A stretch of 33,158 nt of DNA from Streptosporangiaceae bacterium. GTDB taxonomy: Bacteria > Actinomycetota > Actinomycetes > Streptosporangiales > Streptosporangiaceae. The position numbers and the translations under genes are program-made. Position 1 is the stretch's first letter, and each line of letters begins with the position of its first letter. Positions 1-33,158 of the stretch are shown here, in pieces. The notes below the pieces were generated by a model, which had not been told where the DNA came from, did not search any database, and saw only the letters and a list, made by a program, of their open reading frames with translations. Location of the stretch: positions 1 to 33,158 of the forward strand of contig JASHPR010000172.1 in assembly GCA_030038015.1 (NCBI GenBank), given 5' to 3'.

Positions 1-87
1 CCCGCAGAGGCCGCAGCCGCCGACAGCGCCGCCGCGGCCAGCGATGCTGCGCCGGAGGGCGGGGAGCCGGCGGCCGGGTCTGCCTGA
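1..87 (+). CDS. rpsB: Ribosomal protein S2, C-terminal end (partial)
   Basis: An open frame runs from the left edge to a TGA at 85-87. It encodes 28 residues of Ala-, Glu- and Pro-rich tail (PAEAAAADSAAA and onward). Many actinobacterial S2 proteins carry such a low-complexity C-terminal extension, and rpsB nearly always sits directly upstream of tsf. Only the tail is present, so the assignment rests on context plus composition rather than on the S2 fold. The 72 bases to tsf contain a GCGGGCCCGC palindrome near 90-99 but no clear terminator, so rpsB and tsf are probably cotranscribed. Confidence 0.75.
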   Translation, partial: PAEAAAADSAAAASDAAPEGGEPAAGSA

Positions 88-159
88 CCGCGGGCCCGCC
101 CGGCGCAGGCCGGCCCAGCGGCCGCTCACCACAGGACATTGAGAGATAGAGATGAGGAC

Positions 160-993
160 ATGGACTACAGCGCGGCGGATGTGAAGCGGCTCCGTGAGCA
201 GACGGGCGCGGGCATGCTCGACTGCAAGAATGCGCTCGTCGAGGCCCCGGACTACGAGGCAGCCGTGGAGATCCTCCGGGTCAAGGGCGCCAAGGACGTC
301 ACCAAACGGGCCGAGCGGACCGCGGCCCAGGGCCTGGTCACCTCGGCCCTGGACGGGAACACCAAGGGCGTGCTCCTCGAGGTCAACTGCGAGACCGACT
401 TCGTCGCCAAGACCGAGCTCTTCCAGCAGGTCGCGGCCGACATCGCCAAGGCAGCGCTGGACGCTGACGCCGCGGACAGGCTCGCCGTGCTCGGCCTGGA
501 AGTCCGGCCGGGCCAGACCGCCCAGGAGCTGATCGAGGAGGCGGGCGCGTCGCTCAAGGAGAAGGTCGAGGTTGGCCGGTTTGCCCGGTTCGAGGGCGGC
601 TTCGTCACCAGCTACCTGCACAAGTCCGACCCCGGGCTGCCGCCGACCCTCGGCGTGCTGGTCCAGCTGGATCCCGGGTCGGCTGATGTGGCCCAGGACA
701 TCGCGCACCAGGTTGCTGCCATGCGCCCGCGCTACGTCACCCGCGAGGACGTGCCAGCCGATGTGATCGAGCAGGAGCGGCGGATCGCCGAGCAGATGAC
801 CCGCGAGGAGGGCAAGCCGGAGGCGGCCATCGGCAAGATCGTGGATGGCCGCGTGAACGCGTTCCTCAAGGACGTCGTGCTCATCGAGCAGGCGTCGGTC
901 AGGGACCAGAAGAAGCCGGTCAAGAAGCTGCTGGACGAGCATGGTGCGCGTGTCCTGGCGGTTGCCCGGTTCCAGATCGGGCAGGCCGGCTGA
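160..993 (+). CDS. tsf: Elongation factor Ts
   Basis: Nucleotide exchange factor for EF-Tu: it displaces GDP so that EF-Tu can rebind GTP and aminoacyl-tRNA in the cytoplasm. The 277-residue product begins [20 protein letters not shown], the canonical UBA-like N-terminal domain, and contains the EF-Ts signature ETDFVAK near residue 83. The two core subdomains follow, with conserved segments such as [12 protein letters not shown] and [16 protein letters not shown]. Length is normal for actinobacteria (about 275). A TTG at 139 is in frame, but ATG 160 matches the family N-terminus, so 160 is chosen. The upstream sequence is purine-rich (GAGAGATAGAGATGAGG) and may serve as an extended ribosome binding site. 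First complete gene of the tsf-pyrH-frr-cdsA block. Confidence 0.97.
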
Positions 994-1046
994 CCCAGGC
1001 GCAGAGCCCGCCCGCAGCCAGCCGAGACCAGGGAAGGATGCGCCCC

Positions 1047-1889
1047 GTGCAGGAGGGCACCACCCGCCCGGCGGCGGGAGCCGCCGTGGCCAACGGGGCG
1101 GCGTCCGCCGAGCGGGCGGGCGCTGTCCGGGCCGCCACTGCCACCGCGGCGGCGGTTCCCGGGGAGACGCATCCCCGGTGGCACCGCGTCGTGCTGAAGC
1201 TCTCGGGCGAGGCCTTCGCCGGCGGCGAGCCGCTCGGGATCTCCCCCGACGTGGTGGTCCACATCGCCAAGGAGATCTCGGCGGCCGCCCGGGAGGGCAT
1301 CCAGGTGGCAGCGGTCGTCGGCGGCGGGAACATGTTCCGCGGCGCGGTGCTGTCGCAGCGCGGCATCGACCGGTCCCGCGCTGACTACATGGGGATGCTG
1401 GGCACCGTCATCAACTGCCTGGCCCTGCAGGACGTGCTGGAGAAGTTCGGCGTGGAGACGCGGGTGCAGACCGCGATCACCATGGGCCAGGTCGCCGAGC
1501 CCTACATACCGCTGCGGGCGATCCGGCACCTGGAGAAGGGCCGGGTCGTGATCTTCGGGGCCGGCCTCGGCGCCCCGTTCTTCTCGACCGACACCTGCGC
1601 CGCGCAGCGCGCCCTCGAGATCGGGGCCCAGGCGGTGCTCAAGGGCACCCAGGTCGACGGGGTCTACGACGCCGACCCGCGGCACACGCCGGACGCGATC
1701 CGCTTCCACCGGCTCGACTATGGCGAGGTGCTCCGGCGGGAGCTAAGGTTCATGGATGCAACGGCGGTCAGCCTGTGCATGGACAATGACCTGCCGATCG
1801 TGGTCTTTGACCTGATGCGCGAGGGAAACGTGGTGCGCGCTGTGCGCGGTGAGAGGATCGGAACGCTAGTGAGCCGGTTCGCGCACTGA
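1047..1889 (+). CDS. pyrH: UMP kinase (uridylate kinase)
   Basis: Phosphorylates UMP to UDP with ATP in pyrimidine nucleotide synthesis; hexameric amino-acid-kinase fold. Visible motifs are [10 protein letters not shown] (phosphate-binding Lys near the start of the conserved core), [27 protein letters not shown] and the C-terminal [20 protein letters not shown]. About 45 low-complexity Ala/Gly-rich residues precede the conserved core, an extension several actinobacteria share to differing lengths. ATG 1038 is in frame but directly abuts the GGGAAGG at 1031-1037. GTG 1047 leaves a 9-base spacer and is preferred; GTG 1086 is also possible. The gene follows tsf by about 50 bases. Confidence 0.95.
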
Positions 1890-1936
1890 GCGCCCTGCGT
1901 GCCATGATTCCCCGGCCGGGGCGCACGATGGATACA

Positions 1937-1965
1937 CCCGGTGCGCAGACAGGGCGCGCACCGGG
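1937..1965 (+). terminator. Hairpin between pyrH and frr
   Basis: A perfect 10-bp stem, CCCGGTGCGC (1937-1946) and GCGCACCGGG (1956-1965), encloses a 9-base loop. No T-tract follows, as is common for actinobacterial terminators. It lies 48 bases after the pyrH stop and 27 bases before the frr start. A 12-bp palindrome CCCCGGCCGGGG stands just upstream at 1910-1921. It could attenuate or process the operon transcript instead of ending it. Confidence 0.5.
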
Positions 1966-1992
1966 ACGCCAACGCAAGGCACGGGAGCCGCA

Positions 1993-2550
1993 GTGATTGA
2001 CGACACCCTCCTCGAAGCCGAGGAGAAGATGGAGAAGGCCGTCACGGTCGCCAAGGAGGAGTTCGCTGGCATCCGCACCGGCCGTGCGCATCCCTCGATG
2101 TTCAACAAGATCACGGCGGAGTACTACGGCACGCAGACGCCGGTGAACCAGCTTGCGTCGTTCCACATGCCCGAGCCCCGGATGGTCATCATCCAGCCCT
2201 TCGACAAGTCGTCCATGTCCGCCATCGAGAAGGCGATCCGGAACAGCGACCTCGGCGTGAACCCGTCCAATGACGGCACCATCATCCGGATCATCTTCCC
2301 CGAGCTGTCCGAGGAGCGCAGGCGCGAGTACATCAAGATCGCGCGGCACAAGGCGGAGGACAGCCGGGTCTCCATCCGCAATATCCGCAGGCACGCCAAG
2401 GACTCGCTGGACAAGCTGGTCAAGGGAGGTGAGGCAGGAGAGGACGACGGCCGGCGGGCGGAGCGGGAACTCGACGACCTCACGCACACCTACGTCAGCC
2501 AGATTGACGAGCTGCTCAGGAACAAAGAAGCCGAGCTTCTCGAGGTATAG
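1993..2550 (+). CDS. frr: Ribosome recycling factor
   Basis: Splits post-termination ribosomes together with EF-G. The 185-residue product has the full RRF length and the two-domain pattern: a long three-helix bundle split by a small beta domain. Conserved segments are [12 protein letters not shown], the [14 protein letters not shown] stretch, and [24 protein letters not shown]. The start is GTG 1993, preceded by a GGGAG at about 1982-1986. No earlier start fits the family N-terminus ([16 protein letters not shown]). Follows pyrH as in nearly all actinobacteria; cdsA follows after 50 bases. Confidence 0.97.
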
Positions 2551-2600
2551 CTTGCGTCGGGACAGACAGCGGTACGCATGCGGGCGGGAATGCCGGCCCG

Positions 2601-3479
2601 GTGCCTGAGGATCCGGGCGGGCAGCTCGCCGAGGGAACGGCCGGCCCGGCGAACGAGCGAAAGCGGAGCAGGACGGGCCGCAACCTGCCCGTGGCGGTGG
2701 CCATCGGCGTCCTGCTCGGCGGCCTCGTGCTGGTCACCCTGTTCACGGTCAAGGCCACGTTCCTCGCCTACGTGGGCTTCTTCATCGCGGTGGGGCTCTG
2801 GGAGCTGCGGCAGGCGCTGGCCGACCGGGGGATAAACCTCCCGCTGATCCCCCTGGCGGCCGGGTGCGCCGCCATGTTCACGCTCGCCTACTGGTACGGC
2901 GCGCAGCCCGCCCTGGCCGCCCTGGCGATCACGGCCCTGGTGCTCATGGCCTGGAGGCTGCCCGGCGGCGCCCAGGGCTACCTGCGGGACATGACCGCCA
3001 GCGTGTTCGCGCTCGCGTACGTGCCGATGCTTGGCGTCTTCGTGCCGCTGATGCTGTCCAGGCCCGACGGCGCGCGCCGGACGCTGATCTTCATCCTGCT
3101 CACCGTGTGCAGCGACATCGGCGGGTACTTCGCCGGGATCCTCGCCGGGCGCCACCCGATGGCCCCCGGCATCAGCCCGAAGAAGACCTGGGAAGGCCTG
3201 GGCGGATCCACGGTGGCCTGCCTGGCGGCCGGGGCGATCACGCTCCCCTGGCTGCTGCACGCGCATGTGTGGCAGGGCCTGGTCCTAGGTGCCGCCGCGG
3301 TCGCCGCCGCGACCGTCGGCGACCTGGTCGAGTCCATGATCAAGCGGGATCTCGGGATCAAGGACATGGGCCGGGTGTTCCCCGGGCATGGCGGCGCCCT
3401 GGACCGGATGGACTCCCTGGTCTTCTTCGCGCCGATCGCCTGGCTGCTGCTGACCGTCTTCGTGCCGCACGCCCGCTAG
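2601..3479 (+). CDS. cdsA: Phosphatidate cytidylyltransferase (CDP-diglyceride synthase)
   Basis: Integral membrane enzyme that makes CDP-diacylglycerol from phosphatidate and CTP, the precursor of phosphatidylinositol, cardiolipin and phosphatidylethanolamine. After a hydrophilic N-terminus of about 30 residues there are roughly eight hydrophobic segments. The CDS family signature is complete near the C-terminus: [11 protein letters not shown] followed by [13 protein letters not shown]. Length (292 aa) is usual for actinobacteria. The chosen start is GTG 2601; the Shine-Dalgarno is poor and the N-terminal region is poorly conserved in this family, so the exact start is uncertain. It ends 10 bases from the convergent gene on the minus strand, leaving no room for a separate terminator. 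Confidence 0.95.
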
Positions 3480-3489
3480 AGCCGGGACG

Positions 3490-4650
3490 CTAGCCCACGA
3501 CCCAGCTGCGGCGCTGCGCCGCCAGGTGGGTCACCAGGCTGGCCGGCCCGCGCTCGGCCGCGAGCACGCGTTCCCTGTCGCTGATCGGGACGACCCACAG
3601 CCACCGGACCGGCTCGCCGAACGAGAAGCCGGACAGGTCGGGCACGTCAGGCCCGATCAGGCTGCCGGGCTTGTCCAGGAACAGCACTCCCTCGCTGCCG
3701 CCGCCGAGCGGGAACGTGGACGGCTCGTGATACCAGGCCACGCAGTGCCCATCGCCCAGCCAGGTGACCTCGCGCCACGGGTACTGGCCGAGCCACAGGA
3801 AGATCCTGGCCGCTTCCGCGCTCGGCATCGTGGTCGCGATCGCGAGCTCGATCCTGGCGCCCCCCTTGGCGAGGTCACCCATCTGCTCGATGACCGGCAT
3901 CCGCTGGCAGCTCATCCCGGCCGTGGACAGGACCGTGTAAGGCCGCAGCGCCGTCGGGGGGCGCTCGGAGACGCCGACCAGCGGCTGCTTGCCGCCGCCC
4001 ACGTCCCAGTACCGCCCGCCGGGTCCGAGCTTGCCGAGCAGGTGGCCCAGCACGGCTTGCTGGAAGCCGGCCCAGTTGGACGCCTCCGCGCGCCACCGCC
4101 AGAAGTCCTCGGCCTGGGCTATCCGGGGGCCCAGACCCTCCATCGCGTCGTCGAGCGACCAGCCGAACGGCGTCTGCCCGATCACGTCCCTGCAGTACCC
4201 GGGCATCCCCCGGGCCATGTCGCACCAGCCGGCCAGCACCGCGAGCGGGCCGCCATACTCGAGGATCACGACGCCGTCGCCCTCCTCGAGCCACAGCGCC
4301 CGCAGCGCCCCGGGCTCGAGCACCGGCCTGCCGTCCGGGTGCTTGGTGTGCGCCGCCGGCATCACCGGCGCGTGCCCGGCGTCCAGCCTGGCCAGGTCCG
4401 TGGTCTCCGGCGCGGGCACGTGGTTGGCGATCCAGGTGGCCGCGACCGGCCCGTCCGCAGAGTGCAGGTAAGCGGCCGTGGTAGCCCCGTCGCACTCCAC
4501 GACGACGCGCCGGCTGCCGTACGGGCTCTCGCTCTCCAGCAGGATCCTGGGTTGCTCCGGGCTGGCGGTTATCCTGGTCTGGCCCGCCCCTCGGCGCAGC
4601 GTCGGCATGGTTACGAAATCTACCGACTTACGGCAGGTCAGCGTGCTCAT
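3490..4650 (-). CDS. Suppressor-of-fused (SUFU) domain protein with unassigned N-terminal domain
   Basis: A 386-residue protein in two parts. Residues about 195-386 resemble the SUFU domain found in many bacterial proteins: a predicted alpha/beta core with [31 protein letters not shown] and a final RRSWVV. Bacterial SUFU proteins are poorly understood; some act as immunity proteins against secreted toxins. No toxin gene is adjacent here. Residues about 35-185 form a separate predicted domain I do not recognise, with a run of Trp and Gly residues ([27 protein letters not shown]). ATG 4650 is used; ATG 4608 is an equally plausible start. The gene diverges from rlmN across only 72 bases and converges on cdsA. 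No signal peptide or membrane segment is seen, so it is probably cytoplasmic. Confidence 0.72.
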
Positions 4651-4722
4651 ACCGGCGGATCGTTACCGGTTTGCGCCGCGCCGGCCGGCGGCCCACATTC
4701 CCGAACCCGAACGGAGAGCCGC

Positions 4723-5853
4723 GTGCCGGTGTCGCATCCCGCGGGTGCGGGGCAGCGGCCGCGCGCCGCGGCCCGCCCGCCGCTGCACCTTGCCGACCTG
4801 GATCCCCCGGGGCGCCGCGGCGCGGCCGAGCGGCTCGGCCAGCCGGGCTTCCGCGGTGATCAGCTGTCGCGGCACTACTTCGGCAGGCTGACCGACGACC
4901 CCGGGGACATGACCGACGTCCCCGCCGCCGCCCGCGGCCCCCTGGCGGAGGCGCTGCTGCCCCGCCTGCTGACCGCGCAGCAGGAGCTCAGCTGCGACGA
5001 CGGCCAGACACGCAAGACGCTGTGGCGCGCGCTCGACGGGTCGTACGTGGAGTCGGTGCTGATGCGCTACCCGGGGCGGGTGACGATGTGCGTTTCGTCG
5101 CAGGCCGGGTGCGGGATGGCGTGCCCGTTCTGCGCCACCGGGCAGGCTGGGCTGACCCGCAACCTGTCCGCCGCCGAGATCGTGGCGCAGGTGGTGGCCG
5201 GCGCGCGGGCCCTGGCGCGGGGCGAGGTGGCCGGAGGCCGGGGCAGGGTCTCCAACGTCGTCTTCATGGGGATGGGCGAGCCGCTGGCCAACTACACCCG
5301 GGTGCTTGCCGCGGTCCGCCGGATCACGGACCCGGTGCCAGACGGGCTCGGCATCTCCAGGCGCGCGGTCACGATATCGACCGTTGGCCTGGTCCCGGCC
5401 ATCGGCAGGCTGGCCGGCGAGGGCCTGCCGGTCCGGCTGGCGGTCTCGCTGCACGCGCCGGACGACGCCCTGCGCGACCAGCTTGTCCCGGTCAACAGGC
5501 GCTGGCCCGTGGCCGAGGTGCTGGACGCCGCGTGGGGGTACGCGGCGGCGGCCGGGCGCCGGGTGTCGATCGAGTACGCGCTGATCCGCGACGTCAACGA
5601 CCAGGCATGGCGCGCCGAGGCGCTGGCCGGCCTGCTGGAGGGCCACCTCGCGCACGTCAACCTGATCCCGCTCAACCCGACGCCAGGGTCGAGGTGGACC
5701 GCGTCGGAACCCGGCGTGATGCGGGAGTTCGAAGAGCGGCTGGCGCGACGGGGCATCCCGGTGACGATCCGCGACACCCGCGGGAGGCAGATCGACGGCG
5801 CCTGCGGCCAGCTCGCTGCCGCCGGCCGCGGTGGCCCGGTGCATATTTCATGA
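4723..5853 (+). CDS. rlmN: Dual-specificity 23S rRNA (A2503) / tRNA (A37) methyltransferase RlmN
   Basis: Radical-SAM enzyme that methylates C2 of adenine 2503 in 23S rRNA and of A37 in some tRNAs. The radical-SAM cluster motif CGMACPFC supplies Cys130, Cys134 and Cys137 (counted from GTG 4723). The family segments [43 protein letters not shown] and [12 protein letters not shown] are all present. The C-terminal catalytic Cys lies in DGACGQLAA. The frame stays open far upstream, but that stretch is antisense to the SUFU gene and has no family similarity. GTG 4723 or GTG 4729 is likely, with GGAGAG at 4713-4718. The product is 376 aa, slightly longer than average at the N-terminus. Its stop codon lies inside the left arm of an inverted repeat. 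Confidence 0.95.
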
Positions 5854-5901
5854 TCGTGGTTGATCGGTGACGGTACTCGTCGTCAATCGACCACGATCAT
5901 G
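5849..5901. repeat. 16-bp inverted repeat overlapping the rlmN stop
   Basis: Left arm CATGATCGTGGTTGAT (5849-5864) and right arm ATCGACCACGATCATG (5886-5901) are complementary at 15 of 16 positions; the exception would be a G-T wobble in RNA. The 21-base loop contains a smaller GACG/CGTC pair. The rlmN TGA (5851-5853) lies in the left arm. It could be a transcription terminator for rlmN or a mobile intergenic repeat. The AT content of the arms is higher than that of the surroundings. Confidence 0.75.
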
Positions 5902-6129
5902 GTTCAGGACGCTGCTAACTGCGGCAAAGGCTGGTCATAGGGCCGCAGCGGTGGCAAGGACCGCGCGCTACCCGGGCGCCATCCATATCGCGGGCTCCCG
6001 GGTGTGCGGGGAGACAGGCGGATCGAGGGCGCGCGCAGCGCACGGGACGCACGGCCGGGCCTGGGTGCGGCGCGCGGGCGACGCCGGGTCGGTGCGCTTG
6101 TGACCCGGGCAACCGGTACCGTTTCGGCC

Positions 6130-6780
6130 ATGTCGTGCAGGCGCGTGATCGGCCGGTGGCGGCGTGCGGCGCTTTCCTGGGCGGTGCACTCGGCCTGGAA
6201 CGTCCTGCGGCAGGCCGGGACCATCACCGCCGGCTCCCCGGCGGGCCGCAGGTTCGCGGCGTTCGGGCCGCACTCGATGATGGCGTTCCCCACCGGCGCG
6301 GTGTACGGGGAGCGCTGGATCGAGGTCGGCGACGAGACCATGATCGCGGAACAGGTGACGCTCAGCGCGGGCATGGTGCCCGGTCATGACCTCGGCGACC
6401 AGCCTGTGCTGCGGATCGGCAGCCGCTGCGTGATCGGGCGCGGCAGCCACATCGTGGCGCACTGCTCGATCGACATCGGTGATGACGTGTTCACCGGCCC
6501 GTACGTCTACATCACCGACCAGAACCACGGCTACGCCGACCCGGACGTGCCGATCGGGCGGCAGTGGCCCGTGAACACGGCGGTGTCGATCGGCGCCGGC
6601 ACCTGGCTCGGCGCCGGGGCCGTCATCCTGCCCGGCGCGAACATCGGCCGGAACGTTGTCGTGGCGGCGGGGTCCGTGGTCCGCGGCACGTTCCCCGACC
6701 GGTGTGTCGTGGCCGGCGTTCCGGCGCGGATTGTCCGTGCGTACGTCTCGGGTGCGGGCTGGTCCCGCCCGGCGGGCTGA
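6130..6780 (+). CDS. Hexapeptide-repeat acyltransferase (left-handed beta-helix)
   Basis: Probably transfers an acetyl or other acyl group from acyl-CoA to a sugar or amino-sugar hydroxyl; the substrate is unknown. Residues 62-185 show repeated six-residue steps ([LIV]-G-x4) such as IEVGDE, LRIGSRCVIGRGSHI, IDIGDDV, VSIGAGTWLGAGAVILPGA and IGRNVVVAAGSVV. The ending VAGVPARIVRAY is typical of the maltose/galactoside O-acetyltransferase superfamily. His133 in DQNHGY fits the catalytic histidine. ATG 6130 gives 216 aa; upstream in-frame starts (GTG 6100 and others) add only basic, unconserved residues. No strong ribosome binding site is visible. The preceding 276 bases after rlmN hold the inverted repeat and nothing else recognised. 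Confidence 0.83.
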   Translation: MSCRRVIGRWRRAALSWAVHSAWNVLRQAGTITAGSPAGRRFAAFGPHSMMAFPTGAVYGERWIEVGDETMIAEQVTLSAGMVPGHDLGDQPVLRIGSRCVIGRGSHIVAHCSIDIGDDVFTGPYVYITDQNHGYADPDVPIGRQWPVNTAVSIGAGTWLGAGAVILPGANIGRNVVVAAGSVVRGTFPDRCVVAGVPARIVRAYVSGAGWSRPAG

Positions 6781-6860
6781 GCCCGCTTACCACTACTCGC
6801 AGTGATGAGCACGCGGTTTCGGGGGTAACGGGGCCACGATTCTGTCACGATGGGTAATCG

Positions 6861-7817
6861 ATGGTGTACGTAGAGGCACGAGACGAGTTTGTGGCGACCG
6901 CTGCATACCAGCCAGTCCCGGCGGCCGCCGCAGCGGCGCGCCGTTTCGTGCGGGACACGCTGGAGTCGTGGGATCTGGCGGGCCAGCCCGGCGAGCAGGA
7001 CCCGCTCGTCGACGATGCGGTGCTGCTGACCAGCGAGCTCGTCACCAACGCTGTTTTGCATGCGGGGACGCCCGTGCAGGTCACCTGCAGGCTGCTCGGG
7101 GACGTGTCGGACGGCGCTGTCGAGATTGCGGTGCTGGACCGGCGCCCGGCCCAGCTGCGCCCCGACCAGCCGCAGACCGCCGACGATGCAGCCGAGCGCA
7201 CCAGCGGCCGCGGGCTGCAGCTGCCGTCCGAGCTGGCCTCGGCCTGGGGGGTTACCTATGCTCGGGCGGCCAAGGCCGTGTGGTTCCGGCTCGAGCTCGC
7301 GGGGCGGAGCCGTCCCGCCACGTCAGGCGCGCCCGTGGCGTCCGTTCCCGGCCAGCCCGGCACCGCTCATCCAGCAGCGGCCGGGAACGGGCCTGACCCC
7401 GGCGTCCCGGCCCCGCGCCCGGCCGGTGACCCCGGCATCAGCACCAGGTTTGACGACCTGCTCGTCAGCACGGTCGAGTCGGCAAGGGACGCGATCGGCG
7501 CCGACAGCGCCTACCTGCTGCACGCGGGAGACGGCGCCGGCCTGCCGCTGCGCGCCGCTGCCGCCGGAAGCCGGGGCCAGCTTGCCGGGGGCAGGGCCGG
7601 CCTGCCGGCCAGCGCGGCCCGGGCCCTGGCCAAGGGAGCGCTTTCGCTGGTCACCGTCCCGTTGATGGTCGACGGCAAGGTGACCGGCGTGCTCGCGGCC
7701 GCAGCCGCAGAACCCGGCCAGTTCAGCGAGAACGACGCATCGCGGCTGCAGGACCTGGCCGACCGGTCGGCTCCGGCGCTGGAGCAGGCCAGGCTCAGCG
7801 CGACGGGGCTGGCGTAG
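6861..7817 (+). CDS. Anti-sigma-type HATPase (GHKL) fused to a GAF domain
   Basis: A 318-residue regulatory protein. Residues about 15-150 form a SpoIIAB/RsbW-like ATPase: N box SELVTNAVLHAG (58-69), a weak G1 box VLDRRP (91-96) and G2 box SGRGLQL (115-121), ending AVWFRLEL. A Pro/Ala/Gly linker (150-190) leads to a GAF-type domain (about 193-318) with LVTVPLMVDGKVTGVLAAA. In actinobacteria such modules usually accompany a PP2C/SpoIIE phosphatase domain or a sigma factor; neither is present and the frame ends in a TAG with no continuation beyond. It may act as a sensor kinase of an anti-anti-sigma factor elsewhere, or be a truncated SpoIIE-family protein. Start ATG 6861 fits the N-terminus. 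The gene is convergent with, and overlaps by 23 bases, the next gene. Confidence 0.78.
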   Translation: MVYVEARDEFVATAAYQPVPAAAAAARRFVRDTLESWDLAGQPGEQDPLVDDAVLLTSELVTNAVLHAGTPVQVTCRLLGDVSDGAVEIAVLDRRPAQLRPDQPQTADDAAERTSGRGLQLPSELASAWGVTYARAAKAVWFRLELAGRSRPATSGAPVASVPGQPGTAHPAAAGNGPDPGVPAPRPAGDPGISTRFDDLLVSTVESARDAIGADSAYLLHAGDGAGLPLRAAAAGSRGQLAGGRAGLPASAARALAKGALSLVTVPLMVDGKVTGVLAAAAAEPGQFSENDASRLQDLADRSAPALEQARLSATGLA

Positions 7818-8397
7818 CGCCGCGCCGGGCCGCCCCGTCACGCCGCGTGGCGGCGTGACGGCTGGTGCCCTCACGTCGGCCGGCGCTGCCGGTGAGTGGG
7901 CCAGCAGCGGTGTGTGGGCCGGTGCCGGTGTGTGGGCCACGGCCTGCGGTGGAGCCATCGCCGCCGCGCCGCCCGGCAGCGCCTCGCGAGCCTGCGCCTG
8001 CGCGCTCGTCAGCGCTGCCGCGCGTGCCCGCGAGCTGCTCCGTGAAGACCTCGCCGCGCAGCGCCCGGCCGACCAGGTCCACGGCGCGCGCGGTCTCGAC
8101 CATCCTGCTCCCCTCGGTGCGGTAGGCCTCGAGCACGGCCTCCACGCCGCCGGGCGGCAGGGAGTCCCCCAGCTCGGCGCGGGCGGTCCGGTACCCTTCG
8201 CGCGCGCCCGCGACGCACGCCGCCAGGTGATGCCTGGCCAGCGCGGCCAGCGCGACCGGGTGCCTGCGCAGCACCCCGTGCAGCCGGTAGTCGGGCGGCA
8301 CCACGTCGAGCAGCCAGGCCACCGCTGTCTGCTCGAACTCCTCGCTGCCCGGCGGATGGACCCCGGGCGGCCATCCTGGCGGAACGTACGCTGCCAC
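7795..8397 (-). CDS. Conserved actinobacterial protein of unknown function, with repeat-rich tail
   Basis: A 200-residue product. The first 120 or so residues look like a well-formed helical domain known to me only as an uncharacterised actinobacterial family: MAAYVPPGWPPGVHPPGSEE, then FEQTAVAWLLDVVPPDYRLH, RHPVALAALARHHLAACV and GYRTARAELGDSLPPGG. The remainder (about 125-200) is Gly/Ala/Arg-rich, includes three GPHT-like hexapeptides and runs through a perfect DNA hairpin into the 3' end of the HATPase-GAF gene. From memory, homologues stop near residue 125-130, so the tail may come from loss of the original stop. GTG 8397 is the start; no signal peptide or membrane helix is seen. Confidence 0.72.
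   Translation of the reverse strand: MAAYVPPGWPPGVHPPGSEEFEQTAVAWLLDVVPPDYRLHGVLRRHPVALAALARHHLAACVAGAREGYRTARAELGDSLPPGGVEAVLEAYRTEGSRMVETARAVDLVGRALRGEVFTEQLAGTRGSADERAGAGSRGAAGRRGGDGSTAGRGPHTGTGPHTAAGPLTGSAGRREGTSRHAATRRDGAARRGATPAPSR
7836..7860. terminator. Perfect 11-bp hairpin between convergent genes
   Basis: CGTCACGCCGC (7836-7846), loop GTG, GCGGCGTGACG (7850-7860). It begins 19 bases after the HATPase-GAF stop and would work in both directions. There is no T-tract. It lies within the C-terminal reading frame of the opposing gene, which suggests that this gene once ended upstream of it. Confidence 0.6.
7891..7944. repeat. Three tandem 18-bp repeats
   Basis: Three consecutive 18-bp units start at 7891, 7909 and 7927. 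Each begins GGTG[AT]GTGGGCC and then varies over six bases. Read on the minus strand they encode hexapeptides of the form xxGP[HL]T in the tail of the conserved hypothetical protein. Probable replication-slippage product in a low-complexity C-terminus. Confidence 0.85.
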
Positions 8398-8563
8398 GGT
8401 GACAGCCTACCCGGCATCGAACACATTTTCTACTTACCGGCGTGCCGTCAGTCCGCCGCCTGGACGTCGCTGGCTGACCCGCGGCCCGGTCACGCCCGCC
8501 CCGGCATGACCGGCGGGCACGGAAGACCGGGAGCACAATTTCCGTTCAGAATCTGTAAGCGAA

Positions 8564-8569
8564 TATGCT
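8564..8569 (+). promoter_or_regulatory. Possible -10 element of the typA promoter
   Basis: TATGCT fits the actinobacterial TANNNT -10 pattern and lies 51 bases before the typA ATG in a locally AT-richer stretch (8537-8570). The -35 region is weak (TTCCGT or TCCGTT at 17-18 bases), so this is tentative. Confidence 0.28.
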
Positions 8570-8620
8570 GGTGGCGCCGTAATCCTGGCGCTTCCCCTTC
8601 CCTGCCCGGAGCCTTCCCGC

Positions 8621-10489
8621 ATGCCCACGCCGACCGCCCGCGTTGCCACCCGCGACGACCTGCGCAACGTCGCCATCGTCGCGCACGTCGACCATGGCAA
8701 GACCACGCTCGTGGACGCGATGCTGTGGCAGTCAGGGGCGTTCCGCGCGGGCGCCCAGGTGGCCGAGCGCGTCCTCGACTCCGGTGACCTGGAGCGGGAG
8801 AAGGGCATCACGATCCTGGCCAAGAACACCGCGGTGCGCCATGGCGGGCTGACCATCAACATCGTGGACACGCCGGGCCACGCCGATTTCGGCGGCGAGG
8901 TCGAGCGCGGGCTTTCCATGGTCGACGGGGTGCTGCTGCTCGTCGACGCGAGCGAGGGCCCGCTGCCGCAGACCAGGTTCGTGCTGCGCAAGACGCTCGC
9001 GGCCCGGCTGCCGGTGATCCTCGTGATCAACAAGGTGGACCGGCCGGACGCGCGGATCGCCGAGGTCGTGGACGCGTGCTACGAGCTGTTCCTCGACCTG
9101 GACGCCACCGAGGACCAGATCGAGTTCCCCATCGTGTACGCGTCGGCGCGGGCCGGGCGGGCCTCGCTGCAGCGGCCCGAGGACGGCACGCTGCCCGACT
9201 CGCCGGACCTCGAGCCGCTGTTCGCGGTGCTGCGGGACGCCGTGCCCGCGCCCCGCTACGACCCGGAGGAGCCGCTGCGGGCGCACGTGACCAACCTGGA
9301 CGCCTCGTCCTACCTGGGCCGGATCGCCCTCTGCCGGGTGCACAGCGGCCAGATCACCCGGGGCCAGCAGGTGGCGTGGTGCCGCAGGGACGGATCCATC
9401 GAGCGGGTCAGGATATCCGAGCTGTTCCGCACCGAGGCGCTGGAACGGGTCCCGGCCGCGTCCGCGTCGGCCGGCGACATCATCGCGGTGGCGGGCATCG
9501 ACGACATCATGATCGGCGAGACCCTCGCGGATGTGGACGACCCGCGGCCGCTGCCGCTGATCACCGTGGATGAGCCGGCGATCTCGATGACGATCGGCGT
9601 GAACACCTCGCCGCTGGTCGGCATCCAGAAGGGCAGCAAGGTCACCGCGCGGATGGTCGCCGGCCGGCTGGACAGGGAACTGGTCGGCAACGTGTCGATC
9701 GTGGTGCTGCCCACCGAGCGGCCGGACACCTGGGAGGTGCAGGGCCGCGGCGAGCTTGCCCTCGCCGTGCTGGTCGAGACCATGCGGCGGGAAGGATACG
9801 AGCTGACCGTGGGGCGCCCGACGGTGGTGGTCCGCGAGGTGAACGGGGCCAGGCACGAGCCGGTGGAGCGGCTGACCGTGGACGTGCCCGAGGAGTACCT
9901 CGGCGCGGTGACCGCGCTGCTCGCCCAGCGCAAGGGGCGGATGGAGAACATGACCAACCACGGGACCGGCTGGATCCGGCTGGACTTCGTGGTGCCCGCG
10001 CGAGGGCTGATCGGGTTCCGCACCCAGTTCCTGACCGACACCAGGGGGACCGGCATCGCCCACCACGTCTTCGAGGGGTACGAGCCGTGGTCGGGGCCGA
10101 TGCGGATGCGGCCCACCGGGTCGCTGGTGGCCGACCGGTCAGGCCCGGCCACGGCCTACGCGATGTTCTCGCTGCAGGAGCGGGGGACGCTGTTCGTGGA
10201 GCCGGGCACCGAGGTGTACGAGGGCATGATCGTGGGCGAGAACTCCCGCTCCGACGACATGGACGTGAACATCACCAAGGAGCGGAAGCTGACCAACGTG
10301 CGCCAGTCGTCGGGAGAGGAACTGGAGCGGCTGATCCCGCCGCGGCTGCTGTCGCTGGAGCAGGCGCTGGAGTTCTGCGCGGACGACGAGTGCGCCGAGG
10401 TGACGCCGTCCGCGGTCCGGCTGCGCAAGACCGTGCTCGACGCCAAGGAGCGCGCCCGCATCCGGGCCCGCCGCTCCCGCAGCGAGTGA
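8621..10489 (+). CDS. typA: Translational GTPase TypA/BipA
   Basis: Ribosome-associated GTPase of the EF-G family that helps 50S assembly and stress adaptation. The 622 residues hold the G domain with P-loop AHVDHGKTT (21-29), switch [10 protein letters not shown] and NKVD. A beta-barrel domain II follows, then EF-G-like domains III and V ([19 protein letters not shown]) and the BipA-specific C-terminal domain ([23 protein letters not shown] in part, then [17 protein letters not shown]). Length is typical (about 610-640). ATG 8621 is preceded by CGGAG at 8607-8611. The stop codon lies in the first copy of a 26-bp tandem duplication. It is convergent with uppP. Confidence 0.97.
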
Positions 10490-10533
10490 GCCGGGCGCGT
10501 TCCCGCGGCGAGTGAGCCAGGCGCGTTCCCGCG
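10482..10533. repeat. 26-bp tandem duplication covering the typA stop codon
   Basis: Two adjacent 26-bp units, 10482-10507 and 10508-10533, differ at a single base (G in the first, A in the second, 12th position). Each begins GCGAGTGAGCC and ends GCGCGTTCCCGCG. The first contains the last codons and the TGA of typA; the second repeats the Glu codon and TGA as non-coding sequence. The near-identity indicates a recent slippage event. Confidence 0.9.
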
Positions 10534-10567
10534 GGCTCCGCGTCCCGTGGCCGCCACGCTGGGGGAG

Positions 10568-11605
10568 TTACCGCACCGACAGGTAGATGATGCTGCCGAG
10601 GCCGAAAACGAAGCAGTAGATGGCGAACGGGGTCAGCGTGCGGGTCTGGAAGTACCGCATCAGGTACCGCACCGCCAGGTAGGCGCCGACGCCGGAGAGG
10701 ATGCTGCCGACCAGGATCTGCCCGCGGATCCCGCTCCCGAGCGGGCCGGTGAGGTCCGGGACCTTGAGCGCCCCGGCGGCGAAGATGACCGGCGTCGAGA
10801 GCAGGAACGAGAAGCGCGCCGCGTCCTGCCGGGACAGGCCGCGGAACATACCGGTCACCATCACCACGCCGTCCCGGCTGATGCCGGCCAGCAGCGCGAG
10901 TATCTGCACCGACCCGATGACCAGCGCCTGCCAGTAACCGACCTTGACAAGCCGCCGGTCGGCCTGGACCGCGCGGGTCGACTCCTGCTGCTTGACGGCC
11001 CGCTGGCCGGAGGCATGCGCCGCGACCGCCGGCATGGCAACCGCCGGCCCGGCCCCGGCCTCGGCCATGACGACCGTGTCCGCCACCGCGGAGCGGACGG
11101 GGACCGGCTCGCTCTCCGCGGCCGCCTCGTCGTCGGCGGCCAGCGACTTCCTGGTCCGGAACCGCTCGCCCGCGTAAAGGATCAGCCCGTTGATGACCAG
11201 GAAGATCGCCGCCCTGATCGGCTTGCCGAACAGCACCCGGAACTCATGCTCGAACGCCAGGCCGACGAGCCCGACGGGAATGGTGGCCAGGATGATCATC
11301 CATGCCAGCTTCTGGTCGACGGTCGCGATCTCCCGGTCCCGGATGGAGGTGAAGAAGCCGCCGATGATCCGGACCCAGTCCCGCCAGAAGTAGATCACCA
11401 TCGCGAGCGCGGTCGCGACGTGCAGCCCGACGATGAACGCCAGGTACGGGGACTCGGGCGCAGCGACGTTCAGGTTGTCGGCCCAGCTGCCCCCGACCAG
11501 CGCCGGGATAAGCACGTTGTGGCCGAGGCTGGACACGGGGAACAGCTCGGTCACGCCCTGGATGAGGCCCACCACCGAGGCCTCAAGATAGGTCATGTGC
11601 GACAT
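10568..11605 (-). CDS. uppP: Undecaprenyl-diphosphate phosphatase with inserted Ala-rich loop
   Basis: Membrane phosphatase that recycles undecaprenyl diphosphate to the monophosphate carrier used for peptidoglycan; its activity is linked to bacitracin tolerance. Conserved elements are QGVTELFPVSSLGH (16-29; catalytic Glu20, Ser25-26, His29) and AGISRDGVVMVTG with Arg244, a variant of the PGxSRSG motif that is usual in actinobacteria. About eight hydrophobic segments are seen. Residues about 150-220 form an Ala/Glu/Val-rich hydrophilic insert between transmembrane segments, so the protein (345 aa) is roughly 70 residues longer than the E. coli type. Start ATG 11605; ATG 11596 is three codons downstream. 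A possible promoter lies at 11654-11681. It converges on typA. Confidence 0.93.
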   Translation of the reverse strand: MSHMTYLEASVVGLIQGVTELFPVSSLGHNVLIPALVGGSWADNLNVAAPESPYLAFIVGLHVATALAMVIYFWRDWVRIIGGFFTSIRDREIATVDQKLAWMIILATIPVGLVGLAFEHEFRVLFGKPIRAAIFLVINGLILYAGERFRTRKSLAADDEAAAESEPVPVRSAVADTVVMAEAGAGPAVAMPAVAAHASGQRAVKQQESTRAVQADRRLVKVGYWQALVIGSVQILALLAGISRDGVVMVTGMFRGLSRQDAARFSFLLSTPVIFAAGALKVPDLTGPLGSGIRGQILVGSILSGVGAYLAVRYLMRYFQTRTLTPFAIYCFVFGLGSIIYLSVR

Positions 11606-11653
11606 GGCAGCCCTTCGCTCCGCAGGCAGGGTGTCGGCCCGCGCCAGCCAAGG

Positions 11654-11681
11654 ATATTAACCCCGAACGCGCGCCGGTCAC
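11654..11681 (-). promoter_or_regulatory. Possible uppP promoter
   Basis: On the minus strand TAATAT (11659-11654) is a good -10 hexamer. GTGACC (11681-11676) lies 16 bases upstream as a weak -35. Transcription would start about 40 bases before the uppP ATG. The -10 stands out in otherwise GC-rich sequence. Confidence 0.35.
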
Positions 11682-11834
11682 CGGCTCGCCCTGTCCCGTC
11701 CACCGCAGGCCGGGCGGGATGTTGCGGGCGCGGGCCGGAGTGACGAGGCGCGGCCGGCCCGGAATGCCGCGCCTGGCGCGGATGGGGCTCGCCGGGCGCC
11801 AGGCGCTCCGTGCGCGCCGGGACGCGGCGGGGCC

Positions 11835-12056
11835 TTGGGCAGAGCGGTCAAGGGGACGACAGGTCCCGACGAGTTCCTGCACTACAGCGGGGGCCGCCTG
11901 GCCGCGGTACCCGAACCGGTGGCCGGGACCGGGCTGACGACGAGCGTCAGCGAAATGGCCCTGGTCCCAGGGACTACCTCGCTCTGGGCGGCCGCCAGCC
12001 TCAGCCCGGGAGCGGCCGGGATCGACGAGGGCGCGATCCTCAGGTACGTCCGCTGA
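11835..12056 (+). pseudogene. Fragment of a secreted propeller-like repeat protein (C-terminal remnant)
   Basis: The frame ending at the TGA 12054-12056 encodes DEFLHYSGGRLAAVPEP, then ALVPGTTSLWAAASLSP and ending GAILRYVR. This wording resembles the last repeat of large secreted actinobacterial proteins built from units such as 'HWNG..W..VPSP' and 'VPGTTSVWAVG'. The similarity begins only around 11865. Upstream the frame is open but has unrelated Arg/Ala-rich sequence with no signal peptide, so the 5' part appears lost. The only local start is a TTG at 11835. It could also be an expressed short protein of about 70 aa, but I consider decay more likely. The 11606-11834 interval holds the uppP promoter and nothing else recognised. 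Confidence 0.5.
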
Positions 12057-12060
12057 CCGG

Positions 12061-12095
12061 GCGTGCGGGCGCGGGGCCGCCCCGCGCCCGCACGC
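12061..12095. terminator. Perfect 16-bp-stem hairpin downstream of sdhB
   Basis: GCGTGCGGGCGCGGGG (12061-12076) pairs perfectly with CCCCGCGCCCGCACGC (12080-12095) around a CCG loop. It lies 37 bases past the sdhB stop on the minus strand and 4 bases past the stop of the remnant on the plus strand, so it can terminate both. There is no T-tract. It is the strongest stem in the window. Confidence 0.8.
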
Positions 12096-12132
12096 TACGC
12101 AGGGCGGAACGGCCAGGTAAAAGCACGCGCCG

Positions 12133-12924
12133 CTAGCCCTTGCCGGGGACGACGGGAGGTGTGTCGCTGGCGCCGCGCGGCCGGCGGGTGATCTTGGAGC
12201 CGAGCCAGACCAGCGGGTCGTACTTGCGGTCCGCCACGCGCTCCTTCATCGGGATCAGGGCGTTGTCGGTGATCTTGATGTTCTCCGGGCAGGCCTCGGT
12301 GCAGCACTTGGTGATGTTGCAGTAGCCGAGGCCGAAGTCGTCCTGGGCGATCTCGCGGCGGTCGGCGGTGTCGGCCGGGTGCATCTCAAGCTCGGCGACC
12401 CGCATCAGGAACCTGGGGCCGGCGAACGCCCGCTCGTTCTCGGGGTGGTCGCGGATCACGTGGCAGACGTTCTGGCACAGGTAGCACTCGATGCACTTGC
12501 GGAACTCCTGCGACCGCTGCACATCCACCTGCTGCATCCGGAACTCGCCCAGCCCGATCGAGGGGTCCGGGGTGAACGAGGGGATCTGCCGTGCCTTCGC
12601 GTAGTTGAACGAGACGTCCGTGACCAAGTCCCTGATCACCGGGAACGTCCGCAGCGGCGTGACCGTGATCGGCTGGCCGGGCTCGAAGGTCGACATCCGG
12701 GTCATGCAGGCCAGGCGCGGCCGCCCGTTGATCTCCATGGAGCAGGAGCCGCACTTGCCTGCCTTGCAGTTCCAGCGAACCGCGAGGTCGCCGGCCTGGG
12801 TGGCCTGCAGCCGGTGCAGAATGTCGAGGAGGACCTCGCCCTCGTTGGCCTCGACCTGGTAGTCGGTCAGCATGCCCTGGCCGGCGTCGCCGCGCCAGAT
12901 CTTGAGCGCTACCTTCTCGCCCAT
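12133..12924 (-). CDS. sdhB: Succinate dehydrogenase iron-sulfur subunit
   Basis: Passes electrons from the flavoprotein to the membrane anchor through three Fe-S clusters. [2Fe-2S] ligands are Cys53, 58, 61 and 73 (CKAGKCGSC). The [4Fe-4S] set is CIECYLCQNVC (Cys144, 147, 150) and the third cluster comes from Cys154, Cys202-Cys208 and CxxACP (Cys212), in the usual interleaved pattern. At 263 aa, with the YCNITKCCTEACP segment, it belongs to the actinobacterial Sdh1-like group (relative of mycobacterial Rv0247c). Its ATG overlaps the sdhA stop by one base (TGATG), implying translational coupling. Last gene of the leftward sdhCAB operon, followed by a strong hairpin. Confidence 0.95.
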   Translation of the reverse strand: MGEKVALKIWRGDAGQGMLTDYQVEANEGEVLLDILHRLQATQAGDLAVRWNCKAGKCGSCSMEINGRPRLACMTRMSTFEPGQPITVTPLRTFPVIRDLVTDVSFNYAKARQIPSFTPDPSIGLGEFRMQQVDVQRSQEFRKCIECYLCQNVCHVIRDHPENERAFAGPRFLMRVAELEMHPADTADRREIAQDDFGLGYCNITKCCTEACPENIKITDNALIPMKERVADRKYDPLVWLGSKITRRPRGASDTPPVVPGKG

Positions 12925-14840
12925 CAGCTCTTCTCCTCGCTGGCCGACGGCTGCGCAGTCGCGGTTTCCGGCGGCAGTTCCGCGCCGGTGTAGTACTTCT
13001 TCAGCTCGGCCCGGTCAAACAGGGCGAGCAGGTCCTCGCGCATCGGGGCCATCAGCTGCCGCCGGATCGCCACCCGGTCGCCGTCCAGCGCGGCGATCAG
13101 GCTGACCTGACGCCATTCCGGGGACATCTCGGGGAAGTCGTCGCGGGTGTGCCCGCCGCGGCTCTCCTGGCGCTCCAGCGCCGCCTGGGCCACGCAGTCC
13201 GCGATCAGCATGATGTTGCGCAGGTCCAGGGCGAGGTGCCAGCCGGGGTTGTACGCGGGGCCGCCCTCGGCGCTGACGTTCGCCGCCCGGGCGCGCAGCT
13301 TCTCCAGCTCGGCGAGCGCCGCCTTGATCTCCTCTTCGTTGCGGATGATGCCGACCAGGTCGCTCATGGTCTGCTGGACCTCGGAGTGCACCGTATACGG
13401 GTTCTCCCCGCCGGCGCGCTGCAGCGGCGCAAGCGCCTCGGCCCTGGCCGCCTCGAGGTCCGCGTCGGTCGCCTTCGGCCGGACGCCGTTCAGCGAGTCC
13501 AGGTACTCCACGGCGCCCGCGCCCGCCCGGCGGCCGAACACCAGCAGGTCGGACAGGGAGTTGCCGCCGAGCCGGTTGGAGCCGTGCATGCCGCCGGACA
13601 CCTCGCCGGCGGCGAACAGGCCGGGGACGATGGACGCCCCGGTGTCCGGGTCGACCTCCACGCCGCCCATCACGTAGTGCTGGGCCGGGCCGACCTCCAT
13701 CGGCTCCTTGGTTATGTCGACGTCGGCCAGCTCCTTGAACTGGTGGTACATGGACGGCAGCCGGCGCAGGATCTCCTCGGCCGACCTGCGGGAGGCGATG
13801 TCGAGGTACACCCCGCCGTGCGGTGACCCGCGGCCGGCCTTGACCTCGGCGTTGTTCGCGCGGGCGACCTCGTCACGGGGCAGCAGCTCTGGCGGGCGCC
13901 GGTTGTGGTCCGGGTCGTCGTACCAGCGGTCGGCCTCCTCCTCCGTCTCCGCGTACTGCGCCCGGAACACGTCCGGCACGTAGTCGAACATGTACCGGCG
14001 GCCCTCGGAGTTGCGCAGCACGCCGCCGTCGCCGCGGACCGACTCGGTGACCAGCAGCCCGCGAACCGAGATCGGCCACACCATGTGGGTGGGGTGGAAC
14101 TGCACGAACTCCATGTTCAGCAGGGTCGCCCCGGCCAGCAGCGCGAGCGCGTGGCCGTCCCCGGTGTACTCCCAGGAGTTGGAGCTGTACTTGAACGTCT
14201 TCCCGATCCCGCCGGTGGCCAGGATCACGGCGGGCGCCTCGAACAGGACGAACCGGCCGGTCTCGCGGATGTAGCCGAACGCGCCCGCGATCCGGTCCCC
14301 GTCCTTGACCAGCTCGGTGATCGTGGTCTCCGCGAAGACCTTGATCATCGCCTCGGGATCGCCGTGGGTGCGGGCGTCCTCCTGCTGCAGCGCCACGACC
14401 CGCTGCTGCAGGGTCCTGATCATCTCCAGGCCCGTCCGGTCGCCCACGTGGGCCAGCCGGGGGTACTGGTGCCCGCCGAAGTTCCGCTGGCTGATCTTGC
14501 CGTCCTTGGTGCGGTCGAACAGCGCGCCCCAGGCCTCGAGCTCATAGACCCGGTCCGGGGCCTCCTTGGCGTGCAGTTCGGCCATCCGCCAGTTGTTCAG
14601 GAACTTGCCCCCGCGCATGGTGTCGCGGAAGTGCACCTGCCAGTTGTCGTTCGGGTTGACGTTGCCCATCGCGGCGGCGCAGCCGCCCTCGGCCATGACC
14701 GTGTGCGCCTTGCCGAACAGCGACTTGGAGATGACCGCGGTCTTCTTGCCCGCCTGCCGGGCCTCGATGGCCGCGCGCAGCCCGGAGCCGCCGGCCCCGA
14801 CCACCACCACGTCGTATCCAAGCCGCTCGATGTCAGTCAT
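12924..14840 (-). CDS. sdhA: Succinate dehydrogenase flavoprotein subunit
   Basis: Oxidises succinate to fumarate in the TCA cycle and feeds menaquinone. The 638-residue product starts with a Rossmann FAD-binding motif VVVVGAGGSGLRAA (11-24). KAHTVMAEGG contains His46, the expected covalent FAD attachment site. The substrate-site segment FVQFHPTHM and the C-terminal MHGSNRLGGNSLSDLLVFG, with the active-site Arg, are intact. Length matches the Sdh1-type subunit (about 640, longer than E. coli SdhA). ATG 14840 lies 13 bases after the sdhC stop. The order anchor-flavoprotein-iron sulfur equals the mycobacterial Rv0249c-Rv0247c operon. Confidence 0.96.
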   Translation of the reverse strand: MTDIERLGYDVVVVGAGGSGLRAAIEARQAGKKTAVISKSLFGKAHTVMAEGGCAAAMGNVNPNDNWQVHFRDTMRGGKFLNNWRMAELHAKEAPDRVYELEAWGALFDRTKDGKISQRNFGGHQYPRLAHVGDRTGLEMIRTLQQRVVALQQEDARTHGDPEAMIKVFAETTITELVKDGDRIAGAFGYIRETGRFVLFEAPAVILATGGIGKTFKYSSNSWEYTGDGHALALLAGATLLNMEFVQFHPTHMVWPISVRGLLVTESVRGDGGVLRNSEGRRYMFDYVPDVFRAQYAETEEEADRWYDDPDHNRRPPELLPRDEVARANNAEVKAGRGSPHGGVYLDIASRRSAEEILRRLPSMYHQFKELADVDITKEPMEVGPAQHYVMGGVEVDPDTGASIVPGLFAAGEVSGGMHGSNRLGGNSLSDLLVFGRRAGAGAVEYLDSLNGVRPKATDADLEAARAEALAPLQRAGGENPYTVHSEVQQTMSDLVGIIRNEEEIKAALAELEKLRARAANVSAEGGPAYNPGWHLALDLRNIMLIADCVAQAALERQESRGGHTRDDFPEMSPEWRQVSLIAALDGDRVAIRRQLMAPMREDLLALFDRAELKKYYTGAELPPETATAQPSASEEKS

Positions 14841-14853
14841 TGCGTCGCCTGCC

Positions 14854-15660
14854 TCAGTTGAAGAACCTCGGGTCGCTGAACACCCCGGCGGAGACGAGCC
14901 AGATATACAGGTCGGTCAGCATCAGAGTGCCGAGCGTGGTCCACGCGAGCTGCATGTGCCGCGCGTTCAGCTTGGAGACCTGGGTCCATATCCAGTATCG
15001 GACCGGGTGCCTGGAGAAGTTCTTCAGCCGTCCGCCCGTGATGTGCCTGCACGAGTGGCACGACAGCGTGTACGCCCACAGCAAGATCACGTTCACCAGC
15101 ATGATCAGCGAGCCCAGGCCGAACCCGAAGTCGCCGTTGGGGCCGCGGAACGCCTGGGTGACGTCGTAGGTGTTCAGCACCGAGATCAGGATCACCAGGA
15201 AGAAGAAGAACCGGTGCAGGTTCTGCATGATGAGCGGGAACCTGGTCTCACCGGTGTACCGGGCGTGCGGCTCGCGCACCGCACAGGCGGCGGGTGCCCG
15301 CCAGAACGACCTGTAGTAGGCCCGCCGGTAGTAGTAGCAGGTCAGCCGGAAGCCGAGCACGAACGGCAGCGACACGAGGGCGTACGGGATGACCGGCGGC
15401 ACCGCGGGCAGCCACCTGCCCAGGCTGGACGAGCCGGGCACGCACTCGCCGCTGATGCACGGCGAGTAAAACGGCGTCAGGTAGTGGTACTTGGGCACCC
15501 AGTACCAGTGGCCGATGAAGACGTGCACGGTCGCATAGGTCACCCAGATCGTGAGCGCCACGGCGGTGACCGCCGGCGCCCGCCACCAGGGGTCCTTGCG
15601 CAGCGTCCGTGCCGAGATCTGCGCCCTTGTCTTGGCCGGCGCCGCCGGTGCCTGCGTCAT
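14854..15660 (-). CDS. sdhC: Succinate dehydrogenase membrane anchor, single-subunit type
   Basis: Cytochrome b-like membrane subunit that docks SdhAB and reduces quinone. The 268-residue product has about five hydrophobic helices, including AVTAVALTIWVTYATVHVFI, FFFFLVILISVLNTY and a C-terminal LMLTDLYIWLVSAG. His residues in helical positions (ATVHVF, NLHRFF, SCHSCRH, NARHMQ) are candidates for haem ligation. Such a long single anchor replaces separate SdhC and SdhD in the actinobacterial Sdh1 type (compare Rv0249c). ATG 15660 is chosen because GGAG lies 6 bases upstream; an in-frame upstream extension to 15708 lacks a ribosome binding site. First gene of the operon. Confidence 0.9.
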   Translation of the reverse strand: MTQAPAAPAKTRAQISARTLRKDPWWRAPAVTAVALTIWVTYATVHVFIGHWYWVPKYHYLTPFYSPCISGECVPGSSSLGRWLPAVPPVIPYALVSLPFVLGFRLTCYYYRRAYYRSFWRAPAACAVREPHARYTGETRFPLIMQNLHRFFFFLVILISVLNTYDVTQAFRGPNGDFGFGLGSLIMLVNVILLWAYTLSCHSCRHITGGRLKNFSRHPVRYWIWTQVSKLNARHMQLAWTTLGTLMLTDLYIWLVSAGVFSDPRFFN

Positions 15661-15855
15661 TGACGTCTCCGCCCTGAGACCTATCGAACCGCTCCGCCCT
15701 GCGCGCACGCCTTGTCCGCCGGGCGCGCGCCCGCGTATGCCGTGAGAACCCTATTCCACTGAATACCACTTCGGTGCCGCGGGGCGGTGCTCCAGGCGTG
15801 TGACCCTCACTACACGCCGAGTGTGGCCGATTTGGCCGGCAAAGCCCAGTGCAGT

Positions 15856-16944
15856 CTAGTGACCGGCCAGGACTCCCCTGGCGAGGCAGAGCTGCCGCAC
15901 CCGGTCAAGCGGCACCGCGTGCCTGACATGACCGCGGAAGCCAGTCATGGTGTGCGCCGCGAGCAGGGAATTAAGAATGGCTTCCTCTGTGGCGTCTATT
16001 GCGGCCAGGAACAGCGGGTCGAGCGCGGAATCCGGCAGCGGCCCGGCGCCGGGCCGGGCGGTGCAGAAGGCCAGCGCGTAGTCGCCGCTGCGGCCGGAGA
16101 AGTCAGAACCCGTGCGGGCCAGGCCGATGAGCGAGCGCCAGGCGACCCTGCCAAGCCGCCGGGAGTCGAGGGGCGCATCGGTGGCCAGCACGATCACGCA
16201 CGAATTGCCCTGCTCGTCGGCTTCTGCGGTGGCTGCCGCGGAGCCGGCCGGCCGGGGCGCGGCCGGCCGGGGCGCGGCCGGCTCCCGCGGCACCGGTACG
16301 CCGAGCACGGTCAGCGTGCCGCCGAAGTTGGCCTGCACCAGCACGCCGATCGTGACCGGGCCGCCGGGAGCGCCGCAGTCCACCAGCCGCGAGGAGGTCC
16401 CGATCCCGGCCTTGAACCCCAGCGCGGAGGTCCCGGTGCCCGCGCCGACGGCTCCCTCGGCGACCGGCCCCGGTGCCGCCCCGCGCAGCGCGGCAAGCAC
16501 GTGCTCCTCGGTGACCGGCCGCCGCCGCATGTCGGAGAGGAACCCGTCGTTGGTCTCCGCCACCACCGGATTCACGGTCGGCAGGTCCTCGTTGCCCGGC
16601 AGCGAGAGCATGTAGCCGACCAGCGCGTCGGCCACCCGGAAGGTGCTCAGCGTGCCGGTCAGCAGGACCGGGGTCTCGATCGCGCCAAGCTCGCTGACCT
16701 GCGTGGTCCCGACGATCTTCCCGTAGCCGTTGCCGACCGCAAGCCCGGCGGCCAGCGCCTGCGAGCCGGTGAGCCGGTCGTGGACGATCGCGGTCACCCC
16801 GGTCCTGATGTCGCTGCCCTCGATGATCGTCGTATGCCCCACCCGCACGCCGGCGACGTCGGTGATCGCGTTGTGGTGGCCCGGCCGAAGCGAGCCCGGC
16901 ACGATCCCGAGGTCCCGCGCCCGGGCCCGGCTGTTCTCGGTCAC
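15856..16944 (-). CDS. P1 family (DmpA-type) peptidase
   Basis: N-terminal-nucleophile hydrolase related to L-aminopeptidase D-Ala-esterase DmpA and beta-aminopeptidase BapA. These are made as a precursor that cuts itself; the new N-terminal Ser is the nucleophile. The precursor here is 362 aa. The start has [15 protein letters not shown] and [29 protein letters not shown] follows. The predicted cleavage site is Asn247-Ser248 in [15 protein letters not shown]; DmpA has Gly-Ser at this point. A Pro/Ala-rich insert (about 221-240), encoded partly by a 15-bp tandem repeat, precedes the cleavage site. No signal peptide is obvious. ATG/GTG 16944 matches the family start. It diverges from mshB and ends 195 bases before sdhC. 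Confidence 0.88.
16246..16282. repeat. 15-bp tandem repeat within the P1 peptidase gene
   Basis: GGCCGGCCGGGGCGC occurs at 16246-16260 and 16261-16275, followed by a 7-base partial copy. On the minus strand it encodes the pentapeptide APRPA twice. It lies in a surface-loop region just before the autoproteolysis site, so copy-number change would be tolerated. Confidence 0.85.
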
Positions 16945-17007
16945 TCCCGGATCCTCTCATCTTCCCCTCTTGCCCCGGCCGGGTCATGATCGCGCCCGAT
17001 TTAGCTG

Positions 17008-17038
17008 GTTCTGCCCCGCCGACCGGCCGGAGCAGAAC
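17008..17038. promoter_or_regulatory. Inverted repeat in the mshB divergent promoter region
   Basis: GTTCTGC (17008-17014) and GCAGAAC (17032-17038) form a perfect 7-bp pair around a loop that contains CCGGCCGG. The site lies in the 161-base gap between the divergent P1 peptidase and mshB genes, 68 bases before the mshB start. It could be an operator or a hairpin in a leader; no regulator can be named. Confidence 0.4.
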
Positions 17039-17105
17039 GTCGTGCCCGGCGGGTTCGCGGGCGCGGCGGGCGGCTGCTGGTGAGCCGCTCGGTAGGCTCG
17101 CTGGG

Positions 17106-17993
17106 GTGAGCAAACCGGACAGCGAGCGCAGGATGCTGCTCGTGCACGCCCACCCCGATGACGAGTCGATCGGGACCGGGGCGACGATGGCCAAGTACGC
17201 CGCCGAGGGCGCCCACGTGACCCTGATCACCTGCACGCTCGGCGAGCTCGGCGAGGTCATCCCTGCCGAGCTCGCTCACCTGGCCGCCGACGCTGACGGG
17301 GGCCTTGGCGAGTACCGCATCGGCGAGCTCGCCGCGGCGTGCGCCGCGCTCGGGGTCACCGACCACCGCTTCCTCGGCGGCCCCGGCCGGTACCGTGACT
17401 CGGGGATGATGGGCCTGCCGGGCAACGAGGCGCCCGGCTGCTTCTGGCAGGCCGACGTCAACGTGGCCGCCGGCGAGCTGCTCGGCGTGATCCGCGAGGT
17501 CCGGCCGCAGGTCCTGGTCACCTACGACGACAACGGCTTCTACGGGCATCCTGACCACATCCAGGCGCACCGCGTGGCGTGGCGGGCCTTCGAGCTTGCC
17601 GATGGCCTGGTCAGCAAGTTCTACGCGACGGCGGTGCCGCGCTCGGTTCTCGTCGGCGCCATCGAGTCGCTGCGTAACAGGCCGGGCGGCGGCAGCTTCC
17701 CCGGCGGCGCCCCCAGCTTCGACCAGGTCGAGTCCGTCCACGACCTCCCGTTCGGAGTGCCCGATGAGGTTGTGACCACGGAGATCGACGCGACCGCCTA
17801 CCTGGAGCAGAAGCTGGCCGCGATGCGGGCGCACGCGACCCAGATCGCGGTGGAGAGCCCGTTTTTCGCGTTTTCCGACAATGTGGGCCAGCGCGCGTTC
17901 GGCCGTGAGTACTACACCCTGCTGGCCGGGCCGCGCGGGCCGGCCAGCAGGGGGGACGGCCGGGAGAACGATCTGTTCGGCGGCATTCACTAG
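17106..17993 (+). CDS. mshB: N-acetyl-glucosaminyl-inositol deacetylase (mycothiol synthesis)
   Basis: Zinc hydrolase that deacetylates GlcNAc-Ins to GlcN-Ins, the second committed step of mycothiol synthesis. AHPDDE supplies His16 and Asp19 as zinc ligands and Asp18 as catalytic base. [13 protein letters not shown] supplies the third ligand, His151. Family features [29 protein letters not shown] and YRDSGMMG separate MshB from the related Mca amidase. Length is 295 aa, as expected. GTG 17106 is chosen, with GGTAGG at 17091-17096 upstream; the longer open frame has no family similarity. A DUF6113 gene follows after 10 bases, the usual actinomycete neighbour. This gene places the organism among mycothiol producers. 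Confidence 0.94.
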
Positions 17994-18003
17994 CCTTTCT
18001 GCC

Positions 18004-18435
18004 GTGGAGACTGTGCCAGGCCGCCAGCGCGGCACGCGGGGCACCGGCGACGGGCGCTGGGTGACCGCCGGCTGTTACGCGTTGCTCCTGGTGCTCGGCG
18101 TACTGCTCGGCATGATCGGTTCCTTCCAGTACAGCAGGGCGCTGGGGTCCTTCCCGGCGGCGGCGGTGGCGTTCGCCCTGGGCATCGGGGTGGTGTGCGT
18201 CCTCGGCGGCTGGGGAATGCGCAGGCCCCTCGGCGGCCTTATGCCGGCCGTGGGATGGTTCGTCGCGTCGTTCGTCCTGGCCATGAGCACCCCCGGGGGA
18301 AGCGTGGTGATCACGAACACCACCGCTGGCAAGTGGTTCCTCTTCGGCGGGTCGATCTGCGCCGTGGCAGGAGTGGTGGTCTCCTTCACCCTCTGGTCGC
18401 CGGCCCGGGCCGGCCTGCGGAAGCCCAAGCGGTGA
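18004..18435 (+). CDS. DUF6113-like small integral membrane protein
   Basis: A 143-residue protein with four predicted transmembrane helices (about 20-42, 50-70, 78-96 and 112-132) and a basic C-terminal end (ARAGLRKPKR). The segment MSTPGGSVVITNTTAGKW between helices 3 and 4 is conserved in my memory of actinomycete proteins encoded directly after mshB. Its function is unknown. GTG 18004 lies 10 bases after the mshB stop. The stop overlaps the next start as GTGA, so mshB, this gene and the flavin reductase probably form one operon. Confidence 0.7.
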   Translation: METVPGRQRGTRGTGDGRWVTAGCYALLLVLGVLLGMIGSFQYSRALGSFPAAAVAFALGIGVVCVLGGWGMRRPLGGLMPAVGWFVASFVLAMSTPGGSVVITNTTAGKWFLFGGSICAVAGVVVSFTLWSPARAGLRKPKR

Positions 18436-18929
18436 GGCCTGTTGACACCGCCGCCTTCCGGCGGGTGGCCGGCCAGTTCCCCACCGGCATCGTCGTGGTG
18501 TCCACCAGCCTGGGCGGCACCGGCCACGCGATGACGGTGAGCGCCTTCACCTCGGTCTCGCTGGATCCGCTGCTCGTCCTGTTCTGCGCGGAGAAGATCG
18601 CCCGGTTCCACGACGCGGTCCTTGAGGCGGGGTGCTGGGCGGTCTCGATCCTGCACGAGGAGTCGGAGAAGACCGCCCGCTGGCTGGCGACGCGCGGCCG
18701 GCCGCTGGACGGCCAGCTGGACACGATCCCGCACTCTCCGGGGCCGCTGACCGGGGCGCCGATCCTGGACCACGCCATCGGGGCGATGGAATGCCGCACC
18801 ACGGCCGTGCACGGAGGCGGCGATCACAGCATCGTGGTCGGCGAGGTGCTGGGCGTCACCGAGCGGGCCGCCGGCGCGGGCCCGCTCGTCTACCACTCCG
18901 GCCGTTACCGGCGGCTGGCCGCGGGCTAG
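18432..18929 (+). CDS. Flavin reductase-like FMN-binding protein
   Basis: Split-barrel flavoprotein of the HpaC/flavin-reductase family; such proteins reduce FMN or FAD with NAD(P)H for a partner monooxygenase. The 165 residues carry the family opening FRRVAGQFPTGIVVVST, then GHAMTVSAFTSVSLDPLLVL (flavin phosphate binding) and HSIVVGEVLGV, ending LVYHSGRYRRL. GTG 18432 overlaps the stop of the DUF6113 gene by four bases, which fits coupled translation. No monooxygenase partner lies nearby, so the electron acceptor is unknown. The 3' end overlaps the convergent enoyl-CoA hydratase gene by four bases. Confidence 0.87.
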   Translation: MRPVDTAAFRRVAGQFPTGIVVVSTSLGGTGHAMTVSAFTSVSLDPLLVLFCAEKIARFHDAVLEAGCWAVSILHEESEKTARWLATRGRPLDGQLDTIPHSPGPLTGAPILDHAIGAMECRTTAVHGGGDHSIVVGEVLGVTERAAGAGPLVYHSGRYRRLAAG

Positions 18930-19705
18930 GACCGCCCGCGGGGCCGCCGCGCGGCCCAGTCCGGCTCGCGTTTCTCGGCGAAGGCCGCCATGCCCTGCTG
19001 GCACTCCTCCGAGGCGAAACGGGCTGCGGACAGCTCGGCCATCCGTGCCAGCCCGCTGGCGACCGGCACCGACCCGGCCACGCGGAGCACCTCCTTGGTT
19101 GCGGCCAGCGCGCCCGGTGCCCCGCGCAGCAGCAGGTCCATGTACCTGGCGACCTCCTCATCGAGCTGGATCTTGGGCACGGCGGTGGTCAGCAGCCCGA
19201 TCTCAACCGCCCGCTGCGCATCGAACGCCTCCCCGGTCAGGAAGTACTCGGCGGCGGCGCGCGGGCTCATCCGGCGCAGGCAGGGCACCGCGATGATGGC
19301 GGGCGTCGCCCCGATCCGCACCTCGCTGAACGCGAACGTCGCCGACTGCGAGGCCACGGCGATGTCGCACGCCGCGATCAGGCCGATGCCGCCCGCCCGG
19401 GCGCTGCCGTTCACCCGGCAGATGACCGGCTTGCCGCTATCCCAGATGAGCTGCAGGATCTCCGGGAACAGCTCGGGCGCGGCGGCCGGGCTGGTCCGGC
19501 TCTCCTTCAGGTCGGCGCCGGCGCAGAACGCCGGGCCGGCGCCGGTGAGCACGATCACCCGGCAGCCCGGGTCGTCCAGCGCGCCGGCCAGGGCCGCGCG
19601 CAGCTGGGCCAGCAGCGCGCCGGACAGCGCGTTCCTGCTGCCGGGCGAGTCCAGGGTGAGGATCGTGACCTCCCCGGCCACTTCCTGACGGACCAGATCG
19701 TTCAT
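18926..19705 (-). CDS. Enoyl-CoA hydratase/isomerase (crotonase) family protein
   Basis: Probably hydrates the product of the adjacent acyl-CoA carboxylase, as methylglutaconyl-CoA or isohexenylglutaconyl-CoA hydratases do in leucine and terpenoid breakdown. The 259 residues hold the oxyanion-hole segments AGADLKES (preceded by GPAFC) and NGSARAGGIGLIAACDIA. FSEVRIGATPAII follows, the pattern of the methylglutaconyl-CoA hydratase subgroup, with one Glu in the catalytic region. ATG 19705 overlaps the carboxylase alpha stop (ATGA). Last gene of a three-gene leftward operon resembling mycobacterial echA7-accA2-accD2. Exact substrate uncertain. Confidence 0.85.
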   Translation of the reverse strand: MNDLVRQEVAGEVTILTLDSPGSRNALSGALLAQLRAALAGALDDPGCRVIVLTGAGPAFCAGADLKESRTSPAAAPELFPEILQLIWDSGKPVICRVNGSARAGGIGLIAACDIAVASQSATFAFSEVRIGATPAIIAVPCLRRMSPRAAAEYFLTGEAFDAQRAVEIGLLTTAVPKIQLDEEVARYMDLLLRGAPGALAATKEVLRVAGSVPVASGLARMAELSAARFASEECQQGMAAFAEKREPDWAARRPRGRS

Positions 19706-21756
19706 GGGCGTGCCGTGTCCTCTCCCGGGCCCCTGTCCGCTGCGGATGCCATCTCCCGCCGGACGGCGTCTCCGGCTGCCGTGCCGTCCCCGGTCACCGT
19801 GGCCAGCACGTCTCCCGCCTGCACCTGGTCGCCCACGGCGACCCGCACCTCGGTCACCAGGCCGTCGGCCGGGGCCGCGATCTGGTGCTCCATCTTCATC
19901 GCCTCGAGCACGAGCACAGGCTGGCCGGCGCTGACCCGGCGGCCCGCGGCGGCCTCGATCCGCACCACGTTGCCGGGCATCGGCGCGACCAGCGACCCCG
20001 GCTCCGTGGTGGCCGCCGGCTCGGGCAGCCGGGGCACCGCGGCCAGCACGACGCTGCCGAGCGGAGAGTCCACCCAGAGCGCGCCGCCGGCCCTGGCGAC
20101 ATCGAACCGGTAGCGCACGCCGGAGATGTCGAGCAGCACGTGCCCGGGCGCCATCGCGGCCACGGCGGGGGCGGCCGTGCCCGGTTCCGGCACGACCGCG
20201 ATCCCGTCACGCTGCCACAGGTACGCGACCTCGAGACGGCCTCTCGGGCCGTCAAAGGACACGCGCTGCGGCTGGGAGACCACGTTGCGCCAGCCGCCGG
20301 GCAGGCCCGCGGCCGCCCGCGCCGCCACCCGGTTCGCCGCGGCACCGGCGAGGGCGGCGGCGGTCGCCGACAGCCGGCAGGCCTCGCCGGAGGGAGCCAG
20401 CCCGGCCAGGTCGTAGCCGTCCAGCAGCGACGTGTCGGCCTGGCCGGCCAGGAACACGGGGTGGCGCAGGACGCTTGCCAGCAGCCCGCGGTTCGTGGCC
20501 GGGCCGTGGATCGTGGCCCGGTCCAGGGCGCTGGCCAGCAGGCGCGCCGCCGTGCCCCTGGCCGGGGCCCAGGCGATCAGCTTGGCCAGCATCGGGTCGT
20601 AATGCGGGCTGACCTGGCTGCCGGCCTCGACTCCCGAGTCCAGGCGCAGCCCCCGCTCGGTGCCCGGGGCTGGCGGCATGAACCTGGTGTCCACGCCGGG
20701 GATGTGCAGCGCGTGCAGCGGGCCGCTGGACGGGCGGTAGCCGTCGGCCGGGTCTTCCGCGTACAGCCTGGCCTCGATCGCGTGCCCGGCCGCCGGCGGC
20801 GGATCCGGCGGGAGCGCCGCGCCGCCGGCGACGTCCAGCTGCAGCGCGACCAGGTCGATGCCGTGCACGCACTCGGTGACCGGGTGCTCCACCTGCAGCC
20901 TGGTGTTGAACTCGAGGAAGAAGAACTCCCCGTCGCTGGTGACGAGGAACTCCGCGGTGCCCGCCCCCAGGTATCCCACCGCCCGGGTGACCGCGGCCGC
21001 GGCGGCGCCCAGCCGCGCGCGCAGCGGCTCCGTGACCGCCGGGGAGGGGGTCTCCTCGATCACCTTCTGGTACCTGCGCTGCACCGAGCAGTCACGTTCG
21101 GCCAGCGTCCAGACCGTCCCGTGGGCGTCGGCGAGGACCTGCACCTCGACATGGCGGGCGCCGGCCAGCAGCGGCTCGCAGAACACCGTGGAGTCGCCGA
21201 AGGCCGACTGAGCCTCACGCCGGGCGGACTCCAGCGCGCCGGGCAGCTCGGCGGCGCCGCGGACCACCCGCATGCCGCGGCCGCCCCCGCCCGCCGACGC
21301 CTTGACCAGCACCGGGTACGCGGTGATATCCGCCGGGCCGAGCTCGGGCAGCACCGGGACGCCAGCCCCGGCTGCCAGCTTCTTGGAGGTGATCTTGGAC
21401 CCCATCGCCTCGATCGCGCCGGCCGGCGGGCCGATCCAGGTGAGACCGGCCGCCTGCACCGCCCGCGCGAATCCGGCGTCCTCGGACAGGAAGCCGTAGC
21501 CGGGGTGCACGGCGTCGGCACCGGCCGCCAGCGCGGCCGCGACCAGCGCCGGCGCGTTCAGGTAAGTGCCTGCCGCGCTGGCACCGGGCAGCGGGACGGC
21601 GGCGTCGGCCTCGGCGGCGTGCGGCTCGCCGGCATCGGGATCGGAGAACACCGCGACGCAGCCGATTCCCGAGCGGCGGCAGGCGCGGAACACGCGGCGG
21701 GCGATCTCGCCCCGGTTGGCGACCAGCACCCGGGTGATCAGCGGGTGGCCCTTCAC
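19702..21756 (-). CDS. Acyl-CoA carboxylase alpha subunit (biotin carboxylase plus biotin carrier)
   Basis: Carboxylates its own biotin with ATP and bicarbonate and carries it to the beta subunit. The 684-residue product has the biotin carboxylase N-terminal domain (RVLVANRGEIARRVFRACR), an ATP-grasp domain with KASAGGGGRGMR, and EFNTRLQVEHPVTE with the catalytic Arg. A middle linker domain follows, then a biotinyl domain with EAMKMEH; the biotinylated residue is Lys621. The start is GTG 21756, overlapping the beta-subunit stop as GTGA. The frame stays open further upstream but only antisense-like sequence is found there. Domain order and context match methylcrotonyl/geranyl-type carboxylases and mycobacterial AccA2; substrate not provable here. 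Confidence 0.92.
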   Translation of the reverse strand: MKGHPLITRVLVANRGEIARRVFRACRRSGIGCVAVFSDPDAGEPHAAEADAAVPLPGASAAGTYLNAPALVAAALAAGADAVHPGYGFLSEDAGFARAVQAAGLTWIGPPAGAIEAMGSKITSKKLAAGAGVPVLPELGPADITAYPVLVKASAGGGGRGMRVVRGAAELPGALESARREAQSAFGDSTVFCEPLLAGARHVEVQVLADAHGTVWTLAERDCSVQRRYQKVIEETPSPAVTEPLRARLGAAAAAVTRAVGYLGAGTAEFLVTSDGEFFFLEFNTRLQVEHPVTECVHGIDLVALQLDVAGGAALPPDPPPAAGHAIEARLYAEDPADGYRPSSGPLHALHIPGVDTRFMPPAPGTERGLRLDSGVEAGSQVSPHYDPMLAKLIAWAPARGTAARLLASALDRATIHGPATNRGLLASVLRHPVFLAGQADTSLLDGYDLAGLAPSGEACRLSATAAALAGAAANRVAARAAAGLPGGWRNVVSQPQRVSFDGPRGRLEVAYLWQRDGIAVVPEPGTAAPAVAAMAPGHVLLDISGVRYRFDVARAGGALWVDSPLGSVVLAAVPRLPEPAATTEPGSLVAPMPGNVVRIEAAAGRRVSAGQPVLVLEAMKMEHQIAAPADGLVTEVRVAVGDQVQAGDVLATVTGDGTAAGDAVRREMASAADRGPGEDTARP

Positions 21757-23402
21757 AGCCGGAACACGCCGTAGCCGGCCGGGCCCGCCACGGCGGCGGC
21801 AACGGCCCGGCTCGCCGTGCCGTCCGCCCGGGGCCAGGCGTTCCCGATGACCGACAGGCACATGCCGAGAATCGTGCGCGTGTCCCGCGGGTCGATCACC
21901 CCGTCGTCGTAGAGCCGGCCGGACAGGAAGAACGGCTGCGACTCGGCCTCGATCTGCTCCTCGACGGCGGCCCGCATGGCCGCGTCCGCCGCCTCGTCGT
22001 AGGCCTCGCCGCGCGCGGCGGCGGCCTGGCGGCCGACGATCGACAGCACCCCGGCCAGCTGCGCCGGGCCCATCACCGCCGACTTGGCGCTGGGCCAGCT
22101 GAACAGGAACCTCGGGTCGTAGGCGCGGCCGCACATCCCGTAGTTCCCCGCGCCGTAGGACGCCCCCATGACCACGGTGAGGTGCGGCACCCGGCTGTTG
22201 GACACCGCGTTGATCATCATGGCCCCGTGCTTGATGATCCCCGCCTGCTCGTAGCGGCTGCCGACCATGTAGCCGGTGGTGTTCTGCAGGAACAGCAGCG
22301 GCACGCCGATCTGGTTGGCGAGCTGGATGAACTGCGCCGCCTTCTGCGACTCCTCGCTGAACAGCACGCCGCGCGCGTTGGCCAGGATGCCGATCTGGTG
22401 CCCGTGCAGGGCCGCCCAGCCGGTCACCAGGCTGCTCCCGTACAGCGGCTTGAACTCATCGAAGTCCGAGCCGTCGACGACCCGGGCGATGACCTCGCGC
22501 GGGTCGAACGGCACCTTCAGGTCCTCGGGGACGATGCCGAGCAGCTCGTCCTCGCAGTACACCGGCGGCGCCGCCTGCGCTGCCCGCCCGCCGTGCCCCG
22601 GGCCCGGGGCGCTCCGGCCCAGCCTGGCCACGATCGCCCGGCCGATGCGCAGCGCGTCGTGCTCGTCGGCGGCGAGGAAGTCGGCCAGCCCGGACTGGCG
22701 CGCGTGCATGCCCGCGCCGCCGAGCGACTCGTCGTCGGACTCCTCGCCGGTGGCCATCTTCACCAGCGGCGGCCCGCCGAGGAACACCTTGGCCCGGTCC
22801 TGCACCATCACCACGTAGTCGCTCATCCCCGGCAGGTAGGCGCCGCCCGCCGTGGAGCTGCCGAACACAAGGGCAATGGTAGGGATCCCGGCCGCCGACA
22901 TCCGGGTCAGGTCGCGGAAGATCTGCCCGCCCGGGATGAAGATCTCCTTCTGGGTGGGCAGGTCGGCGCCGCCCGACTCGACCAGGTTGATCAGCGGCAG
23001 CCGGCTGCGCAGGGCGATGTCGGAGGCCCGGAGCGTCTTGCGCAGCGTCCACGGGTTCGTCGACCCGCCCCTGACCGTGGGGTCGCTGGCGATCAGGACG
23101 CACTCGGTGTCGCACACCACGCCGATGCCGGTGACCACGCTGCCGCCGACCGGGAAGCCGGTCCCGTAGCCCGCCAGCGGCGACAGCTCGAGGAACGGGG
23201 AGTCGGGGTCGATGAGCAGCTCGATCCGCTCGCGAGCCAGCAGCTTCCCCCTGCTGCGGTGCCGCTCGGTGTACCGCGGCCCGCCGCCGGCCAGCGCCTT
23301 TGCGTGCTCGGCATCCAGCTCGGCCAGCCTGGCCAGCATGGCTTCGCGGCGCGCCGCGTACTCGGCGCCGCGGGTGTCGAGCGCACTGGCCAGGATGCTC
23401 AC
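21753..23402 (-). CDS. Acyl-CoA carboxylase beta (carboxyltransferase) subunit
   Basis: Transfers the carboxyl group from biotin to an acyl-CoA. About 549 residues with two crotonase-fold carboxyltransferase domains. The N domain has RGKLLARERIELLID, SDPTVRGGSTNPWTLRKTLR, LVESGGADLPTQKE and FGSSTAGGAYLPGMSDYVV. The C domain has LFLQNTTGYMVGSRYEQAGI, IKHGAMMINAVSNSRVPHL and GASYGAGNYGMCGRAYDPRF. From memory this wording belongs to the AccD2-like branch rather than to propionyl-CoA AccD5 or methylcrotonyl-CoA AccD1. GTG 23402 fits the family start (ASALDTRGAEYAARREAML); an upstream GTG at 23438 is possible. First gene of the operon. No acyl-CoA dehydrogenase gene is adjacent, unlike the mycobacterial cluster. 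Confidence 0.92.
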   Translation of the reverse strand: MSILASALDTRGAEYAARREAMLARLAELDAEHAKALAGGGPRYTERHRSRGKLLARERIELLIDPDSPFLELSPLAGYGTGFPVGGSVVTGIGVVCDTECVLIASDPTVRGGSTNPWTLRKTLRASDIALRSRLPLINLVESGGADLPTQKEIFIPGGQIFRDLTRMSAAGIPTIALVFGSSTAGGAYLPGMSDYVVMVQDRAKVFLGGPPLVKMATGEESDDESLGGAGMHARQSGLADFLAADEHDALRIGRAIVARLGRSAPGPGHGGRAAQAAPPVYCEDELLGIVPEDLKVPFDPREVIARVVDGSDFDEFKPLYGSSLVTGWAALHGHQIGILANARGVLFSEESQKAAQFIQLANQIGVPLLFLQNTTGYMVGSRYEQAGIIKHGAMMINAVSNSRVPHLTVVMGASYGAGNYGMCGRAYDPRFLFSWPSAKSAVMGPAQLAGVLSIVGRQAAAARGEAYDEAADAAMRAAVEEQIEAESQPFFLSGRLYDDGVIDPRDTRTILGMCLSVIGNAWPRADGTASRAVAAAVAGPAGYGVFRL

Positions 23403-23482
23403 AAGCCGAAACCATATGCGCCCGGCCGCCCCGGCCACCAGCCACCCGCCGCGGCGCTGCCCTTCGCAGCGGATGGGACGGG

Positions 23483-23639
23483 TCAGGGCAGCAGGTACTC
23501 CCAGCCCTCCTGCCCGGCGAAATCGGCGCTGACCAGGTCTTCAAGCGGAGTCCCGCCGACCAGGTGATCGAGGCCCCAGCGGGTCCGCGTGCCCGATGAC
23601 CAGCACGCGGCGGCCCGGCCAGCGCAGCGGCAGGCCATC
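23483..23639 (-). pseudogene. Histidine phosphatase family protein, frameshifted 3' remnant
   Basis: On the minus strand DGLPLRWPGRRVLVIGHA is followed, one frame away, by TRWGLDHLVGGTPLEDLV and then ADFAGQEGWEYLLP and a stop. Together these match the ending of actinobacterial histidine phosphatase-family proteins (VLVIGHxATRW..DHLL.G.PLE.L....F...EGWEY). The shift is about one extra base near 23585-23590, just after the second catalytic His of VIGHA. Upstream the frame meets a TGA near 23654, and the N-terminal half with the RHG motif is absent. A dead, truncated gene at the boundary of the carboxylase operon. Confidence 0.68.
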
Positions 23640-23938
23640 ACCGCGGCGCGGCGGTCATCGCGGTTCTTGAACGGGACGCCGCCGCTGTGACCTGGTTCCG
23701 CGCCGAACTCGAGCGGCGGCGCGACAGCGCCGCTGCGGAACTAGCCTTCGAGCTCGCGGCCCGGATCCAGGCAGAGATCGAGGCGGCGGATTGGGTCACC
23801 GCCGAGCAGAAGGTGACGCTGGCCACGCCCGACGACGCCGACGTCCACGGCTGGGCCGAGAAGGGGGAAGGATCCGGGGACGGGGTGCTGGTCAGCCTCG
23901 CCGTCAGGGCCGGCCGGCTGCGGATGTGGCAGCAGCGA
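23627..23938 (+). pseudogene. UvrC/UVR-motif-like protein remnant
   Basis: The plus-strand frame reads AAVIAVLERDAAAVTWFRAE, then LERRRDSAAAELAFELAARIQ, DWVTAEQKVTLATPDDADVH and GVLVSLAVRAGRLRMWQQR. The LAFELAARIQAEI segment resembles the UVR (UvrB-UvrC interaction) helix pair. From memory the rest matches the C-terminal half of small actinobacterial UvrC-like proteins. The upstream nuclease half is missing, and after about 23938 the frame runs on as Arg-rich sequence into the 3' end of the antisense rocD. The fragment overlaps the histidine-phosphatase remnant by a few bases, which suggests deletion joined two dying genes. An expressed product from GTG 23687 cannot be ruled out. Confidence 0.55.
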
Positions 23939-23948
23939 TGCGGGAAGT

Positions 23949-24086
23949 TCAGCCGTTCCGGGGGTTCTCGGCCTGGACGTGACCGACGACGGCCGGCGTC
24001 GCCCGGGCGGCTCTCGCCGCGAACAGCCCGCCGATGGCAACGGCCAGCAGCGCTACGGCGGCGGCGATGCGCGTGCGTGACCTCAT
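23949..24086 (-). CDS. Possible 45-residue secreted or membrane micro-protein
   Basis: A short frame 15 bases downstream of rocD on the same strand. It encodes MRSRTRIAAAVALLAVAIGG followed by LFAARAARATPAVVGHVQ and ends AENPRNG. The basic start plus a 16-residue hydrophobic run is a good signal peptide or membrane anchor; no domain is recognisable in the rest. The ribosome binding site is weak. It may be a genuine small protein cotranscribed with rocD, or the surviving start of a truncated exported protein, since its 3' end borders the gene graveyard. Confidence 0.35.
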   Translation of the reverse strand: MRSRTRIAAAVALLAVAIGGLFAARAARATPAVVGHVQAENPRNG

Positions 24087-24101
24087 TCGTCCATGGTCGC
24101 G

Positions 24102-25313
24102 TCAGCGGGCGATTTCCGCTACGCGGTCGAGCGCCCAGTCCAGGTCCTCTTCCGCGATCGTCAGCGGCGGGGCAAGCCTGATCGTGGAGCCGTGGGTGTC
24201 CTTGGTCAGGACGCCCCGCTCGGCGAGCAGCTCGCAGGCCCGCCGTCCGGGCAGCGTGGCGAACTCGAGGCCGGCCCACAGCCCGCGGCCGCGCACCTCG
24301 CGAACAGCGCTCTCCGGCAGCCCGGCCAGCCGGCCGTGCAGGTGCGCGCCGAGCTTGGCGGAGCGCTCCTGGAACTCCCCGGTCTTCAGCATCGCGATCA
24401 CCTCACGCCCGATCGCGCAGGCCAGCGGGTTGCCGCCGAACGTGGAGCCGTGCTGGCCGGGGCGGAACACGCTGAGGATCTCGCGGGAGGACACCACGGC
24501 GGACACCGGCACGATGCCGCCGCCGAGCGCCTTGCCCAGCAGGTACATGTCCGGGACGACATCCTCGTGCTCGCAGGCGAACGTGGTGCCGGTCCTGCCC
24601 AGCCCGGACTGGATCTCGTCCGCGATCATCAGCGCGCCGCGCGCGGAGCAGATCTCGCGCACGCCGGCCAGGAACCCTTGGGGCGGCACCCGCACCCCGG
24701 CCTCACCCTGGATCGGCTCGACGAGCACGCCGACCACGCGGTCGCCGACGGCGGCGGCCAGCGCGTCGAGGTCGCCATAGGGCACGACCCTGAACCCCGG
24801 GGTGTACGGCCCGAACGAGGCCCTGGAGTCCTCGTCCGTGGAGAAGCTGATGATCGTTGTGGTGCGGCCGTGGAAGTTGCCCCCGAACGCCACGATCTCC
24901 GCCTGTCCGGCGGGCACGCCCTTGACCTCGTACCCCCACTTGCGGGCGGTCTTGATCGCGGTCTCCACCGCCTCGGCGCCGGTGTTCATCGGCAGCACCA
25001 TCTGCATCCCGGCGAGCTCGGCCAGCTCGGCGCAGAACGGCCCGAACTGGTCATGCTCGAACGCCCGGCTGACCAGGGTCACCCGTTCGAGCTGCCGCCG
25101 TGCCGCCGCCACGAGCCTGGGGTGGCGGTGGCCGAAGTTGACCGCCGAGTACGCGGCCAGCAGGTCCAGGTACCGGCGGCCGTCGACGTCGGTCACCCAC
25201 GCGCCCTCGGCCTCGGCGATCACGACCGGCAGCGGGTGGTAGTTGTGCGCGCCATGCGCCGCGGCCTGCCCTTGCAGCAGCTCCGCCGCTGGCGTGTGGT
25301 CGCTGCCTGCCAT
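24102..25313 (-). CDS. rocD: Ornithine aminotransferase
   Basis: PLP enzyme of aminotransferase class III that converts ornithine and 2-oxoglutarate to glutamate-5-semialdehyde and glutamate. The 403-residue product has TGAEAVETAIK (111-121), FHGRTTTIISFS, EPIQGEAGV, ADEIQSGLGRTG with the cofactor Asp232, LLGKALGGGIVPVSA with the Schiff-base Lys261, and HGSTFGGNPLAC. Full length. ATG 25313 is preceded by AAGGAGG, the best ribosome binding site in the window. It begins 11 bases after the arginine-dihydrolase-like gene stop, so the two are an operon: the first enzyme may make the ornithine consumed here. Confidence 0.94.
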   Translation of the reverse strand: MAGSDHTPAAELLQGQAAAHGAHNYHPLPVVIAEAEGAWVTDVDGRRYLDLLAAYSAVNFGHRHPRLVAAARRQLERVTLVSRAFEHDQFGPFCAELAELAGMQMVLPMNTGAEAVETAIKTARKWGYEVKGVPAGQAEIVAFGGNFHGRTTTIISFSTDEDSRASFGPYTPGFRVVPYGDLDALAAAVGDRVVGVLVEPIQGEAGVRVPPQGFLAGVREICSARGALMIADEIQSGLGRTGTTFACEHEDVVPDMYLLGKALGGGIVPVSAVVSSREILSVFRPGQHGSTFGGNPLACAIGREVIAMLKTGEFQERSAKLGAHLHGRLAGLPESAVREVRGRGLWAGLEFATLPGRRACELLAERGVLTKDTHGSTIRLAPPLTIAEEDLDWALDRVAEIAR

Positions 25314-25324
25314 GTTCGCCTCCT

Positions 25325-26185
25325 TCAGGGTGCCGGCGCGAGAGCGCTCTGCCGCGTCTCCCGGATCTCCAGCGTGCAGCACTTGGGTCCGCCCCCGGAT
25401 TTGCGGAATTCTGACACGTCAACCGGCACGGGCTCGAATCCGTTATCCGCGAGCTGGGCCGCGAGGCCCGCCGCCTGCGCTGGCAGCACCACGTGCCTGC
25501 CGTCGCTGACCGCGTTCAGGCCCAGCACCTCGGCGTCCTCGTCCTTCGCCTCGATCAGGGTCGGGAAAAGGCTGGCCAGCGCCGCACGGCTGGCGTCGTC
25601 GAACGCGCCGGGATAGCAGGCCACGGTTCCCGCGCCCAGGACGCACAGCGCGGTGTCGAGATGGTAGAACCGCGGGTCCACCAGCCGCAGGCTGACCACC
25701 GGCAGGCCGAAGAGCGCCTCGAGCTCCCTGCTGACCGCCGGGTCGGTGCGGTAGCCATGGCCGGCCAGGATCACCCGCCCGGCGAAGACGATGTCGCCCT
25801 CGCCTTCATTGACGCTGCTCGGCGCGACGGCGGGGTAGCCGTTCCGGGCAAACCAGGACAGGTAGGCGTCGCCCTCCGCGGCCCGCTGCGGGTGCCGGAA
25901 CCGCGCGCCGAGCACCCTTCCGCCGATGACGGTGGCGCCGTTCGCCGCGAAGACCATGTCCGGGAGGCCGGGCACCGGGTCGATGGTGCGCACGGTATGG
26001 CCGAGGCGCGTGAACGTGTCCCGCAGCTGCCGCCATTGGCGTGCCGCCAGGACGGTATCGATGGGTTCGCCCGGGTTCATCCATGGATTGATCGCGTATT
26101 CGACCGCGAAGTAGTCGGGCGGGCACATCAGGTACGTTCGGCTCTGCCCGGCGCGGTGGCGCCCGGTGCCATCCGTCTGGGTCAT
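25325..26185 (-). CDS. Guanidino-group modifying enzyme, arginine dihydrolase (ArgZ/AgrE)-like; alternatively dimethylargininase
   Basis: Penta-beta/alpha propeller enzyme acting on the guanidinium of arginine. The 286 residues begin TYLMCPPDYFAVEYAINPWM. They carry PDMVFAANGA (Asn82), EGEGDIVFAGR, FYHLDTALCVL (His175) and GGGPKCCTLEI (likely nucleophile Cys269). The opening and the Asn in the substrate loop are the pattern I recall for cyanobacterial arginine dihydrolases, which convert arginine to ornithine, CO2 and two ammonia; arginine deiminases and true DDAHs have Asp there. Databases often label such proteins dimethylargininase. ATG 26185 follows GGGAGA. Coupling to rocD favours an ornithine-forming activity. 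11-bp-phased repeats lie upstream. Confidence 0.8.
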   Translation of the reverse strand: MTQTDGTGRHRAGQSRTYLMCPPDYFAVEYAINPWMNPGEPIDTVLAARQWRQLRDTFTRLGHTVRTIDPVPGLPDMVFAANGATVIGGRVLGARFRHPQRAAEGDAYLSWFARNGYPAVAPSSVNEGEGDIVFAGRVILAGHGYRTDPAVSRELEALFGLPVVSLRLVDPRFYHLDTALCVLGAGTVACYPGAFDDASRAALASLFPTLIEAKDEDAEVLGLNAVSDGRHVVLPAQAAGLAAQLADNGFEPVPVDVSEFRKSGGGPKCCTLEIRETRQSALAPAP

Positions 26186-26250
26186 GCGGTGTCTCCCATG
26201 ATCTAGGCGGACCTGATCCCGGCGGACCTCCAGCGTAGGGGCGTGACACA

Positions 26251-26289
26251 GCGCAAGATCCGCGCAACATTTGTGCACCTGCGGTGATC
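26251..26289. promoter_or_regulatory. Helically phased repeats upstream of the arginine operon
   Basis: GCGCAA (26251), GCGCAA (26262), GTGCAC (26273) and GTGATC (26284) start exactly 11 bases apart, about one DNA turn, 66-104 bases before the arginine-enzyme ATG. Evenly phased sites are typical of Lrp/AsnC-type regulators, which often control arginine and ornithine catabolism. No such regulator gene lies in the window. The first two units match at 6 of 6 bases; the last two are weaker. Confidence 0.38.
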
Positions 26290-26319
26290 CGTTGCGTCCT
26301 GCGCGTTCAAGATGCTCGT

Positions 26320-27138
26320 CTATTGCGCGGGCCGGGGCTGCGGCCCGGGCCCGCACCGTGGCCGGCCGATGTCACGGGGCAGGTCCAGCCCGAGCAGCTG
26401 GTCGGCGTGCAGGAACGACTCGAACTTCGACCCGGGCGGGATCCCGGGGTCCAGCGCGAGCTGCTTCAGCGCCCGCAGCGCCGCCGGGGTGTCCAGGTCG
26501 TCATCGAATGCGGCGCCGACTCGCGTGGCCGTCTCCGCGTCCATCGGCTTGCTCGGCGACTCGGCCCACTCGGCCACCAGCTCCCGCCACCGGCGCAGGG
26601 CCTTGTCCGCGCCGGCCAGGGCGGCCCAGGTGAGGTCCACCCGCTGGGCGTGGCGGCGGGACAGGTACGCCAGCCGCAGCGCGAGCGGGTCGAGGCCGCG
26701 GCCGGCCAGGTCCGGGAGGCGCACCTCCGGCGCCGGGTGCTGCGCGGAGCCGGTCATCTCGCGGCCGTCGAACGTCACCTGCCCGGCACGCACCGAGTGC
26801 CTGACGCCCTCGCGCCCGCTCGCGTCGACGATGACCTCCCCAGGGGTGATCGCACCGGCGTCCGGGCCGGCCCACTCCGGGGGGCCGGACGTCTGCTCGG
26901 CGGGCCTGAGGTTCAGCGCCATGGCGTCGGCCGGGAACCCCTCCCCGGCGACGACCAGGCAGGCCAGGACCGCCAGGCCGTGCCGGTGCTCCGCGTTCCG
27001 GCGGATCAGGTCGGCGAGCAGCAGCCAGCGCAGGTCACCGACGTGCGCGGCGGGGCCGTGCGCGTAGATGCGCAGCAGCCTGCCCGGCCCCGGATTGATC
27101 TCCTCGGCCCGCCCGGTGCGCGTGTTGTAGAGCCACAC
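26320..27138 (-). CDS. Cysteinyl-tRNA synthetase/MshC-like protein with degenerate catalytic motifs
   Basis: A 272-residue protein that aligns by eye to CysRS ends but lacks the middle. The N-terminus (WLYNTRTGRAEE ... RIYAHGPAAHVGDLRWLLLADLIRR) corresponds to the first Rossmann strand. The zinc Cys of YxCGPT is His27, and HIGH reads HVGD (32-35). The KMSKS loop appears as FDGREMTGS (123-131). Then GLDPLALRLAYLS and LDLTWAALAGADKALRRWREL match the post-catalytic helices, followed by FDDDLDTPAALRAL. Real CysRS is about 460 aa and MshC about 410, so some 130-190 residues are missing. Catalysis therefore looks unlikely; a tRNA-, cysteine- or partner-binding role is possible. It starts at GTG 27138, 22 bases after the small coiled-coil gene. 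I recall similar short proteins in other actinomycetes. Confidence 0.7.
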   Translation of the reverse strand: MWLYNTRTGRAEEINPGPGRLLRIYAHGPAAHVGDLRWLLLADLIRRNAEHRHGLAVLACLVVAGEGFPADAMALNLRPAEQTSGPPEWAGPDAGAITPGEVIVDASGREGVRHSVRAGQVTFDGREMTGSAQHPAPEVRLPDLAGRGLDPLALRLAYLSRRHAQRVDLTWAALAGADKALRRWRELVAEWAESPSKPMDAETATRVGAAFDDDLDTPAALRALKQLALDPGIPPGSKFESFLHADQLLGLDLPRDIGRPRCGPGPQPRPAQ

Positions 27139-27160
27139 AGGCCCAGCCTATTGATGCCGG

Positions 27161-27409
27161 CTACTCGACTTGCTTGAGGATGTGCTGCAGCTGCTCCATC
27201 TGGCCGCGGAGCTCGTCGATCCGCACGCTGAGTTCGGTGAGCCGCAGGCCGGTGTGCTCCTGGGCGGCCATGTCGCTGAGCCTGCGGTACTCGTCAGCCA
27301 GGCCGCGGTACTGCTCGTCACTGGCGAGCGCCGCGCGGGCCTGGCGCGAGGTGCCAGGGTACCGGGTTACGGTGAACCTGCCCGCCGCGATCGCGAACCG
27401 GCCGCTCAG
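27161..27409 (-). CDS. Small coiled-coil protein with probable CTG start
   Basis: An 82-residue frame between dapC and the CysRS-like gene. It reads SGRFAIAAGRFTVTRYPGTS, then DEQYRGLADEYRRLSDMA and a C-terminal heptad-like helix LTELSVRIDELRGQMEQLQH ending ILKQVE. The sequence looks protein-like right up to the dapC stop, but no ATG, GTG or TTG exists between that stop and an internal ATG that would remove half the protein. A CTG at 27409-27407 overlaps the dapC TGA as CTGA, imitating the ATGA/GTGA couplings seen elsewhere in the window, and is proposed as the start. The alternative is a start far inside dapC (ATG 27586), giving a basic, unconserved extension. Function unknown. Confidence 0.5.
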   Translation of the reverse strand: MSGRFAIAAGRFTVTRYPGTSRQARAALASDEQYRGLADEYRRLSDMAAQEHTGLRLTELSVRIDELRGQMEQLQHILKQVE

Positions 27410-28509
27410 CAGAGCGTCCGCAGGCGCTCGGCCGCGGCGGCGATCCGCTCCTCGGTGGCGGTCAGCGCCACCCGGATGTGGCGGGTGCCCGATGGCCCGT
27501 AGACCGAGCCCGGGGCGACCAGGATGCCTGCCTCGGCGAGCATGGCGACCGACTCCCAGCAGTCCCGGCGGGGATGGGCCGCCCACAGGTACAGGCCGGC
27601 CTGCGAGTGCTGAACCGCCCAGCCGGCCGCCTCCAGGGCGGGGCGGAGCACGCCGCGCCGGGCCGCGTACCTGGCCCGCTGCGCGCCGGCGTGGTCATCG
27701 TCGCCGAGCGCGGCGGTGGCGGCCGCCTGCACCGGCGCCGGGACGATCATGCCGGCGTGCTTGCGGATCTCCAGCAGCTCGGCGACCAGCCGCGGGTCGC
27801 CGGTCACGAAGCCGAACCGGTAGCCGGCCATGTTGGACCGCTTGGACAGCGAGTGCACGGCCAGCAGGCCCTCGTGCGACCCGCCGCACACGTCGGGGTG
27901 GAGCACCGAGACGGGGCGTCCCTCCCAGGCGAGCTCGATGTAGCACTCATCCGAGGCGATCAGCGCGCCGCGCTCGCGTGCCCACGCCACGGACTTGCGC
28001 AGGTGCGCGGCGGGCAGCACCTGGCCGGTCGGGTTGGACGGCGAGTTCAGCCAGAGCAGCCGCACCGGCCCGGGACCCAGCGAGGCGAGCCCGTCGGCCG
28101 CCACCGGCCTGGCCCCGGCCATGCGCGCGCCCACGTCGTAGGTCGGGTAGGCAAGCTCTGGGTGAACCACGACGTCACCCGGGCCGAGGCCGAGCAGCGT
28201 CGGCAGGCCGGCAACCAGTTCCTTGGTGCCGATGACGGGGAGAACGGCGTCGGGATCGACGGTGACCTCATGCCGGCGCGCCAGCCATCCGGCTGCCGCC
28301 CGGCGCAGCGCGCGGGTGCCGGCGGTTGCCGGGTAACCCGGAGAATCCGAGGCAGCAGCCAGCGCCTCGCGCACTACGTCGGGGACAGGATCCACCGGCG
28401 TGCCAACCGACAGGTCGACGATGCCGCCCGGATGGGCGAGCGCCTTCACCCTGTAGGGCTCGAGCGCATCCCAGGGGAAACGGGGCAGTCGCGCGGCGAG
28501 AGTCGGCAC
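27406..28509 (-). CDS. dapC: Succinyldiaminopimelate transaminase
   Basis: PLP aminotransferase (class I/II) of the succinylase branch of lysine/diaminopimelate synthesis: N-succinyl-2-amino-6-ketopimelate plus glutamate gives N-succinyl-LL-diaminopimelate. The 367 residues have LSVGTPVDPVPD, SPGYPATAGTRALRRA, PVIGTKELVAGLP, WLNSPSNPTG, SDECYIELAWEG and SLSKRSNMAGYRFGFVTGD with Schiff-base Lys223. This wording is the actinobacterial DapC type. GTG 28509 lies 26 bases after the ferredoxin stop, reproducing the fdx-dapC pair of mycobacteria and Streptomyces. dapD and dapE, often nearby, are not in the window. Confidence 0.93.
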   Translation of the reverse strand: MPTLAARLPRFPWDALEPYRVKALAHPGGIVDLSVGTPVDPVPDVVREALAAASDSPGYPATAGTRALRRAAAGWLARRHEVTVDPDAVLPVIGTKELVAGLPTLLGLGPGDVVVHPELAYPTYDVGARMAGARPVAADGLASLGPGPVRLLWLNSPSNPTGQVLPAAHLRKSVAWARERGALIASDECYIELAWEGRPVSVLHPDVCGGSHEGLLAVHSLSKRSNMAGYRFGFVTGDPRLVAELLEIRKHAGMIVPAPVQAAATAALGDDDHAGAQRARYAARRGVLRPALEAAGWAVQHSQAGLYLWAAHPRRDCWESVAMLAEAGILVAPGSVYGPSGTRHIRVALTATEERIAAAAERLRTLC

Positions 28510-28535
28510 CCGGCGATGACGGTCAGCGGCCGGGC

Positions 28536-28856
28536 TCAGTGCGGCTGCGGTGGCAGCGCCGCCACCAGCGGGTGATCCTTGTGGATCTTGCCTACCTTGG
28601 ACGCGCCGCCCGGCGAGCCGATGTCTTCGAAGAAGTCGACGTTGACCCGGTAGTAGTCCTTCCACTGGGCGGGCACGTCGTCCTCGTAATAAATAGCCTC
28701 AACCGGGCAGACCGGTTCACAGGCACCGCAGTCCACGCATTCGTCCGGGTGGATGTAGAGCATGCGCTCGCCCTCGTAGATGCAATCCACCGGGCATTCC
28801 TCGATGCATGTCTTGTCCAGCAGGTCGACGCAGGACTGGGTGATGATGTACGTCAC
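28536..28856 (-). CDS. fdxA: 7Fe ferredoxin ([3Fe-4S][4Fe-4S])
   Basis: Small soluble electron carrier, 106 residues. TYIITQSCVDLLDKTCIEEC provides Cys9 and Cys17 for the [3Fe-4S] cluster together with Cys50. Cys21, Cys40, Cys43 and Cys46 (CVDCGAC) bind the [4Fe-4S] cluster; Cys25 is probably free. The C-terminal segment WKDYYRVNVDFFEDIGSPGG is typical of actinobacterial FdxA/FdxC. GTG 28856 is preceded by AAGGAG eight bases upstream, a strong site. It stands directly upstream of dapC, as in many actinobacteria. The electron partner is not identified here. Confidence 0.95.
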   Translation of the reverse strand: MTYIITQSCVDLLDKTCIEECPVDCIYEGERMLYIHPDECVDCGACEPVCPVEAIYYEDDVPAQWKDYYRVNVDFFEDIGSPGGASKVGKIHKDHPLVAALPPQPH

Positions 28857-28888
28857 TTCGTCACTCCTTTTCCGTCCCCACGGGACGC

Positions 28889-28894
28889 AATCTA
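28889..28894 (-). promoter_or_regulatory. Possible -10 element for fdxA
   Basis: TAGATT on the minus strand (28894-28889) fits TANNNT and is placed for a transcript starting about 26 bases before the fdxA GTG. It overlaps the gap just after the upstream gene's stop. No convincing -35 hexamer is seen. Confidence 0.28.
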
Positions 28895-29737
28895 TCAGCC
28901 GAGCTCGATCGTTCCCGCCGGAGCCGGGGAAACTGCGCGGGCCCATCCCTGAGCCCCGTCGGCGGCCGTCCAGCGGTAGCCCGCATACGCTACATAACGG
29001 ATCCGGTACTGCTGGGCGTGCGACACCAGCCACGCCGCCATGGCCCAGCCCTGCGCGATCCCCGGGACGTGCACGGCCAGCCCGGGATCCGCCGGAGCGC
29101 GGACCTGCTGCGGGCCGAACGTCTGCGCCAGGCCGGCGCTGGCGGCACCGGAGCGCGCCGTGCCGGTGATCGCCTGGGCATACCAGCACCAGACCGCATG
29201 CGGGTCCTGCCCGGTGAACGCGATGGCCATGTGCGCGGCCATGGGCTGGTACTGCTCGTACGCAAAGCCGTCGGCGCTGCGCTGAACGTCCTGCGCCGCC
29301 TGGTAAATCGGCAGCCGTTCATATCCGGGAACCCGGGCGAGCGCGCTGAAGAACTTCGACGTCGCGTACACCGGATTCTCGAGTTCGCTCCGCTTTCCCC
29401 AGCCCTGTGACGGCCGCTGCTGGAACACCCCGACCGAGTCGCGGTCGCCGTAAGGCAGGTTCTGCAGCTTCGACTCCTGCAGGGCGGCCGCGTAGGCCAC
29501 GGTGACGGCGCGGGAGGGCAGGCCATCCCGCTGCGCGACGCCGGCGATCGTGGCGGCGATGCCCGCCTGGCCGCTGCCGAGCGCGATCTGCTGGCCGCCG
29601 CCCGAAGCGGCGCAGCCGCTCCCCGCCAGCAGCGGGCTGACCCGCTGGTACGCCAGGTACAGGCCCAGCGCCACCATCACGGCGATGAGCAGGCTCACGC
29701 CCGAGATTCCGCGGCGCCTGGGGCGGGTCTTCGGCAC
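28895..29737 (-). CDS. Membrane-anchored lysozyme-like protein (putative peptidoglycan hydrolase)
   Basis: A 280-residue protein: basic N-terminus (PKTRPRRRG), one membrane helix (about 12-30), then an extracellular domain. Residues 60-200 have the pattern of a lysozyme/soluble-transglycosylase-like fold: VTVAYAAALQESKLQNLPYG (candidate catalytic Glu88), RDSVGVFQQRPSQGWG, YATSKFFSALARVPGYERLP and AAQDVQRSA. No LysM or other wall-binding domain is visible. From memory, similar uncharacterised secreted proteins are common in actinomycetes and their activity is untested. GTG 29737 gives a clean start before the membrane helix. It lies 38 bases upstream of fdxA on the same strand and diverges from the LOG-family gene. 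Confidence 0.7.
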   Translation of the reverse strand: MPKTRPRRRGISGVSLLIAVMVALGLYLAYQRVSPLLAGSGCAASGGGQQIALGSGQAGIAATIAGVAQRDGLPSRAVTVAYAAALQESKLQNLPYGDRDSVGVFQQRPSQGWGKRSELENPVYATSKFFSALARVPGYERLPIYQAAQDVQRSADGFAYEQYQPMAAHMAIAFTGQDPHAVWCWYAQAITGTARSGAASAGLAQTFGPQQVRAPADPGLAVHVPGIAQGWAMAAWLVSHAQQYRIRYVAYAGYRWTAADGAQGWARAVSPAPAGTIELG

Positions 29738-29874
29738 GTCACCGACCGTACCCGCTGCCCGTGCCGCACAGCCGTCAGGCGCACATTCGCGCCGCATCCG
29801 GCGTCCGCCTGGCCACCGGTGAGCGCCCATGACCAGCCTGAACGGGTGGCGGGCGGCTGCTGTGGCGCACCGGA

Positions 29875-29880
29875 TACGTT
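29875..29880 (+). promoter_or_regulatory. Possible -10 for a leaderless LOG-family transcript
   Basis: TACGTT fits TANNNT and ends 8 bases before GTG 29889, the spacing expected when transcription begins at the start codon. Leaderless mRNAs are common in actinobacteria. No clear -35 is present. Confidence 0.3.
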
Positions 29881-29888
29881 ATGACGTC

Positions 29889-30665
29889 GTGAGCGTCTAC
29901 CCCGAGCCGCACCGCCGGCTCCGCCGCCAGGGGCCGGCGACCCTGCGCGGCAAGCACATCCCCAAGACCACGACCGACCAGCGCCTGCTCGACCGCCGTG
30001 GTCCCAGCGACTGGGTGCATACCGACCCGTGGCGGGTGCTGCGGATCCAGGCCGAATTCGTGGAGGGCTTCGGGTTGCTGTCCGAGCTCGGCCCGGCGGT
30101 CTCGGTGTTCGGGTCGGCGCGGACGCCCTCGGGGAGCCTGGACTACGAGCGGGCGGAACGGATCGGCGCCGGCCTGGCCGCCGCTGGCTACGCCGTGATC
30201 ACCGGGGGCGGCCCCGGGATCATGGAAGCCGCCAACAAGGGTGCGGTGAGCGCCGGCGGGGTGTCGGTTGGCCTGGGCATCGAGATGCCGGTCGAGCAGG
30301 GCCTGAACGACTACGTCGAGATCGGCCTGGAGTTCCGGTACTTTTTCGTCCGCAAGACGGTGTTCGTCAAGTACTCGCAGGCGTTCGTCGTGCTGCCCGG
30401 CGGGTTCGGCACCCTGGACGAGCTGTTCGAGGCGGTCACGCTGGTCCAGACCGGGAAGATCACCAAGTTCCCGATCGTGCTGGTGGACAGCGAGTACTGG
30501 TCCGGCCTGATCTCCTGGATCCACCGGGCGCTGCTGGCGCAGGGCATGATCTCGGCCGCCGATCCTGAGCTGTTCCGGGTCGTCGACGAGCCCGACGAGG
30601 TCGTTCAGACCATCTGGGACGCACACCGGCCGGATCGCCCCGGCGGGACCGGCGAGCCTCCCTGA
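29889..30665 (+). CDS. LOG family protein (TIGR00730-type Rossmann protein)
   Basis: Relative of plant LOG, which releases free cytokinin base from cytokinin nucleoside 5'-monophosphate; bacterial members act as nucleoside-monophosphate phosphoribohydrolases. The 258 residues carry VITGGGPGIMEAANKGA and VVLPGGFGTLDELFEAVTL, the PGGxGTxxE catalytic motif. The actinobacterial N-terminal segment IPKTTTDQRLLDRRGPSDWV and RYFFVRKTVFVKYSQAFVV are also present. GTG 29889 suits the family N-terminus (VSVYPEPHRRL) and a possible leaderless promoter. ATG 29829, with a weak GGTGAG ahead, would add 20 residues. Mycobacterial Rv1205 occupies the equivalent place. Confidence 0.88.
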   Translation: MSVYPEPHRRLRRQGPATLRGKHIPKTTTDQRLLDRRGPSDWVHTDPWRVLRIQAEFVEGFGLLSELGPAVSVFGSARTPSGSLDYERAERIGAGLAAAGYAVITGGGPGIMEAANKGAVSAGGVSVGLGIEMPVEQGLNDYVEIGLEFRYFFVRKTVFVKYSQAFVVLPGGFGTLDELFEAVTLVQTGKITKFPIVLVDSEYWSGLISWIHRALLAQGMISAADPELFRVVDEPDEVVQTIWDAHRPDRPGGTGEPP

Positions 30666-30732
30666 TCCCGGTGCCCCGGGTGGGCGCCGTCGCGGATACG
30701 CCTTCCCGCACTCGGCGTGGCACGATGCTTGT

Positions 30733-31230
30733 GTGCTCGTGGTGCTGCTCATCGCCGCCGCCGCCATCCTCTGCGGCGTGGTCGTTGTCGCCATGGGCCG
30801 TGGCGGGGAACTGGCGCCATCCGTTGCCGACACCAGCCCGCTCAACGCGGAGATCCTCACCGCGGCCGATGTCGCGCTGCTCCGCCCGCCCGTCGCGCTG
30901 TGGGGGTATGACATCCGGGCCACCGACGAGGCGCTGAACCTGGTCGCGCGGATCGTGACCGAGCGCGATGTCGAGATCGCCACCCTGCGGCGCCAGATCG
31001 CCGAACTCCAGTCGGCCGCGCGGAAGCCCTCAGCCGGGCCGGCGGCCGCTGACGTCCCGGGCCGGCGGCCCGCGGACGGCGCGGGGCCGCGGGCCGGTTC
31101 GCTGCCCCCGCCGTTCCAGTACGGTATCGGCGGCCCACGGCCCCCCGCGGACGAGCGGCCGTGGTCGGCCTGGGAACGGTCACACCCAGCGCCGCTCCGG
31201 GATCCGGGCGAGCCGGGAGAGAGCGGTTGA
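30733..31230 (+). CDS. DivIVA domain-like membrane-anchored protein
   Basis: A 165-residue protein. Residues 1-21 are a hydrophobic anchor (VLLIAAAAILCGVVVVAMG). Residues about 47-95 resemble the DivIVA-type segment: LRPPVALWGYDIRATDEALN followed by a predicted coiled coil VTERDVEIATLRRQIAELQS. The rest is Pro/Gly/Ala-rich and probably disordered. Such proteins are presumed to locate at the membrane in growth or division, but this short type is uncharacterised. From memory, mycobacterial Rv1209, next to tagA, is the counterpart. GTG 30733 is the start. The stop overlaps the tag start as TTGA. Confidence 0.68.
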   Translation: MLVVLLIAAAAILCGVVVVAMGRGGELAPSVADTSPLNAEILTAADVALLRPPVALWGYDIRATDEALNLVARIVTERDVEIATLRRQIAELQSAARKPSAGPAAADVPGRRPADGAGPRAGSLPPPFQYGIGGPRPPADERPWSAWERSHPAPLRDPGEPGESG

Positions 31231-31820
31231 GCGCCGCTTCGCCGGGCGCCAGGCAAGGGCCCGACGGACTGCTGCGGTGCCCGTGGAGCCTCGCCACCAC
31301 CGAATACCTCGCCTACCACGACGAGGAGTGGGGCCGCCCGGTGCGCGATGACCGGGGCATCTTCGAGCGGCTGTGCCTGGAGGCTTTCCAGTCCGGCCTG
31401 TCCTGGCTGACGATCTTGCGCAAGCGTGAGGGATTCCGCCGGGCCTTCGCCCGCTTTGACATCCAGGCCGTGGCCAGCTTCGGCCCCGGTGACGTCGCCC
31501 GGCTGCTCGGCGATCCCGGCATCGTCAGGAACCGGGCCAAGATCGAGGCGGCTATCGGCAACGCGAGGGCAGCCCTCGCGCTGCCTGGCGGGCTGGCCGC
31601 GCTCGTCTGGAGCTTCGCGGGCGGCCAGGAACGTGCGCCGGTGACCCTGGCCGACGTGCCGGCCTCGACGCCGGGGTCGAAAGCGCTCGCCAAGGAACTC
31701 AGGCGGCACGGGTTCTCCTTCACCGGCCCGGTCACCGTATACGCCACCCTTCAGGCGTGCGGCGCGGTGGACGATCACCTTGCGTCGTGCTACCGCCGCG
31801 GGGCTTACGCCGGCCAGTAG
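31227..31820 (+). CDS. tag: DNA-3-methyladenine glycosylase I
   Basis: Removes 3-methyladenine from alkylated DNA, the first step of base-excision repair. The 197 residues hold the TagI zinc ligands Cys18 (RCPW), His31 (YHDEEWG), His184 and Cys188 (HLASC). The catalytic-pocket segment LEAFQSGLSWLTILRKREGF includes Glu52, and the helical core has LLGDPGIVRNRAKIEAAIGNARA. The start is TTG 31227, overlapping the preceding stop (TTGA), with GGGAGA at 31215-31220 at proper spacing. In-frame upstream starts would lie inside the DivIVA-like gene. A normal-length, intact gene. Confidence 0.94.
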   Translation: MSAASPGARQGPDGLLRCPWSLATTEYLAYHDEEWGRPVRDDRGIFERLCLEAFQSGLSWLTILRKREGFRRAFARFDIQAVASFGPGDVARLLGDPGIVRNRAKIEAAIGNARAALALPGGLAALVWSFAGGQERAPVTLADVPASTPGSKALAKELRRHGFSFTGPVTVYATLQACGAVDDHLASCYRRGAYAGQ

Positions 31821-31925
31821 CGGCCGCGGCCGAACGCCAGAAACCGGACGTGAGGGCCTATTGCTCGCGCCTTTTCGGCACCGCCCGGATCATGTCAGAC
31901 TGGGCGTTGGGGGGATGGAGGCGAG

Positions 31926-32750
31926 ATGACAGCGCTCCCCGGCGTTCCCCCTGGGGTGGATCCCAGCACGCCAAATCCGGTTCGCCTTTATGACTACCTG
32001 CTGGGCGGCGCCTGCAACTTCCCTGCCGACCGTCAGGCGGCGGAGCGGCTGAAGGCCGCGGTGCCCGACGTCGTCGACGCGATATGGGCCAACCGGGGTT
32101 TCCATGGGCGGGCGGCATTGTGGCTCGCTGATCACGGCATCCGGCAGTTCATCGACTTCGCCCCCGGCCTGCCCACCCAGAACAACACCCACCAGACCGT
32201 GCACAAGGTTGCCCCGGACGCCCGGGTGGTGTACGTGGACCGGGACCCGATGGTGGTTGCGCGCTCCGGGAGCCTGCTCACGGCAGACGGCACGACAGCG
32301 CTGGTCACGGCCGACTGGCGGGATCCCGTCGCCCTGCTGGGAGACCCAGGGCTGCGCCGGCTCATCGATCTCAGCGAGCCCGCCGGGGTGCTGATGACCA
32401 CGTTCCTGAGCTTCGTTGCCGACGACGCGGATCCGTGGGGCCTGGTGGCCCGGTACATGGAAGCGGTGGCGCCGGGAAGCTACCTGGCCCTGTCGCACGG
32501 GACGTACGACAAGATCCCGCCGAACACCGTCAAGGCGGGCGTCCAGGCTTGCGCGGAGGTGGCCGGAAAGCTCCGTCTGCGCTCCAAGGCCGAGGTCGAG
32601 CGGTTCTTCGACGGGCTTGACCTGGTGCCGCCCTACAGCGGCGCCGGCCCGGCGGTCACCTACGCGGGCCTCTGGGGCGCCGAGGACGTCGAGGCCGCCG
32701 ACACCGAGGGATCGCGCGGAATCTACTGTGGTGTGGCCCGCCGCCCGTGA
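31926..32750 (+). CDS. SAM-dependent methyltransferase, DUF574 (Methyltransf_19) family
   Basis: A 274-residue protein of a family greatly expanded in Streptomyces, Frankia and Streptosporangiales. It opens with the family hallmark VDPSTPNPVRLYDYLLGGACNFPADR. The SAM-binding strand reads IDFAPGLPTQNNTHQ (usually LDxGxGLPT), then VVYVDRDPMVV and TADWRDPVALL. GVLMTTFLSFVADDADPW and YLALSHGTYD follow, with a C-terminal YAGLWGA. Substrates of this family are unknown. ATG 31926 follows GGAGG with a 5-base spacer, a strong site. The 105 bases upstream carry no recognisable terminator. The partner DUF397 gene is 28 bases downstream. Confidence 0.88.
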   Translation: MTALPGVPPGVDPSTPNPVRLYDYLLGGACNFPADRQAAERLKAAVPDVVDAIWANRGFHGRAALWLADHGIRQFIDFAPGLPTQNNTHQTVHKVAPDARVVYVDRDPMVVARSGSLLTADGTTALVTADWRDPVALLGDPGLRRLIDLSEPAGVLMTTFLSFVADDADPWGLVARYMEAVAPGSYLALSHGTYDKIPPNTVKAGVQACAEVAGKLRLRSKAEVERFFDGLDLVPPYSGAGPAVTYAGLWGAEDVEAADTEGSRGIYCGVARRP

Positions 32751-32778
32751 CCCGGCGGCGGGATGACCGAGGCAGACC

Positions 32779-33054
32779 ATGGACGACCAGGACCCAGGGG
32801 GTGCGGTGAATGCGAAGCCGACCGTGGCAGCGCTCGGTATCGATCTTGATGCGCAGGACTGGCGGCGGTCAGGCGAGGGTGAGGGCGCCCTTGAGATCGC
32901 CTTCGTCGGCGGTGCCGCAGGCACAGGGACGCAGTGGGTGCTGATGCGCGTGGCCGGCGATCCCGAGGGCCGGGTTCTTGTCTATGACAGGAATGAGTGG
33001 GAGTGCTTCCTGGAGGGCGTGCGCGGCGGCGAGTTCGACGACGCGGAGGGCTGA
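32779..33054 (+). CDS. DUF397-like small actinobacterial protein
   Basis: A 91-residue protein with the DUF397 layout: an early DWRRSGEGEGALEIAFV (usually WRKSS.SG..G.CVEVA), a middle VLMRVAGDPEGRVLVYDRNEW, and the ending FLEGVRGGEFD. DUF397 proteins are usually encoded beside helix-turn-helix regulators in actinomycetes and take part in development-linked regulation; no such regulator lies in view here, though one may lie beyond the right edge. The Cys of the common motif is absent. ATG 32779 follows GAGGCAG. It probably shares a transcript with the preceding DUF574 gene. Confidence 0.7.
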   Translation: MDDQDPGGAVNAKPTVAALGIDLDAQDWRRSGEGEGALEIAFVGGAAGTGTQWVLMRVAGDPEGRVLVYDRNEWECFLEGVRGGEFDDAEG

Positions 33055-33058
33055 CGCC

Positions 33059-33095
33059 AGCCCAGGGACCCCGGCCGGCCGCCAGCCCCCGGGCT
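33059..33095 (+). terminator. Possible hairpin after the DUF397 gene
   Basis: AGCCCAGGG (33059-33067) pairs with CCCCGGGCT (33087-33095) apart from one internal mismatch (5 plus 3 bp); the loop contains CCGGCCGG. It begins 5 bases after the DUF397 stop. The position suits a terminator; the stem is modest. The remaining bases to the right edge hold no recognised gene. Confidence 0.38.
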
Positions 33096-33158
33096 GCTGA
33101 AGCCGTGGCCGCCGCATCTCGGCCGGCCGGGGCAGCAGGTGCGCCGGTGGCGCCGGGG

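Follow-up and report, generated by a model that had tools for sequence, protein, structure and literature searches.

A core-less third cysteinyl-tRNA synthetase-type paralogue conserved among actinomycetes and possibly retained as a non-catalytic protein

Some catalytically dead paralogues of synthetases are already known to have regulatory roles. HisZ, an inactive paralogue of histidyl-tRNA synthetase (HisRS), regulates HisG (PMC9734150, PMC10795190), and the CysRS* of Desulfobacterales is a second cysteinyl-tRNA synthetase (CysRS)-type paralogue that lacks the anticodon domain and is catalytically active on SelC* (PMC9437257). On truncated or duplicated CysRS in the bacteria studied here, we found nothing relevant in the open-access literature, most subscription journals being outside the scope of the search. 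The protein described below is encoded in a 33,158-nucleotide stretch of DNA (positions 1 to 33,158 of contig JASHPR010000172.1, from a Streptosporangiaceae bacterium), hereafter the window.

The gene is a 272-codon open reading frame (ORF) on the minus strand (26320–27138), and its GTG codon is the only possible start since a stop codon lies three codons upstream. At the GC content of the window a long stop-free frame means little by itself, and the case for a real gene therefore rests on relatives and on codon evidence. GC content at the three codon positions is 0.79/0.54/0.96, resembling that of the neighboring dapC (0.78/0.56/0.90), and the plus-strand ORFs overlapping the gene lack this pattern. 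Together with homology searches, motif alignment and structure prediction, this confirms 26320–27138 (minus) as a real gene encoding a CysRS-family protein. A first-pass annotation made from the sequence alone had reported a clean ORF without internal stops, and both its coordinates and its strand were correct.

NCBIfam searches with the window protein returned PRK14536 (CysRS, E = 1.6e-11) and MshC, the mycothiol cysteine ligase (E = 4.2e-11), both far under the equivalog cut-offs: 22.6 bits against TIGR00435 (CysRS, cut-off 340) and 42 bits against TIGR03447 (MshC, cut-off 485). No Pfam family was matched, tRNA-synt_1e included, and the PDB match was MshC (E = 3e-8). HMM search and fold match thus agree with the membership in the CysRS/MshC family that the first-pass annotation had proposed, all scores lying below equivalog cut-offs. 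Within that family, the window protein belongs to neither the housekeeping CysRS nor MshC but to a third CysRS-type paralogue. It shares 48–50% identity with intact paralogue members over about 266 residues (48% over 267 aligned residues with G011) and is closer by far to them than to the MshC of relatives. At 387 and 365 bits, intact orthologues exceed the TIGR00435 cut-off of 340, and they form their own clade in the tree, apart from housekeeping CysRS and MshC, and the genome of the window also has a CysRS (contig C582) and an MshC (contig C4, 519 bits). Searches with the short forms found no curated family that covers them. The single annotated relative encountered is a "hypothetical protein", a Streptomyces plasmid carries a 38% identical match, and a single-sequence scan of the genome contigs gave no match. 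The genome of the window encodes two further, near-identical CysRS/MshC-like proteins of ~405 aa (G000:C475:1097-2113, locus L162; G000:C83:64-1080, locus L163), which score 286–293 bits to MshC (cut-off 485) and sit on a separate long branch beside it; extra copies resembling them seem to occur in genomes G011, G029 and G032.

Alignment with intact relatives shows which parts of the enzyme are left (all positions below are on the minus strand). By alignment and secondary structure, residues 1–64 (26947–27138) retain the first Rossmann strand, the helix after the HIGH site and the second strand. The zinc site reads YAHGP where YTCGP is expected, with His27 (27058–27060) where the first zinc-binding Cys should be, and the segments with the other three ligands (Cys, His and Glu) are deleted. 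HVGD stands at the HIGH-motif site (27034–27045), where intact paralogue members have HVGN, and EMTGS (26746–26760) is the remnant of the KMSKS loop, aligned with KMAKS; neither provides the HIGH and KMSKS required of an active CysRS. Relative to intact G011, G035 and G024, 35 residues are missing at a first deletion junction after residue 65 (26942–26945). At the main junction, after residue 105 (26822–26825), 102 residues are missing, among them the WHxECS and HTGGxDLRFPHHE zinc/active-site segments. Core deletions relative to G011 amount to 35 + 12 + 102 residues, about 150 in all, within the 130–190 estimated in the first-pass annotation, and each of the three motif changes it listed (His for the zinc Cys, HVGD and EMTGS) was seen in the alignment. 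To these we add the C-terminal anticodon domain (CysS_C), which is present in an intact orthologue and of which 47–51 residues are absent relative to intact relatives (47 vs G011). By alignment and model, residues 148–258 (26365–26697) form a conserved helical domain (GLDPLALRLA ... DDDLDTP ... GSKFESF ... LGLDL..IG) that every form, long or short, retains as its invariant core. The outer frame of the enzyme, namely the Rossmann segment and these post-KMSKS helices, is alignable with CysRS-type relatives, as first proposed.

A structural model predicted from intact plus short relatives had a pLDDT of 89.6 and a pTM of 0.87. Its best Foldseek match was MshC 8hfm (E = 5e-10, TM-score 0.71 over the query), and it also matched CysRS, including tRNA-bound CysRS 1u0b. 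An alignment of short forms alone gave a mean pLDDT of 59.9, with 10-residue means mostly between 75 and 90 in the helical domain and low values in the N-terminal half. The predicted N-terminal fold would thus derive largely from the intact relatives, and the helical domain appears to be predicted fairly well even without them.

Relatives were sought in 60 related genomes, then in 343 genomes of the family plus 65 of one genus, and in a class-wide sample of 118. All of the 60 related genomes have at least one strong CysRS-domain match, and besides MshC they hold two types of relative: full-length proteins (~460 aa) in which every CysRS motif is present, and short proteins like that of the window. 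The copies form a series from intact (~460 aa) through full-length with broken motifs and 350–430 aa with a decayed core to short forms of 211–298 aa. Scoring 12 diagnostic residues in each row of a 77-row tree placed 23 rows as intact (11–12) and the remainder at 0–8, so that the series spans 12/12 to 0/12. Alignment of the altered residues, a check proposed in the first-pass annotation, showed motif losses common to many short forms and replacements that vary between lineages. The intact state was lost seven times on the best tree (5–10 in bootstraps). A single clade of all core-lost copies, and with it one origin of the short form, was rejected (p-AU = 0.0003), and the core has been lost at least five separate times. 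Because 19 short rows, including that of the window, gather on long branches, the tree position of the window protein and the exact count of losses are unsure.

Both states occur within single genera: Planobispora longispora carries the short form and P. siamensis and P. takensis the intact one, and Nonomuraea likewise holds both. In one genus (g37), 64/65 species have the short form without internal stops; in another (g56, genomes mostly 7–11 Mb), matches were found in 27/61 species, nearly all of them short. Class-wide, 38 of the 118 genomes have a match and 80 have none. Eleven genomes, most with core-lost copies, were checked with the cysS model, and each has its housekeeping CysRS together with an MshC-like match. 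The first-pass annotation had named two outcomes that would count against it, the lack of conserved homologues and a simple recent deletion from an intact gene. The former failed, as short homologues occur in many genera, which also rules out a recent deletion private to the genome of the window. As to the latter, intact homologues do exist, and the short forms arose from such proteins by repeated loss, but the deletion is neither recent nor single.

The short forms are under strong purifying selection. Single-ratio codon models, applied to relatives (the genus of the window itself being unrepresented) and with the deeper sets partly saturated, gave omega values of 0.111 (g73, Microtetraspora), 0.160 (g34, Herbidospora), 0.141 (g37, 30 species), 0.142 (g56, 24 species) and 0.244 (four Planobispora/Planomonospora). 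The dN/dS comparison suggested in the first-pass annotation therefore points to purifying selection, at 0.11–0.24 in the short-form clades, and against omega = 1 the short-form sets gave 2dLL of 92 to 1583. In three sets, control frames (+1, +2 and anti0) had omega values of 1.0–7.4, and the antisense frame whose third positions coincide with those of the sense frame had 0.15–0.31, above the sense value in each set. By region, omega in the short forms is 0.08–0.15 for the helical domain and 0.15–0.31 for the N-terminal half. Since constraint is relaxed relative to the intact enzyme (0.056), and more so in the N-terminal half, partial decay is under way. The helical domain carries a net charge of -3.2 in intact forms and of -6.6 in short forms, which have also lost Q316 and N318 of the YRxQxN motif of CysRS.

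Upstream of the gene lies a dapC-like aminotransferase gene (27406–28509, minus), identified from the ORF list and neighborhood comparison, as was the fdxA-type ferredoxin gene (28536–28856, minus) that forms with it a conserved fdxA-dapC neighborhood. The position after dapC noted in the first pass is indeed operon-like, dapC being on the same strand, but dapC ends 268 bp upstream of the pseudo-CysRS gene and coupling is not tight. In Streptosporangiaceae the paralogue is located between mshB and fdxA-dapC, with many intact and short loci keeping one or both flanks; the window has the same placement, the other flank being an mshB-like PIG-L deacetylase gene recognized by neighborhood comparison (17133–17993, plus). 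The link to dapC is a local one; neighbors differ in other lineages, and no gene is a constant partner. Of six g56 loci read, five have a 4-bp overlap between the short form and a SixA-like gene, a mark of a translated gene.

Some local candidates for a partner were set aside. Upstream of the paralogue and in the same orientation, often only 10–50 bp away, is a gene for a Sigma70_r4-domain protein of ~615 aa (L121–L123, L127–L131, L136–L139); a UvrD-type helicase lies nearby, as does another copy from the family of the ~615 aa protein. The Sigma70_r4-type gene adjoins the paralogue in many Streptosporangiaceae but neither in the window nor in other families, and is not an obligate partner. A tRNA gene was rejected as local partner, with none in or near the window or 32 related loci. 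Between dapC and the pseudo-CysRS gene, an open frame at 27161–27400 (minus) ends in a coiled-coil-like stretch (SDEQYRGLADEYRRLSDMAAQEHTGLRLTELSVRIDELRGQMEQLQHILKQVE); as a conserved small ORF it was discarded, with no match among the related loci compared. Apart from these candidates, the SixA-like histidine phosphatase gene of g56 (L140, L253–L256) is followed by one for a conserved 208 aa protein and then by SbcD/SbcC-like genes. A rocD and a dimethylargininase-like gene adjoin the short form in the window (24102–26185, minus) and in family f15 (L257, L259). Streamlined actinomycete genomes of 1.2–1.4 Mb (G384, G430, G448 (f25); L260) keep the intact paralogue beside CysRS and MshC, which suggests a separate task for the intact enzyme.

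On balance we lean slightly towards the view that these proteins form an unnamed, widespread actinomycete family, in which a class I synthetase paralogue has lost its core in parallel many times and the helical domain has kept a conserved non-translational function, one already present in the intact enzyme and persisting even in 1.2–1.4 Mb genomes as a third CysRS-type gene. For the window protein itself, the reading that we prefer, at about even chances, is a catalytically dead remnant of this paralogue that now serves as a non-catalytic binding partner, most likely of a protein. The ancestor would have been a full CysRS-like enzyme with a second role, residing in the post-KMSKS helical domain and the first Rossmann strands together. 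Since CysRS and MshC persist, this copy would not have been needed to activate cysteine, and its active site, zinc site and anticodon domain would then have been taken apart several times over in independent events, the binding role meanwhile holding the helical domain under purifying selection. By analogy with HisZ, the present-day protein may be a scaffold, allosteric subunit or stabilizer of another protein. Every catalytic element is lost and the helical domain is preserved, which argues for binding rather than catalysis and for a short form that is probably inactive. Since the loss recurred from different intact ancestors, the binding role would predate it and was probably already in place in the intact ancestor. 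Many actinomycetes lack the paralogue, so the role would be dispensable in places. The interpretation given in the first-pass annotation is supported in part. Its general idea, a CysRS-like pseudoenzyme whose role is non-catalytic, is well supported by conserved homologues, shared motif losses and purifying selection; the specific roles it put forward, namely sensing of cysteine or tRNA and chaperoning of CysRS or MshC, would be candidates.

The ligand might instead be RNA, with the remnant using its helical bundle to bind tRNA-Cys, or tRNAs at their inner corner, as a chaperone, sponge or sensor. Known structures of CysRS show the helical and stem-contact domains resting against tRNA, the model matches tRNA-bound CysRS, and an arginine-rich helix (RRWRxxVAxWAESPS) is kept in most forms. 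The anticodon-binding domain is gone in nearly all short forms, however, and the helical domain has become more acidic; both speak mildly against recognition of tRNA-Cys and favor, with modest confidence, a protein partner, and no tRNA gene accompanies the loci read. We consider tRNA binding possible but rather doubtful. If a protein is bound, it could be MshC or the housekeeping CysRS, with the remnant as a dedicated chaperone or allosteric subunit in a heterodimer of related folds, as the first-pass annotation had suggested. MshC is the nearest fold, mshB belongs to the ancestral neighborhood, and CysRS and MshC accompany the paralogue wherever checked; yet the loci read show no genetic link to mshC or cysS and many MshC producers lack the paralogue, making this proposal unlikely.

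The graded series with its many intermediates, the relaxed omega, the patchy presence and the ease with which frames stay open by chance at high GC would also suit slow pseudogene decay, in which a redundant paralogue is being lost and the short forms are intermediates. This is largely refuted by the selection test, as omega is low across whole short-form clades; moreover, nearly all species of g37 retain the short form, the same ~110 residues survive independent core losses, and the 4-bp overlaps in g56 are with neighboring genes. We rate decay as quite improbable. Part of the Rossmann fold remains and so-called pseudoenzymes sometimes prove active, so a rearranged active site could still catalyze some reaction, but with the ATP-binding HIGH and KMSKS motifs, the zinc ligands and the catalytic insertion all gone, and with replacements that vary by lineage, this is very improbable indeed. 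Under the preferred reading of a non-catalytic binding protein, the dead synthetase series, running from intact through broken motifs to core-less, alive in relatives and arisen independently several times, is a natural experiment that points to the part of the protein carrying the second function, and Planobispora and Nonomuraea allow direct comparison of the two states.

Compared with the closest known systems, the window protein shares the fold of CysRS (TIGR00435, PF01406), with N-terminal strands and a helical domain that can be aligned, but it lacks the zinc ligands, HIGH, KMSKS, the catalytic insertion and the anticodon domain and falls below every cut-off. MshC (TIGR03447) is the best Foldseek match and also has no anticodon domain, but a separate MshC gene is present in the genome and the intact orthologues of the paralogue form a clade of their own. 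Like the CysRS* of Desulfobacterales, the window protein is a CysRS-type paralogue without an anticodon domain; CysRS* is active on SelC*, whereas the active site of the window protein is gone. HisZ, a dead synthetase paralogue retained as a non-catalytic protein, offers a possible working model, although HisZ has a class II fold and a known partner, and the window protein is of class I with the core itself deleted.
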